Assembly: GCF_001989615.1 (NCBI RefSeq)
Contig: NZ_CP019067.1
Location: 434,001-498,000, forward strand
Direction of reading: 5' to 3'
DNA length: 64,000 nucleotides
DNA from: Halorientalis sp. IM1011
GTDB taxonomy: Archaea > Halobacteriota > Halobacteria > Halobacteriales > Haloarculaceae
Shown: positions 1-64,000 of the stretch, one piece after another
How the letters are laid out: every line of letters starts with the position of its first letter
How positions within the stretch are numbered: position 1 is the first letter of the stretch
Notes under the pieces: generated by a model
What the model saw: only the letters and a program-made list of their open reading frames with translations
Told to the model about the DNA's origin: nothing
The model's database searches: none
Made by a program: the position numbers and the translations under genes

Positions 1-2
1 GT

Positions 3-644
3 GACGTGACCGATCTGGACTACACCGAGGAACTGATCGCGGACGCGGTGGCGGAGTACGGCCACGTCGACGCCGCCGTCAACTTCGCGGGCGTGCTGCG
101 CGACGCTTACCTCACGGAGATGACCGGGGAGGACTGGGACACCGTGATCGACGTGCACCTTCGCGGCCACTTCGCCCTGCTCCGGAACCTCGCCCGCCAC
201 TGGGACGAGACTTCCAAAGACGCCGACCGGGAGCGAGCCTTCGTCGGCGTCACCAGCCCCTCCGCGCTCGGCAACGCCGGGCAGGCCAACTACTCGGCGG
301 CCAAGGCCGGCGTACTGGGACTGATCCGCACTGCGTCGGCGGAACTCCCCCGCTACGAGGCCCGCGCGAACGTGCTCATGCCCGTCGCCTACACTCGCAT
401 GATCGAGGACATCCCCGAGGAGAAACGCCCCTTCGGCGAGGACGACATGCCGCCGGAGAAAGTCGCGCCCGTCGTCGGCTACCTGATCAGCGAGGCCGCC
501 GAGGGCGTCAACGGGAAGACCGTGCGCGCGCAGGGCGACATGGTGTCGCTCGTCGCCGATCCGAGAGACGAAAACTCGATGGTCGACCCCGAGGGCTGGA
601 CGGTCGAGAAGTTGGGCGAGCGGTTCGACGAATTGCTCGATTGA
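3..644 (+). CDS. Short-chain dehydrogenase/reductase (5' end outside window)
   Basis: The reading frame is open to the left edge, so the N-terminal Rossmann fold with the TGxxxGxG nucleotide-binding motif lies outside the window. What remains shows the NFAGV (NAG-type) motif and the catalytic Tyr and Lys in NYSAAKAG, both hallmarks of classical SDR enzymes that oxidise or reduce a hydroxyl/keto group with NAD(P)H. The C-terminal part, with a loop before a VNGKTVRAQG strand, resembles hydroxyacyl-CoA dehydrogenase or 3-oxoacyl reductase members, so a role in fatty acyl metabolism is inferred, in keeping with the two acyl-CoA synthetases nearby. The exact substrate cannot be read from the sequence. 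Confidence 0.85.
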   Translation, partial: DVTDLDYTEELIADAVAEYGHVDAAVNFAGVLRDAYLTEMTGEDWDTVIDVHLRGHFALLRNLARHWDETSKDADRERAFVGVTSPSALGNAGQANYSAAKAGVLGLIRTASAELPRYEARANVLMPVAYTRMIEDIPEEKRPFGEDDMPPEKVAPVVGYLISEAAEGVNGKTVRAQGDMVSLVADPRDENSMVDPEGWTVEKLGERFDELLD

Positions 645-672
645 ACGCGGGCACACTATCACTATCAGAGAG

Positions 673-680
673 CATAAATC
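673..680 (+). promoter_or_regulatory. Probable TATA box of the antiporter gene
   Basis: The sequence CATAAATC is centred about 28 bases before the ATG at 704. That is the spacing expected for a haloarchaeal leaderless transcript, and it helps choose 704 over the earlier in-frame TTG at 641. Confidence 0.45.
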
Positions 681-703
681 AGCCGTGGGTCAAACGAGGG
701 GCC

Positions 704-2434
704 ATGGTACAGGGCGTCGCTGCGGGCGCGTGGTCGATAGTGCCCGCACTGCTCGCGATCAGTCTCGCCTGGTACACGCGGGACGCGCTGATCGGTCTCT
801 TCGCCGGCATCGTCGCCGCGGGCGTGATTCTGGGTGCGCTCCACCCGCAGGCGGTCGGCGTCCCGGCCGACCTGGTGACGGTGGGCGGCGACCTCGGGAC
901 GATACACCCGCAGGACGAGGGTGACCCGTGGACGATCGGCGTCGGCGGCGTCGTCCTCGGGTCGGTGTTCGGGCTGAAACTCGTCCCCGAGATCATGGCG
1001 ACTGCGCCGATGTTCGGCCCGTGGTACGTCGAGAACGTGTTGCTCGCGATCTTCGCCATCGGCGGCACGATCGGGCTGATGATCCGGGCGGGCGCGATTC
1101 AGGGCGTCCTGGAGGCGCTGAGCGACCGGGTCGAATCCCCGGCCGACGCCGAGAAGGCCGCGTTTCTGGCGGGTATCGCGGTGCACATAGACGATTACTT
1201 CAACTGTCTCGTGGTCGGGTCGATGATGCGCCCGCTGACCGACGCCTACGACGTCTCGCGGGCGAAACTCGCGTACTACGTCGACTCGGCCGGATCGCCG
1301 GCCGCCAGACTGGCCTTCTACTCGACGTGGGGCGCGGCGATGGTCGGGTTCATGGGCGGCGGGATCGTCGAGGCCTACCAGCAGGGCCTGCTCCCGAGTC
1401 GGATGTCCGACTTCGTCAGCACCGGCGGCGAGAGCGTCAGCGCCGCGACGGGGGCCGTCTGGCCGCTGTTTTTCAACACGCTGTTCACCGGCTTTTACTC
1501 CTGGGTGGCGCTGACCATCGCCGGACTGGTGGCCTGGCAGGTGATCCCCAACTTCGGACCGATGAAACGCGAAGAAGAGCGCGCCCGTGCGGGTGAGGGC
1601 GTCGTCGGCGAGGACGCCGACCCGATGATCTCCGAGGAGATGGACGAGTACGAGATGTACGAGGGCGCGACGCCGGACTGGCGGAACTTCGCTATCCCCA
1701 TCCTGACGATGGTCGTCGTCGGCCTCGGCGCGATGTTCTGGCGTGGCGGTCCCGTCATCTACGTCGAAGGGAAGACCGGGACCACGCTCTTCTCGATCGG
1801 TGCCTGGGAGCTGATCCTCCCGCCCAGCGGCCCGTGGGCGTTCGACATCGGCGGCGTGCAACTCGGAATCGCATCCTTCGCCGCGCTGGTCGTCGCGTTC
1901 GGGCTGTACCGACTCCGCGGCGACATTCCCTCGAACGAAGACGCCACGGACGCGATGCTCGTCGGGTTCAAGGGGATCCTCCTCGCGGCCGTCATCCTGG
2001 CCTTTGCCAGTTCCATCCAGAACGCCGTCTCGCTGCTCGGGATCGCCTCCTTCGTCACCAACGTCTTCGGTGGCCTGCCGGCCTGGATCATCCCGGTCGG
2101 CGTCTTCGCCGTGACGAGTTTCGTCAGCTTCGCCGACGGCTCCTCGTGGTCGACCTACGGCATCATGTTCCCCATCGCGATCCCGCTGGCGTTCGCGACC
2201 GGCGCGAACCTCCCGCTGGTCCTCGGTGCCGTCTTCAGCGGCGGCATCTTCGGCGATCACGCGTCGCCGATCAGCGACACGACGGTGCTGGCCTCGTCGA
2301 CGAGCGGGAGCGACCACATGGTCCACATCCGTACCCAGATACCCTACGCCCTCGTCACCGCCGGCGTCTCCGCTCTGCTCTTCCTGCTGGGCGGGTTGTT
2401 CCTGCCGACCGGCTTCCAGGTGATCCCGTACTGA
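704..2434 (+). CDS. NhaC-family Na+/H+ antiporter
   Basis: A 576-residue polytopic membrane protein with about a dozen hydrophobic segments. Conserved NhaC-type stretches include the polar IAVHIDDYFNCLVVGSMM segment and the late GGIFGDHASPISDTTVLAS segment, both typical of the NhaC/arginine-ornithine antiporter superfamily. A charged cytoplasmic loop (about residues 285-325, rich in Glu and Asp) splits the halves. It most likely exchanges Na+ for H+ at the cell membrane, a central task in a salt-in halophile. The frame is open back to a TTG at 641 that overlaps the preceding stop, but the ATG at 704 with a TATA-like box 28 bases upstream is preferred. An amino-acid exchanger is the main alternative. 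Confidence 0.85.
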   Translation: MVQGVAAGAWSIVPALLAISLAWYTRDALIGLFAGIVAAGVILGALHPQAVGVPADLVTVGGDLGTIHPQDEGDPWTIGVGGVVLGSVFGLKLVPEIMATAPMFGPWYVENVLLAIFAIGGTIGLMIRAGAIQGVLEALSDRVESPADAEKAAFLAGIAVHIDDYFNCLVVGSMMRPLTDAYDVSRAKLAYYVDSAGSPAARLAFYSTWGAAMVGFMGGGIVEAYQQGLLPSRMSDFVSTGGESVSAATGAVWPLFFNTLFTGFYSWVALTIAGLVAWQVIPNFGPMKREEERARAGEGVVGEDADPMISEEMDEYEMYEGATPDWRNFAIPILTMVVVGLGAMFWRGGPVIYVEGKTGTTLFSIGAWELILPPSGPWAFDIGGVQLGIASFAALVVAFGLYRLRGDIPSNEDATDAMLVGFKGILLAAVILAFASSIQNAVSLLGIASFVTNVFGGLPAWIIPVGVFAVTSFVSFADGSSWSTYGIMFPIAIPLAFATGANLPLVLGAVFSGGIFGDHASPISDTTVLASSTSGSDHMVHIRTQIPYALVTAGVSALLFLLGGLFLPTGFQVIPY

Positions 2435-2511
2435 ACACGGACGGCAGTCCGACGAACGACGGACATCGCCGTCGGGGTCGGATCTGAAAGAAACGGTTGG
2501 GGGTTAGCCGA

Positions 2512-4182
2512 TCACTCGCCGTCGGGCGCGGCGTCTTCGGGCACCTGGCCCTCGACGAGGTCCTCGTCGGCGTACTCCTCGCGGAGGTCCTTCTTCGAGA
2601 ACTTGCCCGTCGCGGTCTTTGGCACCTCGTCGATCTGGATGAAGTCGTCGGGGAGCCACCACTTGGGGTAGTCCTCGCCGATCTGCTCGCGCAACTCTTC
2701 AGCCACCGCGTCGGGGTCGGCCCCCTCGACAGGGACGATGAACGCCACGGGCCGTTCCTGCCAGCGCTCGTGGGGGACGCCGACGACGGCGGCTTCCGCC
2801 ACGTCGTCGTTGGCCATGATGGCGTTCTCCAGTTCGACCGAGGAGATCCACTCCCCGCCCGACTTGATCACGTCCTTGGCGCGGTCGACGATCTTGATGT
2901 AGCCGTCCTCGTCGACGGTCACCACGTCGCCGGTCTTGAGCCAGTTGCCCTCGAAGTCGTTCTCGTTGGCCTCGGGGCGCTCGAAGTACTCCTGCGTGAC
3001 CCACGGGCCGCGGACGTACAGTTCGCCGAAGTCCTCGCCGTTCCAGGGCACCTCGTTGCCCTCGTCGTCGATGACCTTGAACTCCAGTCCGGGGACGATC
3101 AGTCCCTGCTTCGCGCGGCGGTCGATCTGTTCCTCGTAGGAGAGTTCTTCGGCCAACCCGGATTTGAGGTGGGCGACCGAGCCGATGGGCGACATCTCCG
3201 TCATGCCCCAGGCGTGGGTGACGGAGACGTCGTACTGGTCGAACCACTCGATCATGGCCTTCGGGGCCGCGGAGCCGCCGATGATGACGGTGTCGAGTTC
3301 CGAGAGGTCGACCTCGTTGCCGGCCTGCATGTACTCCTGCAGACCGAGCCACACGGTCGGCACGCCGGCCGTGATGGTGACGCCCTCCTCCTCGATCAAC
3401 TGGGCGATGTCCGCGGGTTCGGGCGACGGGCCGGGGTAGACGTGTTTCGCGCCGGCGGCCGTCGTCGAGAACGGCATGCCCCACGCGTTGACGTGGAACA
3501 TCGGGACGACCGGCATCACCACGTCGTCGTCCTCGATGCCCAGCCCCTGGGGCGTCATGGTCGCCATCGTATGGCTCCAGAGCATCTGCTGGGTGTACTC
3601 GACGCCCTTGGGCTTGCCCGTGGTGCCTGATGTGTAACACATCCCGGCGGGCTGATCCTGGTCGACGACCGGCCAGTCGTACTCGGTGTCGTGACCCTCG
3701 ATGAACGACTCGTAGGCGACGGCGTCGAAGGGCAGGTCCGGGACCGAGTCGCCCATGATCACGAACTGCTCGACGCTGTCGAAGGAGTCCGCGTCGTACG
3801 CGCCGGCAAGTTTCTCGGCCAGCGACGGGTCGACGAAGATAGCCCGGTCCTCGGCGTTCTCCACGATGAACTGGATGTGTTCGTCGGGCAGGAGCGGGTT
3901 GATGGTGTGGAGTTGCGCGCCCAGCGTCGGGATGCCGAAGTAGGTCTCGAAGTGACGGTGGTGGTTCCAGCAGAACGTCGCGATGCGGTCGCCCTCGCCC
4001 ATGCCGGCGTCGGTCAGGGCGTGAGCCAGCTGTGCGGTTCGGTCGCTGTACTCGTCGTAGGTGTACCGTTCGACTCCCTCGTGGGTGCGGGAGACGATCT
4101 CGGTGTCGGAATAGAGATTCTCCGCACGCCACAGGAACGGCCGCAGTGTCTGGTCAGTGCCTCCTGGCATGCGGTAACCCAA
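2512..4182 (-). CDS. AMP-forming long-chain acyl-CoA synthetase
   Basis: A 556-residue ANL-superfamily enzyme that activates a fatty acid with ATP and CoA. The phosphate-binding motif YTSGTTGKPKG lies near residue 185, the adenylate motif region WGMTEMSP near residue 325, the hinge TGDVV.DEDGY.KIVDRAKD near residue 415, and the catalytic Lys in TGKFSKKDLR near the C-terminus. The length fits the family. The protein may start at the fifth codon (MPGGTDQ), since both Met codons are in frame. It is convergent with the antiporter gene and has no operon partner. A medium-chain or aromatic acid substrate cannot be excluded. Confidence 0.88.
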   Translation of the reverse strand: MGYRMPGGTDQTLRPFLWRAENLYSDTEIVSRTHEGVERYTYDEYSDRTAQLAHALTDAGMGEGDRIATFCWNHHRHFETYFGIPTLGAQLHTINPLLPDEHIQFIVENAEDRAIFVDPSLAEKLAGAYDADSFDSVEQFVIMGDSVPDLPFDAVAYESFIEGHDTEYDWPVVDQDQPAGMCYTSGTTGKPKGVEYTQQMLWSHTMATMTPQGLGIEDDDVVMPVVPMFHVNAWGMPFSTTAAGAKHVYPGPSPEPADIAQLIEEEGVTITAGVPTVWLGLQEYMQAGNEVDLSELDTVIIGGSAAPKAMIEWFDQYDVSVTHAWGMTEMSPIGSVAHLKSGLAEELSYEEQIDRRAKQGLIVPGLEFKVIDDEGNEVPWNGEDFGELYVRGPWVTQEYFERPEANENDFEGNWLKTGDVVTVDEDGYIKIVDRAKDVIKSGGEWISSVELENAIMANDDVAEAAVVGVPHERWQERPVAFIVPVEGADPDAVAEELREQIGEDYPKWWLPDDFIQIDEVPKTATGKFSKKDLREEYADEDLVEGQVPEDAAPDGE

Positions 4183-4238
4183 CGGCGCACATCATATGAT
4201 AGTTCCCCTCAGAACTGATGGAAAAACGTCAAGAGTGG

Positions 4239-4844
4239 TCAGACTTCGAGCCGTTGCATCAGCCCGACGAGTTCTTCGAGCTGGGGGAAGGTGTACACCT
4301 TGACGTTGATGTCCTCGTCTTGGGCGTGGACCCGGGAGTCGAACATGAGCGCCATGTCGTTGTCGCGGTCGCCGATGATCTCGTCGACGGTCCCGCTGCC
4401 CGGCCCGAACGTGAAGTTGGGCGTCGACATGTCGATGGTCGTCTCCAGGACGTTGGCCCAGCCGTCGATGAACCCGCTTGTCATGATGTTGCCGATCTCC
4501 TGGATCGCGCTCTTTTCCATCTCGGTGAAGCCTTCGGCGTCGGGATCGGTCCCGCCCATGTCACCGAGCATGCCGGCGGCCAGCCGTTTGGCGCTGTCGG
4601 CGTTGAACAGAAAGAGAACGTGCCCGTGTGGCGGCTCCTGCATCTCGATGTAGATGCCGATCTGCTCGTCGTCACCGACGTGTGTCTTGATGTCCGGGAT
4701 GTCGATGAAGTTGATCTTCGTGATCTCCATCTCCGTGTTCATCCCGGTCATCTGGCTCATGTGGTTGGCGACCGTGTTCCCACCCTCCTTGGCCATCTTG
4801 TTGAAAATACTCAGCTTCCGTATGTCGATCATCAACTCGCTCAT
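4239..4844 (-). CDS. cheC: CheC-family chemotaxis protein (CheY-P phosphatase type)
   Basis: This 201-residue protein carries the CheC/CheX/FliY active-site signature S-x3-E-x2-N at about residues 112-119 (S in EKSAIQ, E and N in QEIGN), which in the family dephosphorylates CheY-P. Only one clear copy of this motif is seen, whereas many bacterial CheC proteins have two. The Met-rich N-terminus (MSELMIDIRK) is taken as the start; a longer in-frame start at 4907 adds a non-conserved extension. The gene stands alone, away from any visible chemotaxis cluster, which is common for extra haloarchaeal cheC copies. Confidence 0.82.
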   Translation of the reverse strand: MSELMIDIRKLSIFNKMAKEGGNTVANHMSQMTGMNTEMEITKINFIDIPDIKTHVGDDEQIGIYIEMQEPPHGHVLFLFNADSAKRLAAGMLGDMGGTDPDAEGFTEMEKSAIQEIGNIMTSGFIDGWANVLETTIDMSTPNFTFGPGSGTVDEIIGDRDNDMALMFDSRVHAQDEDINVKVYTFPQLEELVGLMQRLEV

Positions 4845-4942
4845 GTGAAACCCGGGTTGGGGAACCTTCCGAGCCGCCGTATATAACTGATGCCCAGCGA
4901 GTATCAAATGCTGTAATTCACGCGGCGGAACCGCAGTGGCGG

Positions 4943-5611
4943 TCAGTCCACGCGGTGGCTCACCGCGATCCCCTCACCCAGGGGAATCAGCGCCGTCTCG
5001 AAGGCCGGATCCGCGCCCACCCGCTCCAGATAGTCCGCGACGCCCGCGGTGTGTTCGTTCACGTCGCCCGTATCTTCCCCCTTCACCAGCGCCGAGAGCG
5101 CCTCGAAGTCGATGGGACCGGCCGTCACGGCGTTGTCAGCGATCACGACACCGCCCTCGGCGACCTTCGGACGGACGGCCTCGAAGGCCTCGCGGTAGCG
5201 GTGTTTCTCGTTGTCGATCAGGACCGCGTCGAAGGGACCGGCGTACTCGCCCACGGTACGGATAGCGTCACCGAGTTCGTAGCTGGCCAGGTCGTCGAAC
5301 CCGCCCCGGGCCATGTACTCGCGGGCCTGATCGAGTTCCTCGGCGTCGACCTCCGTGAGGACGATCTCGCCGTCGTCGGGGAGCGCCTGCGCGAACCAGT
5401 ACGCCGAGTAGCCGAAGCCGGAGCCGAACTCGAAGACGCGGCGGGCCGAAACCAGGCGGGCGAGCAGCTGGAGCCACCCACCCACTGCAGGGCCGACCGT
5501 GGGGAACCCCTCGCTTTCGGCCTGTGCGTCCATCTCTCGGATCACGTCGTCCGGTTCGGGACCGATGGCGCGGGCGAACTCCGCCGTCGCGTCGGGGAGG
5601 ATGTCGGGCAT
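4943..5611 (-). CDS. Family 3 O-methyltransferase (class I SAM-dependent)
   Basis: A 222-residue protein with the SAM-binding glycine motif EFGSGFGYSAYW near residue 63, the acidic ribose-binding strand ending IVLTEVDAEE, and the catalytic-loop region FDAVLIDNEKHRYREAF. These are the features of catechol/caffeoyl-CoA-type O-methyltransferases. The physiological methyl acceptor is unknown. The start at 5611 (MPDILPDATA) gives a normal length; the upstream in-frame Met at 5683 adds 24 residues of low-quality sequence and is rejected. The 260 bases to the divergent DoxX gene must hold both promoters. Confidence 0.82.
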   Translation of the reverse strand: MPDILPDATAEFARAIGPEPDDVIREMDAQAESEGFPTVGPAVGGWLQLLARLVSARRVFEFGSGFGYSAYWFAQALPDDGEIVLTEVDAEELDQAREYMARGGFDDLASYELGDAIRTVGEYAGPFDAVLIDNEKHRYREAFEAVRPKVAEGGVVIADNAVTAGPIDFEALSALVKGEDTGDVNEHTAGVADYLERVGADPAFETALIPLGEGIAVSHRVD

Positions 5612-5870
5612 GTCCGGGGATTCGGAGCGGTGGACAAAAGGACTGGTCCTCGCTGGTCGCAGTGGGTCTTCACTGCCAACCACGACCGTGAACCAGTACG
5701 ATCTCCGACCGCCTGTCGGAACATCACGACAGGCCCGAACGTATTCGGGGCGGAATTTACGCCGTTCGGTCGTGTTAGCCTCCTGTTTCGGGGATTCTTA
5801 CGGCCTGAAAACAGCATGTTCGTTTGATATATACCGGTCGTCTAGGTTCAACTGTAGAGGTGCTACAACA

Positions 5871-6410
5871 ATGCCAACGAACGTCGACACCCGAGGCGTC
5901 CTCGGTGAGGACGTCTCACTCGAACTGTCGGGGTCCTGGACCGGCTACTGGGCCGCGATGCTGCGGCTCCTGACAGGCTGGTGGTTCTTCCACGCGGGGA
6001 TCACCAAGTACGCGAACCTGTGGACGAGCGCGGAGCCGTTCACGGCGACCGGCTGGCTGACCGGCGCGACCCAGGGGACCGTCGTGGCCCCGATCACCGT
6101 CTGGTTCGGCAACAACGCCGCGTGGTTCGTGAACTTCATGATCCCGTTCGGCGAGACGATGATCGGGCTGGCCCTGCTCCTCGGAGTGCTCGTCAGGTTC
6201 GCGGCCTTCTGGGGCGCGTTCCTGATGGCGTTCTTCTACCTGGGGAACGCCGGCTTCGGCCACGGGTTCGTCAACGGCGACCTGATGGGCCTGCTGCTGT
6301 TCGTGACGGTGATCGTCCTCGGCGCGGGCCGGGTCGTGGGCCTCGACCGGTACATCGAGGACTGGGATCTGGTCCAGAACCACCCGCGCCTGAAGTACCT
6401 GCTCGGCTAA
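5871..6410 (+). CDS. DoxX-family membrane protein
   Basis: A 179-residue protein with four predicted membrane helices. It has the DoxX-type features RLLTGWWFFHAGITKYAN in the first helix and PFGETMIGLALLLGVLVRFAAF in the second helical hairpin. Haloarchaeal DoxX proteins are linked to membrane redox functions such as thiosulfate:quinone oxidoreductase subunits, but this has to be inferred here. The ATG at 5871 is preceded by an A/T stretch (TTGATATATACC near 5825-5836), a plausible promoter. The next small membrane gene starts 15 bases after the stop, which suggests co-transcription. Confidence 0.8.
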   Translation: MPTNVDTRGVLGEDVSLELSGSWTGYWAAMLRLLTGWWFFHAGITKYANLWTSAEPFTATGWLTGATQGTVVAPITVWFGNNAAWFVNFMIPFGETMIGLALLLGVLVRFAAFWGAFLMAFFYLGNAGFGHGFVNGDLMGLLLFVTVIVLGAGRVVGLDRYIEDWDLVQNHPRLKYLLG

Positions 6411-6425
6411 CAGAGGCGACCACAG

Positions 6426-6725
6426 ATGACACCCACATCCACGATGTCCACGATCGACAGGGCGGCGATGCTCGTCGGCGGCGCGCTGATCGTCGTCGGC
6501 ACCGTCGTCCTCGGCCTGATCGAGACGTTCGTCGGCAACCCGAGTCCGGTTGCCGTGACCACCGAGGCCGGCGAGGTGATCGCCGCGCCGACTGTCTCGC
6601 CCGAGATCAGGGCCGGACTGATCGGCCTCGGCCTGCTGGTCTGGGGCCTGTACGGCGTCTACAGGCTCGCAGCCCCCATGGGCGGTGAGACCGCGACGGC
6701 CGGTACCGCCCAGACGGCGAAATGA
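6426..6725 (+). CDS. Small two-helix membrane protein downstream of DoxX
   Basis: A 99-residue protein with two hydrophobic segments, AAMLVGGALIVVGTVVLGLIE near residues 14-34 and AGLIGLGLLVWGLYGVYRLA near residues 65-84, joined by an extracellular-type polar loop and ending in a short Thr/Ala-rich tail. I do not recognise a family. Its close spacing to the DoxX gene suggests the two products act together in the membrane. The start could also be the Met at codon 7 (MSTIDRAAM). High-GC codon use matches the neighbours, so it is most likely a real gene. Confidence 0.6.
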   Translation: MTPTSTMSTIDRAAMLVGGALIVVGTVVLGLIETFVGNPSPVAVTTEAGEVIAAPTVSPEIRAGLIGLGLLVWGLYGVYRLAAPMGGETATAGTAQTAK

Positions 6726-6830
6726 TCGGCGCACAGCCCCGGTGTGACCCCGGCGTCACACCCTCGAACCGACCCTCGTTCGTCCCCGCTCGCGTCCCGA
6801 ACTAACCCAGGAGCGACAGCGCCGGGCCGT

Positions 6831-7397
6831 TCACTCGTCCGTCCACTTGATCGAACAGCCCCGCGAGGGCCGGAACTCGTCGTCGATCTCCTCCCCGGCC
6901 AGCAGTCGCTCGACGATGTTGCGCATCTCCATCTCGGTTGGCTCGTCGTCGGGATTCAGCGCGTCGTCGATGCGGCCGTGGTAGACGAGGGGGAACTCAC
7001 CGTCCTCGACGGCGAACAGGAACGGATCGGGCGTACAGACCGCGCCGTACTCGCGGGCGACGGTCTGGCTCTCGTCGCGGAGGTAGGCGTCGTACCGGAT
7101 CGTGCCGTCCTCGACGAGGTCCTGCATCCGTTCGTAGGAGTCGTCGGGGTACTCCTCTGCGTCGTTTGGGTTGATCCCGACGACGGCGAGGTCGTCGTAC
7201 TCGCTCGCGAGACGGTTCAGTTCGTCGAACTTGGCCTGTGCGTACGGGCAGTGGTTACAGGTGAACACGACCAGCAGGGCCTCGCGGTCGGCGAAGTCCG
7301 ACAGCGAACGGCTGCCGCCGCTGGCGGCTGGCAACTCGAAGTCGGGTGCCGACTCGCCGCGCTGGATCGCGTCGTCCTCGGAGTCGAGTGCGACCAT
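6831..7397 (-). CDS. Thioredoxin-like / AhpC-TSA family protein with CxxC motif
   Basis: A 188-residue thioredoxin-fold protein. The segment GESAPDFELPAASG begins the peroxiredoxin/TlpA-type fold, and the redox motif CNHCPY sits at about residue 48, followed by an AQAKFDEL helix and VVGINPND strand. CxxC redoxins of this subfamily (CNHCPY type) occur widely in archaea and bacteria, but the partner is unknown. It probably works in cytoplasmic thiol reduction, as no signal peptide is visible. The start at 7397 (MVALDSEDDAI) is preferred over the longer frame because the extra ten residues are not conserved-looking. Confidence 0.78.
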   Translation of the reverse strand: MVALDSEDDAIQRGESAPDFELPAASGGSRSLSDFADREALLVVFTCNHCPYAQAKFDELNRLASEYDDLAVVGINPNDAEEYPDDSYERMQDLVEDGTIRYDAYLRDESQTVAREYGAVCTPDPFLFAVEDGEFPLVYHGRIDDALNPDDEPTEMEMRNIVERLLAGEEIDDEFRPSRGCSIKWTDE

Positions 7398-7442
7398 GAC
7401 GGGCGAGGGTAAGAGGGTGGTCGACAAAAAGGGTCGAGTCAG

Positions 7443-7859
7443 TTACTCGACGGCGGTCAGGTAGACTGCGCCGATGGCCAGTGCGATTCCGGCCATCTTC
7501 CGGGCGGTAAGGGACTCCTCGAGGATCACGATGCCGAGGACGGAACTCGTGACGAGGAACAGGCCGTAGATGGGGACGACGACGCTGACCGGGCCGGCCG
7601 CCAGCGCCCGGTAGTACGCGAGGATGCCGACCGCGAGCGCGATCCCCGCGCCGTAGGCGTATATCGCCCGGTCCTGCGAGAGGTGCTGGACGACGGGCGT
7701 ATCGGTGGCGAGGACGACGCCCATCGCGACGAGGACGAGCATCCCGTTCGAGATCAGAAGCACCACGGTACTCGGTATCTCCGCCGTCGCGATCTTCACC
7801 AGCGGTGCGACGAGACTGTACGCCAGCAGTGCCAGCAGTGCCCAGAGGAGATAGCTCAC
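7443..7859 (-). CDS. Half-size EamA/DMT-family transporter
   Basis: A 138-residue protein of about five hydrophobic helices with the EamA repeat signature (YGAGIALAVGILAYYRALAAGP followed by VVVPIYGLFLVTSSVLGIVILEE). Only one EamA repeat is present, so it would act as a dimer, as in small multidrug resistance-like half-transporters. The GTG at 7859 (VSYLLWALLALL) is chosen because longer in-frame starts would overlap the divergent gene at 7945 and encode polar, unconserved residues. The substrate is unknown. Confidence 0.72.
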   Translation of the reverse strand: MSYLLWALLALLAYSLVAPLVKIATAEIPSTVVLLISNGMLVLVAMGVVLATDTPVVQHLSQDRAIYAYGAGIALAVGILAYYRALAAGPVSVVVPIYGLFLVTSSVLGIVILEESLTARKMAGIALAIGAVYLTAVE

Positions 7860-7944
7860 GTTTCGAGAGGGCAAACCGAGCGATATATCGCTTCCGATCA
7901 CCCCGGCCGACAGGTCGAAACGCGTAGAGACCCGACCTCCGAGC

Positions 7945-8658
7945 ATGAACGCGCCGTCGCTGCTGGAGATGCGCTGGGCCGACGTGCTCTTCGCCCACTG
8001 GGGCGTCGAACCGGCGGTCGTCGACGCGAAACTCCCGGACGGTCTCTCGGCCGACACGTACGAGGGCGACGCTTACCTCGGTGTCGTGGGCTTCCGGATG
8101 GCGTCGATCCGCCCCCGCGGCGCGCCCGTCGGGCTCTCCTTCCCCGAGTTGAACCTCCGGACCTACGTCGACGGCCCGGACGGACCGGGGATCTACTTCT
8201 TCAACCTCGACGCCGACGACCGACTGGGTGTCACCCTCGCCCGCCGCCTCTTTCGTCTGCCCTACTACCGGGCGGAGATGGACGTGACCGAGACCGCCGA
8301 CGGCTTCCGGCTCCGGAGCGCCCGTACCCACCCCGGGGCCCCGCTCGCGGGCTTCGACGCCACGTACCGGCCCACGGGCGAGTCGTCCGAGCCCGACCCC
8401 GGCACGCTCGAACACTTCCTCACGGAGCGATACCGCTTCTACGTCGCCGACGACAGCCACCGGGTGTACGTCGGCCCGGTCGACCATCCGCCGTGGCCGC
8501 TCCAGGGGGCGGTACTGGAGATACGGGAGAACGACCTGTTCGCGGCCAACGGGTTCGAAGAGCCCGCCGGTGAGCCGCTGGTCCACTACAGCCCCGGCGT
8601 CGACGTTGAAGCCAGCGTGCTCCGCCCCGTGGACGGGTCGATACTGCACCGCCCCTGA
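7945..8658 (+). CDS. DUF2071 (YqjF-like) family protein
   Basis: A 237-residue protein matching the DUF2071/YqjF pattern. It opens with a MRWADVLFAHWGVEP segment, followed by DGLSADTYEGDAYLGVVGFRM, a LNLRTYV strand and the GIYFFNLDADD segment, then LPYYRAEMDV. Members are soluble beta-rich proteins of unsettled function related to the acetoacetate decarboxylase fold. No membrane or signal segments are visible. The gene is divergent from the EamA gene, with about 85 bases between starts. Confidence 0.78.
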   Translation: MNAPSLLEMRWADVLFAHWGVEPAVVDAKLPDGLSADTYEGDAYLGVVGFRMASIRPRGAPVGLSFPELNLRTYVDGPDGPGIYFFNLDADDRLGVTLARRLFRLPYYRAEMDVTETADGFRLRSARTHPGAPLAGFDATYRPTGESSEPDPGTLEHFLTERYRFYVADDSHRVYVGPVDHPPWPLQGAVLEIRENDLFAANGFEEPAGEPLVHYSPGVDVEASVLRPVDGSILHRP

Positions 8659-8710
8659 TCCGGCCCCCTGGACGGACGGCCGGATTGCAGCAACCGAAAG
8701 GTGAAACGGG

Positions 8711-10384
8711 ATGGACGGTGACGCTTCGGGCATGCCCTGGACGGTGATGCCGGACTTCGACACTCACACGGCCGCCCGCGAGAACTTCGCGTGGGACCTG
8801 CCCGAGGAGTACAACCCGGCGGTGGACTTCCTGCGGAAACACGACGACCCCGACAGCACCGCACTGGAGTACCTGACGCCCGACGGCGAGCGAGCGAGCT
8901 ACTCGTTCCGAGACCTCGACGATCGATCCGACCGGCTCGCGGCCGGCCTACGGAACCTCGGCGTCGGTCCGGGGGATCGTGTCGGCGTCGTCGTCCCCCA
9001 GAAGCCACAGAACCCGATCACTCACCTGGCGAACTGGAAGCTGGGGGCGCTGTCAGTACCGCTGTCGGTGCTGTACGGCCCCGACGCGCTCCAGTACCGA
9101 TTGGCCGACGCGGAGGCCACTGCGGTCGTCGTCGACCCTGCGGTCCGCGAGGAGGTCGACGAGGCCCGTGCAGGCTGTCCGGAGCTGGAGCACGTAATCG
9201 AGATCGAGACCGACGCGCCGTCGGGCGACGTACTGTCCTTCCCGGACGCGCTGGCCGATCCCGGCACGGAAGTCGAGCCCTACGATGCGACGCCGGATAC
9301 CGAGAGCGCGATCCTCTACACGAGCGGGTCGACGGGGCCGCCGAAGGGCGTCCTCCACTCCCACGCCCTCTGGCTGGGGCGGGCCGCAGCCTCGTACAAC
9401 TACATGGACCGGGGACTGGGACCCGACGCGACGGTCTGGACCCCCTCGGACTGGGCGTGGGGGTCCGCGCTCGGTGGGACCCTCTTTGCCACCTGGCACC
9501 ACGGCGGGACGATGGTGGCCTATCCCAGCGGGAAGTTCGACCCCGCTGCCGCCTTCCAGTTGCTGGAGCGGTTCGACGTGACCCAGTCGTTCATGCCCCC
9601 GACCGCGCTCCGGCTGCTGATGGACGTGGAGAATCCGACCGAACAGTACGACCTCTCGCTTTCGACCATCGCGGCGGCGGGCGAACCGCTGACCCCCGAG
9701 ATCCTCGACTGGGCCGCGGAAGAGCTCGACGGCGTGGCGGTCAACGAGTACTACGGCCAGACCGAACTCAACCTCGTGGTGGCCAACTCCTCCGGGTGGT
9801 TCGAGACCAGGCCGGGGAGCATGGGTAAGCCACTCCCGGGCTACGACGTGGCCATCCTCGACCCCGAGGCCGCCGACGTAGGTGAGGCCGAGCGCCTCGA
9901 TCGCGGCGAGACTGGCGAAATCGCCGTCCGGCCCCACGATCGGTCGGTTTTCTTCGACGAGTATCTCGGCCTCCCCGAGAAGACCGAACAGAAGCAGGTC
10001 GGCGAGTGGTTCCTGACCGGCGACCTCGCCGAGCGCGACGAGGCGGGGTACATCTGGTTCAAATCGCGCAAGGACGACGTGATCATCACCGCGGGCTATC
10101 GCGTCGGGCCGATGGAGGTCGAGGAAGCGATCCTCGAACACGACGACGTTGCACAGGCGGGCGTCGTCGGCGTCCCCGACGAGACCCGCGGCGAGATCAT
10201 CAAGGCCTACGTGGAATCGGCGGTAGGCGTCGAAGGAAGCGACGAGTTGCGGGCGGAGATCCGCGACCTCGTCCGGGATCGGCTGGCCGAGTACGAGTAC
10301 CCCCGCGAGATCGAGTTCGTCGCCGAGTTACCGCAGACGACGACGGGCAAGATCCGGCGGACCGAGTTGCGGGAGCGGGACTAG
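8711..10384 (+). CDS. Acyl-CoA/acetyl-CoA synthetase-like ligase (ACSM type)
   Basis: A 557-residue AMP-forming ligase. The phosphate loop YTSGSTGPPKG is at about residue 200, the adenylate region NEYYGQTELN near residue 345, the hinge TGDLAERDEAGYIWFKSRKDD near residue 440, and the catalytic Lys in TTGKIRRTELRER at the C-terminus. The pattern PSDWAWG fits medium-chain acyl-CoA or acetyl/propionyl-CoA synthetase subfamilies better than the long-chain enzyme at 2512. Starts at 8711, 8732 and 8747 are all possible. Its stop overlaps by four bases the stop of the opposing regulator gene. Confidence 0.85.
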   Translation: MDGDASGMPWTVMPDFDTHTAARENFAWDLPEEYNPAVDFLRKHDDPDSTALEYLTPDGERASYSFRDLDDRSDRLAAGLRNLGVGPGDRVGVVVPQKPQNPITHLANWKLGALSVPLSVLYGPDALQYRLADAEATAVVVDPAVREEVDEARAGCPELEHVIEIETDAPSGDVLSFPDALADPGTEVEPYDATPDTESAILYTSGSTGPPKGVLHSHALWLGRAAASYNYMDRGLGPDATVWTPSDWAWGSALGGTLFATWHHGGTMVAYPSGKFDPAAAFQLLERFDVTQSFMPPTALRLLMDVENPTEQYDLSLSTIAAAGEPLTPEILDWAAEELDGVAVNEYYGQTELNLVVANSSGWFETRPGSMGKPLPGYDVAILDPEAADVGEAERLDRGETGEIAVRPHDRSVFFDEYLGLPEKTEQKQVGEWFLTGDLAERDEAGYIWFKSRKDDVIITAGYRVGPMEVEEAILEHDDVAQAGVVGVPDETRGEIIKAYVESAVGVEGSDELRAEIRDLVRDRLAEYEYPREIEFVAELPQTTTGKIRRTELRERD

Positions 10385-10689
10385 CGGTTCTCCTCGACCG
10401 TGCGGTCGAACTCGCGGGCGGCCGCCAGCACGTCGCTGTCCTCGTTGACGGTGTAGTAGATCTCCTCGCCCTCGGGGTGGTGCTTCTCGAGCATCCCGAG
10501 GTCGACGACGCCGTCCACGTCGTCCATCAGGTGGAGCGTCTTCAGCGCGATTCCCGTCTCGTCGGCCAGTTCCGAACGGGTGTAGGTCGCCTCGGGATCG
10601 AGGTCGAGTAGCGTATCGATGATCGTCGCCATCGAGTCGTGGTCCGCAACGAACCCCCAGCCGCTGGTAGCTTGCGTCTCGCTCTGCAT
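10381..10689 (-). CDS. Small winged-helix DNA-binding protein
   Basis: A 102-residue acidic protein with a helix-turn-helix core around residues 20-70 (LLDLDPEATYTRSELADETGIALKTLHLM, then a DLGMLEKHHPEGEEIYYTVNE wing). It is a likely transcription regulator of the haloarchaeal winged-helix type. It shares only a convergent stop overlap with the synthetase gene, so no operon role is implied. The target is unknown; autoregulation is possible. Confidence 0.65.
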   Translation of the reverse strand: MQSETQATSGWGFVADHDSMATIIDTLLDLDPEATYTRSELADETGIALKTLHLMDDVDGVVDLGMLEKHHPEGEEIYYTVNEDSDVLAAAREFDRTVEENR

Positions 10690-10810
10690 ATAGCTCGCCT
10701 AACGGTTGTGCGGACGATGATTTAAAGCTAGGAACGGTATTCACTGCCGAGTCCCGGTCAAACCCTAACACACACCGCGAACGGAGCGATCGACCGGCGG
10801 GATAGCAAGT

Positions 10811-10818
10811 CTTTAGTC
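10811..10818 (+). promoter_or_regulatory. Probable TATA box of the Lrp-type gene
   Basis: CTTTAGTC lies about 26 bases upstream of the ATG at 10840, fitting a leaderless haloarchaeal promoter and supporting this start over the GTG at 10828. Confidence 0.4.
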
Positions 10819-10839
10819 CGCGCTCTGGTGGGGTTAGGT

Positions 10840-11328
10840 ATGAGCAGTCGCGCCGAGATACTGGCCTTGCTCCGGGAGAACGCGCGCTACTCCGCCGAGG
10901 ACATGGCGCGTCAGACCGACCTCGACCCCGCGGAAGTCGAGGACGTGATCGCAGAGTTAGAGGCCGACGGCGTCATCGCAGGCTACCAGGCCGTGCTGGA
11001 CTACAGCGAACTCGACGACGAGCGCGTGCGTGCCCTCGTCGAACTCAACGTCACGCTCGACCGGGAGACCAGCTACGCCGACATCGCAGAGCGGCTGGCG
11101 AAGTTCCCCGAGGTCGAGGGCCTGCGGCTGGTGAGCGGCGACTACGACTTCGACATGGAGGTCGAGGGCGACTCCATGAGCGAGGTCTCGCGGTTCATCA
11201 GCGAGAAGGTCGCGCCCGTCCCCGAGATCACGCAGACGGTGACCCACTACGTCATGGAGTCCTACAAGGAGCGGGGCATCGTCTTCGGTGACGGCGACGA
11301 CGACGACCGCCTCTCGGTCTCCCCGTAA
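10840..11328 (+). CDS. Lrp/AsnC-family transcriptional regulator
   Basis: A 162-residue protein with an N-terminal helix-turn-helix (AEILALLRENARYSAEDMARQ to VIAELEADGVIAGYQAVLD) and a C-terminal RAM ligand-binding/oligomerisation domain (ALVELNVTL..., GLRLVSGDYDFDMEVEGDSM). Lrp-type proteins sense amino acids or related effectors. The aminotransferase gene begins two bases after its stop, a pairing widely seen in haloarchaea. It therefore probably controls, or is at least co-expressed with, that enzyme. Confidence 0.9.
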   Translation: MSSRAEILALLRENARYSAEDMARQTDLDPAEVEDVIAELEADGVIAGYQAVLDYSELDDERVRALVELNVTLDRETSYADIAERLAKFPEVEGLRLVSGDYDFDMEVEGDSMSEVSRFISEKVAPVPEITQTVTHYVMESYKERGIVFGDGDDDDRLSVSP

Positions 11329-11330
11329 CC

Positions 11331-12470
11331 ATGCAGGTGTCAGACCGCGTCGAGAGCGTGCCGCCGTCGGGCATCCGGCGCTTTTTCGAACTCGCCGAGG
11401 AGATGGACGACCTCATCTCGCTGGGCGTGGGCGAACCGGACTTTTCGGCCCCCTGGAGCGCCCGCGACGCCGCCATCGCATCGCTCGAACGGGGCGAGAC
11501 CTCCTACACCGCCAACCGCGGGAAGCGGGAACTCCGGGAGGCCATCGCCCGCCACCAGACCCGGTCGTACGGGCTGGAGTACGACCCCGACGACGAGATT
11601 CTCGTCACCACGGGGGCTAGCGAGGGGATCGACCTGGCCTTCCGTGCGCTGGTCGACCCCGGCGACACCGTGGCGGTCGCCCAGCCGAGTTACGTCTCCT
11701 ACGTGCCCGGCGTCAAGTTCGCGGGCGGCGAGCCGCTGCCGGTGCCGACCCGTGCCGAGGACGAGTTCAAACTGACCCGCGAGGTGCTCGAAGACGCCGG
11801 CGCGCAGGAGGCCGACGCACTGGTCTACTGTTACCCGAACAACCCGACCGGCGCGACGATGACCGGCGACGAACTCCGGGAAGTCGCCGCCTTCTGTCGC
11901 GAGCACGACCTGATCGTGCTGGCCGACGAGATCTACGCGGCGCTGACCTACGAACACGACCACACCTCTATCGCGACGCTCCCGGGCATGCGCGAGCGGA
12001 CGGTCGTGTTCAACGGGTTCTCGAAGGCCTACGCCATGACGGGCCTGCGACTGGGCTACGCGATGGGGCCGGCCGAAGCGATCTCGGCCATGAACCGCGT
12101 CCACCAGTATACGATGCTGTCGGCTCCGACGACCGCCCAGCACGCGGCGCTCGATGCCCTGGAGAACTGCGACGACGACGTGGCCGATATGCGAAAACAG
12201 TACGACCGTCGCCGGAACTTCGTCCTCTCGCGCTTTTCGGAGATGGGCATCGACTGCTTCGAGGCCGCAGGTGCGTTCTACGCCTTCCCGGAGTGTCCGA
12301 CCGACGACAGTCAGGCCTTCGCCGAGAACCTGATCCAGGAGCAGAAAGTGGCCGTCGTTCCCGGCGACGTGTTCGGCGCGGGCGGGGCCGGCCACCTCCG
12401 CGTGTCGTACGCGACCGGACTCGACGAGCTCAAAACGGCCCTGAATCGCATCGAAGAGTTCATAGACTGA
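11331..12470 (+). CDS. PLP-dependent aminotransferase, class I/II
   Basis: A 379-residue fold-type I aminotransferase. The PLP Schiff-base lysine is about K232 in FSKAYAMTGLRLGY. The Asp contacting the pyridine nitrogen is in VLADEIYAALTY, and the substrate-carboxylate Arg is in AGHLRVSYA near the end. The SLGVGEPDFSAPW and YCYPNNPTGATM motifs fit the aspartate/aromatic aminotransferase group. It transfers an amino group between an amino acid and a 2-oxo acid in the cytoplasm. It is translated from the same message as the Lrp regulator (two-base gap). Confidence 0.9.
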   Translation: MQVSDRVESVPPSGIRRFFELAEEMDDLISLGVGEPDFSAPWSARDAAIASLERGETSYTANRGKRELREAIARHQTRSYGLEYDPDDEILVTTGASEGIDLAFRALVDPGDTVAVAQPSYVSYVPGVKFAGGEPLPVPTRAEDEFKLTREVLEDAGAQEADALVYCYPNNPTGATMTGDELREVAAFCREHDLIVLADEIYAALTYEHDHTSIATLPGMRERTVVFNGFSKAYAMTGLRLGYAMGPAEAISAMNRVHQYTMLSAPTTAQHAALDALENCDDDVADMRKQYDRRRNFVLSRFSEMGIDCFEAAGAFYAFPECPTDDSQAFAENLIQEQKVAVVPGDVFGAGGAGHLRVSYATGLDELKTALNRIEEFID

Positions 12471-12612
12471 CAGGTTATCGGCGGATTCGCGGGCCCGGCG
12501 CGGGATCGGAAATCGTCTGTCAGGAACACGGAATAAACGCCTAGATTGTACGATAGGTCCGTTAGAGGGCGTCTGCACCGTTCGTAATTCCGGCTTACGG
12601 CTGGTAATGTCG

Positions 12613-12625
12613 ACATAAACTTTTT
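12613..12625 (+). promoter_or_regulatory. Probable promoter of the pilus operon
   Basis: An A/T-rich box (ACATAAACTTTTT) lies 28-40 bases before the ATG at 12653, in an otherwise GC-rich stretch. It is the likely TATA element of the ATPase-to-pilin operon. Confidence 0.4.
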
Positions 12626-12652
12626 TCCCTCCTAACAGCAGAGTGATGATCA

Positions 12653-15196
12653 ATGGCAACCGATGACAAAGAGGGGGGCGACACCGAACCCGTCGACGCC
12701 GAGGAGGGCGCCGACGCGGAGGAGGTGCTCGCTCGGGTCGAGCGTGCCACAGTCGGAGAGTACACGTGGGAGGACTTCCGACGCGAGTTCCACACCGGTG
12801 GCCCGTTCGACCGCACGGAGTTTCTCGGGTTCGATCCCCGGAAGACGGAGGACAAACTGATCCAGGGTGCGAGCGCCGCGAAGGGCCTGAACGCACCCTT
12901 CGGGCAGTTCATGGATCCGTCGAAGGCACCCGTCGTCAAGGACCACTACAAGTGGGAGCATTACAAACAGGAGTACTACTACACCGACGGACAGCCGCCG
13001 ACGGACTCGGAAGGCGAGCAAAAGGAGTTCGACCCGGCCGACGCGCTCGGGTTCGACCCCGACGAGATAGAGGGCGTGTTGAGTTTCGGTGAGGGGCTGG
13101 CCTCGGAACTGGACGAGGTCGTCGAGGAGCGAACCGTCGACGTCAACGAGGACCTCGACGAGGACATGTTCTTCTCGACGGTCGACGGAAAAACGACCGT
13201 CGTCAACCGGTACGACTTGGAGAAGTCCGTCCCGGAGTCGAAGAAGTCCCACTTCGAGGAACTCGAACGCTACTGGGTGAACAAACCCTACGCCTGCGTC
13301 GTCATCTTCCACTCGAAGAAAGAAAACGAGAAGAAGTACTACGTCATCGAACCACATCTCAATCCCATCGAGGCTGAGTTACAGGACTTCCTCGCGGGCA
13401 AACTCCGGACTGCGATCAAGTACTCCGAGGACGACGTGGTCGTCGAGGGCAGTGAGGAGGACCGAGCGGAGGTCATCCAGCGCGAGGCCCAGCGGTTGCT
13501 CGACCGGTACGACCTGTTGCGCGACGACGCCACGGTCGAGTCGGATCTGGGCACGATGGACAAGTTCAAGCAGATGATGGGGATGGACGTCGAGTTACCC
13601 GCCACGGCATCCGGTGATCTCTCCGGCATCTCGGCCCGACCGGAACCGGCCATCCTCGAAGAGGACCCCGACACACTCAGCGAGTATCAGGTCGAGAAGT
13701 TGCTGTACGTCCTCAAGCGCAACTTCATCGGGTACGCACGCATCGACCCCGTCAAACACGACATCAACGTGGAGGACATCTCCTGTGACGGGTACAACAG
13801 CCGGGTGTTCGTCTACCACACCGACTACGAACAGATCATCTCCAACGTCGAACACGGAGAAAGCGAACTCGACGACTTCGTGGTCAAACTCGCCCAGCGC
13901 TCCGGCAAGGGTATCTCCAAACGCCAGCCACAGGTCGACGCGACCCTCCCGGACGGCTCGCGTGCCCAGCTCACCCTCGGCCGGGAGGTCTCGGACCACG
14001 GGACCAACTACACCATCCGTCAGTTCAAGGACGTCCCGTTCACCCCGATCGACCTGATCAACTGGAACACCTTCTCGCTGGACGAGATGGCCTTCCTCTG
14101 GCTCTGCATCGAGAACAACAAATCGCTCATCTTCGCGGGCGGTACGGCGTCGGGGAAGACCACCAGCCTGAACGCGGTCTCCCTGTTCATCCCCTCCAGC
14201 GCCAAGATCGTCTCCATCGAGGACACCCGCGAGGTCGAGTTGCCCCAGCGCAACTGGGTCGCCAGCGTCACCCGGCCCTCCTTCGGTGAGGACGACACCG
14301 GTGACGTGGACGAGTTCGACCTGCTGGAGGCCGCACTGCGTCAGCGTCCCGACTACATCGTGATGGGTGAGATCCGTGGTGAGGAGGGTCGGACCCTCTT
14401 CCAGGTCATGTCGACGGGGCACACCACCTACACCACGTTCCACGCCGACTCGGTGGGCGAGGTCATCAAGCGGTTCACGACCGAACCGATCAACGTCTCG
14501 AAGACGCTGTTCACCGCGCTCGATCTGGTCTCGATCCAGACCCAGACCCGGACGGGCGGGCGCAAGGTCCGCCGGAACAAGACGCTGACCGAGATCAACG
14601 AGTACTCCGCGGAGAACGACGAGATCAACGTCAGGGACGTCTACCAGTGGCAGGCCGAGACGGACACGTTCATCCAGATGGGCCAGTCCAACACCCTGGA
14701 GGAGATCAAGTTCGACCGCGGGTGGAACCAGGAGCGACTCGACGAGGAGCTGTTCAAGCGGAAGGTCGTCCTGGCCTACCTCATCAACAACAACATCAAC
14801 ACCTACCAGCAGGTGGCCGCGACGATCCAGGCGTTCATCAACGACCCCGACACGATACTGACGCTGATCGCCCACGACAAACTGGAGAACAGCCTCGAGG
14901 ACCTCCGGGAGATGGAGTCGGTCAAGATCAACATCGACCCCAAGAAAGAGGAGATGGTCCCCCGGCCCGACGCCGGCGAGGAGATCAGCGAGGAGACGAG
15001 CGATATCCTCGACAACGCCCAGCCGCTGTTCGACCGGTACAAGAGCATGGAGACCCCCGAGATCGTGAAAGCGCTATCGGGCATCGAGACCGACGAGGAC
15101 ATCGTCCCCGACGACGAGGAGGAAGAGGACGACGCCGAGATCGACTTCGGGCAGTTCGTGACCAAGGCCGGCGCGGAAGCAGAGGAAGGGGACTAG
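12653..15196 (+). CDS. Type II/IV secretion system ATPase (PilB/GspE-like)
   Basis: An 847-residue cytoplasmic motor ATPase with a long acidic N-terminal domain and a C-terminal RecA-like engine. Walker A is FAGGTASGKTT near residue 495, the Asp/His boxes follow (SIEDTREVELP, and TGHTTYTTFHADS near residue 590), and the Walker B-region reads DYIVMGEIRGEE near residue 570. It powers assembly of a pilus-like fibre. It is larger than bacterial PilB (about 570 residues) because of the N-terminal and acidic C-terminal extensions, as in haloarchaeal PilB3-type proteins. The PilC-like gene starts two bases after the stop. Confidence 0.9.
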   Translation: MATDDKEGGDTEPVDAEEGADAEEVLARVERATVGEYTWEDFRREFHTGGPFDRTEFLGFDPRKTEDKLIQGASAAKGLNAPFGQFMDPSKAPVVKDHYKWEHYKQEYYYTDGQPPTDSEGEQKEFDPADALGFDPDEIEGVLSFGEGLASELDEVVEERTVDVNEDLDEDMFFSTVDGKTTVVNRYDLEKSVPESKKSHFEELERYWVNKPYACVVIFHSKKENEKKYYVIEPHLNPIEAELQDFLAGKLRTAIKYSEDDVVVEGSEEDRAEVIQREAQRLLDRYDLLRDDATVESDLGTMDKFKQMMGMDVELPATASGDLSGISARPEPAILEEDPDTLSEYQVEKLLYVLKRNFIGYARIDPVKHDINVEDISCDGYNSRVFVYHTDYEQIISNVEHGESELDDFVVKLAQRSGKGISKRQPQVDATLPDGSRAQLTLGREVSDHGTNYTIRQFKDVPFTPIDLINWNTFSLDEMAFLWLCIENNKSLIFAGGTASGKTTSLNAVSLFIPSSAKIVSIEDTREVELPQRNWVASVTRPSFGEDDTGDVDEFDLLEAALRQRPDYIVMGEIRGEEGRTLFQVMSTGHTTYTTFHADSVGEVIKRFTTEPINVSKTLFTALDLVSIQTQTRTGGRKVRRNKTLTEINEYSAENDEINVRDVYQWQAETDTFIQMGQSNTLEEIKFDRGWNQERLDEELFKRKVVLAYLINNNINTYQQVAATIQAFINDPDTILTLIAHDKLENSLEDLREMESVKINIDPKKEEMVPRPDAGEEISEETSDILDNAQPLFDRYKSMETPEIVKALSGIETDEDIVPDDEEEEDDAEIDFGQFVTKAGAEAEEGD

Positions 15197-15197
15197 C

Positions 15198-17231
15198 ATG
15201 AGCCTCGACACGCGAAGCGGCGGGACGGTCAGCTCCACGAGCACCCTCGGGGACACGTTCTACCCCCTCTACGAGTCCCTGTTCGACGACGAGGGCGACT
15301 TCGTCAACAGCGTCGAGAACAAACTGGCCCAGGCCCGGATGCCCCAGAACGTCGAGTTGTTCCTCTCGCGCGCGCTCGGCGTGGGCGCGCTCGCCGGGCT
15401 GACGCTGTGGATCGTCGGCTCGCTGCTGGGCTATCTCATCTTCGCCCTGTTCCTGCCCGATGCACCGGTGTTGCTCGGGCTCTCGGAGAGCCAGATCCCG
15501 GAGATCATGTTGCAGCTGAAGATTCCGTTTCTGGTCTTCGTCACCGGCATCGTCTTCGGGCTGATCGGGTTCGGCATCGGCTTCGGCTCGATGGTGTCGA
15601 TTCCCTACTTCCGTGCGGGCGCTCGCAAACGCGAGATCAACGTTCTGCTGTCCGATTCGATCTCTTTCATGTACGCACTGTCGGTCGGGGGCCTCAACCA
15701 ACTGGAGATTCTGCAGGCGATGGCCCGGGCCGACGACACCTACGGCGAGGTGTCCAAGGAGTTCCAGTCCATCGTGCTGGAGACCGAGTACTTCGACACG
15801 GACTACCGGACGGCGATCCGCAATCAGGCACTGCAGACGCCAAGCGACGAACTGGCGCAGTTCCTGACGGACATGCTCTCCATCGTCGACTCCGGGGGTG
15901 ACATGACCGGATTCCTCGAGGACCAGAAGGAGAAACACATGCGGACGGCCAAACAGGAACAGGAGCAGGTCCTCGAAACCATGGAGCTGTTCGGGGAGAT
16001 GTACATGACGCTCTCTCTGTTCCCCCTCCTTCTCATCATCATCCTCGTCATCATGTCGATGATGGGGAACTCCCAGCAGTTCCTCCTGCTGGGGACGGTA
16101 TACGGGCTGATCCCGCTGACCGGGATCGGCTTCCTGGTGCTGGTCTCGACGGTCACTCAGGACGAGATCGGCGACGGCTATCTCCGGCCCGAAGGCGGCC
16201 GCGACGACGTGGTCGTCCGGCAGGGTCTGGACGTGCTGAACCTCGGTCTGGTCGAGAAGTACACCGGCAACTACGGGGTCTTCGAGAAGATCAAGGGCCG
16301 GGAACGCTCCCACGAGCTGACCGAGATTCTCCGGAAGCCACACATCTTCTTCCGGGACAATCCGACGGTCGTACTGGCGCTGACGGTGCCGTTCTCGATC
16401 ATCGCGCTCGTGTTGAGCGTGCTGTACGGGTTCGCACCGCTGTCACCGGAGGGATTCGTCGACAACCCCGTCGGGTCGACGTTCTTCTGGTTCTACGTCC
16501 CGCTGTACATCAACTTCGTCCCGCTGATGATTTTCTACGAGTGGAACGTCCGCTCGCGGCGGGGCGTCGTGAGCCAGCTTTCGGAGAACCTGCGGAAACT
16601 CTCCAGTGCGAACGATACCGGGATGACCCTGCTGGAGTCGCTGAACGTCGTCTCCGAGACCTCCTCAGGGAAACTGGCCGACGAGTTCGAGACAATGTAC
16701 GCGAAGGTCAACTACGGGACGAACCTGAAAGACGCGATGCGGGAGTTCAACAACAAGTACCACATCCCGCGGGTCGCCCGGACTGTCAAGCTCATCAGCA
16801 AGGCACAGGAGGCGTCGAGTCAGATCGAGGACGTGCTGACGACGGCGGCACAGGCTTCGGAGAACCAGGACGACATCGACCGCGACCGGAAGTCCCGGAC
16901 CCGGATGCAGGTGGTCATCATCATCATGACCTACCTGACGCTACTCGGCGTGATGGCGCTGCTGAAGACGCAGTTCCTCGACGTGATGTCCGGCCTGACC
17001 AACCAGGTCAGTGGCGGGAGCAGCAGTTCCGCGGCGGCCGGCGGCGGCCAGTTCGGGGGCGGCGTCGACACCGGCCTGCTGTCGGTGCTGTTCTTCCACG
17101 CGGTGACGCTCCAGGCGGTGCTCTCGTCGTTCATCGCGGGGTACATCCGCGAGGTCGACCTGATCTCGGGGGTCAAGTTCGCCGTCATCCTGCCGACGAT
17201 CGCACTGGTGACGTGGATGGCGGTGGGGTGA
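15198..17231 (+). CDS. Type II secretion F / PilC-TadC-like membrane platform
   Basis: A 677-residue membrane protein with two GspF-type domains. The first is around residues 135-250 (FMYALSVGGLNQLEILQAMAR to VDSGGDM). The second is around residues 450-580 (LSENLRKLSSANDTGMTLLESLN to ISKAQEASSQIEDVL). Each domain is followed by paired membrane helices. It would anchor the ATPase to the membrane base of a pilus-like machine. A Gly/Ser-rich loop near residue 605 precedes the last helices. The PilB-PilC gene order and the pilin-like genes behind it support the call. Confidence 0.9.
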   Translation: MSLDTRSGGTVSSTSTLGDTFYPLYESLFDDEGDFVNSVENKLAQARMPQNVELFLSRALGVGALAGLTLWIVGSLLGYLIFALFLPDAPVLLGLSESQIPEIMLQLKIPFLVFVTGIVFGLIGFGIGFGSMVSIPYFRAGARKREINVLLSDSISFMYALSVGGLNQLEILQAMARADDTYGEVSKEFQSIVLETEYFDTDYRTAIRNQALQTPSDELAQFLTDMLSIVDSGGDMTGFLEDQKEKHMRTAKQEQEQVLETMELFGEMYMTLSLFPLLLIIILVIMSMMGNSQQFLLLGTVYGLIPLTGIGFLVLVSTVTQDEIGDGYLRPEGGRDDVVVRQGLDVLNLGLVEKYTGNYGVFEKIKGRERSHELTEILRKPHIFFRDNPTVVLALTVPFSIIALVLSVLYGFAPLSPEGFVDNPVGSTFFWFYVPLYINFVPLMIFYEWNVRSRRGVVSQLSENLRKLSSANDTGMTLLESLNVVSETSSGKLADEFETMYAKVNYGTNLKDAMREFNNKYHIPRVARTVKLISKAQEASSQIEDVLTTAAQASENQDDIDRDRKSRTRMQVVIIIMTYLTLLGVMALLKTQFLDVMSGLTNQVSGGSSSSAAAGGGQFGGGVDTGLLSVLFFHAVTLQAVLSSFIAGYIREVDLISGVKFAVILPTIALVTWMAVG

Positions 17232-17237
17232 GACTGG

Positions 17238-17762
17238 ATGGGGAACAAACGGGGACAGACGACGCAGGACTACCTGGTCGGTGTGAGCCTGTTGCTTCTC
17301 ACCGTCCTGTTCGTCTTCGGGTACGTGCCGAGCGTCTTCGGCTCGACGGGGGCGGATCTGGGCGGCGTCGAACGCTCCCAGGCCGACCGCGCCGCGACGT
17401 ACCTCGTCGAGACGTACAGCGTCGACGGCCGGGAACAGACGCTCAGATACGACGAGCCCGACGGAATCCACGAGAAACTGTCGACGGAAAATGGGTTCGA
17501 GCGATTCCGCAACCGCTCCGGGTTGAACACGCAGACGAAGACTCTCGCACCGCCGAACGTGAACGTCATGCTCATCAACAGTTCGGAGCTGAACGCGACG
17601 GGGACACCGACGCCCATCGTCGACGGCGGCGAGCGACACTCCTACGGATCGGAGCCGAACCTGGGGCAGGCGGTCGTGCAAGAGACCCGGGTCGTTCGGT
17701 TGTCCGGGAGCGGGTCGAACCACTGTAATCCGACCTGCTGGCTGCTAGTTCGAATTTGGTGA
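17238..17762 (+). CDS. Pilin-like haloarchaeal protein 1 (DUF7287-type)
   Basis: A 174-residue protein with a short charged N-terminus ending RGQTTQDYLVG, followed by one hydrophobic helix (VSLLLLTVLFVFGYVPSVF). This is the architecture of type IV pilin-like proteins, whose leader is cut by an archaeal prepilin peptidase before the helix packs in the fibre core. The rest is an extracellular beta-rich domain ending in a CNPTCWLL cysteine pair. It lies six bases after the PilC-like gene. I recall this set as conserved haloarchaeal DUFs next to PilB/PilC, but family numbers are from memory. Confidence 0.65.
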   Translation: MGNKRGQTTQDYLVGVSLLLLTVLFVFGYVPSVFGSTGADLGGVERSQADRAATYLVETYSVDGREQTLRYDEPDGIHEKLSTENGFERFRNRSGLNTQTKTLAPPNVNVMLINSSELNATGTPTPIVDGGERHSYGSEPNLGQAVVQETRVVRLSGSGSNHCNPTCWLLVRIW

Positions 17763-17767
17763 TAGAC

Positions 17768-18400
17768 ATGAACGACGGAACCCGAGGGTCGAGGGGACAG
17801 GCGTACACCCTGGAGGGGGTTATCTCGGCCGTACTGGTCGTGACGGCGGTACTCGTCGGCCTGCAAGTGGTCGACGTCGGTCCCTGGACGAGCGATACGA
17901 CCCAACAGTCAGACGACATGGAGCAGCGCGCGGAAGACATGCTCGATCTTGCAGCGGAGAACGGTACGCTCAGCCGTGTCGTGCGATGTACCTACGGATC
18001 GGCGGATACGTTCACGGGGAGCCAGATAGACAACGGCTCGACCACGTTCGAGCGGATGTTGAACCAGACGTTCGACCGACACGGCCACAACTACAACATC
18101 TACTTCACGTATCTGACACCGTCCGGCGAGCGCGAGCGCATCTCGGTCACGTCGAGCAGCAGCAACCCGACGAGCGGCGTCATCGCTCCGACCGACTCGG
18201 CCGCCGTCGCGACCAAGACGATCGCGATATACGACGACGACCGGACCCGCGTCGTCGACCGAACGGACCCGGATCAGCCGAAATGCGGGGCGACGGGGAC
18301 GACCGTCGAGGCGGCCGGCGGCGCCTACTTCATCCAGGAGGACATCGACGACGACTCGCCGCTGTACAACATCGTGGAGGTGCGGCTGGTCGTATGGTGA
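17768..18400 (+). CDS. Pilin-like haloarchaeal protein 2 (DUF7288-type)
   Basis: A 210-residue protein beginning MNDGTRGSRGQAYTLEGVIS, a charged leader followed by the hydrophobic helix AVLVVTAVLVGLQVV and an extracellular domain with Ser/Thr-rich strands and one Cys pair. The start at 17768, five bases after the preceding stop, is chosen over the GTG at 17756, which would overlap the upstream gene. It is presumed to be a minor pilin or pseudopilin of the same machine. Confidence 0.65.
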   Translation: MNDGTRGSRGQAYTLEGVISAVLVVTAVLVGLQVVDVGPWTSDTTQQSDDMEQRAEDMLDLAAENGTLSRVVRCTYGSADTFTGSQIDNGSTTFERMLNQTFDRHGHNYNIYFTYLTPSGERERISVTSSSSNPTSGVIAPTDSAAVATKTIAIYDDDRTRVVDRTDPDQPKCGATGTTVEAAGGAYFIQEDIDDDSPLYNIVEVRLVVW

Positions 18401-19365
18401 GGATACCCGACTCCGACGATCGAGGACAGTTGTTGCTGGTCGGCGCGGTCGGTATCGCGCTCGTGGTCGTCGGGACCGTGGTCCTGATCAACGGGCTGGC
18501 GTTCGACGAGAGCATCGGGGCCCGGAGCAACGACGATGCCCTCGGCGGGGCCGAACGGACGGTCGGGGTGATCGAGAGCGACCTCAACACCCTCGTTCGG
18601 GAGGTCCGGACGGAGATCGACCCGTCGACCAGAGACTTCGTCACGGCCTTCCGCGAGAACATCTCGCTGTACAGCCGCCACTACACGAACCTGAGTTTCG
18701 ACAACGGCATCGTCTACACGAGAGTGGTCTTCGACGGGGCCGACTCGGTGAACGGGACGACCATCCGGCAGACCGAGGCCACGAGCCGGGGTACCTGTGA
18801 CGACGGGAACGAGTACCCACGGTTCACGCTCGAACAGGGCGGGACGTGCGTCTCGGACCCCACGATCATCGAGGACACCACCGAGGTCTCGCAGTTCAAC
18901 CTGACCGTCGAGGGCTCCGGGTCGGGCGCCTCGCCCGAGACGACCCTCGTTGTCGAGAACGATGCGGGCGAGGAGTGGCGACTCGTGATGGAGAAACAGA
19001 CGCCGACCGGACCGGTCGAGGTCAGAGAGGAAACCCCGAGCAGTTCCTCGACCGTCGGGGTGTTCACGATCCCCTTCGAGCTGGTCTTGCAGGAAGACGG
19101 CCAGCTCAGGGTGGGCGGAACCCAGGAGGTGACGTTCGCCGACGGCGTCTCGACGCCGTACGACATCGGGTTCGAGAACCAGCCGTCCAGGACGGCGTTG
19201 ACCGGGACCTACTCGATCTCTGCGAACGGGACGCTCCCGGGCAGCATCGGGGACCAACCCGAAACCTACGCGACCGTGGTCAGCCCCGCCGTCGAAATCT
19301 ACTATCAGCGACGGGACGTCACCTACAACCGAACGGTCGTCCTGAACGAGACGGGGGCGCGGTAA
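18394..19365 (+). CDS. Pilin-like haloarchaeal protein 3 (DUF7261-type)
   Basis: A 323-residue protein starting MVRIPDSDDRGQLLLVGAVG and continuing into a long hydrophobic helix (IALVVVGTVVLING), again the DRGQ-plus-helix arrangement of pilin-like proteins. Its start overlaps the previous gene by seven bases (ATG within ATGGTGA), implying translational coupling. The remainder is a large secreted beta domain, Thr/Asn-rich with many potential N-glycosylation sites. It is the biggest of the five small pilin-like products and may sit at the tip or act as an adhesin; that role is inferred. Confidence 0.65.
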   Translation: MVRIPDSDDRGQLLLVGAVGIALVVVGTVVLINGLAFDESIGARSNDDALGGAERTVGVIESDLNTLVREVRTEIDPSTRDFVTAFRENISLYSRHYTNLSFDNGIVYTRVVFDGADSVNGTTIRQTEATSRGTCDDGNEYPRFTLEQGGTCVSDPTIIEDTTEVSQFNLTVEGSGSGASPETTLVVENDAGEEWRLVMEKQTPTGPVEVREETPSSSSTVGVFTIPFELVLQEDGQLRVGGTQEVTFADGVSTPYDIGFENQPSRTALTGTYSISANGTLPGSIGDQPETYATVVSPAVEIYYQRRDVTYNRTVVLNETGAR

Positions 19366-19367
19366 CC

Positions 19368-19832
19368 ATGGGGCTCCGAGACGACACTCGTGGGGCGTCG
19401 GTCGCGCTCACACATTCGCTGACGCTCGGCATCACGGCGCTGCTCATCGCGAGCCTGTTGATCGGGGCAGGCGGGTTGCTCGAACGACAACAGGAGCGAG
19501 TCGCGACACAGGGCCTTCAGAACGTGGCCGAGAGCACCGCCAACGATCTGAAAAGCGTCGACCGGCTTGCCAACCGGAGCCGCGGCGGCGAGGTGGCCTC
19601 GGTGGCATCGATGCCCACCCACATCGCCGGCGAGAACTACGACATCGCACTCGTCAACCGTGCCGGCAACCGGTCCGCACTGTACGCGAACATGACGACG
19701 CCCGACGTGGTCACACTCGTCGAGTTCAGAAACGACACCCGAATCTGTGAGCGAACTATCACCAGTGGGCCGCTTCGCGTCGTGTACGATCCCGACGCGG
19801 ACTGCCTCACCATCGAATCTTCCGACAGATAA
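19368..19832 (+). CDS. Pilin-like haloarchaeal protein 4 (DUF7266-type)
   Basis: A 154-residue protein starting MGLRDDTRGASVALTHSLTL, followed by hydrophobic GITALLIASLLIGAGG and a small extracellular domain with two cysteines. The ATG at 19368 is two bases after the preceding stop; longer frames run out of phase through the upstream gene and are rejected. It belongs to the same tightly packed operon and has the same N-terminal organisation. Confidence 0.65.
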   Translation: MGLRDDTRGASVALTHSLTLGITALLIASLLIGAGGLLERQQERVATQGLQNVAESTANDLKSVDRLANRSRGGEVASVASMPTHIAGENYDIALVNRAGNRSALYANMTTPDVVTLVEFRNDTRICERTITSGPLRVVYDPDADCLTIESSDR

Positions 19833-19835
19833 ACC

Positions 19836-20603
19836 ATGATCGACAGACTCACTGATCGAGACCGTGCCGTCTCCGACCTCGTCGCGTTTACACTGACGTT
19901 CGCTATCATTATCGGTGGGACAACGATCGTCTACATCGGCGGCGTGGGCGCCCTCGAGGACCTCCGAGAGAACGAGCGGGTCAACAGCGGCGAGCGTTCG
20001 ATGCAGGGCGTCGCAGAGACACTGGAAGACATCCATCGGAAGACCGTCCCCGGTCGGTCCGTCGAACTCGGCGTGGACGGTGGCCAGGTCAACCTGGTCG
20101 ACTCGTCGATGACGTTCACGTTCGAGATGGACGGTGGTGGAACGACGACTGACACGATTCAGATGAACGCCCTCGTCTACCGACCCTCCAGCGAGGAGAC
20201 GCAGTTGGTGTACGAGGGCGGGGCCGTGTTCCGGGATCAAAGACAGAGTTCACTAATGAATTACCCGCCCGTGTTCGACTGTTCGGACGACGCCGCGTTG
20301 CTTTCGGTTCCGCGGCTCGTCGGAGACATCAGCGTCTCCTCCGGTGGGAACCTCGAACTGTACGGTGAACGTGACGACTCCAACACCGGTCTGTATCTCC
20401 CGGAGGGGAATCCGGCGGACGCCGAACGCGTGACAGTCGATATCTCCGGAACGGAGGTCACCGAATCGTGGGCACGGTATTTCGAGCGCTCGGGATGGAA
20501 CGACGAAGGTAACGGCAAATATACCTGTGAGGGCGAGGGCGGCGGCGACCTCGAAAGCGCGTACCTCCGACGGACGACGATCGAACTGCGAACGGTCCTC
20601 TAG
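19836..20603 (+). CDS. Pilin-like haloarchaeal protein 5 (DUF7289-type)
   Basis: A 255-residue protein with the N-terminal pattern DRAVSDLVAFTLTFAIIIGG, a charged residue followed by a helix that resembles the archaeal pilin core. The next part is an amphipathic helix (ALEDLRENERVNSGERSMQG) and then a beta-rich domain. The same N-terminal design (DRA-S-LV) recurs in the 1,293-residue protein encoded convergently at 20692-24573, so the two may assemble together. It is the last gene of the ATPase-PilC-pilin operon. Confidence 0.65.
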   Translation: MIDRLTDRDRAVSDLVAFTLTFAIIIGGTTIVYIGGVGALEDLRENERVNSGERSMQGVAETLEDIHRKTVPGRSVELGVDGGQVNLVDSSMTFTFEMDGGGTTTDTIQMNALVYRPSSEETQLVYEGGAVFRDQRQSSLMNYPPVFDCSDDAALLSVPRLVGDISVSSGGNLELYGERDDSNTGLYLPEGNPADAERVTVDISGTEVTESWARYFERSGWNDEGNGKYTCEGEGGGDLESAYLRRTTIELRTVL

Positions 20604-20691
20604 AAGGGGGATCGGGTTTCGTGCCGGGTCGACCCGGCAGTGACAGTGCGACAGCGGACGGTGAACGCCTACCGCGTCTGGGGCCGTGCCG

Positions 20692-23600
20692 TCAGCCCAG
20701 TTCGATCTGGTTCATGTCGACCGAGATGTAGTCGGCGTCGGCCGTCGTATTCGTTTCGTCGGCGGCGACGATCTGGATCTCACCGCGTTGCACGTCGTCG
20801 TTCCCCGGTTCGCCATCGGCCTTGCTCCGGAGTTCGTACTCGTAGACGCCCGTCTTGTTGTTCAGATCCGGCCCGAGCGGGTTCGATCCAGTGAGATCGA
20901 GGTCCACGAGCGTGCGGTTACCGTTGAGCGTGATGGAGTCCGAGGTGTCGATGTGTTCGAAACTCCCGGCCCCGTCCTCCCGCATGTGGAGTTCCACGTC
21001 ACCGGAGCGGGGGATCTCCGCGGGATTGCCCACGTCGACGGTCAGTGACTCAAGGTTCGTGCTGACGATCGCGTCGCCGTCGCGGTAAGTCTGGTCGCCG
21101 ACGATCGCCCGTTTGACGTCGAGTCGGGGCTCCATGACGGTGACGTTGACCGCCGTCGAGGCGTTCTCGGTGGCGATCCGGACGCGCATGGTCCCCTCGG
21201 CGCTCGCCTCGAAGCCGAACAATTTCGAGTCGTCGGCGCCCGCGCCGAGGTGTAGGTCGGACCAGGTCTGACTCGGGTCGGCGACGTCGCTCACGGAGAG
21301 CCCGTGGTAGGTCTCGACGACCGTCGCGGTCACGTCCTGCGTGCTCTCGTTGTCGCCGACGTTGGTCACCAGGGCTTCGATCTCGGCCGATTCGCCGGGC
21401 GGGACGGTCCCCTCGAAGGACTCGACGTTCGGTAGGAAGTACGGGCCGTCGGCCTCGCCGACGTAGAGGTTCCGGAAGGCGGTCTCGTTGTCGTCGCTCC
21501 CGATGCTGAACTCGACCCCGTGGGTCCCGCTTGAGAGCCCGCTCGGGATGTCGATCTCGACCCACTTGCTCTCCCGGCCGGCCAGCGAGAAGTCCGTCGA
21601 TCCCGCGTTCGAGCCGTCGATCGCCATCTCGACCGAGTCGTCGACCGTGTCACCGCCCCGGTTCCAGACCTTCACCTCGAAGCTCTCGTCGTAGCCCGGG
21701 TCGACGGTCGCGGGGCCGCGCGTGTCGTTGATCACGATGTCGGTCCGGCCGGGGACGGTCGCGGTGTGGTTCTCGGCGACGACCTCGAAGAGGACGACGG
21801 CGTCGTTGTAGTCCGGGTCCTCGTTCGTGTCCATGGCGTCGTCGGGATCCGCGTTCTCCTCGGAGAGTTCGTAGAACAGCGCCATCTGGTCGTCATCGAG
21901 CTGGAGATACCCGTCGTCGGTTATCAGGTCGCCGAGGATCTCGCGCACGTCGCGCTGCTCCGGACCGGCCTGTCCGTACGCGGGCACCCGCTCGCCGTCC
22001 TCTCGGATGACGAGATTGGAGGGGTTCTCGTCCTGGTTGATGGCGATACGTGATTCGGGATCGGATTCGTCACAGGCCAGGGCGTCGAGTTCGTATCCGG
22101 AAACGTTCCGATCGATCCCCGAGTCCCGCCACGAGCCACACTCGAACGACTCCGCGAAGACGGACACGTTGGTCGTGGATTCCTCGGTCGCCGTGACGGT
22201 GATCTCCTTGCTCAGGTAGTCCGCGCCCGAGATCTGGTCCTGTCGAGTATGCGGGGTGTTGAGGTCTTTGTCACCCCAGACCCGATGGTACTCGTCGGGT
22301 GCCGTATCGTTGTCCGTGTAGATGGCCATCTCGACCGGCCCACGGATGATTTCGGAGGGGACATCCTCACAGTCATAGTGCCACCCCTCCCAGTAGCTGT
22401 AATCCTGTTCACACTGCCGTTCCTCGACGATCCCGCTCAGTTCGGTCCCCAGCACTGTCAGCCGGGCGGTGATGCTCCGGTTGATCTGGATGGTCGAGTC
22501 GCCGCTGTCGAAGTCGCCGTCGAACTCCTCGACGACCTGAATCTGGCCGGTCGCCGACGTGTTGTCGGTCTCGACGGTGTACTGGTACTCGCCCGGAGCG
22601 ATTCCGGAGAGGGACTGTTCGATCGGACCGATATCCGTCCCATTACCGGGGTCGAGAGTCACCGACCGCGACGCGATCTCACTGCCGTCGAAGGAGACGG
22701 TAACCTCCTGAGTCCCAGTCTGCCCGCCGGCGTTTCTGATCACACCGGTAATGTTGAAATCACCGTTCTGCTGGACGACGGAGCGATCCGTATCGGTCTG
22801 CACCGTCACGAAGAACGGCTCGTCGATCGAGCCGACCCTGAAGGTGCCGGTCTCGCTGTCCGAGTCGGTCTCGACGACGTACTCGTACAGCCCGGGCGTC
22901 GCGATCCCGGAGTCGTTACGGAACGTGATCGTATCCGTCTCGTAGCCGTTCAGCGAGAGCGACCGGCGCTCGCTGTAGACGGTGGCGCCTGTCGTGGCGT
23001 TTCTGACTTCGATGTCGATCGGGCGCGTCCCGTCGTTCGAGGCGTCGTTTTCGACCGTCGCGTCGATCTCGTAGGGCCTGTTCTGGGTGACCTGAAACGG
23101 ACTTGACGTGCTGACGAGTTCGAAGTCCGGCAGATCACCGATCTCGATCGTCGTCGAACGGTCCTGATCCGAGTCGGTCTGGTGTTTCAGCGCGACGCGG
23201 AGCGGGATTACGCCTTCTCGGGTCGTCGGCACGTCGAACGTCACCCGTTCGTCGTCGCCGTCGTCGACTCGCACCGTCCGTTCGGCCATGTGTTCGCCCG
23301 CGTAGAAGAACTGGACCGTCTTACTGGCCGGCATCCCACCGGTGTTCTCGATCACGGCGTCCAGTTCCCTGTCGTCACCGAGTTCGGCGTCCGGCGGTGC
23401 CGTCAGCGGTTGGATCGAGAGGTCGGCCGGCGACCCGGTCCCGACGACGAATCGGACCTCCTCCTCGTCGTCCGGAACCTCGATCCGGGCCGTGTAGTCG
23501 ACCACGGGGTTGCCACCGGTGTTGAGATCGGCCGCGTCGACGGTGAGCGTCACCGTCTCGCTCTCACCCGCCGGGATCGTTTGTTTCGTGCTGTCGAACT

Positions 23601-24573
23601 CCGCCGGCGGCCCGCCGCCGGTCGTGTTGAGCAGCGTGATCGGCGCCGTCCCGTTGAAGTCACCGACGTTCTCGACCGTCACGTCCATGCTCATGTCGGT
23701 CCCGTCGTTCGTAGACGCCGGTGCCGTGACTTCGGTAATCCGGTACTCGGGGTCCTGGCGATCGCCCAGGAGATAGGTGATATTGACGGTGTCACCGGCC
23801 CTGACGATGGACTGCTCCTCGACGGAGACGCGCCGGTCGTCGAAGTTGTTCTGCGCGAAGGTGTACCAGGCACGGGCGAACTGGCTCCCCTGGACACTGA
23901 GCGTCACGTTCTCGATGCTCCCCGGCTGGCAGGTCTCGGCCACCGGTCCGACACCGTTGCCCAGTTCCCGGGCGGTCCTGTTCACGTACATGGACCGGGA
24001 AATGTTCTCGCTCAGCAACCTGGAGCGTTCCTCGTCTACTTTGGCCGTGATTTCCCCGCTACCAGCTGCGAATCCACTCATATCAGAGATCTGGAGTGCC
24101 AGTCTTCCGTTCCGATATTCGATGTCCGGCGAAGAGACCATCCACGTACTCTCCCCTTGCTTTCGCCAGACACCGCCAGCCTCGTATCCCACGACACCCT
24201 GATTCGAACTCTCGTAGACGACAGTTCCCATCCCCACTGGTCCGGTCGAACAGCTCTGATTCCCGTTGGCTTCGAGTCTGACCGTCGTCGTATTTTGAAC
24301 CGAAACGTCACCCCCGAGTTCGTCCGGAATCTCGAACGACGCTTTCCCCCCGTTACCGGCGGCTTTGAGTTCCAGGAACTGTGACGAGACTTCTTGCATC
24401 GACTGCTCTGCGACTTGCATCTGGCTGTCCTGCTGGGCCTCGTCCAGCGCTGTCGACCCGATGGCGACGACCAGCAATGCCCCCGCGATGGTCATCCCGA
24501 TCAACAGGACGATACCCACTAGATTCGAAGCTGCCCTGTCATCCCCGAAAATATCAACGCTCCGCACTCTCAT
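20692..24573 (-). CDS. Giant pilin-like CARDB-repeat surface protein
   Basis: A 1,293-residue acidic protein. Its N-terminus (DDRAASNLVGIVLLIGMTIAGALLVVAIG, shown by the charged run then one long helix at about residues 13-40) matches the pilin-like proteins of the neighbouring operon, and residues 45-70 match the amphipathic helix of the gene at 19836. The rest is a chain of about five or six CARDB/Ig-like modules, recognisable by repeated phrases such as VENDASNDGT, IRNAGGQTGT, VWNRGGDTVDD and VTNVGDNESTQ. Such modules form extended extracellular stalks. A cell-surface adhesin or oversized pilin is the likely role. It is convergent with the pilus operon (88 bases between stops). Confidence 0.7.
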   Translation of the reverse strand: MRVRSVDIFGDDRAASNLVGIVLLIGMTIAGALLVVAIGSTALDEAQQDSQMQVAEQSMQEVSSQFLELKAAGNGGKASFEIPDELGGDVSVQNTTTVRLEANGNQSCSTGPVGMGTVVYESSNQGVVGYEAGGVWRKQGESTWMVSSPDIEYRNGRLALQISDMSGFAAGSGEITAKVDEERSRLLSENISRSMYVNRTARELGNGVGPVAETCQPGSIENVTLSVQGSQFARAWYTFAQNNFDDRRVSVEEQSIVRAGDTVNITYLLGDRQDPEYRITEVTAPASTNDGTDMSMDVTVENVGDFNGTAPITLLNTTGGGPPAEFDSTKQTIPAGESETVTLTVDAADLNTGGNPVVDYTARIEVPDDEEEVRFVVGTGSPADLSIQPLTAPPDAELGDDRELDAVIENTGGMPASKTVQFFYAGEHMAERTVRVDDGDDERVTFDVPTTREGVIPLRVALKHQTDSDQDRSTTIEIGDLPDFELVSTSSPFQVTQNRPYEIDATVENDASNDGTRPIDIEVRNATTGATVYSERRSLSLNGYETDTITFRNDSGIATPGLYEYVVETDSDSETGTFRVGSIDEPFFVTVQTDTDRSVVQQNGDFNITGVIRNAGGQTGTQEVTVSFDGSEIASRSVTLDPGNGTDIGPIEQSLSGIAPGEYQYTVETDNTSATGQIQVVEEFDGDFDSGDSTIQINRSITARLTVLGTELSGIVEERQCEQDYSYWEGWHYDCEDVPSEIIRGPVEMAIYTDNDTAPDEYHRVWGDKDLNTPHTRQDQISGADYLSKEITVTATEESTTNVSVFAESFECGSWRDSGIDRNVSGYELDALACDESDPESRIAINQDENPSNLVIREDGERVPAYGQAGPEQRDVREILGDLITDDGYLQLDDDQMALFYELSEENADPDDAMDTNEDPDYNDAVVLFEVVAENHTATVPGRTDIVINDTRGPATVDPGYDESFEVKVWNRGGDTVDDSVEMAIDGSNAGSTDFSLAGRESKWVEIDIPSGLSSGTHGVEFSIGSDDNETAFRNLYVGEADGPYFLPNVESFEGTVPPGESAEIEALVTNVGDNESTQDVTATVVETYHGLSVSDVADPSQTWSDLHLGAGADDSKLFGFEASAEGTMRVRIATENASTAVNVTVMEPRLDVKRAIVGDQTYRDGDAIVSTNLESLTVDVGNPAEIPRSGDVELHMREDGAGSFEHIDTSDSITLNGNRTLVDLDLTGSNPLGPDLNNKTGVYEYELRSKADGEPGNDDVQRGEIQIVAADETNTTADADYISVDMNQIELG

Positions 24574-24803
24574 AGTACGTACAATCTGGATTTCAAAATC
24601 ATAAATCTACCGTATGTTTCGGTGAACCGACCGGTCGAGGCGGCGTCAGCCGGTTTCAGTATTGAGAACAGAAGTGCCCAAATAGTCGGGATGGATCGTG
24701 AACCGCACCGCTCGGAAACGGTGAGAGACGCAGAAATTATGGACTCGCGGGGGCGTGGTGTCCTGACGGTTCGCCGTAATGGTGGGTTCGTGTCGAGTCA
24801 TGG

Positions 24804-25835
24804 TTAGTCGGATCGTGAATCGTTGACCTCGTCGAGAAGCTCGCGACGCAGCTGCATCCGCTCGCGCTCCGAGCGCTCGTCGTAGTGTTCCTCGAGGACC
24901 TCGCGGCTCGCGTTCATCCGATCACTGACGACCTCTTCGGGCGCACCTTCGCGGAGGTGCCAGGTGATCGAGCCCCGACGGACGGCGTGGGGCGACCGCG
25001 ACGACGGGCATTCGGTCCAACTCTCCCGGTAGTTCGCTGCATCACACGAGTCTGGATCTTTGTCGTGCGGGCACTCCTTGCCGAGAACGCAGGGCCGGGT
25101 CCAGTCGTAGAGCGTCCGTCGGATGGGAGCCGCGGTCAGCCGGCCGAACTCACTGGAGATCAGCGGACGCCGACCGTGATTGTCGACGACGTCGTAGCGA
25201 TGGTATTCGACGTAGTCGTCGATAACCTGCGTGTAGTACTCGCCGACGGCGATCTGCCGTTCCGCTGCTTTCCCGTTCTTCAGCGGCGTTTCCGTCTCCG
25301 GTCGATGGCGAATCTGTAGCGCTTGCTCGTCCGAGAACCAGTCGTCCAGGTCGATTGCGCGGAGCGTCCCCAACCGAATTCCCGTATGCCACAGGATCGC
25401 CACGATCACGTGGTCGCGACTGGCGTAGGCGAAGTCGTCGAGATAGTCCAGAATTTCGTTCGCCCGATCCTCGGAGAGCTGGATGTCTCGACTGGCCTCC
25501 TGTTCGTCGAGTTCGGGAAGCATCACTCGCTCGCGCATCCCAGACTCGACGGCGTCGATGCTGGCACAGAACTCCAGGAACTTCCGGAGTGTCGCCAGAA
25601 TGCCGCGGAGCGTCACGGCGTTCACGTCCTGTCCCTTCCAGGTTCGGTAGTGGTGGAGGTCGCGGCCGGTCAGGTCGTTCAGATTGTCGACGTCGTTCTT
25701 CTCGCACCACTCGACGAAAGAGTCGAGTCGGTAGCGCTGGTTGCTGAGGCTCTTCTCCGAGAGTTCCGACTCCCGGTGCTTCAGGTACAGGTCGACGGCT
25801 TTGAACGGCGAAAGCGGCTCCAGGTCGTCACTCAT
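24804..25835 (-). CDS. Tyrosine recombinase / XerC-D-like integrase
   Basis: A 343-residue site-specific recombinase with an N-terminal SAM-like core-binding domain (about residues 10-95) and a catalytic domain. Catalytic residues visible are Arg in HTGIRLGT (about R154), His and Arg in SPHAVRRG (about H283, R286), and the nucleophile Tyr in EEHYDE (about Y318). A Cys-rich insertion (CVLGKECPHDKDPDSC region) is typical of haloarchaeal integrases. The start at 25835 overlaps the stop of the upstream gene by eight bases (ATGAGTGA), so both are co-translated. It marks the left side of the accessory region and probably integrates that element. Confidence 0.88.
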   Translation of the reverse strand: MSDDLEPLSPFKAVDLYLKHRESELSEKSLSNQRYRLDSFVEWCEKNDVDNLNDLTGRDLHHYRTWKGQDVNAVTLRGILATLRKFLEFCASIDAVESGMRERVMLPELDEQEASRDIQLSEDRANEILDYLDDFAYASRDHVIVAILWHTGIRLGTLRAIDLDDWFSDEQALQIRHRPETETPLKNGKAAERQIAVGEYYTQVIDDYVEYHRYDVVDNHGRRPLISSEFGRLTAAPIRRTLYDWTRPCVLGKECPHDKDPDSCDAANYRESWTECPSSRSPHAVRRGSITWHLREGAPEEVVSDRMNASREVLEEHYDERSERERMQLRRELLDEVNDSRSD

Positions 25836-26340
25836 TCCAATCACCGCCGCCACCTAGACTCGCTGGCTCCGGGGCAGAGAGATGGTCTCTCTCGATGCCA
25901 CCGTCGGCAGTCAGATCCAGACAGCTGGTTCCATCTCGGTTACCAGGGCCGTCAGTTCCGTCCTCGGTGTACTGCGTGTGATCTTCGAGGTATCCTCTGT
26001 GTAGGTCCCAGAGCCACTCGCGTTCGGGCTTACAGTAGCTGCCGTCGGTCGACATCTGTGGCATATGAGGGACGCTATTCGGCCACTCCGCTGTCTCGTC
26101 GACCAAGGCAGTCGGCACAGCCCGACCCTCGTGCGGGCACGCCGCGAACGTCCTCACGATCGCCAGCGCGTTGTCCGGGTGGACGTACCGGACGGCGACA
26201 TCACCCTCTGGAGTGACGCGATACGACACGGCGAAATACCGCGCATATCCCCGCGTGTCCGGGTGACGGCCGCCGGACGCCCACTCCGCTGGTAGGCGAT
26301 TCCACTGCTGCTCGTCGACCGAGAAACCGTCTGCCGTCAC
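25828..26340 (-). CDS. Hypothetical protein co-transcribed with integrase
   Basis: A 170-residue soluble acidic protein of unknown family with an N-terminal mixed alpha/beta part (YARYFAVSYRVTPEGDVAVRYVHPDNALAIVRTF) and a polar C-terminal tail rich in Gly, Asp and Ser. Its end overlaps the integrase start by eight bases, so the two are translationally coupled. A role in integration or excision control is possible from context alone. Confidence 0.6.
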   Translation of the reverse strand: MTADGFSVDEQQWNRLPAEWASGGRHPDTRGYARYFAVSYRVTPEGDVAVRYVHPDNALAIVRTFAACPHEGRAVPTALVDETAEWPNSVPHMPQMSTDGSYCKPEREWLWDLHRGYLEDHTQYTEDGTDGPGNRDGTSCLDLTADGGIERDHLSAPEPASLGGGGDWNE

Positions 26341-26410
26341 GGGCTATACCTCCCAGACTGTCTTGGAGTCTGGTTCGCGATTCCGTCGAACCGTGCCCCG
26401 TTAGAGTTAG

Positions 26411-26545
26411 GGGCTCGAATTTCGTTCGTACACATGGCTCATCGAGGGCCCGGTGCGCGCCGTTCTCCTGGCAGGGAAGGGGCGCGCGCCGCACCACATT
26501 TCACGTCGGGGAATCGAACCCCGTTCGTACCACCAGGCACGTGAA
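26411..26545 (-). other. tRNA T-arm-like sequence with acceptor-like stem, plus degenerate copy
   Basis: On the minus strand, 26523-26507 forms a perfect 5-bp stem with a 7-base TTCGATT loop, exactly a tRNA T arm. It is immediately followed by ACGTGAA (26506-26500), which pairs over seven bases with TTCACGT (26545-26539). Only 15 bases lie where the D and anticodon arms should be. A degraded copy of the same region (sharing TCGAA and GTTCGTAC in order) is at about 26411-26440. These may be remnants of an attachment site or of a tRNA captured by the integrase. A complete tRNA cannot be folded. Confidence 0.45.
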
Positions 26546-26979
26546 CTCTCGGCGTGCAGTCGCTCAGACGCCGACTGCTCGTATCGACGTCCGACGTCCA
26601 TCGTGATTTTCGCGCTGGCCACCGTGGGTGGCCCTACACTCCCCAAGTAGATCTTCGGCGGAGGAGTGACAGAGATGCCACTCTCGGCCGAAGACTTAAT
26701 TGGGCAGTGCCAGAAGGAAAGGGTGGTCAGGCGGCCTTTCCCTGGCGCACTGGTTTCCTAGTGGCAACGTTTGAACCTAGTGTAATAAAGCTAACCCAAC
26801 TACTAGCAATTCTGTGTATTAATTCTTACACTGAGACAATCATACAGTATCGTATTCAGACCAACCTTGCCTTTATAGATAACTAATATGGTATATTGGT
26901 GTGGAATCCAGGCTTGGAGAGGGTTTATCAAGCCATGGGTAGTGACCGTACACACGCTGTATCGTAGTGTACTCCAAGA
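26546..26979. other. Non-coding stretch between integrase operon and first cargo gene
   Basis: With 26341-26545 this gives about 640 bases without a convincing gene. GC content falls sharply after about 26,780, and the last 200 bases are A/T-rich, with several candidate promoter boxes (for example TTTATAG near 26871) ahead of the winged-helix gene at 26980. Confidence 0.5.
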
Positions 26980-27273
26980 ATGAGAGCGCGAGTTGTCTGG
27001 ATCACGATCGGCGACGTCGATATCCTCGAATTTCTAGACGGGCACGAACTCGACGAGTTCGAGGCACAACCCTCCCATATCGCCAAGAATACGACCAAAG
27101 CGGCGAGTACCGTCAGAGATCGGATCCGTGTTCTTCGTGTTGCCGGTTTGGTGGAGCGTACGGATGATCGAGGATACTATCGTATCAGTGATCTCGGTCG
27201 GCGTTATTTATCGGACGACCTCACCGAAGACGAGCTGGAGGAGTTAGAGGATTTCGACCCCGATTCCGTTTGA
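26980..27273 (+). CDS. PhiH1-repressor-like winged-helix protein
   Basis: A 97-residue protein with a winged-helix fold (ILEFLDGHELDEFEAQPSHIAKNT, recognition helix TVRDRIRVLRVAGLVERTDDRGYYRISDLGRRYL) and an acidic C-terminal tail. This is the small repressor-like type common on haloarchaeal viruses and plasmids. A second protein of the same plan is encoded on the opposite strand at 36583-36837, at the other end of the cargo block. It probably regulates the element or itself. Confidence 0.7.
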   Translation: MRARVVWITIGDVDILEFLDGHELDEFEAQPSHIAKNTTKAASTVRDRIRVLRVAGLVERTDDRGYYRISDLGRRYLSDDLTEDELEELEDFDPDSV

Positions 27274-27400
27274 AGAGTCCATAGAGAATTCAAGCAAAGC
27301 TATTCCAGCTGCGAATTGACGAAGCTACTGCTCAGTACAGGAACTACACTGAGCAGATTTAGTGCTGTCATTTATAATGGAAGGCTGACATTCGAGACCT

Positions 27401-27928
27401 ATGGGAAGGACACCTGTACGGTATGCTTGGCCCCTTCGTTTGGGTGTTATCTTGGGATGTGTTTTGATGGGCTTGGCTCTTCAACTGAGCTATCTCTATC
27501 TGATCCTGTTCAATTCACGTGGATCTGGTGAGATGGAACTCGTGTGGGCAGGGTACACGATACTCCTGCTCGCCATCTCATGGGTTGTCGTTTCGCGGGT
27601 CGTATTTGACCGTATTCGCCAAGCAGCAGGCGGTCTACTGGTGAGTGGTATCGTCTGTTTCTTCCTCGCCGTCAGTACCGCTGGTGTTGGCTGTCTCGTT
27701 AGCACGACTGGTGGACAATTGGGTCCGGTTCCCGACTTCGTATTCTCGACTGGTGAACTGCTGGGAATTCCATCACCGATGATCGGATTCGAGACTTCCG
27801 ATGGCCACTGTGTCTCTTCCAGCCACCTCATCTTCTGGGTACTCGCATACGGGTTTCTCGTCGCCGGACTCTGGTTCGATCGCGGCGTGGACAAAGCGAT
27901 CTCCTCTGTGAGCAGGATGGTGGACTGA
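27401..27928 (+). CDS. Hypothetical four-helix membrane protein
   Basis: A 175-residue protein with four hydrophobic segments at about residues 13-36, 46-66, 77-100 and 145-163 and a polar loop with two cysteines (GHCVSS and VGCLVS) between helices three and four. No family is recognised. Codon use is less GC-biased than in the chromosomal part, fitting acquired DNA. No operon partner is visible. Confidence 0.5.
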   Translation: MGRTPVRYAWPLRLGVILGCVLMGLALQLSYLYLILFNSRGSGEMELVWAGYTILLLAISWVVVSRVVFDRIRQAAGGLLVSGIVCFFLAVSTAGVGCLVSTTGGQLGPVPDFVFSTGELLGIPSPMIGFETSDGHCVSSSHLIFWVLAYGFLVAGLWFDRGVDKAISSVSRMVD

Positions 27929-28179
27929 CTATCAATGATTTCCTTGGTTAGTGGGCAGGACGAACTGACAATTCGTCTCACTGTGGATCTAGCACTGGAT
28001 ATCCAAGAGACTAGGTTCCACAAATCGCTTCCAAGGGTGCCTTGAGTCTCGCCACTTGACTCTCGTCAGTATAATTGGTCGAATAGAACTAACAATACGA
28101 ATAGAACCGATAGACGGGGCGTGTTTTTCGACCACCAATCCACAACTTACTTTCTTCCCCTATACCGAGCGAAACCAAC

Positions 28180-29535
28180 ATGCCCACGCAGGCGACTGTC
28201 TATCGAATTCTCATCGCGACTCCGGCCGAGGTCGAAGAAGAGACCTATGCGGCCACGAATGCCGTGCTGGACTGGAATTCGGTGAAGGGCCGCGGGAAGA
28301 ACATCCATCTCGAGCCGGTCCAGTATCCAGCACACGTCGAAACAGATCCGGACGATCTGGCGTCAGAATTCGACCTGGTCATCGGTGCATTCTGGACACA
28401 AACTGGAGGGATAGCTGAGAGCGGATCGAGTATTCTCGACGTCGTCCGGCGCCTCGCGTTCAACGAATCGGTTCCCACGATCGTCGGCTTCTCGGAGAAG
28501 GAGATACCGCCCGGAAAGCTGGATCCCGAACAATACGGAGCAGTCGAGGACTTCAGGGAAGAGTGCCGGTCGGAGGGTCTGTATTTCACCTACGAATCCA
28601 TCGAGGAATACCAGAGCCAGTTAGAGCAGGAACTCACCCAGACCATGGCCGGACTCCTGGATGGCCCAAGTTTCACGACGAAGGACGATACCCACGAGTC
28701 CAGCGAGTACGATCCGGAGGTCGATCACGAGCGACTTCGCCTCTCGGCCGAGATGCATCGGGAACAGGACGTCCGGAACATCCAGCGCGTCGTCGATCAC
28801 TTCGAGGAAGTCGGCATCGATCAGCCGTACCGAGTTCTAGATACAGGCTGTGGATACGGAACCGTCACGAGAGATCGGTTCGGAAACGACGACCGGTTCG
28901 ACGTCGTTGGAATCGACCACACCAAGAGCGTCGTGAAGACAGCCCGGGAGGAGTACGCCGCTCCGAACATCGAGTACCGGTGGATGGACGTGAACAACCT
29001 CGGGGACAGCAGCCTCGGTGCGTTCGATCTGGTCTTCTCGAGTTATCTCTTCCACCACCTCGAGAACCAGGAGCCCGTCCTCTCGCTGCTCTGGGAGCAC
29101 GTCGACGACGATGGCGCTCTCCTCGTCCGCAGTTGTGACGACGGCCAGCATCTCCACTATCCGCCGGATAAGGACATGGACTGGGTCGTCGAGATCACCG
29201 ACGAGATCAAGGGATCGAGCGATCGCGGTCACGGACGTCGCCTCTATACCCACATGAATCGATTGACGCCAGCGCCCGAGGGTATCAGTCTCGACCTCAA
29301 GAATTACCACACCGGTGGGATGGATACTGAAGAACGGCGCCAGTACTGGGACGTCTTTCACTCGAATCGACTGCACTACGCCGAGAGATTGGCGAACCGT
29401 GATGAAGCCACGCTCGAGGATCAGGACCTCTATGAGACGATGTCCGAGAAGATGGACCAGCTGGAGGAGAAGTTCGTCGACAACTCCCACTTTCTCGATG
29501 CGAAGAGCGTTCCTGTTGCTGTAGCATTCAAGTAA
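28180..29535 (+). CDS. DUF4062-like domain fused to class I SAM methyltransferase
   Basis: A 451-residue two-domain protein. Residues about 8-150 look like DUF4062: a RILIATPAEVEEET opening, an EFDLVIGAFWTQTGG strand and a SGSSILDVVRR helix, then VPTIVGFSEKEIPP, as in proteins that carry this domain ahead of NACHT or other effector domains. A linker leads to a methyltransferase domain (about residues 190-340) with motif I VLDTGCGYGT at about residue 217, an acidic VVGIDHTKS strand, and FDLVFSSYLFHHLE as motif IV. The C-terminal 110 residues are charged and helical. The combination is unusual. The substrate is unknown; a stress or defence function is inferred from the N-terminal domain and location. 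Confidence 0.65.
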   Translation: MPTQATVYRILIATPAEVEEETYAATNAVLDWNSVKGRGKNIHLEPVQYPAHVETDPDDLASEFDLVIGAFWTQTGGIAESGSSILDVVRRLAFNESVPTIVGFSEKEIPPGKLDPEQYGAVEDFREECRSEGLYFTYESIEEYQSQLEQELTQTMAGLLDGPSFTTKDDTHESSEYDPEVDHERLRLSAEMHREQDVRNIQRVVDHFEEVGIDQPYRVLDTGCGYGTVTRDRFGNDDRFDVVGIDHTKSVVKTAREEYAAPNIEYRWMDVNNLGDSSLGAFDLVFSSYLFHHLENQEPVLSLLWEHVDDDGALLVRSCDDGQHLHYPPDKDMDWVVEITDEIKGSSDRGHGRRLYTHMNRLTPAPEGISLDLKNYHTGGMDTEERRQYWDVFHSNRLHYAERLANRDEATLEDQDLYETMSEKMDQLEEKFVDNSHFLDAKSVPVAVAFK

Positions 29536-29907
29536 AAGAACTTTCCTTATAAAATTGCCATCCCCCGATAATGTTTAAATGGCTTGTTTAGACATGGAAC
29601 CTAAAGATAGCGGTCTGTGGGACTCTCTTACAACTCTCCGCTGGTCCACGATAAACCAGGTATATATAAGCAATTGATGCAACTATCATTCAGCGATCTA
29701 ACATAGGCAAACTCATAAACTACATTTTCAGACCAGTCAGCACGACAGCGTTGATAGACTACGAAACCAGTGCCAATTGGATAGCCTCCAGACAATAAAG
29801 CAGTAGGACATCTAAGTCAGGTGTTTGGTACTCTTCGGATACATTCACACAAATTATTCAATACCGTAATTTATTTTATTCAAATGGGTTAAGTTGTAAA
29901 TGATTCA
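29536..29907. other. AT-rich intergenic region
   Basis: About 370 bases of low-GC sequence with no gene. The last 90 bases (for example ACCGTAATTTATTTTATTC near 29862) probably hold the promoter of the protease gene. Confidence 0.5.
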
Positions 29908-32900
29908 ATGGAATTCAACGGTTACAGTGGTCTAAATGGCGACCGAAACCGGTACCAAACAGTCCGTCTGGCCACTTACCTGATTGCGATATTGATTCTG
30001 GTTGTGGGCGTCGGACCTGCAGCCGAAGCAACTAGTGCTTCAGTGTCTAGTGATCAAACGATGGGGACGGAGATCTCATTCGCTCTCACTAATAGTGTCG
30101 GATCATTTGAAAGCGGTACCAACGAAACCACCCATGTCACGCTTATCACTGGAGATAAAGTCATTATAAATGAAAGCGGAAGTGCCCCGACCTATCGGCT
30201 GGCTAAAAACGAGTCGGCGACAGTATTTAAGACCGAAGCAGAGACCTATGTCATGCCCGAGGACGTAAACCTTTCTAAGTTTGATCGGGATCTGTTCAAT
30301 ATAAACCGTCTACGGGCAAAGGAGGTCACGGACGCCCAGTCGGTGCCTGTGATCATCAAGTGGGCCAACGATACGGCAGATACGAGACCACTGAGACAAC
30401 ATTCAGACATCCGCTTGCACCGAACCCTAGAAACGATCAATGCAACGGCGGCGAGTGTCTCGAGGACTAACTCAAGTAATGCCTACCGTACGCTGGCCAG
30501 TGCGCCGAGCGTCGAGTTCGTTCACTATGACGCACTCGTTAATGCGACGGGAACCGCACGTGAGAATATCGACCTGAGCGCGGCGCGCGCGCATTTTAAC
30601 GTTACCGGTGCGGGCGTTGAAGTGGCAGTACTCGATAGCGGCGTCAATGAGTCCCATCCCGACATCGGGGATGACGAGATCGCAGAAATCAACTTAGTCC
30701 ACAACGGGGCCGCCGGCGACGCTTTCAACCACGGGACCGCCGTGGCTGGTCTCGTGACCGGCGACGGTACGGCCTCCAATGGGACGTATGAAGGTGTGGC
30801 ACCCGACGCCGATATAATCGACGTTCAGGTACTGGACCGGACTGGATCGGCCCGGACATCGACGATCATCGATGGGGTAGACCATGCGATCCAACAAGAT
30901 GTGGACCTCATCACGATGAGCCTTGGTCAGACCGCCACGACCGTTCGGACAGACGATCCTCTCCATGAGATCATCGATGTTGCGGTCGAACGGAATATCA
31001 CTGTGGTGGCCGCCGCCGGAAATACCGGCTCTCTCGGCTATGGCACAGTGCAATCACCCGGCATATTACGCGACGTCATTACCGTCGGAGCAAGCGATGA
31101 CGAATCTGGGATCGCACCGTACTCAAACCGAGGGCCGACTCCCGTCGGTGAGTACGTCAAACCCGACCTCGTAGCCCCTGGTGGAAACGTGACCGCACCG
31201 AACGCTAGTAACGACGGGTACCATACCTTTGAAGGGACATCATACGCCACCCCACTGGTGTCCGGGACCGCGGCGCTCCTCAAATCTCGGCACCCGGACT
31301 GGTCCCCACAGCGCATCAAGAACGTCATCACGTCGACGGCGGACTCCGTAGGGACAGCGAACACCTATCTACAGGGTAGCGGTGAATTGAACGTATCAGC
31401 CGCGCTCGGGGCGAACCTTATTGTCGATCCCGCGACAATTGACTTCGGGTCGGTTCCGGCCGGGGAAACGACGACCCGGACTATCAGGATACGAAACCTG
31501 GGATCGAAATCACAACAAGCTGACCTTTCCACAACAGTCTCGGCGATCAATTCCTCGACATCTGGACAGGTTTCGCTCAACCGGTCGTCAGTAATGGTCC
31601 CGGCCGGCGGTTCAGTTGCCGTTGAGCTGTCAGTTGACGCGAGTGACCCGTTGCTCCGACCGTACTCGGGGCGTCTCCAGGTCGGCGACGCCACCGCTAT
31701 CTTCGGATATGTGCCAAAGAGACAGGTTACTGTAACTAAGCGATGGCTTGGTTCGACAACCAGTGATCGCGTAACTCTGATCCACCCCAAGTCTAACACC
31801 GTCTATGGCCCCAAGACGCTGGACGGGTCGGAGGTCACATTCGAGGTCCAACAGTCGGGTAAGTTCATCGCCTTCTCATCCGGGCGATACGACGGCCAAC
31901 CAATCGTTACGGCAAACAGTACATCGGTCGAGGGCACGGGACAGATTATCCTCGATGAACGACAAACAGTCCGGCGGACTATCGACACAGGCTCTCTTCC
32001 TCAGGACGGCTCCAAACTGATCAATCGGACCGTAATAGTGAACGCGACGCTGAACACCGCGCCAGTCGACACGCGTATCGCCACTGACAACCCCAAGACG
32101 GCTGCTATCTGGATCAGCCCAACGCCGACGTTGACCTACGCTGTCCGCCGAGTGATGACCATCGCGCCCACTGAGCAGGCGTACAACACCTCCACGATAT
32201 ACCACCTCAAACATGTCACTCAGAATGTCTCCAGTCCGGAGGCGGTCAAGGTTGACGTTGATGTGATGAACGAACAGATCGTCCATTACTATCGGGGAGT
32301 TCCTGGCGAGACCTACAACGCGACGTTGGCCGCGGACGCGTTCGACGACGTACCGTTGTATGAGTCATATACCACGGATGGCATCGGAACGACCTTCGAG
32401 CAAACCATCTATTCCTCGCCTGATATAGCGCAGTACCACGATTCGTTCGCCGTCGGCTCGTTCGGGTCTATCAAGTGGACCGCAACACCGCAGCTGCTCA
32501 TCCGGAACTTCGAGGACAAGGAGCGGATCGAAACTGCCGTGAAGAAACATCCATTCCGGTCGAAGGTCTCGGCGTGGTCGCTTTCCGAGCAAGGCCTTCG
32601 GACAACGCTATTCCCGACCGTCGGGCAACCTCCAAATGGCTACGTCATCAGTGACCTGGTACCCGATGAGTACGATCTCTGGGTAAATGGGGAGCGCATC
32701 CGGTCGACCACACGGAACGAGGCCGTGACAACGATTCATACAGACCGGGACACCATCCGGACGGTGCGCCTACGTGTTCGTAGCCGCCACGGTATGTCGT
32801 CGCTGTCGAACGATACGGTGACCACTTTCACCGCGACAACCAACGGATCGGACACACAGCCGCCGACCGTCCCAAGCATTACCTTCGAGGAACACGGTAA

Positions 32901-34068
32901 GACCAACATCGTTTCGAACGGTTCGTTTGACATAGAAGTCTCCTCGTCGGACGCCAGTGGAATCCAGAATCTCACCCTCTACGTCGCCACCCGTGACGCT
33001 GACGGTGTCCCGGCGACGACACCCTTCGAGAACGCGAGTGATTGGCGACGTGTCTCGCTCACAGAACGCGGCGACGGCACGGCCGCCGCTACACTTGACC
33101 TGGGGACCTACCGCGGGACCCTCAGCGTGGCCACCCGCGCCGTTGACGATGATGGCAACACCGTTGAGACGACCGCTACGGATGCGGTCGTCGTCGGAAG
33201 CAGAACGCCGACCGCGCGTCTACGGGCCAACACAACACTGACCGACATCGACACGCCCGTTAGGTTCGACGCCAGCGACTCCTATGACGACCTGGCCGTC
33301 GCCACCTACCACTGGGACTTCGACGGCGACAGTGAGATTGACGAAACAACTGACAGGCCGACGGCGATCCACCGCTACGAAGAGCCGGGAGCCGTCCGGC
33401 CGACACTCACAGTCGTCGACTCGCATGGATTTACCAACACCACCCGCATGGATCAAATTGCTATCGGTAATTCGCTCCATACCGGGTTCGACAACTTCGA
33501 CAACCGGACCCGTACTGATGTTCGCAGTGCAATTATCACCGACTCGGTTAGATTGACTGTAGAGCGGCTGAATGGCCGTCAACAGATCGGCGACGACGAG
33601 ATGCTTGTCGCCCGCAGCGACGTCAACGGGGGCATTACCGGCGGCGGCAATAGTACGATTGTTGTCAATGGTGGGCAGGTCAACGGTCGAACGGATACGC
33701 ACAATCTTGTCGCTGCCGACAGCCAATTCAACGGCGGTGTAGTCACCACTGGGACCGTCACAGTAGTAGGTTCGACCACAGCAAAAGGTGGTATCGAAGC
33801 CGCGGAATCAATCCGTGTACTCAGCGGGGGCACGCTGACGGTCCAGGGTGCGTTGACAGTCAAGAACCTCACGGTTGCCAGTGACGGAGCGGTAACCGTC
33901 CATGGGTCGGTAGACGTCGACCGCTTCAGGGTCGACAACGCGACCACTATCCGTATCCAAGGTAGTCTCGACTGTGAGTCAGTTGATGGCACGATTGAAA
34001 ACCTCAGCGTACGTGGTTCAACCGACTGCGAAGGCTTATCCGACACCAACAATGAGGAGTCGTCTTGA
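29908..34068 (+). CDS. Large subtilisin-family (S8) secreted protease with PKD and repeat domains
   Basis: A 1,386-residue exported protease. After a hydrophobic signal segment (residues about 17-40) and a propeptide region comes the S8 catalytic domain. Its residues are Asp in VAVLDSGV (about D243), His in NHGTAVAG (about H275), the oxyanion Asn in AAAGNTGS, and Ser in EGTSYATP (about S445). Beta-sandwich modules follow, then a PKD domain (DASDSYDD...YHWDFDGD, about residues 1110-1190). A C-terminal beta-helix-like repeat region with many Gly/Thr/Val repeats ends in a DCE cysteine pair. It probably degrades proteins outside the cell or stays on the surface. It is isolated by AT-rich spacers, a sign of acquisition. 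Confidence 0.85.
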   Translation: MEFNGYSGLNGDRNRYQTVRLATYLIAILILVVGVGPAAEATSASVSSDQTMGTEISFALTNSVGSFESGTNETTHVTLITGDKVIINESGSAPTYRLAKNESATVFKTEAETYVMPEDVNLSKFDRDLFNINRLRAKEVTDAQSVPVIIKWANDTADTRPLRQHSDIRLHRTLETINATAASVSRTNSSNAYRTLASAPSVEFVHYDALVNATGTARENIDLSAARAHFNVTGAGVEVAVLDSGVNESHPDIGDDEIAEINLVHNGAAGDAFNHGTAVAGLVTGDGTASNGTYEGVAPDADIIDVQVLDRTGSARTSTIIDGVDHAIQQDVDLITMSLGQTATTVRTDDPLHEIIDVAVERNITVVAAAGNTGSLGYGTVQSPGILRDVITVGASDDESGIAPYSNRGPTPVGEYVKPDLVAPGGNVTAPNASNDGYHTFEGTSYATPLVSGTAALLKSRHPDWSPQRIKNVITSTADSVGTANTYLQGSGELNVSAALGANLIVDPATIDFGSVPAGETTTRTIRIRNLGSKSQQADLSTTVSAINSSTSGQVSLNRSSVMVPAGGSVAVELSVDASDPLLRPYSGRLQVGDATAIFGYVPKRQVTVTKRWLGSTTSDRVTLIHPKSNTVYGPKTLDGSEVTFEVQQSGKFIAFSSGRYDGQPIVTANSTSVEGTGQIILDERQTVRRTIDTGSLPQDGSKLINRTVIVNATLNTAPVDTRIATDNPKTAAIWISPTPTLTYAVRRVMTIAPTEQAYNTSTIYHLKHVTQNVSSPEAVKVDVDVMNEQIVHYYRGVPGETYNATLAADAFDDVPLYESYTTDGIGTTFEQTIYSSPDIAQYHDSFAVGSFGSIKWTATPQLLIRNFEDKERIETAVKKHPFRSKVSAWSLSEQGLRTTLFPTVGQPPNGYVISDLVPDEYDLWVNGERIRSTTRNEAVTTIHTDRDTIRTVRLRVRSRHGMSSLSNDTVTTFTATTNGSDTQPPTVPSITFEEHGKTNIVSNGSFDIEVSSSDASGIQNLTLYVATRDADGVPATTPFENASDWRRVSLTERGDGTAAATLDLGTYRGTLSVATRAVDDDGNTVETTATDAVVVGSRTPTARLRANTTLTDIDTPVRFDASDSYDDLAVATYHWDFDGDSEIDETTDRPTAIHRYEEPGAVRPTLTVVDSHGFTNTTRMDQIAIGNSLHTGFDNFDNRTRTDVRSAIITDSVRLTVERLNGRQQIGDDEMLVARSDVNGGITGGGNSTIVVNGGQVNGRTDTHNLVAADSQFNGGVVTTGTVTVVGSTTAKGGIEAAESIRVLSGGTLTVQGALTVKNLTVASDGAVTVHGSVDVDRFRVDNATTIRIQGSLDCESVDGTIENLSVRGSTDCEGLSDTNNEESS

Positions 34069-34706
34069 CACACCAGAGGGAACGGACCACAGATTGAACG
34101 CACATCTGTCGAAACACGCAAAAATCCCGGCTGAATGCCGCGATAGCTAGTAAGCACGGAAGGAAAGGGGCGATGTAGTTATCTCGCCTGCTCTTTATTT
34201 CAATGAATGTTTTCTCATATCAGTGCCACAAAGTTTGTTTTTATGCATTTTCTAAATTCCCATCATGAATTTTATAACAGGCTCGAGACACTCTATCTGA
34301 CGTTACCGCTAAGCTGATTGACTAATGCGCCACGTTAAATCACGGTGAGGTAGAGCGAATATTGACATATACTTAATTGTGGTTCATGCCCTCCATAGCA
34401 GATCCGAGTCTCGCCATTTTTTGGACCTATTGGAATTGATCACCTTGAGACTCCCCGGCAAAGAAGCGAACGCATCATGTTCTCATATTCCGAGGTGAAA
34501 AAGGAAACACGGTCATAGCCTTTCGTTCGGCCAAAATCCTTAAACATTAATTCATATAATACAATATTATTTATAATATAATATTTTCAGCATGGGATGA
34601 GCCATATATTCTAATAACACATATAATGATTCGAGAAACCCCTTGCGGATTTTCACCTCACGCAAATTGGAAAAATTAGCGCGCAAAAATATAAAGCAGT
34701 TAAATA
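34069..34706. other. AT-rich intergenic region with an inverted repeat
   Basis: About 640 bases without a gene between the convergent protease and Tat-exported protein genes. It contains a perfect 8-bp inverted repeat with a 7-base spacer, AATATTAT (34563-34570) and ATAATATT (34578-34585). No known replication or regulatory motif was recognised. Confidence 0.5.
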
Positions 34707-35378
34707 CTATGCGCCTTTGTCAATTTCGGATCCGCCATCTGCATCAACAGTCATATCGATGTACGGGTTCTTTTGATCAAGACACCCCCATCGGGTAATG
34801 CAGATTTTGAACGTTCCCTGGGTGTGGTATCTATAATCATATTCGCCGACTCCACCGTTCTCATCCAAGACTTCTTTCCCTTCGTAGATAGCGTAAGTGT
34901 TCTTTGTGGTTCCTCTGGCGTACTTTTCAATATCAGTTATTTCGTCGGCGTCGTCGTCGTAGTCCCACTCGATTTCCTGTTCGTATGTCCAGATACGGCC
35001 GATCTCGGGAGCAGTCCGGTATACCTCTGCGAAGGCATACCCTTCTAGATCTGCCGCGTTCGCTCCTTCCGGCGCCTCTCGAATATCGATTTCCGTCTCG
35101 AATTGATCTATCACTTCCTCTCGGGTCTCCTCGGAAAGTGATTTCCACTCTTCGTCGAACCTTCCTTCTTCTTCTGCCTTGTCAAGGTCACGCAGAACCT
35201 CCTGAATATCATCATCGGAACCGGCAGTTCTCCGTTTCTTGTCTCGGTCTCTACCAGCTGATGCTGGCGAGGTGAATACTGAGAGGGCAACGGTTGCTCC
35301 GCCAATAGACTTCACAACCTTGCGGCGATTGTATTCGGTTTCTTTCCGGTCGCCATCCGCGGGGATATCATCTGACAT
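34707..35378 (-). CDS. Tat-exported hypothetical protein
   Basis: A 223-residue protein with a twin-arginine-type signal (YNRRKVVKSIGG then a hydrophobic run ending SPASA at about residue 40). A highly charged helical part follows (about residues 45-90), and then a beta-rich domain with two cysteines (CITRWGC) near the end. The Met at 35378 is used so that the Tat motif is near the N-terminus. Halocin precursors of haloarchaea are also Tat-exported, but this protein lacks the ten-cysteine core of halocin C8, so no such call is made. Function unknown. Confidence 0.55.
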   Translation of the reverse strand: MSDDIPADGDRKETEYNRRKVVKSIGGATVALSVFTSPASAGRDRDKKRRTAGSDDDIQEVLRDLDKAEEEGRFDEEWKSLSEETREEVIDQFETEIDIREAPEGANAADLEGYAFAEVYRTAPEIGRIWTYEQEIEWDYDDDADEITDIEKYARGTTKNTYAIYEGKEVLDENGGVGEYDYRYHTQGTFKICITRWGCLDQKNPYIDMTVDADGGSEIDKGA

Positions 35379-35943
35379 CCAAATTGAAGTATAATCTCCA
35401 CCCATTTAATTATTACTGAATAACACTATTTGCATGAAATAATCAGAATTTAACCTGAAATTGGAACTGATCCTTGGTGGCTCTCAGGCACTGACACTGG
35501 TCCAGTGATGGCTTGACATTGAGACGAAAACCTCTACGTGGTGAGATATCCTTGGCATATAGAATATGAATTATTTGAGCGAGTCGCCAATGTAGCCACT
35601 GGGGAATGAAATCCAACGTTCGTAAGTACATGGCCGTAAAGCTGTTCCAGATTCATCAACCATAGAAACCAGTCGCTGCTATGTAGAGGTACGGTGACCA
35701 GTTGTGATCGTCAGGACAGGCTATAATATGCCGGAGGACAAGGAGTTTGACAACGATACCAACTGCCTCAAGCGTTCCATAGAAGACGATTATTGACGAC
35801 TCTCCGAAGATAAACAAAGTCAAACTCCGGGTTCAAAAGTACATCATTGAATCGGTAAAGAAAGATGCGCCAACGGTGTTAGGTTCGTTACCGAACACGA
35901 CTGAATCGATCCGGTTCTGTTACACAACCGTCAATCTCGTACC
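35379..35943. other. Intergenic region, possibly decayed coding DNA
   Basis: About 560 bases with only short frames broken by stops. No transposase or other family could be recognised. Confidence 0.4.
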
Positions 35944-36396
35944 TCAGTCCATTCTCGTCGCTGGAATCCCTACGCTACTATACCGTCGATAAAGATACCA
36001 AAGACAAAGTGCGTTCACGATGCCGATACCAATGACGCCGGATTGCGTGAACGTAGCGATAATGGTAACGATACCGCCGATAGCCCAGACCTGGGAACTA
36101 GGCTCCCACTCGTCGCCCAGATTACGGACGAACGAACTGTCATACGCGAATGCAATCGGAAGCGTCACGACGAACAAACGAAACAGAAACGAACTCACGT
36201 CTACAGTGTGGAAGATCACGGATGTCGATCCAACTAACTCGCCGAGCGCCTGTGGTCCTCCGACCCCGTGGAAGACAAGCTCCCCCGCTGAGAGAAGTGG
36301 GACGGCGACAATGACATGCCACCAGTCATTTCGGGAAAACGGGCTAAGATTCGGCATCGCTGTTCGAATCCCATTGAGGGCCATATGTAATTCCAT
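35944..36396 (-). CDS. Hypothetical four-helix membrane protein
   Basis: A 150-residue protein with four hydrophobic segments (about residues 26-45, 65-90, 105-120 and 124-136) and a small soluble N-terminus. No family is recognised. It is encoded just upstream of, and in the same direction as, the non-coding gap after the small winged-helix gene. Composition is less GC-rich than the chromosome. Confidence 0.5.
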   Translation of the reverse strand: MELHMALNGIRTAMPNLSPFSRNDWWHVIVAVPLLSAGELVFHGVGGPQALGELVGSTSVIFHTVDVSSFLFRLFVVTLPIAFAYDSSFVRNLGDEWEPSSQVWAIGGIVTIIATFTQSGVIGIGIVNALCLWYLYRRYSSVGIPATRMD

Positions 36397-36582
36397 GATA
36401 TAGAGTTATAAATATTTTCGGGTGTCCTTGGAGTAGTGGGATGGAGGGTAGTTTGAACGTATTTCAATTTGTCTATGGTCGAGATTGGCCTCCACAGATG
36501 ACGTAGCGAATAGATGAGCTTGGTGTTGATCGAACAATGAGTCACACTGCAAAATACCCTCTTCTCCAGACCAACCCTCAGT

Positions 36583-36837
36583 TCAAGACATATCTTGAAA
36601 ATCCGCAGCGGTTGCATCGGAATCATGGAGATATTTCCTCCCCAGATCGGTAATCGCGTAGTACCCGTTTCGTTCTGGATCCTTCTCGACGAGTCCATTC
36701 TGCTCGAGTTTCCGGAGTCGACGGTTGACCTGCGAGTAGGAGACGACCGGATCGATGTTGACGTGAACCACCTTCGGCGGTGCTGCGATATCGTGTTCGT
36801 CCAGCCAATCCAGGACGACATCGTCGACTTGGCTCAT
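36583..36837 (-). CDS. PhiH1-repressor-like winged-helix protein (second copy of the type)
   Basis: An 84-residue winged-helix protein (VDDVVLDWLDEHDIAAPPKVV, then SYSQVNRRLRKLEQNGLVEKD and a YYAITDLGRKYLHD wing). Its last strand and helix parallel those of the protein at 26980-27273 (YYRISDLGRRYLSD), though the rest differs. The start may be at 36858, adding seven residues. It is divergent from the secretion operon beginning at 37123, so it is well placed to repress that operon; this is an inference. Confidence 0.7.
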   Translation of the reverse strand: MSQVDDVVLDWLDEHDIAAPPKVVHVNIDPVVSYSQVNRRLRKLEQNGLVEKDPERNGYYAITDLGRKYLHDSDATAADFQDMS

Positions 36838-37122
36838 CCAGGGCACGACCGGTCGCATACCCCCTGCGTGGACCTACTGGGTTAAATAAGTAGGACCATA
36901 GTTGCCTCTCGATATTGTGTTTCTGAACATGGAAATATGCATTATGCATCTAATTATGGGCACAATTTTATACCATCCTAATCTGTAGCTCGAATAGGAG
37001 GTTTAGGATCCAGCCATCTACCAGTCAAAAATAACAGTCGAATGCAGAGACGGTAGCCCCATGACCAGCGCTATGACTGTGAACATGACAGAATCACGCG
37101 AGCGAGCATCTGCAAACGGACA

Positions 37123-37407
37123 ATGACACGAAACATGGTCACGACCACGGTCTCGGTCGACCCAGCAGACGCGCTGTTCCTGGACTGGGCGACGGGAATC
37201 AACGCTTCCGGACTCTTCCGCGAAGCCCTGTCGGAACAGATGGACTACCGCGACATCGATCGCGACGAACTCGTCGCACTCGTCGAGGAAGCCCTCCGCG
37301 ACGACGATATCGAACTCACCGACCTGTACGAGCAGACGTCGTGTGTCGACGATCTCGAAACGGTGCTCGCGACCACCCAACAAACATTCAACTCGATCAA
37401 TGAGTAA
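37123..37407 (+). CDS. Small acidic protein at head of the T4SS operon
   Basis: A 94-residue acidic protein with a beta-strand start (VTTTVSVDPADALFL) and two helices (ASGLFREALSEQMDY, DELVALVEEALRDDD), reminiscent of a ribbon-helix-helix DNA-binding protein but not certain. Its last eight bases overlap the next gene's start (ATGAGTAA), so it is translationally coupled to the pilin-like gene. Autoregulation or assembly control of the operon is possible. Confidence 0.55.
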   Translation: MTRNMVTTTVSVDPADALFLDWATGINASGLFREALSEQMDYRDIDRDELVALVEEALRDDDIELTDLYEQTSCVDDLETVLATTQQTFNSINE

Positions 37408-37849
37408 CCGATCCACTCTCGAAAGCGAAGCACAGCCCTCTGAACTCCGCGATAGAGTTCTTCGGACCGCTCTGTCCCGGACCCCAGAGAAGGCAATCCA
37501 CCTCTCGACGAGTCTCGCCTTCCTGCTGGTCTCCGTCGGTCCCGCAGCTGCTCAATCCGACCTCGGGAGCGTCTGGTGCGGAACGGGCGTCGACACCGGG
37601 ATCACGATCGCCATCGGTGCGATCGCGGGACTCGGACTGCCCTGGACGATCTTCTCGATCGCACAGGCCGGTATCGCTTACGAGCGGGCCGGAGGCAATC
37701 CCGAGAAGCAAAACAGCGCGAAAGAGAAGCTCGTCAAGTCCGCCATCGGCTTCGGGATCATCATCCTCGCAGTCCTCTCGCCCGCCATCATCAACAACGT
37801 CGGCGGCCAGATGGGCTTCGGCTTCGCGGACTGCATGAACCCCTTCTAA
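37400..37849 (+). CDS. VirB2/TrbC-like conjugative pilin
   Basis: A 149-residue protein with an N-terminal polar stretch, a signal-type hydrophobic run ending GPAAAQ (about residues 35-50), and two membrane helices, TGITIAIGAIAGLGLPWTIF and SAIGFGIIILAVLSPAIIN, separated by a short charged loop (AYERAGGNPEKQNSAKEK). A cleaved signal plus two helices with a basic loop is the VirB2/TrbC pilin design. It sits directly upstream of the large exported protein and two genes before the VirB6-like gene, which supports a conjugative pilus role. Confidence 0.65.
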   Translation: MSNRSTLESEAQPSELRDRVLRTALSRTPEKAIHLSTSLAFLLVSVGPAAAQSDLGSVWCGTGVDTGITIAIGAIAGLGLPWTIFSIAQAGIAYERAGGNPEKQNSAKEKLVKSAIGFGIIILAVLSPAIINNVGGQMGFGFADCMNPF

Positions 37850-37895
37850 GCGCGAGCATCGCTCCGTGATTCCCCAGATTCCATCCAGTCGAACG

Positions 37896-39632
37896 ATGTC
37901 CCCGCTTCAACCGGTGGTCGTTGGACTCGCGATCCTCGTTCTCTGTAGTCCCGTAGTCGCCGGAGAACCCAGTGCGGACAACTCGTCGGATGCCGTTCCA
38001 GACAACGGTCCAGCGTACGGACTCAACGAGAGCGAGTTCTACCGGCTGTGGTCGGAGGACGTCGACGACAACGACCTCAGTCTCGAATCGTTCGATCAAA
38101 ACGACGTCTCCTCGCGTGGCGAGTTCGAGCGTGGACTCGCCAATTCGACTGATATCCCCTCTGGAAGCCCTCCCCAGGCCGTTGAGAAGTGGAACGACGG
38201 CGACGTGCAGGACTACAGCCCTGGTGGAACGGATACGTCGGTGTACCCCGAAAACGCGAACCTCACCGATGGGACGTACATCAGGGACGCGTTTGTCAGC
38301 ATCTTCGCTGCCCAGCCATCGACGATTCTCCACGAGAACGAGACGAGCCACCACATCGCCCCAGACGGTGAGGTTCTTGCGATCAGCGACTACCGTGTCC
38401 TGGTCCCGGAAGATGAGACCGACGGGGCGCATCGCGAGTTCTGGTCATTACGAAATTCCCAGGTCCGAGAAATCGGCCTGACCGTCGACGGAGAGCAGGT
38501 CAGTTCGGCCAGCGGTCACCAGACTATCCTCGAGTATTCGAACCTCTCGGGGAACCCCGAGTTGACGATCACAGCCACCGTCACGGCCGAACTGGAACTG
38601 CTCACGAAGGACTGCACCAGCTGGAACTCGTCCTCGAATAACTGCGATGGACGGTGGGAGGAGGAAGTCGAGATCATTCATGCCTCGCAGTCGCCGACAG
38701 TATCGAAGCAGGTTACCGTGAACCGACTCACCGGAATATCCGGGAAACGCGTTCGGTTCGAGGAAGATGAAGGTCTGGTCGGTGCGGCTGTCAATCCGGA
38801 CACGAGATGGTCGACGATAACTGTCGACGGCGACGTCCGGGCCCGGAGTAACTGGTGGTTCTACACCACCGGCAAGCCCGGCTGGCAGACGATGGTGACA
38901 GCGTCAGGCTCCGAAACCGTCCGTAATCGATCGTCGGTTCGACCAGTCCAGACCCACGCGTACCCGGCCGACGAGGACCCGCACGTTCCCACCCAGCCGG
39001 AAGGTGGGGAGATCCCGCTCGAAATTGAGGAAACGTGGGGTGCGAACAAGTCAGGCCCCAGTTTGCCGTCAAACATCGACCTTGGGGCTGAGGATCCGTT
39101 TACGAATGCAGACTCGATCGCCCTCTCGTCGTCGACGCTGAAGGCAAGCTCGTTCAAGCAGGTCACGGTGGCTGGGATCGTCCGAGGACAGTCCGAGACG
39201 GTGACCCTCTCCGAGGAGCAGACCGTCAGGGAAACGAACCTCTCGCTGTCCTTCACGGCGACCAACTCGACGCAGGGAACGGTGCTGGCCAAGGTGACGG
39301 AAGCCAGTACCGACGATCCGGTTACCTCCGGCAACGTCACAGTGGCCGGTCAGACGGAGCCAATCAACGACAGCGGGATGGCGACGATAACGGTCAGGAA
39401 CCCTTCGGTGTTCGTCAGGGGTGCGTACACGCCCGCTCACTGGTGGCGGACCGACGACCCTTACGCAGGCGCATCTGCTGTGACGAGCCCGCCAGCGAAC
39501 TTCCCGAGTTTCCAGGCACTCGCCCGACTCGCAGTAGTGACGCTCCTCTGGTTCCTCCCGCTCGTCGCGCTGGTAGTGGCTATCGACCGGCTGACCTCGG
39601 GGACGCGTTTCAATTTCAGCGACAACTCATGA
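37896..39632 (+). CDS. Large exported surface protein of the T4SS operon
   Basis: A 578-residue protein with a signal peptide (PLQPVVVGLAILVLCSPVVAG), a long extracellular beta-rich region with many Asn-x-Ser/Thr sites, and a C-terminal membrane anchor (LAVVTLLWFLPLVALVVAI). The topology fits a surface or adhesion component. The ATG at 37896 is preferred to the GTG at 37866 because the signal peptide then starts normally. It ends four bases into the next gene (ATGA overlap). No family was recognised beyond the layout, which recurs in archaeal conjugation clusters as I recall them. Confidence 0.6.
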   Translation: MSPLQPVVVGLAILVLCSPVVAGEPSADNSSDAVPDNGPAYGLNESEFYRLWSEDVDDNDLSLESFDQNDVSSRGEFERGLANSTDIPSGSPPQAVEKWNDGDVQDYSPGGTDTSVYPENANLTDGTYIRDAFVSIFAAQPSTILHENETSHHIAPDGEVLAISDYRVLVPEDETDGAHREFWSLRNSQVREIGLTVDGEQVSSASGHQTILEYSNLSGNPELTITATVTAELELLTKDCTSWNSSSNNCDGRWEEEVEIIHASQSPTVSKQVTVNRLTGISGKRVRFEEDEGLVGAAVNPDTRWSTITVDGDVRARSNWWFYTTGKPGWQTMVTASGSETVRNRSSVRPVQTHAYPADEDPHVPTQPEGGEIPLEIEETWGANKSGPSLPSNIDLGAEDPFTNADSIALSSSTLKASSFKQVTVAGIVRGQSETVTLSEEQTVRETNLSLSFTATNSTQGTVLAKVTEASTDDPVTSGNVTVAGQTEPINDSGMATITVRNPSVFVRGAYTPAHWWRTDDPYAGASAVTSPPANFPSFQALARLAVVTLLWFLPLVALVVAIDRLTSGTRFNFSDNS

Positions 39633-40459
39633 CGAGAACGGAAACCAGCGACACGACCCGACGCATCGACCGTCGAACACTCCTCGGTAGTCTGTGTACC
39701 GGCCTGGTTGCTCTGGCCGGGTGTCTGGGTGGAGGCGACACCGACGACTCCGGAACGAAATCTTCGCCGACAGCGAACTCGGACACGTTCGCGACGACCG
39801 ATTTCGATGGCGGATCCCTCACGGTCACCCTCCAGAATGATGTATCTGCCGAGTGGGTGCATCGGCTCGGGCCAGATGGAGACTTGGTCGAGAAGGCGAT
39901 GGTATCGACTGACGGCGACGTCGCCGAATTCGATCTCGTCGGCTCTGGCGAGAGCTACGAGCCCGGGACGCACACCCTTCGGGCGATCGACGGCGAAGAT
40001 ACCATCGGCGAGATGAAGGTCGATCTCCGGCCAGACATCGACCTCACGGAGTACCTATGGGCCGAGAACCACCCCGAGATGGACTGGCCGGACAAGAACA
40101 ACTGGGAGACGCACGCCGCTCTCCGTCTCGAAAACACGGGGAGCGGCCCGGCCCTCCTCACAGGCACCAGGTGGGGGAACGCGCCGTTCACCTTCCGGAA
40201 CGACGGCAGAGTGGCAGAGTACGATCATAACGAGCCGCTGCCGCCCGGCGAAACGACCACCGTCTACTCCAAAGCCCCCGTTTACGAAGTGAGTGGTGGA
40301 TTGTCCGGCGGAGCAGTCGACTGTGGAGAGTTGGATACCGAACAGTTCGAGCTGACAGCCGTCGTCGAACCGGGAGACGACCAGTTCTTCACACAGACCG
40401 TGGAGTACGGTGGCGAACGGCTCGACTGCGACCTGAACGTCGTCGACGGTGGTAGCTGA
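39629..40459 (+). CDS. Tat lipoprotein of the T4SS operon
   Basis: A 276-residue lipoprotein with a twin-arginine signal (RRIDRRTLLGSLCTG), a lipobox ending LAGC at about residue 32 and a polar Thr/Ser-rich linker, followed by a beta-rich domain. Its ATG overlaps the preceding TGA and its TGA overlaps the next ATG (TGATG). It could serve as an outer core or scaffold piece on the cell surface; that is inferred from position only. Confidence 0.65.
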   Translation: MTRTETSDTTRRIDRRTLLGSLCTGLVALAGCLGGGDTDDSGTKSSPTANSDTFATTDFDGGSLTVTLQNDVSAEWVHRLGPDGDLVEKAMVSTDGDVAEFDLVGSGESYEPGTHTLRAIDGEDTIGEMKVDLRPDIDLTEYLWAENHPEMDWPDKNNWETHAALRLENTGSGPALLTGTRWGNAPFTFRNDGRVAEYDHNEPLPPGETTTVYSKAPVYEVSGGLSGGAVDCGELDTEQFELTAVVEPGDDQFFTQTVEYGGERLDCDLNVVDGGS

Positions 40460-41661
40460 TGGGTTGGCTCGAAAAGCAGGTCGAGCAGGGCATCAACAAC
40501 GTCCTCACGCAGATCAAGAACGAAGTCCTCGATCTAGCGGAGAGCATCTTCGCGGACATCCTGGAGCCCATCGTCGGCGTCCCGGCACCGACCTCGGACA
40601 CGCGATACGTGGTCGTCGGCTCACCGGACAACCAGCCCTGGCAATCGATCTACCAGGACACCTACCTGCCGTACATCCTACCGTTGACGATCATGCTGCT
40701 GATCGGGGCAGTTGCCTACATCGGACTTCGGGCAGGGTCCCTCAGTGAGTACCGTCGGAAGAAGCTCCTCCGGCGGGTCGGCCTCGTGTTCATGGGGGCG
40801 TTCGTCTGGTTCCCGATCGTTTCGATCCCGTTGCAGTTGGTCAACGCCATGGGAATCCATCTCGCGCCGATCGACAGCATGGCGTCCGGGTTCGCCGAAA
40901 TCGGGAAGGCCGGGCTCGGAGGCGTGTTCGCGGTGCTCGTCGTGGTCCTCCTCGAGAACTTCCTCCTTCTCATCGCCGCAGTCGTCTATGCGCTGCGCTG
41001 GTGGGGAGTCGTCATCCTGACGGCAGCGATGCCCTTGCTCGGCGTCGCGTGGGCCATGGAAGCGTGGCCGCTCAACTCGTTCGCGAACATCGCGAAACGT
41101 GCCGCGGGGATCTACCCCGGGCTCGTGATCGCCGGTCTCCCTGCGGCGTTGCTGTTCAGGATCGGCTGGTCGACCGATATCGGCGCTGGAGTGAGCGGAC
41201 TGTTCACGCTGTTCCTGAATCTCGCACTCATCCCGGCCGCCTGTATCGTCTCCATCCTGACGGTCTACTGGAGTTCGTCGACGATCCAGCGCGTGTCACG
41301 GGTGGGTGCGAGGGCGGCCTCGAAAGCGGCTCCCCGGGCAGCGCGAGGTGCGAAATCCGGCACGGGGAAGTCTGTGAGAGGAGCCCGGAACGTCCACCGC
41401 GGCTACTCGAAGAACGCTGCCGGAGCAGTATCCGGAAACGGGCAGACCACTATCGGGAGCGGCGGCTCGAAAGCTTACAAGGCTGGTTCGTCGGTCCAGG
41501 GTGCGAAGACCCACGCGAAGCGGTACAACAACCTCCGGAAGTCGAAGTCGGGTCGAATGCGAGACAAGGCGAAATCAGACCTCTCGCGAGCGGGCAAAGG
41601 CGCGAAGGTTCGGTCGAAGCAGGCGTTGAGGAAGACGAAAAACAAGGTCTCCAGGTGGTAA
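40459..41661 (+). CDS. VirB6/TrbL-like channel protein
   Basis: A 400-residue polytopic membrane protein with about seven hydrophobic segments between residues 72 and 275. A soluble N-terminus precedes them, and a long basic, Lys/Arg/Ser/Gly-rich C-terminal tail (about residues 280-400) follows. VirB6/TrbL proteins have this many helices and form the inner-membrane channel of type IV secretion. The position between the lipoprotein and the VirB4 ATPase supports the call. Confidence 0.65.
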   Translation: MGWLEKQVEQGINNVLTQIKNEVLDLAESIFADILEPIVGVPAPTSDTRYVVVGSPDNQPWQSIYQDTYLPYILPLTIMLLIGAVAYIGLRAGSLSEYRRKKLLRRVGLVFMGAFVWFPIVSIPLQLVNAMGIHLAPIDSMASGFAEIGKAGLGGVFAVLVVVLLENFLLLIAAVVYALRWWGVVILTAAMPLLGVAWAMEAWPLNSFANIAKRAAGIYPGLVIAGLPAALLFRIGWSTDIGAGVSGLFTLFLNLALIPAACIVSILTVYWSSSTIQRVSRVGARAASKAAPRAARGAKSGTGKSVRGARNVHRGYSKNAAGAVSGNGQTTIGSGGSKAYKAGSSVQGAKTHAKRYNNLRKSKSGRMRDKAKSDLSRAGKGAKVRSKQALRKTKNKVSRW

Positions 41662-41664
41662 CTC

Positions 41665-44600
41665 ATGAGTACTGATTCAGCGGACAGAGAGTACAGCGCG
41701 CGTCGAATCCACGAGTCACTCGGCGGAACGACCCCCTTCTTCCGGGGTTACTCCATCGGCGAGCTCATGCTGTTCGTCGCGGTGGCGTTCGTCTCGTTCG
41801 TCGCGGCCGGAGTCTCCTCGGCGCTCACGATCCCAGCCATGGGGTTCGGAGTAGCAGCCTCGCTACTCCTGTTCGTGCTCCACAAAGTCAAGCCGGACTA
41901 CCTCTGGCTGACCGAGTGGCTATCTGCCCGGCTCAGCTGGGCGATCAAGAACGAGGAGTATACTCACGACGAAGACAGCAGCGAAGTCCGATACTTGACC
42001 CGTCTGAGTCGTGTCTACCCCCACGCTATCGAGCGGACGGACGGTGCCCTGGTCGGCGCAGTGAAGGTCGAGCCTGCGAACATGGCACTCGAAGGTGGGG
42101 ACTCCTGGAGTCGAGCGGTCGGTTCGCTCTCGGACTTCGTGAACGCTACCGTCGACTTCCCTGCGAAGATCTATCTCACTAGTCGGGAGATCGACAACGA
42201 CGACGTCGTCCGGGCCCATCGGGACCGGCTCGGAGATCCGGACGTTAGGTCCCGTCCCGTGCTGGAATGGCTCCTCGAACAGTACCTCGATTACAACACC
42301 AACGGAGACGGCGAGATCGACAGCGAGACGTCGACCGTCCGTGAGTACTACATCATCACCGCAGTCACGGATAGCGACGTCGACACTGTCGACGAGTCTG
42401 GCGACAGCGTACTCGCGTACCTCGCGGACCTCCCGGTCATCGGCAAGCTGTTCACCCGATTCCAGTCTGATGGGCTCACCGACGCCGAGATCACGCAGCT
42501 CAAGGAGAACGAACTGGAGTCCCGACTCTCCCAGATCCGTAGCGGCGCGAAGTCGCTCTACCGCTGTTCGGTCGACCCCGTAGAAGCACACGAGTTGGCC
42601 CGCGTGACGAAGGAGTACTGGACGAATCAGACCGAGGAGTACGACGACATCGAGGAGGCATTCCCGACCTCGCCGGTCGTGGCTGGCGATGAAAGGACCA
42701 ATTCAGTCGGGACCGGGGGTGTCGACGGCGCTTCCGACACAGAAGTCGAGAACGAGGAAAAACTGGATCAAGAGGAGAAGGAGTCCAGCGAGCAGTTGGA
42801 TTCGACGTCCAAGATCCACCAGTCCGTCGTCGCCCCGACCACGGTCGACTGGGAGACGACCTACGCCGTCCTCGACGATGACACGTACGTCCGGACCTTC
42901 TGGATCGAGCGGTTCCCCGAACAGCCACCGGACGGGATGCTCGAGAAGCTACTCCTGGAGACGAACCTCCACACCGACATCAGCATCCACATCGATCCGT
43001 TCGATAGCCAGTCCGCCAAGGAGATGATCGCGGACTGGATCTCGGATCTGAAGGTCGAGCAGTACGACTCGAACAGCCTGAAGGCGGAGGAACTCCAGCA
43101 GGACATCGACAGCGCGAAGGAGATGAAGGAGCTCGTCCGGTCGAACAGGGCATCCTTCTACCGCTGTGGCGTGTTCATCCGCCTCTCCGCCGATTCCAAA
43201 CGGGAACTCGACAATCAGACGACGCAGCTCCAGTCGATCGTCAAAGACGCGCCGGCGAATTGCACGCTCAAGGTCGCGAACCGCTGGCAAGAGAAGGGGC
43301 TCGCGACAGTCTCACCGCTCGGAGCAAACGAACTCGGCCGGGACCGGATTTCCACGATGACGAACCAGGCGATAGGGGCGATGTTCCCGTTCTCCTCGAA
43401 CTACCTGATGATGGACGGGGGCGTCGAATACGGACATCACGGGCACAACGGAACGCCGGTTCGGATCAACCCGTGGGACCTCGAAACCGGCCACTCCGAA
43501 CTGGTCACCGGGACCCCCGGTGCCGGGAAGACGTTCGGGGCGATCATGCGGGCCCTCCGAATGATGAAGCGTCGGGAGGACACGATGCTGGTCCTCGTCG
43601 ACCCGGTCGGGGACTTCCAGGGTATCGCGGACGCACTCGATGCGAAGACGATCACAGTCGGCGGTGACACGAATCTGAATCCACTGGAGATCCGCGAGAC
43701 GTCCACCGCGATGGTGGAGGACGGCGCCGTCGACTCGCCGCTGTCGGCGAAGAAAGACGAGGCCTACGCCATCATCGAGAACTTCCTGACCGCCCGCGGC
43801 ATCGATCTCGGGAAGGAATCGGGCGTGCTCTCCTACGTGATCGACGAAGCGTACCGACAGGCGGGCGTCGTCGAGGACGACGTCTCCACGCACACGCCGG
43901 AGAACTCGCCGACGATGGCCGACGTCCTTCGGATTCTCGCCGATATCTCGGCCGATCCCAGCGCCCACAGCATCGCCGAGTCCGAGAAGGCCCAACAGAA
44001 GGCCTCGGATTACGCCGAGAACCTCGAAATCGCCCTCCAGCCGTTCCGCGAGGGCGGTGCCTACTCGAACCTCTCGAATCGCTCGGAGGTCAATATCCTC
44101 GAAGGCGACAACAAGGTAGTCTACATCGACCTCGGGGAAATCGAGGGGAGTGCCTCGGGCATCGACCGGCAAACGTTCCTGATGCAGTTGCTCCTGTCGA
44201 CGATCTACCAGCAGGCGAAGAAGGCGGACAAGCACGTCGAACTCGCCATCGACGAGGCGCACTACCTCTTCGAGGATCAGGCGAACCTCGACTTCCTCGA
44301 GACGGCGTTCCGCCACCAGCGCCACGCGGGCCTGCGGATGACGCTGCTCTCACAGACGGTCCAGGAGTTCTACGAGACCGAGCAGGCCGAGAAGATCATC
44401 AGCATGTGTCCGATCAAGGTGTTCCATCGCCTGCCGGAACTCGACGACGAGACGGCCGACAAAATCGGGCTGACGCGGGAGCAACGCGACTTCGTCCGGG
44501 GGGCCCAGTCCGGGAAGGAAGGGCTCGGGTTCTCCCAGGGACTCGTGCAGGTGCAGGAGCACGGAACCTACCCGCTACACGTGGTCGCCGACGACTACGA

Positions 44601-44919
44601 GACACACGTCATCGACTACGACGAAGACGACCAGCGGATCATCAAGCGGGCGATCAACGACGTGCCGGCGGAACTCCTCGACTTCCAGCAGCGCGTCGAG
44701 GAAGAAGCTCGACAGAACGCGTTGCAGAATCGGTTCGGACTGAGCGACGAGACGGTGTCTCGGCTGGCCAAACGGGACGTCACGGAGCAAGACGTCGTCG
44801 ACGCAGTCGTCTCACAGACCCTCGAAAACGGGTCCGAACCAACCGCCCGCCCGGATGGCGGTGAGTCGACGGATAGCGAGTTCGTCGAGACCACCTCGGG
44901 GGACGAAGACGATGGATAA
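41665..44919 (+). CDS. VirB3-VirB4 fusion ATPase of conjugation machinery
   Basis: A 1,084-residue ATPase. The first 100 residues contain a PrgI/VirB3-like membrane segment (FFRGYSIGELMLFVAVAFVSF and a second helix SALTIPAMGFGVAASLLLFVL), so VirB3 and VirB4 functions appear fused. Walker A is TGTPGAGKT at about residue 615, Walker B is LAIDEAHYLF at about residue 861, with an RHQRHAGLRMTLLSQTVQEF motif III region after it. VirB4 energises pilus assembly and transfer. An acidic C-terminal tail ends the protein. The next gene starts inside its last eight bases. Confidence 0.82.
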   Translation: MSTDSADREYSARRIHESLGGTTPFFRGYSIGELMLFVAVAFVSFVAAGVSSALTIPAMGFGVAASLLLFVLHKVKPDYLWLTEWLSARLSWAIKNEEYTHDEDSSEVRYLTRLSRVYPHAIERTDGALVGAVKVEPANMALEGGDSWSRAVGSLSDFVNATVDFPAKIYLTSREIDNDDVVRAHRDRLGDPDVRSRPVLEWLLEQYLDYNTNGDGEIDSETSTVREYYIITAVTDSDVDTVDESGDSVLAYLADLPVIGKLFTRFQSDGLTDAEITQLKENELESRLSQIRSGAKSLYRCSVDPVEAHELARVTKEYWTNQTEEYDDIEEAFPTSPVVAGDERTNSVGTGGVDGASDTEVENEEKLDQEEKESSEQLDSTSKIHQSVVAPTTVDWETTYAVLDDDTYVRTFWIERFPEQPPDGMLEKLLLETNLHTDISIHIDPFDSQSAKEMIADWISDLKVEQYDSNSLKAEELQQDIDSAKEMKELVRSNRASFYRCGVFIRLSADSKRELDNQTTQLQSIVKDAPANCTLKVANRWQEKGLATVSPLGANELGRDRISTMTNQAIGAMFPFSSNYLMMDGGVEYGHHGHNGTPVRINPWDLETGHSELVTGTPGAGKTFGAIMRALRMMKRREDTMLVLVDPVGDFQGIADALDAKTITVGGDTNLNPLEIRETSTAMVEDGAVDSPLSAKKDEAYAIIENFLTARGIDLGKESGVLSYVIDEAYRQAGVVEDDVSTHTPENSPTMADVLRILADISADPSAHSIAESEKAQQKASDYAENLEIALQPFREGGAYSNLSNRSEVNILEGDNKVVYIDLGEIEGSASGIDRQTFLMQLLLSTIYQQAKKADKHVELAIDEAHYLFEDQANLDFLETAFRHQRHAGLRMTLLSQTVQEFYETEQAEKIISMCPIKVFHRLPELDDETADKIGLTREQRDFVRGAQSGKEGLGFSQGLVQVQEHGTYPLHVVADDYETHVIDYDEDDQRIIKRAINDVPAELLDFQQRVEEEARQNALQNRFGLSDETVSRLAKRDVTEQDVVDAVVSQTLENGSEPTARPDGGESTDSEFVETTSGDEDDG

Positions 44920-46036
44920 GGTTCGACAACTCATCTTCGGGAAACCCCAGTACGAGGCGACGCGGCTCGATCTCGACGACGAGAGCGTTCGGCCACCGGA
45001 CGATGACTCGGGGGTGTTGCTCCGGATCCGGCCTTACAAGGAAAACCAGGGTATCGTCGACGGAGCCGGACTCCTTCAGTCGGTCCACGACGTGACAACC
45101 AACTTCCGGGGGAAGAACACCAGCGATCACCACTCCTTCGAGGTGTGGTTCGACGAGGGGAAGATCGCGTTCTACATGCACGCCGCGAACGAGGCGGCCG
45201 CGGACAAGTTCCGGCGACGCGTCGGCAACAACTACGCGAACTCGGAGGTCTTCCCGGTCGATGACGCCGGTTCGTTCCCGACGATCGGGGCCGACGAGTA
45301 CGTCGCTGGTGCCTGGATGGAGATGGAGAAGATGCCGTTCTTCCCGATCCGCCACCACAACGCGGAGGGATTCGAAACCGACCCGTACGGCGAGATCACG
45401 AGCGAGATGCTCTCCACCGACGAGAGCAAGGTCGTCACCCAGGTCATCTTTCGGCCGGCGAAGGAGTCTTGGACGGAAGGCGATCGCTTCAAGCACAACA
45501 GCGTCGACGATCTCGCCCACGGCCTCCGGCAGGGGACGTCGGTCGGGTGGTTGAACCCGAAAGTCCGTCCGGCGAGTGCGAAGGACAAACAGGCCGCGAA
45601 GACGATCGAGAAGCAGCGTGGGCAGCAGGCCTTCCACGTCAATATCCGCATCCTGGCTGTCTCACCCGACAAGGACGAAGCCGAGGCACGTGCCCGAGGC
45701 GTAGCCGGGATGTACAGGAAGTACTACAACGCGATCACGGAGCAGGGGCTCAGCGACAACCCCGTGTGGCACTACCGGGGGTCGAAACGAGTCCGGAAAC
45801 TCCGACGGCACGTCCGGCGGATGGTCAATCGCGAGTTCGTCGACCGGAACATGATCATGACCGTCGACGAGACCGCCGGTGTCGCCCACATCCCGAACGA
45901 CGAAATCGAGACGCCGCGCATCGACTGGCGGTACCAGCAACGCGGCGACCGGATCCCCGCAGACGCAGACAACCATGATGAAGACCTATCCGCAGAACCC
46001 AACGGCCAGACTGCGGAGTGGGAGCCCCACGACTGA
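44912..46036 (+). CDS. T4SS accessory protein, family unrecognised (VirD4 partner)
   Basis: A 374-residue soluble protein between the VirB4 and VirD4-type ATPase genes. It opens MDKVRQLIFGKPQYEATRL and shows a mixed alpha/beta layout with strands such as FHVNIRILAVSP and a basic helix RVRKLRRHVRRMVN. I read it as an archaeal conjugation-specific domain that in other clusters is joined to the coupling ATPase, but I cannot confirm this. The start overlaps the VirB4 stop by eight bases, so the two are coupled. Confidence 0.55.
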   Translation: MDKVRQLIFGKPQYEATRLDLDDESVRPPDDDSGVLLRIRPYKENQGIVDGAGLLQSVHDVTTNFRGKNTSDHHSFEVWFDEGKIAFYMHAANEAAADKFRRRVGNNYANSEVFPVDDAGSFPTIGADEYVAGAWMEMEKMPFFPIRHHNAEGFETDPYGEITSEMLSTDESKVVTQVIFRPAKESWTEGDRFKHNSVDDLAHGLRQGTSVGWLNPKVRPASAKDKQAAKTIEKQRGQQAFHVNIRILAVSPDKDEAEARARGVAGMYRKYYNAITEQGLSDNPVWHYRGSKRVRKLRRHVRRMVNREFVDRNMIMTVDETAGVAHIPNDEIETPRIDWRYQQRGDRIPADADNHDEDLSAEPNGQTAEWEPHD

Positions 46037-46048
46037 CGACGCGAATCC

Positions 46049-49000
46049 ATGGTTTTCGACCGATTCACTGATGACGGTGATTCTGAGGAATGTGCGGACA
46101 GCGAGCAGTCCGACAATCAGGGGGAGGGCCCGACCACTATCGCCGGCGAACCGTACCGCGTCACTGTGACCGACTACACACGGGTTGGTGGAAAGCGGGT
46201 CCTCGCGGAAACCGAGTCTGGGGAGACCGTCGCAGGGCCGCACGTCCGGAAGATGCTGGAGAGCGGGAATTCTGATCCGGAAAAGCCCCTCTGGATCGGC
46301 TACAACGAGGGCGCACAGACCGGCTTTCGTGAAGCCCCGGTCAGATTCCCGGCGTTGTTCCGGCACCTCTGGCTGTCAGGAACCACCGGGGCCGGGAAGA
46401 CGACCGTGTTGCAGAACAACGCCGTCCAGTACGCCTACGCCGGCCACGGGTTCTGTAACATCGACCCGAAAGCCTCTGGCGACACGCTCGAACTCCTCCA
46501 GCAGCTCCCCAGCCATAGACTCGACGACGTGATCCTCCTGGAACCGGGGACCGACACCTACGAGAAGACCATCGGGATCAACATGCTCGACATGCCTGAG
46601 ACGGACTCGGAGTCGGAGCTCGAGGCCGAGGTCGAGAGCCGGATCGAGAACCTCCGGGCCATCTTCGACAGCGGCAGCCACCAGACCGACTGGGGGGTGA
46701 ACATGGACACCATCCTCTCGTCGGTCGGTCGGGCAATGCTCCGGCACAACGCCGACGCAGACCCCGACGAGCGGTACTCCATCATCGACATGTACTTTCT
46801 GCTGAAACGGGCCACTCGTCGCGAGCGCTTTGCCCGCGAGGTCGTCGAAGAGGACCCGTACATGGAGTACCTGCTTGACGTCGCCGAGATGGACGACGAG
46901 ACGATCCAGCCGCTGACCAAGCGCATCAAAGATTGGGTCGAGAACGCGGTGATCCGGAAGATCATCGCCTGCCGCGAGAGCACGATCGACTGGGACGACA
47001 TCGTCAACAACGACCGCATCCTCCTCGTCCGGATTCCAGTCGACAACGAGGACATCCACCAGATGGTGACGCTGACCGTCCTCCGGAATCTCTGGTCGGC
47101 GAAGAAACGCCAGGACCGCGACGACGAGATCCCCACCAAGCCGTACTTCCTCCAGGTCGACGAGTTCGAGAAGGTGGCGAACGACCATCTCGACGTCAAG
47201 GGGATGCTAGCACGAGCCCGTTCGATGCGAATGAGCGTGACCCTCGGGACGCAGTATCCGGGGCAGATCGAAGAGGAGTTCCCCGACACGAAGCGTGCGA
47301 TGGAGAACAACTGCAATACGCTACTGGCGCTGAAGACGCCGGGAGAACATGACTCGCGGCTTCTCATGAAGCGGTTCAAGGGTTACGAGGCGGAGGACGT
47401 CCAGTCGATCAGTCTCTACAACGCTTGGACGAAGATTCCCCTGGCCGGCGGTCGCGAGTCCGAGCCAGTCAAGATCAAGACGTTCGCACCGTATCCGCCT
47501 CTCCGAAGTCTCGACGAGGTTCACACGGCGATCGAAGCGAGCCTCGATCAGTACGGGACGACGCCACTGACCGACGACGAGATCCAGCGGAACCTGAAAC
47601 ACGCCGACGCCGGCGAGTACGTCGACGCGGTCGACGAAACGGACGAGGATGGAACCGACGCCGGAAGCATCCCGACACGGACGATCCTCGAAGGCGTATT
47701 TGCCGCTCAGAACCGTCCTGAGGTGGGCGTCGACGACCAGGGCTTCGTCGCACTGGAAGACGCTGAGCGCGAGATTGAGCGCCGTATCGGAGATACAGGG
47801 TATCAGTCCCAGCTGTCAAACGCGATTGAAAAGACGCTCTACAGCGGCGAGTATGCGGTCGTGGACCGACGAAGTGGCCAGTCGGCCGTGAAGCTCACAG
47901 ACGACGGGCTCGTAGAGCTGTTCAGGCAGGACACCGGCAGCAGTGCCAGTGGTGGCGGCGATGACCACCGCGTCATCCTGCAGAAGTCCTACGAAGCGTT
48001 CACGAAACTGGGCTTCGTCACTAGGCTGCCAACACAGGAAGGCGACGAACTCGCCGACGGGATCGCCGACCTCCCGATCGACCCATACCAGGAGACCGCT
48101 CGGCGGGAGATCCTGGAGAAAGAGCAGACACTTCGTGAAGGGTATCCCGCCGTATGGGAGTTAAGCGACGGGCGGCACGTCAATATTGAAGCCGAGACGT
48201 CGACTATCGAGAAGCCCAAGCAGACGCTCACGAATCTCCGGAAAGCAGTCAACTCTGGGCGACTCTGCGTGTTCACGCTCAAGGACGAGAGTGCCTCGAA
48301 GGGTGAGTTCGGGTACTGGGGCCGTCGTGGGGAACAGGTCCTCTACGACTCGTGGCGTGAGGGGAACGGGACAGTGATCGATTACGACCGACTGACGTTC
48401 GCGAGCAGCGTCGACGATGGCCACCGTCACTTCTACAACAAGGCCTCGTTCGTCGAGTTCGATGACGGCGTCTACGCGCTCCGTCCGACTTACGAGGAAG
48501 ATATCGAGCGATCCCTCGAAATCGAATGGCAGGAGACGGCAGAGGGGATTGTCTGCCGGGACAGCCACGGGAGCGTACACGCTCGATTTGACGATACATA
48601 CGAACTAGAGAAGCCATCACCGAATGCTTTCCCAGCCTACTACGAGTACGATCGGTCCGAACAGGAGTTCGTCGTCTGGGAGAACGGGGACAAGCGGCTC
48701 TACAACTCTCGCGAAGAACTCGAAGCAGACTGGAAACGGATCTATGCACCGTTCGTCCCCGAGATCGAGTTCGATCGGATGCCGTCCGAAGAGGACTTCG
48801 TGTTCATCGTCTTCCCGGACGCCGACAACGAATCGTTCGAGGAACCGCAGATCTACGAGAAGGGGGAGGTTCGATCGTTACATCGAGATATCGAAGTCCG
48901 TGATGCACCCTCGGTTGAGGAGACTGGACCTGACTCTGCGGGCATGTCTGTCCAACCGGATCGCGAGTCCTCCTCTGATGAAAATGATGAGATCGACGAA

Positions 49001-49054
49001 TTCGTCCAGTTGATGGCGGGCTCCGAAGATGGAGTATCCTCCGACGAGAATTGA
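46049..49054 (+). CDS. VirD4/HerA-type coupling ATPase
   Basis: A 1,001-residue ATPase. Walker A SGTTGAGKTT lies at about residue 112, with NIDPKASGDTLEL next, and Walker B is YFLQVDEFEK at about residue 371, with an ARSMRMSVTLGTQYPGQI segment after it. This order is typical of the TraD/VirD4/HerA branch that passes DNA or protein to the secretion channel. Residues about 560-990 form an extension of unknown fold with an acidic tail. The membrane anchor of classical VirD4 proteins is not obvious, so the preceding protein may supply a docking function. Confidence 0.8.
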   Translation: MVFDRFTDDGDSEECADSEQSDNQGEGPTTIAGEPYRVTVTDYTRVGGKRVLAETESGETVAGPHVRKMLESGNSDPEKPLWIGYNEGAQTGFREAPVRFPALFRHLWLSGTTGAGKTTVLQNNAVQYAYAGHGFCNIDPKASGDTLELLQQLPSHRLDDVILLEPGTDTYEKTIGINMLDMPETDSESELEAEVESRIENLRAIFDSGSHQTDWGVNMDTILSSVGRAMLRHNADADPDERYSIIDMYFLLKRATRRERFAREVVEEDPYMEYLLDVAEMDDETIQPLTKRIKDWVENAVIRKIIACRESTIDWDDIVNNDRILLVRIPVDNEDIHQMVTLTVLRNLWSAKKRQDRDDEIPTKPYFLQVDEFEKVANDHLDVKGMLARARSMRMSVTLGTQYPGQIEEEFPDTKRAMENNCNTLLALKTPGEHDSRLLMKRFKGYEAEDVQSISLYNAWTKIPLAGGRESEPVKIKTFAPYPPLRSLDEVHTAIEASLDQYGTTPLTDDEIQRNLKHADAGEYVDAVDETDEDGTDAGSIPTRTILEGVFAAQNRPEVGVDDQGFVALEDAEREIERRIGDTGYQSQLSNAIEKTLYSGEYAVVDRRSGQSAVKLTDDGLVELFRQDTGSSASGGGDDHRVILQKSYEAFTKLGFVTRLPTQEGDELADGIADLPIDPYQETARREILEKEQTLREGYPAVWELSDGRHVNIEAETSTIEKPKQTLTNLRKAVNSGRLCVFTLKDESASKGEFGYWGRRGEQVLYDSWREGNGTVIDYDRLTFASSVDDGHRHFYNKASFVEFDDGVYALRPTYEEDIERSLEIEWQETAEGIVCRDSHGSVHARFDDTYELEKPSPNAFPAYYEYDRSEQEFVVWENGDKRLYNSREELEADWKRIYAPFVPEIEFDRMPSEEDFVFIVFPDADNESFEEPQIYEKGEVRSLHRDIEVRDAPSVEETGPDSAGMSVQPDRESSSDENDEIDEFVQLMAGSEDGVSSDEN

Positions 49055-49529
49055 ATAGCTGATACCCATCTCAGATCTGTTGGATCGACGTTCCAGATAG
49101 CTTATAGAACCTGATACACGGAATTAGTATTGGAGGGGCAGCACTGATTTGATCGTTCAATAGATGTTGCTACGTACTGTTAGTGATTCTGTCAAATCGC
49201 GGTATCGTTCATCAAGTCGTGCTGCATAGAGGGCGCGTATTCCGCATGCCGTTTGTATCAGCTATGGGGTTCAACAGAGCCTGTTTCAGGGAACTCATCT
49301 TCTGATTTCCCCTGGAATCGTTCTTTATGGAAAACGGTTCGTCTCACCCAGGGCACTCAATGTCGAACCGGACTGTGTACAACAAAAGAGCGCCAAAATA
49401 CCCCAGAATTTTCCGAGGTAGCAACGGGCTTCTGGAATCAACGTAGGTAACTCAAATTCTTCACCACAATAAGAGTCAGTGTACCAAAGCAGTCTTCAAC
49501 CAAGTATCTCTACGTCTCCTGGAAAGAGT
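49055..49529. other. Intergenic region after the T4SS operon
   Basis: About 475 bases with no convincing gene. Composition is moderate in GC and changes towards the lower-GC HEPN/DUF4238 pair. A promoter for that pair must lie in the last part, but no clear box stands out. Confidence 0.4.
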
Positions 49530-50816
49530 ATGGAACCTTCCCGTGATTTCGTCGATAACCATGCGACGGTATTCTCTCGAAAAGCCGAGATACAAGTTGA
49601 CGGTGTTGATATACCCGTCAAGATAGGGTCAACTGAGGGTGGACAGCTCCATATGGAAACAAACAGGATTAGTCCAGAAGGCCTGTCTACTCAGATCTAC
49701 CCAGAAGTTACGGGGAGGACAGAGAGCGGAGAACGGATTGTCGTCACCGATCTATTCGTTTTTGCGGATGAATTTGTGTCTCTAAACCCGTCCATCGTGG
49801 AGATCTGCAACAGCGAAGACCGAGTCGTTGAAGGAGAGGAGGTATATCTTACGGCTGACGTTCTTGGATTCCAGCACCAGTCAAGAACGCAATTTTCTGA
49901 CCCGGATGATAGAGTCGACCTGATCGAGAGAACGGACTGGCGGGCCGGCAGCGGAAACACGGCTGACTGGAGCATTTCTGTAAGACCACTGCCAGATTAT
50001 CCAACCCGGGTCAATTCCATCCAGAACTACCAAAACTTGGTACGCACCGTCCAATTCGACGTATCCATCAGCGGTATCTACGGAGGCCTGGACCGAGCTG
50101 CCACTGTCACCGATGGGCTTCTGAGCGAAATCACCTGGCTATCCTCATTTGTACAGGGAACACTGCCCTCGCACTCGAAAATCGAGATCAGGGAAGACAC
50201 CTCCGACCCCGAGGACCAACCCGACTACGTCAGGCTCCGCACCCTACACGGCAACGTCGGAGGATGCTGCAAAACAGGGAATCTCCTGTTCACGGTGAAG
50301 CAAGAACAATCCGTTTTCCTGGACCGGGCCTACGATACCTTCCAGGAAAAACAAGACTCCCTCGAACTTAGGAAGATTCTCGGGTTCTACGCCGACTCAT
50401 TGGATCCGAACCGACCGGTAGATATCAAGCTTGCAAACCTCTGCATCGCCGCCGAGATGCTTGCCGACAGGTACCTGGAGGAAGACCCAGGCGCTACAGC
50501 CGACATGATTAGCGGCCTGGTGGACGGAGTCGGCGTGGAGTATCAAGACCTGATCCCGGACAAGGGCAGCCTCAAAACCCAGTACGGAGACGACATCTAC
50601 GAACGCGACGACATCACTCCTGAATACTTCTGGTGTCGAGCCCGGAACCACGTTATCCACGGAGGCTCCAGCGTCACCACTACAGAGATCAGCAGAGACT
50701 ACAACGCTCTCCTCATACTCCTCCAACGGATCCTAAGAGAGATTCTGCTCGAAGGCAACACCGAGAGCCTGCTCGGAATGTCTGATCTTGAACCGAACAA
50801 CTTCGTCTCCCTCTGA
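49530..50816 (+). CDS. HEPN-motif protein (ApeA-like, tentative)
   Basis: A 428-residue soluble protein. Near the C-terminus the sequence RARNHVIHGG contains an R-x4-H motif (in RNHVIH), the catalytic signature of HEPN RNases, inside a helical region (residues about 300-420). The N-terminal half is beta-rich with Gly/Asp loops. This order, a beta-rich sensor part then a C-terminal HEPN, is like the anti-phage protein ApeA, but similarity beyond the motif is not shown. The start at 49530 (MEPSRDFVDN) is taken; the frame opens at 49479. AGA/AGG codons are frequent, unlike the chromosome. Confidence 0.5.
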   Translation: MEPSRDFVDNHATVFSRKAEIQVDGVDIPVKIGSTEGGQLHMETNRISPEGLSTQIYPEVTGRTESGERIVVTDLFVFADEFVSLNPSIVEICNSEDRVVEGEEVYLTADVLGFQHQSRTQFSDPDDRVDLIERTDWRAGSGNTADWSISVRPLPDYPTRVNSIQNYQNLVRTVQFDVSISGIYGGLDRAATVTDGLLSEITWLSSFVQGTLPSHSKIEIREDTSDPEDQPDYVRLRTLHGNVGGCCKTGNLLFTVKQEQSVFLDRAYDTFQEKQDSLELRKILGFYADSLDPNRPVDIKLANLCIAAEMLADRYLEEDPGATADMISGLVDGVGVEYQDLIPDKGSLKTQYGDDIYERDDITPEYFWCRARNHVIHGGSSVTTTEISRDYNALLILLQRILREILLEGNTESLLGMSDLEPNNFVSL

Positions 50817-50859
50817 AACCCTTTTTAACCCCTGAATCGCTACACGATACCGTAAGAGG

Positions 50860-51999
50860 ATGCCGGAGAGGAAGAACCAGCACTACGTGCCCAAGCACTA
50901 CCTCCGAGCCTGGGCCACGGACGAAAATCTCAACGTTCTTCCCCTTTCCGCCGGAGAGATATTCCCGGACACCACTGACTCTGTTTGCTCTAGGAATTAC
51001 TTCTACGGCAACCCTCCTGTCGTTGAAAACGAATTGGCGAACCTCGACGGTTACCACGCCTACCCATTCAATGAACTCCGGAGCGGCGATGACCTGACCG
51101 ATCTGTCCCAGCAGCGTAACGACCTCCTGCTCTCCTTCATAACCACGCAACGCACCAGAAGCCGGGCGACAAAGCAGGACATCAAGCAGGGCTACGAATT
51201 CCTGAAAGACGCTGTCGAAGATGACTTGGAAGCCGACAGGTACGAAGACAAGATAGATTGGAAAGACGACTTCGACGAAGAAGAGAAAAAAGAGAGACTG
51301 GTTGAAGCCCATCTACTCGGCGTACACCACTTCCTCATCGCCCAGGGCATCTTCGGCTACATCGGACTCAAAGATCTCACCGGAGTTATGCTGTGCAACG
51401 TCACCGACCAGGAGTTCATCGTCTCTGACGCTCCGATGGTCCTGGATATCCCCCGGTACAAACACCAGCTCGGATTGGTTCCTGCAGGAATGGGGAACCG
51501 CGGCCTCCAAATCTATTGCCCCGTCGACCAGAACCACATCCTGCTCCTCTACGACACGGACGTATACCGGTTCGACCACAACTCCAAGAGACAAGTCCTG
51601 ATCAAAGAAGAGGAAATCGTTGACGAACTGAATCTGCTGCAGTTCCACAACGCTGAGAGCATCGTCATGTTCAACGATAGCAGCGAACACTACATCTTCA
51701 ACCTGTACGACCGGAGCGACGAGTTCCGGCGGAGGGAAGAGATCACTACGACACGGAAAACAGAGAACATGGGCGAGTTTAAAATGAAGGAGGCACCGGC
51801 CTACCAGGTCCCCAAGGCCTCGCCCAATCTTCCCGGTTTCACGACGCTTGACGGAGTCAGGTACATGAAACGACGTCCAGAATCTGAAATAGAGAAAGCC
51901 CGACAACTCGTCCACACCGTCTTCAACGAGGTGGACTGGGCGTCTGACATTGCTGTGATCTACTGCATCAGACTCCTTGAAGAACTTCTGGACCTATAG
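50860..51999 (+). CDS. DUF4238-family protein
   Basis: A 379-residue protein opening with the DUF4238 signature QHYVPKHYLRAWATDE, followed by RNYFYGNPPVVENELANLDG and a conserved ILNV-type middle part (VTDQEFIVSDAPMVL). DUF4238 proteins are widespread, of unknown function, and often found among mobile cargo. It lies 43 bases after the HEPN-motif gene in the same orientation, so the two are probably co-transcribed. Codon use matches that gene and differs from the GC-rich chromosome. Confidence 0.75.
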   Translation: MPERKNQHYVPKHYLRAWATDENLNVLPLSAGEIFPDTTDSVCSRNYFYGNPPVVENELANLDGYHAYPFNELRSGDDLTDLSQQRNDLLLSFITTQRTRSRATKQDIKQGYEFLKDAVEDDLEADRYEDKIDWKDDFDEEEKKERLVEAHLLGVHHFLIAQGIFGYIGLKDLTGVMLCNVTDQEFIVSDAPMVLDIPRYKHQLGLVPAGMGNRGLQIYCPVDQNHILLLYDTDVYRFDHNSKRQVLIKEEEIVDELNLLQFHNAESIVMFNDSSEHYIFNLYDRSDEFRRREEITTTRKTENMGEFKMKEAPAYQVPKASPNLPGFTTLDGVRYMKRRPESEIEKARQLVHTVFNEVDWASDIAVIYCIRLLEELLDL

Positions 52000-52154
52000 A
52001 TCTGAGAAACGGGTCTGATCGATTAAGTAACCTTGCTGAAGACACTCTCTATTCAGCAGTTTCCTTCTGGCAGTTACTGGGCAGATAACGTCTTGGACTT
52101 TACCAGCGCTCTCCTATTTCTAATATCGATGAACAATCTCAGATCGAACACTGT

Positions 52155-52829
52155 TCATCGAGAACGCAAGGTGTCGCTGATGTGACTGCGAACCTCCGCT
52201 ACACTCTCCTCTGAGACCTCATCCTCATCCCGAAACTCACTCACGTCGATTCCGAAGACGTCACCGAAAATTCGCTGATAAGCGATCATCGCGTTGAGCG
52301 TCGCATCGAACTTCTCCACCTGTTCCTGATCCCACGCCCCCATCTCGCTCTCCTCGAAGTTCTGGACAGCATCGCGAAGTGCCTTGTTCTCCTCTCGGAG
52401 TTGATCGATCTCCGATTCGAGGTCAGAAAGACGATCGTCCAGATCACCGTCTAGGCCGGAATCGTTCGAGGGGCCATCTTCGAGAATCTCCACCAGTGCT
52501 GCCTCACCTGCATCCGTCAGCTCTGCACTCTTCGACGAGAGAGCCCCGTTCTCGAGCAGCCGCGCTCCGTAAACTTCGATATAGCCGAGGCCATCCTCGT
52601 CGAATCCGCGCTGGTTGAACCGGTAGTTGACCTCGTTCTTGTTCAGGCCTGCTGCGGCAGCGATCTTTGACGTCGTCGCCGGCGGTCGCTCGTCAGCACC
52701 GGGCTCGTACCCGGCCCGCGCATTCACCTCCTGCACCGCCTTCAGGAACTTGATATCTTTCGACCCGAGATCGGGTTTCACCCACTCCGTCGAAGAACTA
52801 CCGTCGCCGTTGGACTGGTCCCCATCCAC
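52155..52829 (-). CDS. Helix-turn-helix and coiled-coil protein
   Basis: A 224-residue acidic protein with a helix-turn-helix region at about residues 45-75 (ATTSKIAAAAGLNKNEVNYRFNQRG) and a coiled coil at about residues 125-160 (DLDDRLSDLESEIDQLREENKAL). It looks like a DNA-binding protein that dimerises, perhaps a plasmid-type regulator or partition accessory. It is transcribed towards the DUF4238 gene and has no operon partner. Confidence 0.65.
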   Translation of the reverse strand: MDGDQSNGDGSSSTEWVKPDLGSKDIKFLKAVQEVNARAGYEPGADERPPATTSKIAAAAGLNKNEVNYRFNQRGFDEDGLGYIEVYGARLLENGALSSKSAELTDAGEAALVEILEDGPSNDSGLDGDLDDRLSDLESEIDQLREENKALRDAVQNFEESEMGAWDQEQVEKFDATLNAMIAYQRIFGDVFGIDVSEFRDEDEVSEESVAEVRSHISDTLRSR

Positions 52830-53560
52830 GTTCGATCACTGTCTCGCTCGCAGTCTTGACCCACCCCCGGCTTAAACCTTCAGAGGGTCTGGCCAGTCTC
52901 TGCCGTCCACATACAGCGACGCAGCAGCGACAGCCCACACCCCATCATCCCATCCCCTGTGGAGAGACGACTCCTCTTCACATCCCGTTTCGCTTGCCCC
53001 TGTTCATCTCACACTCCTGTAACTGTCTCTGGATTCCATATTCCCAGGTGTGCCACCACCCCGTCACACCCTCTGCAGCACCGCGGCGTCCACAAAGGAG
53101 GGGGTCGAGCCCGGTAGCGACCCTGGAGCGAAGGGGGAGGCCCCCGACGACTGTGCTGTGCTGGGAAAACCACGCAGGGCCGAGAAGGTGAACACCCGGG
53201 GGTCCGAGGAAGACCGGCCCCCTGTGCTGTCTCGAGAATGCAAGTGGCGAACCAGCGTCACAGCGGAGTTCTGGGGGAGGAAATCTACCAAGGTGGGAGG
53301 CCAAGGAGTAATCTCGACACACAGTCATCCTGCTTATACATCTCTCGATTCAAAGGGGCACGAGAGGGGAATTCCTCACTGTCGAAGGGACTGGATTCCT
53401 ACCGACTGCGTGTTCCGACTAAGGCAGTGTAGCTGACTCCCTGGACAGATCCCGGGGGTCGATCTAAGGAGGTTCCCGCATCGCAACTGCGGGTGGGTCC
53501 CCCACAGCGAGAGTGTTAGGTATAGACAAAGCACTTACCGGAACCTCCACCATTTGAACT
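52830..53560. other. Gene-poor region with possible structured RNA or transfer site
   Basis: About 730 bases with no convincing gene; an antisense open frame at 52978-53328 lacks a coding character. A GC-rich, repetitive-looking core (53,080-53,300) has several potential hairpins, for example GGGGG/CCCCC flanking a GAGGAAGA loop near 53,200. A second hairpin is at 53475-53493 (CCCGCA and TGCGGG around a 7-base loop), followed directly by GTGGG/CCCAC. It could be a non-coding RNA, an origin of transfer or a decayed gene. Confidence 0.4.
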
Positions 53561-54247
53561 ATGACTCGGTCCCGTCGCTCAGCCCTCCACATTGTGGCGG
53601 CGATCGTCGGTAGTAGCGTTGCAGGCTGTTCTGCGATTGATTCATCAAGCCCAGAATCGCCAAAGTCGTCTCCGACGCAGTCCGCGACATCCACAGATAG
53701 TCCAACTCCGACGCCCTCCCCAACGAAGACGCCTTTCGAGTCAGTCCCAGTCTCACTAAACGGAGAAGTGCTTTACCAAGCGACAGAAGACAGGCCGACC
53801 CAGCTACGTACACGTCTCGAAAATCAGCACACAGAGCCTGTCAGCGTTAGCTTTGGACCGGCGCTCCTGTTTACCGATAATGCGGCGTCCGACGATCTTG
53901 AATGGCCGGACCAGCTCGTAATCGATCCAGAGACCAACATCGGCCCGTGGGGCAATCCAACTCAGGATGCAGAAGGGTGTTGGCGGTTCCCGGACGACCA
54001 GATGCGTGCCGTCCAGAGCATTCTCCAACAACGTGAGCTAGCCGCTGGTGACTCAATCACCGAAACCTACTCACTCTACACCTTCGGCACGTCTGGCTCC
54101 TGCCTTCCGAAGGGGACCTACAGATTCCAAGATAAGGGGTATCTCCGTGGCGAAGATACACCGCTCTTGTTCACACTCGCGATAGATATTGATGGAGACC
54201 AGCAGGTGACGGTGAATGGGTCCCAAACCGAGGTTTCGATGTACTGA
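53561..54247 (+). CDS. Lipoprotein with Ser/Thr-rich linker
   Basis: A 228-residue lipoprotein. The N-terminus (RRSALHIVAAIVG then VAGC) has a twin-arginine-type signal and a lipobox Cys at about residue 23, and residues 27-58 form a Ser/Thr/Pro linker. The rest is a compact beta domain with a Cys pair (GCWRF, SGSCLP). No family is recognised. It has a separate promoter region and no operon partner other than the lipoprotein gene 126 bases downstream. Confidence 0.65.
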   Translation: MTRSRRSALHIVAAIVGSSVAGCSAIDSSSPESPKSSPTQSATSTDSPTPTPSPTKTPFESVPVSLNGEVLYQATEDRPTQLRTRLENQHTEPVSVSFGPALLFTDNAASDDLEWPDQLVIDPETNIGPWGNPTQDAEGCWRFPDDQMRAVQSILQQRELAAGDSITETYSLYTFGTSGSCLPKGTYRFQDKGYLRGEDTPLLFTLAIDIDGDQQVTVNGSQTEVSMY

Positions 54248-54373
54248 CCGGGACTCGGGCGATGAATACGCAGTGTGGCCGATCACCTGATTCTCAAAGA
54301 CGTTGCTGAAATCTCAAAACGGAGTTCGCCGATGTAGAGAAGATATTTACCGGGCTAGTTCAGGACATTCAAC

Positions 54374-54811
54374 ATGAAGCGCCGGAAGTGGCTATCGACG
54401 GTTGCGCTTGCCACAGCCCTCCCTGGATGCATTGGAAGTGAATTCCCGTCCAATACTGATGGGGAATCTCAGCCCTCTACTCCGACTACCTCGGATCCGG
54501 GAGAACCAGAAACCCTCACAGGTAGCTGTGAGTGGCCGGATATGTGCGAAGCGACAAAACTCGTCGAGGTGACTGTCTGGAGTAAGTTTGCGGGTGACGT
54601 CGTACTCGAGGCTGGGTGTCGAAATAGAACTTCTTCTATCGAACCGGGCAACACAGTGAGCATCAAACGACAGTTGGACGGTGAATCGTGTGACATCCGA
54701 CTCACAATAGACGGCGAAGAAGCGTTTGATAGGGAGGTTTCGGGCTCAGAGATGATCCACTTGACAGTCGACCAGGATGGCGAACTCGAACAGAGCATCA
54801 CAGTCCTGTAG
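54374..54811 (+). CDS. Small lipoprotein
   Basis: A 145-residue lipoprotein. The signal KRRKWLSTVALATALPGC has a lipobox Cys at about residue 19. A Ser/Pro/Thr/Glu-rich linker and a small beta domain with four cysteines (GSCEWPDMCE, AGCRNR, GESCDIR) follow. It shares the layout of the lipoprotein at 53561 but not obvious sequence, so tandem duplication is not claimed. Function unknown. Confidence 0.6.
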   Translation: MKRRKWLSTVALATALPGCIGSEFPSNTDGESQPSTPTTSDPGEPETLTGSCEWPDMCEATKLVEVTVWSKFAGDVVLEAGCRNRTSSIEPGNTVSIKRQLDGESCDIRLTIDGEEAFDREVSGSEMIHLTVDQDGELEQSITVL

Positions 54812-54874
54812 TTGAAACGTTCACTCGGGCTCACCTTCAAGCTCGACGTCGCCGAAAAATGAGACTGGGAGGAC

Positions 54875-55120
54875 TCAGACCGTCAGCTTCCTGGTCCGAA
54901 GGGCACAGGCACGGCAGTAGTTCTCGCCGTCCGCTCCGGAACGGTTGTCGCACCACGACTGGCCATGCAGACAGACGCCGGCGGTGTAGCAGTGGAAACA
55001 GGGCAGGTCGTCGGTATTGTCGCCGGCGACATCGGGACCGGGACAGTCCGGCTTGTCGTCAACGCACGGGGTCTGGTTCGAGATCGATTCGACAGTCGCG
55101 GTCTGCTGCGTCGTTGCCAT
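54875..55120 (-). CDS. Cys-rich small protein, leader-motif member A
   Basis: An 81-residue protein with at least nine cysteines in its C-terminal two thirds (C-x2-C pairs CFHC and CRAC), suggesting a zinc-binding fold. The ATG at 55120 follows the conserved leader motif (see the leader entry). An in-frame GTG at 55132 would extend it by VNLP. It is divergent from the SWIM-type gene whose start carries the same motif. Function unknown. Confidence 0.55.
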   Translation of the reverse strand: MATTQQTATVESISNQTPCVDDKPDCPGPDVAGDNTDDLPCFHCYTAGVCLHGQSWCDNRSGADGENYCRACALRTRKLTV

Positions 55121-55166
55121 TGGTAGGTTCACAGGCCTTTCGACCTACCTGATACAATGGCAGGTA
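55121..55166 (-). promoter_or_regulatory. Conserved leader motif, copy A
   Basis: Reading the minus strand, CCTGCC is followed after 12 bases by a GAAA-tetraloop hairpin, AGGTC/GGCCT (55146-55133, five pairs including one G-U), and then GTGAACCTACCA before the ATG at 55120. The same layout recurs at 55214 and 56979. Confidence 0.65.
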
Positions 55167-55213
55167 GAAACTTAATACCATCGTTTTCTGCTTTTTCGAT
55201 ACTACTAAGTACG

Positions 55214-55257
55214 AACCTGCCATAATAGCAAGTAGGCGAAAGCCTGTGAACCTACCA
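55214..55257 (+). promoter_or_regulatory. Conserved leader motif, copy B
   Basis: CCTGCC, 12 bases, then AGGC-GAAA-GCCT (55234-55245), then GTGAACCTACCA directly before the ATG at 55258. An alternative 5-bp pairing GTAGG/CCTAC would compete with the tetraloop stem. Confidence 0.65.
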
Positions 55258-55764
55258 ATGAACGCGACTACGGTTGACCCGCTGAACGCGCTTCGACTGC
55301 CCGGCGACCTCAAACTGATTCCGAACTGCATCGACTAGGAAACCGACCTCGACGCGGGGGAACGCCGGGCCTATCGCGCCCGGACGCAGGCAATGGCGGT
55401 CGTCCCGCGGACCAACGACGACGAGGAGTGCATCGGCCTCTACGACGTGTTCTCCAGCAGTGGATCCCGGTACGTCGTCGATTACGTCGACGGGCGGTGC
55501 GACTGCCCAGACGACCGCAACGACCGGACTGACAGTGGCTGTAAGCACCGCCGACGCGTCTCAATCGCGCTCGATGAAACGCCACTCCCGGCCCCGGACG
55601 TCGATGCGTCGGACTACTGGCCGTGGCTTCTCGACACGCTCCACCTGCTGACGGCAGAGTACCCGCGGCTGGCCGACGATGGTACGGTAGCCGACCTGCT
55701 CGACGGCGCGTTGGAGGCGGTCCGCACGGTGGACGACAAGCCAGCGGCATCGACGCCGGCGTAG
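55258..55764 (+). pseudogene. SWIM zinc-finger protein gene with in-frame TAG
   Basis: From the conserved start at 55258 the frame runs for 26 codons to a TAG at 55336-55338. It then continues open in the same phase to a stop at 55764, giving 168 codons in all. The downstream part carries a SWIM-type zinc finger (CDC ... GCKH, with H and three Cys) at about codons 79-97. The intact-frame continuation suggests one base change to TAG rather than a chance join. The downstream ATG at 55393 could still yield a shorter protein of 123 residues with the zinc finger. No suppressor tRNA was found. Confidence 0.55.
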
Positions 55765-55829
55765 GGAATCACTCTCTATTCTGTGTCAATCAGCGTATAT
55801 TTTAAGTAATTCCTCTATCAACTTCGACT

Positions 55830-56120
55830 ATGGGGAAGAAGCGCCGGTCCGACAAGCATCACGATATCGGTGATCCCAAACCTGGTGAGGTTGGTGACAA
55901 GCGGCCATCGAAAGATCCGGGTGAGACTCCGATGGAGCGCATTCATAACCGACGCCGTGGTGAACTAGAAATACCTGAGCCGAATTCTTATCCCCGGAAT
56001 GCACCATCTGGTGACGATTCGCAGACAGAGGGGAATGACACCGACAACGAAGATGAAGGGGTAGACTTTGCTGATCCCGATTGGGAAGACCAATTCGAGG
56101 ACTATCATCTCCCGGACTGA
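55830..56120 (+). CDS. Small highly charged protein
   Basis: A 96-residue protein with a basic N-terminal half (MGKKRRSDKHHDIGD) and a very acidic C-terminal tail (DNEDEGVDFADPDW). It probably has little fixed structure. No family is recognised. It stands alone, 65 bases after the SWIM gene. Confidence 0.45.
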   Translation: MGKKRRSDKHHDIGDPKPGEVGDKRPSKDPGETPMERIHNRRRGELEIPEPNSYPRNAPSGDDSQTEGNDTDNEDEGVDFADPDWEDQFEDYHLPD

Positions 56121-56230
56121 TCTGAGAGAACCTGCATTGAGTGAACGTCTATCCTATATTCGGAGGATGACTCTGTGCAAGGTAAGCGCCCTGTGTTTAT
56201 CGCTTGCGAGGTCTTCAACAGGTAGGGGAG

Positions 56231-56851
56231 TCAATCTGTTCCGTCTCGTCGGCCACGCCAGACCAACCCTGCCGCGAGTCCAGTGACGGCCAGTATCCCA
56301 AGCCCGGCGAATTGCATGGGGCCCAAGAGGGGAAAGTCGAATTCCGGACCCAACAGGTGAAAGCCGATCCCCGGCCCCGTCGCGAAGAGTGTGACTCGAG
56401 AAGGCGTTTCGCGGTGAGACTCATTGTAGACGATCCAACCGAGCATGAGGCCGTAGATGATGAACGGGAGTTCGAGCAGCCAGTAGAAGATGGGAAACCC
56501 GCCGCTCGCAGACGTGTATAGTCCGTAATACTGCCCCTCGTAGACGATGGCATAGCTTCCCCGTCCAGGGGCGGTGTAATCGCTATAAAAGAACTGATCT
56601 GGCCAGTCTTCGCGCCCGTAGATCGTGAGGTGGCCGTCAGGGGAGCGTATCGTTCGCCGAACAACGTCCTGTGCCGGCGGTGAAAGATCCTCGTACCGGA
56701 GAGTCGGGACCTCCTCGGGGACGTCCGACTGCGTGGTCCGCTCGACCGAAAACGACGCTTGCTCTCCCCAATCCCCCATGGTCACCGGCGCACCGACGAG
56801 CGACACCGCGACGAGTGCGGCGATGACGACGAGGACCGACCGGGAATCCAT
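56231..56851 (-). CDS. Haloarchaeal membrane protein with extracellular domain
   Basis: A 206-residue protein with a signal-type helix (SRSVLVVIAALVAVSLVGAP), an extracytoplasmic domain containing YEDLSPPAQDVVRRTI and DWPDQFFYSDYTAPG, and three C-terminal helices (about residues 125-200) ending in a basic tail (WRGRRDGTD). The same domain layout appears in small haloarchaeal membrane proteins, but I cannot name the family. Composition is typical of the host. Confidence 0.6.
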   Translation of the reverse strand: MDSRSVLVVIAALVAVSLVGAPVTMGDWGEQASFSVERTTQSDVPEEVPTLRYEDLSPPAQDVVRRTIRSPDGHLTIYGREDWPDQFFYSDYTAPGRGSYAIVYEGQYYGLYTSASGGFPIFYWLLELPFIIYGLMLGWIVYNESHRETPSRVTLFATGPGIGFHLLGPEFDFPLLGPMQFAGLGILAVTGLAAGLVWRGRRDGTD

Positions 56852-56978
56852 ACCGGTTCTGTCTCATCACCCAGTAAATGCTTTCTCTATATTGAGCGGG
56901 TCGAGAAAGTGAAATCAGGCGTGAGAACCGTTGGGTGACACTCTCATCGATAACTGTGAACCCAAACTTTTACATTTC

Positions 56979-57025
56979 TACCTGCCGAATTAACATGTAT
57001 GGGGCGAAAGCCCGTGAACCTACCA
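56979..57025 (+). promoter_or_regulatory. Conserved leader motif, copy C
   Basis: CCTGCC is followed after 16 bases by GGGC-GAAA-GCCC (57002-57013) and then GTGAACCTACCA before the ATG at 57026. Compared with copy B, the stem swaps an A-T for a G-C pair (A to G and T to C on opposite strands), a compensating change. Confidence 0.65.
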
Positions 57026-57463
57026 ATGGACGCAGCCGAGACAGCAGACGACGAGACCAGTATCGAACTACTGTACGTGCGCGGGGGCTACGCTCGCGAC
57101 GCACCGGGTCTGGATCCGGACGGCGACCTGTTCCAGCTTACGCGCGACCTGGTCTGCTTCGGGCCGGCTACGTTCGAGAAGGTGGACATCAATCCGGCCG
57201 AAGCGCTGTTCGCCGCCTATGCCTCGATCGGCGAGGCCACCTTGCCGACCGACGCGTTCGACACGGCCGACGAACTGCTCGAACAGGTCTACCGGGCTTG
57301 CCAGGGACCGGGGAGTCCGGACACCCTGCCATACGAGGGCGACCGGCACCGGAGCATGATGCTCGGCGACGTGATCGTCGTCGACGGGACGCCGCACATG
57401 GTCGCCGAAGTCGGCTTCGAGCGCCTCGACGTCGATATCCGCGGCCATCGGGGTGATAATTGA
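57026..57463 (+). CDS. Hypothetical protein, leader-motif member C
   Basis: A 145-residue acidic protein. The middle (FEKVDINPAEALFAAYASIGE) and the end (RHRSMMLGDVIVVDGTPHMVAEVGFERL) recall the YodL-like domain of phage/plasmid genes, tentatively. The start at 57026 is set by the conserved leader. The next gene begins in its stop (TGATG), so at least four genes (57026-58346, then 58421) look co-transcribed. Function unknown. Confidence 0.6.
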   Translation: MDAAETADDETSIELLYVRGGYARDAPGLDPDGDLFQLTRDLVCFGPATFEKVDINPAEALFAAYASIGEATLPTDAFDTADELLEQVYRACQGPGSPDTLPYEGDRHRSMMLGDVIVVDGTPHMVAEVGFERLDVDIRGHRGDN

Positions 57464-57960
57464 TGGCGGACCAGCAGACCCTCGCAGCGAGCGCCGACAC
57501 CGGACCAGAGATAGGCAAGTCGCTCGCCGAGCGGACCCACTACGCCCACGTCCGGTACGCGGCCATCGACGAGGCTGGCGTCATCTGGTACGATCCGCGC
57601 GACGGTCGGGAGTACTTCACGACCGGCGCAAGCGGGGACGACCTCCAGGCCGTCGGCGACGAGGTCCTGACGAGCGTTAAGATCATACCGTTCCGGCCGA
57701 GCGATCACGGCGAGCCCGCGGCCCGGTACGTGATCAATCCCCAGCTCTCCCGGAAGGTCCGGCACAACGAGGACTGCGAGTTCCGCGAGGAGTTCGTCCG
57801 CACGGACACATTCGGGAAGTCGGACGTCGTCGAGTCGCTCGCCGCAGCTCGGGAGTGGTGCCGCGAGCACATCCCCGGCTACGACGACGCGGACTACCGG
57901 AATGCCGTCGCCGAGCGGACCGACATCGAGATTGTCGACGACACTGAGGGCGACCGATGA
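57463..57960 (+). CDS. Hypothetical protein of the small-gene module
   Basis: A 165-residue acidic protein with an alpha/beta layout (HYAHVRYAAIDEAGVIWYDPRDG, then AARYVINPQLSRKVRHNEDC and a helical REWCREHIPGYDDADYRNAV end). No family was recognised. Its start overlaps the upstream stop and its end overlaps the next gene (ATGA), so it is translated with them. Confidence 0.6.
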   Translation: MADQQTLAASADTGPEIGKSLAERTHYAHVRYAAIDEAGVIWYDPRDGREYFTTGASGDDLQAVGDEVLTSVKIIPFRPSDHGEPAARYVINPQLSRKVRHNEDCEFREEFVRTDTFGKSDVVESLAAAREWCREHIPGYDDADYRNAVAERTDIEIVDDTEGDR

Positions 57961-58346
57961 CGCCCGACCCCTCTGACCTCGACCCGGGCGCAGCGTTCGA
58001 GCTCCCGGGCGACACGCGACTCGTGATCGTCGGGCGCTGCGACGACACACCGGCCGACGATGACTCCGGCCCGGTGTACGCGGCCAAGGTCACGAAGCCA
58101 GACACGGTCCGAACGATACTCAACCGGCCGCACAACATCGAAGCGGCACTCGCCGGTGGGGCGACGTTCGACGGCTACGAGGCGATCACTGAGCGGCGAG
58201 ACCCGTTCGTCTGCCCGGGCTGTAACCAGCCCAGACGTGACTCCGACGAGTACAGCGCGGCGTTCCTCCTGGACGTCCGAGTCTGCTCCTACGGCTGTGA
58301 GCAGGCCGTCCACCAGGCCCGGCGGGTGAACCCTCACGGCGACTAA
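57957..58346 (+). CDS. Zinc-ribbon-containing small protein
   Basis: A 129-residue protein with two Cys-x2-3-Cys pairs, CPGCNQ and CSYGC, near residues 82-110, likely a zinc ribbon. The N-terminal half is a small beta domain (ALEPGD-type LDPGAAFELPGDTRLVIVGRC) that may read an effector or base. It overlaps the upstream gene by four bases (ATGA). Function unknown, possibly DNA or RNA binding. Confidence 0.6.
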   Translation: MTPDPSDLDPGAAFELPGDTRLVIVGRCDDTPADDDSGPVYAAKVTKPDTVRTILNRPHNIEAALAGGATFDGYEAITERRDPFVCPGCNQPRRDSDEYSAAFLLDVRVCSYGCEQAVHQARRVNPHGD

Positions 58347-58364
58347 CGGACGCGGTGGGGTTCA

Positions 58365-58406
58365 GGCCCGACTGGACGGCCCGCGGTTCGACTCCGCGAC
58401 GGGCCC
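58365..58406 (+). other. Acceptor/T-arm-like hairpin structure
   Basis: A T-arm-like hairpin, CGCGG (58382-58386), TTCGACT loop, CCGCG (58394-58398), is enclosed by GGCCCG (58365-58370) and CGGGCC (58400-58405). Ten bases stand where the D and anticodon arms would be. The general plan matches the structure near 26,500, but the high GC makes such pairing easier by chance. It lies between two genes of the module. Confidence 0.35.
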
Positions 58407-58420
58407 GTTATGGACAGACC

Positions 58421-58918
58421 ATGCCCCAATCCAGAACAGAACACCTAACCACCGACGCGACCGAGGCGGCAGGTAACGATCAGCCAATGCCCGCTGAACC
58501 TACCACCGGGACAGGCGCCGCGCCGGAGCTCGTCGACGTCGTGGAATTATTCACCTCTAACAACGCGGTCCGCTGGTCGAGCGCGCCGGCGGTCCGGGCG
58601 GCGAATCTGCATGACCACAAGTCGCTGCTGTTCGCGCCTCATCCCGACCGCCAGGCGCTCGTAGCGGTCGCAACGACGGAGGCGATAGACGGCCGGTCCC
58701 AGGAGAACGCCGTCCGGATACGCTCCGATCGCGGCAACCACGCGCTGCCGAAGGAACTCCTCGAGCATCTCGGAGCCGACTTCGACGCCGTCGACACGGG
58801 CTCGCTCCGGGTCGCCATCTTCGCGACGGATGGCCTCCTGGTGTTCCAGCCAGCGACGACGGTCGCAGAGTGTCCGGTACCGGCCGATCTGATCGAGGCG
58901 ACCCGAGCGGGTCAATAG
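58421..58918 (+). CDS. AbrB-like small protein (tentative)
   Basis: A 165-residue protein with a disordered N-terminal third. The C-terminal half (NAVRIRSDRGNHALPKELLEHLGADF, then GSLRVAIFATDGLLVFQP) resembles a swapped-hairpin AbrB/MazE-type DNA-binding fold (VxxRSDRG-LPKELxxxLG). If so it is a regulator or antitoxin-like protein, but no toxin gene is next to it. The ATG at 58421 is used; one at 58488 is possible. It follows the hairpin at 58365. Confidence 0.5.
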   Translation: MPQSRTEHLTTDATEAAGNDQPMPAEPTTGTGAAPELVDVVELFTSNNAVRWSSAPAVRAANLHDHKSLLFAPHPDRQALVAVATTEAIDGRSQENAVRIRSDRGNHALPKELLEHLGADFDAVDTGSLRVAIFATDGLLVFQPATTVAECPVPADLIEATRAGQ

Positions 58919-58973
58919 GCTTTAACCGCTCGCTCACATACTATCGGCCGGGCAGACGCCGGCCAGTGTAACT

Positions 58974-59006
58974 TTGGTAGGTTCACGGGCTAGAACATCG
59001 TTCTAG
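58974..59006 (-). promoter_or_regulatory. Leader-motif-like copy D without a start codon
   Basis: On the minus strand a different hairpin, CTAGAAC/GTTCTAG with a 3-base GAT loop (59006-58990), precedes CCCGTGAACCTACCAA (58989-58974), the same core as copies A-C, but AAG replaces the ATG. No clear gene follows, so this may be a relic or the motif may act without a start codon. Confidence 0.45.
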
Positions 59007-59038
59007 CGATCGGCCGTAGCGTCGCCCTTTCATTCATA

Positions 59039-59713
59039 CTATACCGCCTCGTCGAGATACATCTCTTTCCGGTCGACGATATTCCGGACTGCTGATCGAG
59101 AGATTCCCGCGTGGTTCGCGGTCGATCGGATGGACTTGTCCTCCTTTTCGATTCGCTCGATCACTGCCAGTGCAGTGTCGAAGTTCTCGTTGGGGACGAG
59201 GTAGCCCTCGTCATCGGTGTCGAATCCGTACGGTGGCCGGCCGAGATGTTTTCCGGCTGCTTCCGCCGCTGCCAGCCCAGCCATAGTCCGCTCTTTGTTC
59301 AGCTTCGCCTCAAGTTCCGCCGCCATCCCCAGCAACTGGAGGACCATCTCGTCGTCAACCAGGCCGTCGCCGGCGTCCTCGCCGATGTGGAGATCGGCGT
59401 CGATGATGTGGACCGAGACGTCGTTGTCGTCGACGAGCCTGCCGACGGTCCGGTTCAGGTCGCGCATGTTACGTGCGATCCGAGAGACCTCGCGCACAAC
59501 CACGCGATCGATCTCGCCGTCTTTCGCTAGCTCCATGAGCTCCCGGTAGCCCGACCGGTCGGTGTCGGTCCCCGTGGACTGGTCCTGGAGAACGCGAACA
59601 TTCCCGGGCTTGACGTCGAGCGTCTCGGTGGTGTACTCCCACGCGGATTTCTTCTGTCCCTCGAGGGATTGCTCCTCAGTCGAGACTCGCGCGTAGATCG
59701 CAGTATCGCTCAC
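59039..59713 (-). CDS. Serine recombinase / resolvase
   Basis: A 224-residue serine recombinase. The nucleophile is Ser in YARVSTEEQSLEGQ (about S11). The catalytic-domain core is DRVVVREVSRIARNMRDLNRTV, and a C-terminal helix-turn-helix (SIRSTANHAGISRSAVRNIVDR) binds DNA. The length fits a small resolvase/invertase, and it may resolve or invert parts of the accessory region. It faces away from the DISARM-like genes and closes the small-gene module on its right side. Confidence 0.85.
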   Translation of the reverse strand: MSDTAIYARVSTEEQSLEGQKKSAWEYTTETLDVKPGNVRVLQDQSTGTDTDRSGYRELMELAKDGEIDRVVVREVSRIARNMRDLNRTVGRLVDDNDVSVHIIDADLHIGEDAGDGLVDDEMVLQLLGMAAELEAKLNKERTMAGLAAAEAAGKHLGRPPYGFDTDDEGYLVPNENFDTALAVIERIEKEDKSIRSTANHAGISRSAVRNIVDRKEMYLDEAV

Positions 59714-60252
59714 GTTTCCAACATGGTTGCTAGCTATATAAAAAATACACCTTTAGCACAGGCTGTTGTAAACCGGAGGGTTACTACCACGGTTGGCCGC
59801 GAATTTCGATTATTCTAATGTTCAATTCCCTCAAAGACAGAGTGTCGGCTGAGTTTGATTCAAGCGATAATCACGACCACAGATAGTCCCTGATTTGCCC
59901 CAGATATTTTGGAGAGAATATGACACCCAGACTAATAGCCGGTACGTATATTACGAAATCGGATTTTCTATCATCAGAGGACAACTTCAAACCAAATTCC
60001 GATCGGCTTGTCTTCGTCCATTAGCTGGATCCACTGATATGGGACAATATCGAACTGTTAGCATTTTCATAGCTCGTTCGAGACTATAACCCCTGGTCCG
60101 AAATCAGAAATCCATTCTAGGACACTGTAGGGTGCCCGATCTGCACCAATAATTTGCAATTCAAGCGCTCTCAAAAGTTTCAACCACCGGGCACGCTTGA
60201 ATCGTATGATCATCAGTAAAGTATTTCCAGGCCGGTACGTTTTGTCAGAGTT
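59714..60252. other. AT-rich intergenic region before the DISARM-like genes
   Basis: About 540 bases without a convincing gene, low in GC compared with the genes on both sides. It probably holds the promoter of the following operon, since the next gene uses a GTG at 60253 and no upstream ATG in frame was seen. Confidence 0.45.
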
Positions 60253-62718
60253 GTGCCGCTTACCGCTCTCTTCGACACTCCAGCGGTTAAGTCGCCGTTC
60301 ATTTCGTCCGGCAATCTCGCCGACGAAGAGCGACTAGTCTACTTCCCGGCCACGACGAGAGTACACGCAGGCCTTATCAGCGCGATGGTAGAGCGTGGCC
60401 AGGATCTGGTCATCGTGACACCGTCCGACAGAGCAGAATTTCTGCACCTCCACGCCCTAGAAGCTCTCTTCGGACCCAAGGTAGATGGCCGCAACGCGGT
60501 CTTCTTGCTCAGCTCCAACACAGAATTCCGTGAGCGGTTCCGACAGCTTGCTCCGACGTCAATGCGTCCACCACACGACAAGTCTCGCTACGCGCGTGAG
60601 GAGACCCCGATAGCTAACGTGACGAAAGATGGGTCACTAGCGACAGTAACGAAGAACCTGAACCATCCCGACAAGCCTGCGCGGTTTCTCTTCTCGTACA
60701 CGAGTACGCGTATTCCTTCGAACGATGTCGGAGACCGAATTCGGTGTGTAATCTACGACGACTCTGTAAAGTACGACGAAGAACGCCTCCTCCGATTACG
60801 GAAATGGAAACAGCGAAACGACGTGCCCGCAATAGTCTACTTTACGAGCAATCCGACGTCAGACCTCGTGGAGAAACTACGTGGACGAGCATTTCTCTGG
60901 GCGTGGCCACCTCGGCTGTTGTCTGCCGTAGTCAAGAGTGATCAAGATAGTGGGCACGAGTGGATAGGTACCGACGAGGAAGTGAGTCCGACAACCCGCC
61001 GTGCCCAGGTCGTCGCCAGGCGGGAGCAGAACCGCGTTTCGGGCCTCTCCATCGAGGTCCATACGTGCGGTGACGGTGACCTCCTCACAGCCCTGAAACG
61101 GGCAAACGACCGTCGGGCGAGGTTCGAGTACTTGGCACGAGAGTTGAACGCCGACATCCTCAAGCGTGGCCAGCAGCTTGTGCGGTACGCTCTAGGGAGT
61201 TTCCGCGAACTCTTGACCCCACTTGACGTGGCCGACTTTCACGCCCGGCGGACGACGATATCGAGCCGGCTTGCGCAGCTTGATCGGTTCGCGGGCCGCA
61301 TTGCGTCTGATCCCGAGGCGAATCCCGCAACCGGCACGTTCCGGGACGTAGTCTCAGCTCTCGAAGAGCTGGAGGAACTGTGGGACAATGTACCTGCAAG
61401 CGACAAGAAACAGGGCGTGCTCGTCGATAACCTGCTCTACGGTGCGCTCGACAGGGGGGACTCGATTTCCGTCGTCACGGCGACAGAAAGTCAACAGCAA
61501 GCACTCACGACGTTCCTCCAGTCTGAGCACGCTGCTCTCTACCGTGACCTGGGTGACGACCTATCGATACACGACACTCGCAGTGTTCGCTCGGCCGACC
61601 CGACGGACCACGTCGTCCTCTACGGCGCACTTCGTTGGGGCGACCGTGATCTCCTCCGCACCGACGTCGCAACAGACGCTATCGTCTTGGCGTATCCCAT
61701 CGAGATGGGCCTCCTCCACTCACAGGTGGACGCCTTGGAGGATTCCTTCGAGTCGATTGCGGACAAAACGTTCTGGAAGGTGATCGACAAGCTGACCCGT
61801 ATCACTACGGACGAACGCGCGGACGTCGAACGTGTGAACATTGACCTCCCCGAGTACGAAGAACCCAATACGAGCGATCTCGGTGAAGACATCTCCGTAG
61901 ACGAGGCCGAAGGAGAAGACTTGGGCGAAATCGTGCGAGGGTACGAGACAGATTACGAGGATAGTGAAGACTTCGACCCAACCGAGTACGAGACGTCCTC
62001 CACGCACCAGACGACTACCTCTGGGGGACAGACCGAAACCGACTGTCTCGACGTCCACTTTGACGGCGGCCTTTCCATGTACCTCCGCAAAGACACCGAA
62101 GTGTACACAGTACGCGAAGGCCACGACAAACTGTTCAAGAAGACCGCTTCGCGCCTCAAGGAACACGACGTCATCGTCCACCTGGGGGACACCGACGAGA
62201 TGCGTGACCAGCTGTACGCGTTGATTCGTGAACGCGGGGATGTCGGACTGTACTACTATGCGAACTTGTGGAAAGTCAACCTTGAAGCCGCCTTGGAGGA
62301 GACCGGTGACGATCTAGACGACTTCGTGGAGAAGATGGAACAACAAGGTCTAGACAAGAACCGCGGCACCTACGAGCGGTGGTACAAGATGGAAGTTCAC
62401 CGGACGCGATCGAAGAAGAGCTTCTGGGCCATCGCAGATGCGTACGATCTAGACGGCGTGAAAGAGAACTTCAGCCAGGTGTGGAACGCCGTCCAGGAGA
62501 TGGAGACTATATACAGTCGTCTGAAGAAAGCACTCAGACAGACAGCACTTCGATCTGCCGCCGACGGAACACTGGACGACGTGATGCTGTCGGAGAGTCC
62601 GGACATCCGGCTCAGTGACTTCGAGATCGGGAAGTACCTCTTCCGACTCGAAGTCCAATCGATAGAAGAGGGTGTCAAGGCCAAGAGTTCACAGATAGTA
62701 CGACTACGTGGGTTCTAA
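60253..62718 (+). CDS. DISARM DrmE-like protein (tentative)
   Basis: An 821-residue protein starting at a GTG. The N-terminal part (about residues 30-240) has helicase-like strands (LVYFPATTRVHAGL, LVIVTPSDRAEF, IRCVIYDDS and PAIVYFTSNPTSD) without a Walker A motif. The middle is helical. The phrase VVLYGALRWGDRDLL ... IVLAYPIEMGLLHSQV near residue 455 and a C-terminal helical domain after an acidic linker resemble DISARM DrmE proteins as I recall them. The next gene looks DrmA-like, as in class 2 DISARM (drmE, drmA, drmB, drmC, drmMII). An unrelated defence protein remains possible. Confidence 0.55.
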   Translation: MPLTALFDTPAVKSPFISSGNLADEERLVYFPATTRVHAGLISAMVERGQDLVIVTPSDRAEFLHLHALEALFGPKVDGRNAVFLLSSNTEFRERFRQLAPTSMRPPHDKSRYAREETPIANVTKDGSLATVTKNLNHPDKPARFLFSYTSTRIPSNDVGDRIRCVIYDDSVKYDEERLLRLRKWKQRNDVPAIVYFTSNPTSDLVEKLRGRAFLWAWPPRLLSAVVKSDQDSGHEWIGTDEEVSPTTRRAQVVARREQNRVSGLSIEVHTCGDGDLLTALKRANDRRARFEYLARELNADILKRGQQLVRYALGSFRELLTPLDVADFHARRTTISSRLAQLDRFAGRIASDPEANPATGTFRDVVSALEELEELWDNVPASDKKQGVLVDNLLYGALDRGDSISVVTATESQQQALTTFLQSEHAALYRDLGDDLSIHDTRSVRSADPTDHVVLYGALRWGDRDLLRTDVATDAIVLAYPIEMGLLHSQVDALEDSFESIADKTFWKVIDKLTRITTDERADVERVNIDLPEYEEPNTSDLGEDISVDEAEGEDLGEIVRGYETDYEDSEDFDPTEYETSSTHQTTTSGGQTETDCLDVHFDGGLSMYLRKDTEVYTVREGHDKLFKKTASRLKEHDVIVHLGDTDEMRDQLYALIRERGDVGLYYYANLWKVNLEAALEETGDDLDDFVEKMEQQGLDKNRGTYERWYKMEVHRTRSKKSFWAIADAYDLDGVKENFSQVWNAVQEMETIYSRLKKALRQTALRSAADGTLDDVMLSESPDIRLSDFEIGKYLFRLEVQSIEEGVKAKSSQIVRLRGF

Positions 62719-62922
62719 CCACTTCGTAATGTCTTTGGTTAGTTAGATTTTGTCTGAATGAACTACACCATCCTGGTTCTTGCTGCGTTCCTCCACTCTG
62801 AGGCCGTCAGACGGTAACTGAAACGAGTGGACCGAGTAACCCACTCTGGTTCCCCAGTTAGTCCGTCGTCCCGAATCGGTCTACCTCCCTAAACTTATGA
62901 CACTCTGCGATGACGAGAGGGT

Positions 62923-64000
62923 ATGGGCCTTGGGCCGCGTGAAATTCCACCACAATCCGACTCTCGCGGGTACGTTCGACCACCGGACGACGCGTACGAG
63001 ATAGATGAAGACGACAAGGATTATCAGCAGCACCAAGCCGTCAACAACGTTCTACTGGAACGACTCGTCGAACGAATCACGGGACGAGGCGACTACGGTC
63101 AGACCGTCTACGACGTCAATCCGAAGGACCAGTTCTTCGCAGGCGCGCTAGCGAGCCAGTACCAGTACCGCGAAGCGCAAGAGTCCGACGACGCGTTCGG
63201 GAACATCGCCACGCGAGTCGCACCCTTCACTATGGGGCTCCAGTTCAAGCTCCCGGCGTCAGTTCCGGACGACGAGACGGTGAAGATCAACCCGACTGCG
63301 AAGGTCTACTATCGCCGTCTACCGACCTACGAGGAGCAACAGGAGTTTGGTGGGCCCGTCGGATTCGATCCGGAGATTGCCGAAGACGATGCGCTCACAC
63401 CGCCTGAAGAGGACGAAGAGTCCGAGGCAGAAGATTCCGCGGACGAAGAATCCGGAGAGTATCCTGGAGATGACGCGTCGCTAGAGGAACTCCGACCAGT
63501 GTACGAACGAGTTCAGATCGACGCTGGCCCTCTCAGAGTTACCGCGGGCGACCTAAAGCGAGCCGCAAAGTCCGACGGCGAGCTGTCCCCACTCACGGCC
63601 GACGATGCGTTGACAGACGCGATGGAGACCTACCGGCAAGACGAGCGCCGGTACCGGGAGCCGGACCCGCCGGAAGAGGTAGACAGTCGTAACGAGGACA
63701 AGATTCCGGAAACTGCTCTGGAAGACGAGGAAACCTTCGAGACGTTCTTAGAACAACGATTCAGTGGAGACACGCCGACGCCAGTGTGGGATTTCGAGAT
63801 ATCACTCACAGCCCAATACGACGAGGACGACATCATCGTCTCCGTCTCCTTCGTGAACAAACACGGTATTGAGTATCCCGATGCGCTTGACCCTAAAGGC
63901 GAGGAGTGGCGGGCTTTCTTCTTCGACGTCAACTCCGAAGTTTCTGTCGAGGAGACTCCAATTGAGCCGTTCGTCTCCGACGAGATCAGGAACGAGTACC
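62923..64000 (+). CDS. DISARM DrmA-like helicase, N-terminal part (cut by right edge)
   Basis: The frame starts at an ATG at 62923 and stays open for 359 codons to the window edge, so no helicase motifs are yet reached. The N-terminus (LLERLVERITG, then NPKDQFFAGALASQY and TRVAPFTMGLQFKLPASV) matches my recollection of DrmA N-termini, where a PxxxFxxGxL segment and an (S/T)MGLxFxxP segment recur. A long acidic linker (EESEAEDSADEESGE) interrupts the domain. The gene starts 204 bases after the DrmE-like gene with a possible box (AAACTTATGA near 62891-62900). Confidence 0.5.
   Translation, partial: MGLGPREIPPQSDSRGYVRPPDDAYEIDEDDKDYQQHQAVNNVLLERLVERITGRGDYGQTVYDVNPKDQFFAGALASQYQYREAQESDDAFGNIATRVAPFTMGLQFKLPASVPDDETVKINPTAKVYYRRLPTYEEQQEFGGPVGFDPEIAEDDALTPPEEDEESEAEDSADEESGEYPGDDASLEELRPVYERVQIDAGPLRVTAGDLKRAAKSDGELSPLTADDALTDAMETYRQDERRYREPDPPEEVDSRNEDKIPETALEDEETFETFLEQRFSGDTPTPVWDFEISLTAQYDEDDIIVSVSFVNKHGIEYPDALDPKGEEWRAFFFDVNSEVSVEETPIEPFVSDEIRNEY

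Follow-up and report, generated by a model that had tools for sequence, protein, structure and literature searches.

A tRNA-like minihelix ahead of a haloarchaeal integrase operon and the recurrence of its t-element family before start codons

The integrase operon, its leader and the attachment site

The window, that is, the whole stretch of 64,000 nucleotides that was analysed, carries an integrase operon on its minus strand (Table 1). The integrase is of the IntSNJ2 type, as indicated both by its similarity and Pfam integrase domain and by the presence of an attachment core, beside int, at a tRNA 3' end. Two ORFs that lack a Pfam match, of 32 and 170 aa, are located upstream of int; the longer one is possibly an accessory protein, and a paralogue that is 30% identical to it is encoded near the other end of the element, beside tRNA-Ala (G000:C1:521611-521931). 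These ORFs are preceded by a structured leader that contains a minihelix resembling the top half of a tRNA.

Table 1. Positions of the features discussed in the text, numbered along the window.
Feature	Position	Strand	Remarks
att core, 13 bp TGGACTCGCGGGG	24740..24752	.	same sequence as the tRNA-Ala(GGC) 3' end, G000:C1:522571-522583
IntSNJ2-type tyrosine integrase, 349 aa	24804..25853	-	47.7% identity to the integrase of virus SNJ2; PF00589 and PF02899
170-aa ORF	25828..26340	-	upstream of int and overlapping it; possible accessory protein
Short ORF, 32 aa (MCTNEIRAPNSNGARFDGIANQTPRQSGRYSP)	26337..26435	-	its stop and the start of the next ORF share GTGA; short ORFs likewise in other leaders
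GC-rich hairpin	26451..26491	-	directly 3' of the t-element; corresponds to the hairpin seen in other leaders of integrase operons
t-element	26500..26545	-	acceptor 26539-26545 with 26500-26506; spacer 26524-26538; T-arm 26507-26523; recurrence by covariance model
Array of strong hairpins and inverted repeats	26601..26760	-	upstream of the t-element; one of the three stretches of the window with the lowest fold z-scores
Second t-element	58365..58405	+	same integrated element; in a gap between two same-strand ORFs
165-aa ORF	58421..58918	+	ATG 15 nt after the second t-element; no Pfam match

Read 5' to 3' from 26545 to 26500, the minihelix consists of TTCACGT, a 15-nt spacer (GCCTGGTGGTACGAA), a T-arm (CGGGG, TTCGATT, CCCCG) and ACGTGAA. 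All seven acceptor positions pair, the T-arm has 5 bp and a 7-nt loop (TTCGATT), and the junction between acceptor and T-arm is of zero length. A preliminary description, made from the sequence, had reported on this strand a T arm with this loop, directly followed by seven bases that pair perfectly with seven bases located 15 bases upstream of it, in the exact stem lengths and junction of a tRNA top half and next to the integrase; each of these points holds, and the feature is linked to the integrase operon. The same description spoke of a structure devoid of both D and anticodon arms, which is accurate for the latter; the spacer, in which a GG is present, could form a small D-arm-like hairpin (GCC UGGU GGU), so that the sole arm that is clearly missing is the anticodon arm. 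An acceptor stem and a T-arm with a tRNA-type T-loop, in the absence of an anticodon arm, are the structural traits of a haloarchaeal t-element. The feature lacks the traits of a tRNA gene, having no anticodon arm and escaping detection by tRNA models: ARAGORN identified no tRNA within the window, and no Rfam match at the gathering score was obtained there.

The minimum-energy fold of the leader retains the T-arm, and not the full acceptor. No other exact copy of the 18-nt T-arm core of the minihelix occurs in the genome, blastn of the window leader against 146 genomes gave a strong match to itself only, and no relatives of this leader were found in plasmids or phages. When 200 sequences of 64 kb were simulated with a first-order Markov model, a minihelix with 7/7 acceptor pairing arose in 4 (mean of 0.02 per window, with spacers of 6-40 allowed), and a single one is therefore unusual, or mildly surprising, yet on its own not decisive. 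A degenerate copy had also been proposed some 90 bases away; a 22-nt direct repeat of 77% identity does lie 99 bp off, at 26410-26431, but it cannot form a T-stem and, as nine further direct-repeat families occupy the same 3-kb stretch, it is best read as chance. In a search for direct relatives of the window sequence, a degenerate 22-nt pattern had no match in IMG/VR, and its 14 scattered and unrelated matches in genome contigs were taken as chance.

The arrangement of t-element, GC-rich hairpin, 32-aa ORF, 170-aa ORF and int represents a diverged form of the plan typical of integrase leaders; in the window, the ATG of the short ORF lies 64 nt past the t-element and another ATG follows the t-element directly. 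The hairpin array further upstream may form the 5' portion of this leader. Within the window as a whole, RNA-fold z-scores were lowest at 55081-55240 (-6.9) and 27881-28040 (-6.15), both on the minus strand.

The att repeat is located just past the integrase stop and before the next gene, and its second copy lies 63.8 kb away; the presence of the 13-bp repeats at both ends delimits an integrated element of approximately 63.8 kb (G000:C1:458740-522570). Its cargo includes TraG/TrwB-like ATPases, a resolvase and a subtilase with a PKD domain, as well as a weak DrmE-like match at 60253-62718. The 3' end of tRNA-Ala was seen by inspection after int in 20 of 20 close integrase relatives (at least 58% identity), with two deviations in detail: in L057 it carries one mismatch, and in L059 the tRNA-Ala is complete and lies on the opposite strand. 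In three named viruses, attP is annotated in the same place, downstream of int.

Recurrence, genomic context and covariation of the t-element family

The decisive evidence for the minihelix is its recurrence elsewhere. A search of the genome for the T-arm led to two 5S rRNA leaders of identical plan. A strict detector applied to 30 integrase loci gave five matches, three of which occupy, in sense orientation, the head of an integrase operon (the window, L050 and L058), a count that is suggestive only, since the loop rule was relaxed to T-N-C-R-A once L058 was known. A covariance model built on two sequences (R1) recovered L050, a second copy in the element of G119, the second t-element of the window (Table 1) and L058. 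With a six-sequence model (R2), 24 full-length matches with E<=1e-4 were obtained in 146 genomes of the family, 18 of them outside the training set, against approximately 0.015 expected, where the 18 include a known 5S leader (G002) and a copy with the same sequence as a training copy (G012, as G021) and where the E-values of R2, as those of R3, are rough owing to a short calibration. Matches of 25.3 bits recur across genomes in the R2 search, and these may be a tRNA. With the R3 model, 392 genomes of the order were searched and 48 matches obtained, spread over 39 genomes, of which 22 lie outside the family, in four others; the context was read for 17 new loci and for those found earlier. When 392 genomes were drawn from the whole phylum, 7 gave a match, all within the order, the draw's number of genomes outside the order not being listed. 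The covariance model also recovers 5S rRNA leaders (L161-L163, with 5S confirmed for L161), and at the gathering threshold Rfam had no match in 12 t-element loci other than the rRNAs of L161.

The family recurs across haloarchaea just before start codons. Among 47 copies, a number that leaves out L143, identical to the window copy, 44 are followed within 70 nt, on the sense strand, by an ATG ORF of 15 codons or more, against 1479 of 4000 random positions (37%), and a longer coding-like ORF accompanies 31 of the 47 in sense and 5 in antisense. The 17 loci of the order-level search behave in like manner, 15 having an ATG ORF and 13 a longer coding-like one. A t-element is expected to stand immediately before the RNA whose 5' end it sets, and the position of the copies before ATG ORFs agrees with this; the window copy does not precede a 5S rRNA, but the integrase operon, while the true 5S leaders sit elsewhere in its genome. 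Location ahead of 5S rRNA, nevertheless, marks the first case in which a t-element was described, and not the structure itself.

SNJ2-type integrases follow the t-element in 9 of 30 examined loci. In the typical integrase leader, a t-element, a GC-rich hairpin, a motif ending in GACCC, the ATG of a short ORF and int succeed one another, the leader hairpins having been picked by eye when integrase loci were compared. Elsewhere, t-elements are found ahead of genes for a DUF1102 protein, a VWA protein, a weakly camelysin-like protein, a pilin and a DNA methylase. In six loci (L216, L218, L220, L222, L223 and L224) the t-element is followed by a short CCCC/GGGG hairpin; the proteins of this set are DUF1102, VWA or similar signal-peptide proteins from several haloarchaeal families. 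Viewed from the integrase side, a t-element stands at the operon head in 8 of 60 loci examined, and none was found before int when integrase regions from viruses (8), plasmids (5) and IMG/VR (6) were searched, the last six obtained by alignment search (none by means of a single integrase protein); these figures describe a recurring but optional module. A blastn search of plasmids with an integrase leader gave no match. By eye, strongly structured leaders without a recognisable t-element were seen upstream of related int genes in L041, L053, L054 and L057.

Several copies can also share an operon: L171 contains three t-elements within 1.5 kb, each placed 4-15 nt before an ATG. Pairs on the same strand, 0.7-3.7 kb apart, were observed at G364:C31:67139/68858, G025:C34:82442/84139, G274:C1:616011/619670 and G255:C1:1927060/1927732, an arrangement consistent with punctuation of one operon.

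In an alignment of 29 distinct copies (A9), 95.5% of cells form standard pairs and 10 of 12 pairs display two-sided changes, counts that are inflated by the fitting of the alignment to the model. The covariation of 0.683 compares with 0.152 (sd 0.022) in shuffled alignments, none of the 500 shuffles reaching the observed value, and with at most 0.115 when slid. A9 excludes the 5S leaders L161-L163 as well as L165 and L167, tRNAs by inspection, and the acceptor is misaligned in A1, A2 and A3, which were kept out of the models. RNAalifold applied to an independent MAFFT alignment of eight integrase leaders predicts the T-arm, with compensatory changes, and the GC-rich hairpin; on that of nine plasmid-gene leaders, to which named Haloarcula plasmids contribute six (pHH126 of H. 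hispanica N601 among them), it predicts acceptor, D-like and T helices. Two-sided changes affect 3 of 14 named pairs in these plasmid leaders, and some of their measures fail against shuffles (further pair types, 441/500; pairs with a two-sided change, 96/500). The GG of the spacer is nearly constant across copies, and may mimic the D-loop of the tRNA elbow.

A proposed processing signal and its rival, a regulatory leader

Passages of PMC4326828 and PMC3296008 describe the cleavage by tRNase Z of a tRNA-like structure located before 5S rRNA in Haloferax, for which the former gives the name 't-element'. According to passages of PMC4326828 and PMC4946936, Haloferax cells process t-elements that flank an introduced foreign RNA, so that in engineered constructs the fold is enough to specify a cut. 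By analogy, the best reading, at about even odds, is that the feature of the window is a t-element that acts as an RNA-processing signal, a form of tRNA-like punctuation, in the leader of the integrase operon. Upon transcription of the operon, the fold would be recognised by the tRNA-processing enzymes of the host, with tRNase Z cutting 3' of the acceptor and RNase P perhaps cutting 5' of it; the cut message would thus have the 5' end of the downstream cistron set by the t-element. For integrase leaders, this would place the new 5' end at the GC-rich hairpin and short ORF, offering a route by which integrase expression might be coupled or limited. Against this reading count the small share of integrase loci with a copy at the operon head, the failure to find one in the virus, plasmid and IMG/VR regions, and the incomplete acceptor in the minimum-energy fold of the window leader. 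A broader proposal, advanced tentatively, is that half-tRNA mimics punctuate mRNA in haloarchaea, and especially in mobile elements, with a host tRNA-processing enzyme cutting polycistronic transcripts at each t-element and thereby generating the 5' ends of cistrons such as integrase, secreted-protein, pilin and plasmid genes.

The main rival to a processing signal is an uncut cis-regulatory leader, in which the tRNA mimic would bind a protein or the ribosome, or switch between helices, and so control translation of the integrase operon. This possibility deserves consideration, although it appears somewhat unlikely. The hairpin and short ORF are conserved after the t-element in the eight aligned integrase leaders, and RNAalifold pairs the 3' strand of the acceptor, GGGTC, with the GACCC before the ATG (columns 59-63/125-129), which excludes formation of the acceptor. 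In addition, work by Holzle in 2012 reportedly included tests of further tRNA-like elements in Haloferax, for which no cleavage in vitro is said to have been seen, a result that would also speak against a general role in processing. The GGGTC/GACCC helix, however, displays no compensatory change, whereas acceptor pairs vary on both sides; this alternative pairing is missing both in the window copy and in the leaders of secreted-protein genes, and the plan of the t-element equals that of the 5S leader, a known cleavage site.

Other explanations fare considerably worse. A chance hairpin within a GC-rich leader is very improbable: one in fifty simulated windows does hold such a structure, but the excess of copies outside the training set, the occurrence of copies in other families, the second copy within the same element and the strong sense-strand bias all oppose it. 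It is equally hard to regard the minihelix as a tRNA pseudogene, or as an unusual functional tRNA without arms; the geometry of T-arm and acceptor and the large tRNA cluster of the host genome speak for such an origin, but there is no anticodon arm, neither ARAGORN nor the Rfam tRNA model reports the feature, and its acceptors covary ahead of genes in many unrelated contexts. The cluster in question, at G000:C1:2240734-2244715, packs about two dozen tRNA genes into 4 kb, some with unusual first bases, and is perhaps of viral origin.

The minihelix is not the attachment site of the element. That it might be a shortened tRNA-like att core or a captured tRNA 3' fragment of the integrase, as the preliminary description had suggested, is scarcely credible, notwithstanding the use of tRNA 3' ends by the neighbouring integrase, the likeness of the minihelix T-arm to its counterpart in tRNA-Ala, the true target (15 of 17 bases, compared by eye), and the tRNA-like attP that virus HF2, in passages of PMC8707807, carries in its int module: the real att, already sufficient to refute the idea for this element, is the direct repeat at 24740-24752 shared with tRNA-Ala(GGC), an outcome that the description had itself named as refuting its suggestion; the minihelix is not duplicated exactly at the other boundary of the element or within any host tRNA, none of 70 tRNA hits in the genome matching its 3' end (best, 20/31 bases); and t-elements also stand ahead of genes unrelated to integrases.

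Relation to known systems

The closest relative of the proposed processing signal is the 5S-rRNA t-element of haloarchaea, cut by tRNase Z (Holzle 2008, 2012, as cited in PMC4326828, PMC3296008 and PMC7714728). Both comprise an acceptor stem and a T-arm, have no anticodon arm and carry a GG in a short spacer; both stand directly before the RNA to be released, and the same covariance model recovers them. They differ in that the copies described here precede protein genes or integrase operons, in that acceptor and spacer are not the same, and in that cleavage is here a prediction. In a literature search that covered mostly non-subscription sources, in the form of titles, beginnings of abstracts and passages, no description of t-elements as mRNA leaders was found; what appears new here is the known t-element as the leader of integrase operons and other genes.

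Halovirus HF2, as portrayed in passages of PMC8707807, likewise unites a tRNA-like sequence, a small protein gene (for a CxxC protein) and an integrase in one transcription unit. Its tRNA-like sequence, according to these passages, is the 3' part of a host tRNA (a match of 57 nt) and acts as attP, whereas that of the window matches no tRNA and its att lies elsewhere. Virus SNJ2 (record OP012469) shares with the window the integrase family and an att just downstream of int. No t-element was found in the region of the SNJ2 record that was examined, and the accessory ORFs differ.

In Haloferax volcanii, tRNA-like elements were reportedly predicted genome-wide by Holzle in 2012, and the idea of tRNA-like structures outside tRNA genes is common to that work and to the present one. 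To our knowledge, neither a recurrent mRNA-leader family with covariation nor an association with integrases has been reported for those elements. Should the family turn out to be uncut, it would constitute a widespread class of structured leaders that precede integrase and surface-protein genes and for which Rfam, at the gathering threshold, gave no match in the 12 loci searched. Either reading can be addressed in genetically tractable haloarchaea, a copy being present on plasmid pHH126 of Haloarcula hispanica N601.

In mitochondria, tRNAs located between cistrons mark the sites at which polycistronic RNA is cut. The organelle employs real tRNAs for this purpose, while the haloarchaeal elements are half-tRNA mimics whose cutting is proposed. 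If they are indeed cut, archaea would possess a tRNA-like punctuation of mRNA, a device so far linked chiefly to organelles, and mobile elements would be shaping their own transcripts by hijacking a tRNA enzyme that is essential to their host.

Follow-up and report, generated by a model that had tools for sequence, protein, structure and literature searches.

A complete class 2 (PADLOC type II) DISARM defence system very probably resides on a recently transferred island of this haloarchaeon (probability about 0.9). It begins at the right end of the window, the whole 64,000-nucleotide stretch analysed (G000:C1:434001-498000 of a 3.78-Mb genome in three contigs), and continues to the right of it. 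The system is of a known kind, adding one archaeal member with an otherwise ordinary operon, and would be antiviral by analogy. The genes of the locus are given below; extended coordinates above 64000 continue the window numbering (window = L002 + 58000 = L003 + 74000).

59039..59713, minus strand: serine recombinase, resolvase family (Pfam Resolvase, 3.4e-28), left of the DISARM block
59714..60252: AT-rich spacer upstream of drmE
60253..62718, plus strand: drmE, 821 aa, GTG start (PADLOC PDLC02636, 1601.6 bits, 1-821/821)
62923-66630, plus strand: drmA, 1235 aa, first 359 aa within the window, to 64000 (PADLOC DrmA PDLC02576, 2895 bits over the full length)
Extended 66633-68582: drmB (PADLOC PDLC02582, 1550 bits)
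Extended about 68579-69466 (open reading frame from 68489): drmC (PADLOC PDLC02601, 626 bits)
Extended 69450-71747 (L002:11450-13747): GmrSD_N + Schlafen AlbA_2 fusion gene
Extended 71937-72944: u335
Extended 72892-73701: u269
Extended 73709-74401, minus strand: M33C_1 (DUF6339); M33C matches PADLOC PDC-M33C
Extended 74403-75443, minus strand: M33B_1
Extended 75427-77409, minus strand: M33A_1; M33A matches PADLOC PDC-M33A
Extended 78119-79231, plus strand: MTase1, C5-cytosine methyltransferase (PADLOC DrmMII PDLC02651, 673 bits)
Extended 79327-79953, plus strand: HhH-GPD glycosylase
Extended 80094-81185, plus strand: MTase2, second C5 methyltransferase
Extended 81410-85208, minus strand: M33C_2, M33B_2, M33A_2
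Extended 85614-87539, minus strand: DUF7845 protein
Extended 88570-88642 (L003:14570-14642): tRNA-Ala(GGC), 3' end facing the island

The original prediction had taken an 821-residue protein for DrmE and the gene after it, truncated at the end of the window, for DrmA. Both open reading frames (60253-62718, and 62923 to the window end) were present, and the 821-residue protein is DrmE by its full-length PADLOC match. As claimed, it lacks a Walker A motif, with neither GxxxxGK[ST] nor any GK[ST] in the sequence. Its supposed helicase-like strands were only partly borne out: in the structure model (mean pLDDT 51.6, built on seven sequences) the N-terminal half alternates strands and helices, but confidence there is low and the likeness to a helicase is only plausible. 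Pfam DrmE_C reached 22.1 bits on this protein, under the cut-off of 27. The cut gene is indeed drmA, and its product carries all the helicase motifs that were sought right of the window, namely Walker A TGGGKT, DELH, TATAT and QAYSRVGR (Q..SRVGR). It is homologous to the solved Serratia DrmA (PDB 7s9v, 1.4e-61). DrmB (DUF1998/MZB) follows directly, and directly after it comes the phospholipase D protein DrmC (PLDc_2, 1.3e-19), in which the HxKxxxxD motif occurs once. Across the locus proteins, Pfam DEAD, Helicase_C, MZB, PLDc_2 and DNA_methylase scored above cut-off, and DISARM-named NCBIfam models gave significant matches, yet below their curated cut-offs. PADLOC and Pfam labels are annotations. 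The three largest PADLOC models match over their entire length, probably because near-identical sequences went into building them, so that their scores are partly circular.

Class 2 DISARM, reportedly defined by Ofir et al. 2018, has the order drmE-drmA-drmB-drmC-drmMII. This order was predicted for the locus and holds, except that DrmMII stands outside the drm operon. The prediction had also placed DrmB, DrmC and a methyltransferase within about 12 kb of the window; the first two adjoin DrmA, but the methyltransferase starts ~14.1 kb beyond the window edge, 8.7 kb past drmC. PADLOC models run on the extended locus matched DrmE, DrmA, DrmB, DrmC and DrmMII, that is, all five components of the type II definition (PMC9252829). 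Class 1 DISARM was rejected, as PADLOC's type I definition does not allow drmE, which the locus has; neither DrmD nor DrmMI was found among the genes scanned at the locus. It is very improbable that the locus belongs instead to another system built on a YprA-family helicase (ARMADA, BRIGADE, Druantia or Dpd), even though these and DISARM all employ related helicases and BRIGADE is reported from halophilic archaea only (PMC12458937). The separate drmB gene with its MZB domain, together with DrmE and DrmC, argues for DISARM, the top-ranking models were all Drm, and the block showed neither a PglX-like methylase nor a BrxHII-like helicase nor deazaguanine genes. On this gene content, ARMADA, BRIGADE and Druantia were discarded.

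The AT-rich spacer noted in the original prediction was confirmed, with 43-46% GC at 59750-60249 against mostly 57-69% leftward and 50-64% rightward, and the drmE promoter probably lies within it (59714..60252). As to the proposed integrase-led accessory region, a recombinase gene of the serine type is found just left of the locus. On the other side, the tRNA-Ala gene lies about 24.6 kb beyond the window, and the accessory region ends close to it: sequence shared with congeners starts again about 1.4 kb right of the tRNA, and window positions 25-40 kb are largely unmatched in congeners. A duplicated tRNA-Ala end was sought as the left border and not found. Between drmC and the M33 genes, the GmrSD_N-Schlafen AlbA_2 fusion begins inside the end of drmC. 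The slot after drmC is a variable cargo slot, because relatives have nothing there, or else an HNH nuclease (G332) or a 94% identical fusion (G021). The u335-u269 genes had no Pfam family above cut-off, apart from a weak PIN-like signal for u269 in one relative (E 0.029). They form a widespread mobile pair, perhaps a toxin-antitoxin: the u335 family occurs in 62 of 392 genomes, so the pair is not DISARM-specific, and u269 adjoins u335 in all 30 loci read. In G114 the pair is placed between drmE and drmA.

We surveyed 392 genomes of the order, most standing for one species each. DrmE was found in 11 of them (E up to 1e-10) and DrmA-like helicases in 48 (E up to 1e-40), the weaker of which may belong to other YprA-family systems. 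The order drmE-A-B-C is kept in six other genomes, with DrmE, DrmA and DrmB 78-98% identical. Close copies (DrmA 89-98% identical) are spread over four families; DrmA here is 94-98% identical to copies in families f1, f4, f7 and f17, and 89% to that of G283. Among the named carriers of a close DrmE are Halorubrum aquaticum and Haloferax profundi (the named search gave four loci). Over the drmE-drmC block, DNA identity is 93.7% with G262, of another genus in the same family, and 91.2% with G097, of another family, whereas within the genus the conserved DNA beyond the right side of the island shares mostly 70-90% identity. Neither DrmE nor DrmA occurs in the sampled congeners. The core thus appears to have spread by recent horizontal transfer, because its DNA is closer across genera and families than genus-conserved DNA and the congeners are without it. 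Variation in drmE was also seen. Halorubrum aquaticum (G021, L026:10812-18371) carries DrmE twice in tandem, with 89% and 41% identity to the one here, and between the two genes an 810-aa protein without family match. In G201 and G169 (L071:3207-6686, L081:1147-4710) the drmE position upstream of drmA is occupied by a protein of 1159-1187 aa that gives weak HEAT/PDS5-like and DrmE_C signals and is perhaps a distant DrmE replacement.

The methyltransferase expected right of the window was found, of the C5-cytosine type with DrmMII PDLC02651 as its best model. MTase1 is transcribed divergently from an adjoining three-gene unit of the PADLOC phage defence candidate PDC-M33, with the glycosylase and MTase2 alongside. 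The whole cassette consists of two copies of this unit, two C5 methyltransferases and the Mig-like glycosylase. Comparison with G262 in 200-bp windows showed 86-96% identity across u335 and u269 into M33C_1, and then 82%, 69% and 66% from about 73,980; within M33C the DNA identity drops from 92% to below 70%. The proteins behave likewise, with 92-98% identity from drmE to u269, 84% for M33C and 62-74% for M33B, M33A, MTase1 and the glycosylase. Conversely, G172 and G051, compared over about 20 kb around the cassette only, match the DNA here from M33C_1 to M33A_2 (about 77-84% and 78-80% in the main blocks), with the same gene order, although no glycosylase was found in G051. Their DrmA proteins are only 36% and 55% identical to the one here, respectively, which rules out a recent common core. 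These results indicate, at the level of sequence, that the DISARM core and the methylation cassette have recombined as two blocks, each with its own history, that meet inside M33C_1, because G262 identity drops within that gene and G172 and G051 share the cassette despite distant DrmA. An inversion of the whole M33-methyltransferase-glycosylase block relative to drmEABC was observed in G330 (L028/L029), where u335-u269 is missing.

Of the 392 genomes, 27 have M33A relatives, usually two or three diverged copies per locus. A DrmA-like gene was present in 14 of these genomes against 3.3 expected (nominal hypergeometric p = 1.7e-7, with phylogeny ignored), on the same contig and within about 10 kb; G172, with its distant DrmA (36%), is one of the 14. 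The co-occurrence figures given here are uncorrected for shared ancestry. An M33A_1-type protein (at least 55% identity) was found in 22 genomes, and in 21 of them a relative of MTase1 (59% or more) is directly divergent from it. In G292 the two open reading frames overlap by 49 bases since the longest start was used, hence the label 'other' given by the script. Nine of the 21 genomes are DrmA-free, and three MTase1 proteins from DrmA-free genomes match the 'DrmMII' model PDLC02651 at 676-856 bits. In DISARM loci without M33 (G114, G040, G219), the methyltransferase lies beside or near drmC, fits generic type II models better and reaches only 95-131 bits with PDLC02651.

We tentatively suggest, at slightly less than even odds, that PDC-M33, the methyltransferases and the Mig-like glycosylase form a self-contained methylation cassette that is paired interchangeably with haloarchaeal DISARM cores. 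Self-marking and attack modules would then evolve and transfer separately, and the DrmMII of this subfamily would really be an M33 component. A possible but rather doubtful alternative is that drmEABC works alone or with another host methyltransferase and that the so-called DrmMII belongs functionally to the neighbouring M33 system alone, which would be a defence or restriction-like system in its own right that happens to share the island. The divergent pairing of the MTase1 family with M33A_1 in DrmA-free genomes and the differing histories of cassette and core would fit this, but all seven close copies of the core carry the cassette with MTase1, M33 and DrmA co-occur well above expectation, and the drm block showed no further methyltransferase.

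M33A, the largest M33 protein, carries a motif set like that of GHKL-type ATPases, with motif-like invariant residues E68, N72, D75, G183, G186 and G188. The assignment stays motif-based because the best Foldseek matches of the structure model (mean pLDDT 78.3) were beta-sandwich domains, not ATPases; M33A had no PDB sequence match, and no GHKL protein was among the Foldseek matches listed.

The glycosylase has the HhH-GPD fold with a Tyr/Asp active site and Fe-S cluster cysteines, as in Mig-type enzymes, and a MutY substrate is possible. In an alignment of thirteen relatives Y119, D137, C187, C196 and C202 are invariant, and C193 is kept in 12 of 13. Beside C5 methyltransferases, the simplest reading is that it most likely repairs T:G mismatches from deaminated 5-methylcytosine. 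It is not essential to the cassettes, because it was not found near several of them (G027, G052, G107, G057, G051). That absence also weighs against the improbable idea that the glycosylase acts in restriction rather than repair, as an effector excising bases of unmethylated invading DNA; so do its membership, as an HhH-GPD protein, in the Mig/MutY group, the invariant Tyr and Asp of its active site, and the different fold of R.PabI-type restriction glycosylases. The effector idea draws on its linkage to methyltransferases and on the base-excising restriction enzymes that have been described (PMC10273834).

DrmAB binds ssDNA and 5'-overhang DNA; a trigger loop restrains it, its activity is lower when the DNA is methylated, and DrmC is a candidate effector (PMC9142583). 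By homology, the DrmA helicase and its partner DrmB would load onto incoming DNA that is unmodified and has 5' single-stranded ends, and the DrmC phospholipase-D nuclease and DrmE would act together with them in a presumed division of labour. The C5-cytosine methyltransferase would mark host DNA as self and presumably protect it from this DISARM, with the marking enzyme supplied by an adjacent, separately inherited cassette, and the Mig-like glycosylase would repair T:G mismatches left by 5-methylcytosine deamination, its putative substrate. The wider value of the locus lies in this modularity, and the exchangeable cassette is a lead beyond one more archaeal DISARM. If one DISARM core can sit beside different methylation cassettes, the need for a cognate methyltransferase versus any C5 methylation becomes testable. 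If so, annotation tools that call DrmMII by profile would label part of another system. For the PDC-M33 candidate, the locus provides a consistent gene set of a methyltransferase, often a mismatch glycosylase, and paired paralogues, testable as a unit.

Compared with known systems, the family profile of the glycosylase has its best PDB match in Mig (1kea, 5.4e-41), which is likewise encoded beside a C5 methyltransferase, but MutY scores nearly as high (4.4e-37) and the substrate here is predicted. M33A resembles the MORC/paraMORC GHKL ATPases found in restriction-modification operons (Iyer et al. 2008, PMC2292703) in its linkage to cytosine methylases and in its putative N-box and glycine-rich motifs of GHKL type. 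Unlike them, it has no sequence or top structural match to a solved GHKL protein, and no linked SF2 helicase was noted around it outside DISARM loci. The M33A and M33C proteins match PDC-M33A and PDC-M33C of the PADLOC entry, for which a literature search gave no paper; unlike in that entry, the units here are paired paralogues accompanied by one or two C5 methyltransferases and, frequently, by a Mig-like glycosylase; they were seen in 27 of 392 genomes. With class 2 DISARM the locus shares the five components in the same order, including a C5 methyltransferase, a PLD nuclease, and DrmA and DrmB as separate helicase and DUF1998/MZB proteins. It differs in that DrmMII lies 8.7 kb downstream within the M33 cassette, that the GmrSD-Schlafen gene and the two-gene mobile pair stand in between, and that the methyltransferase is duplicated.
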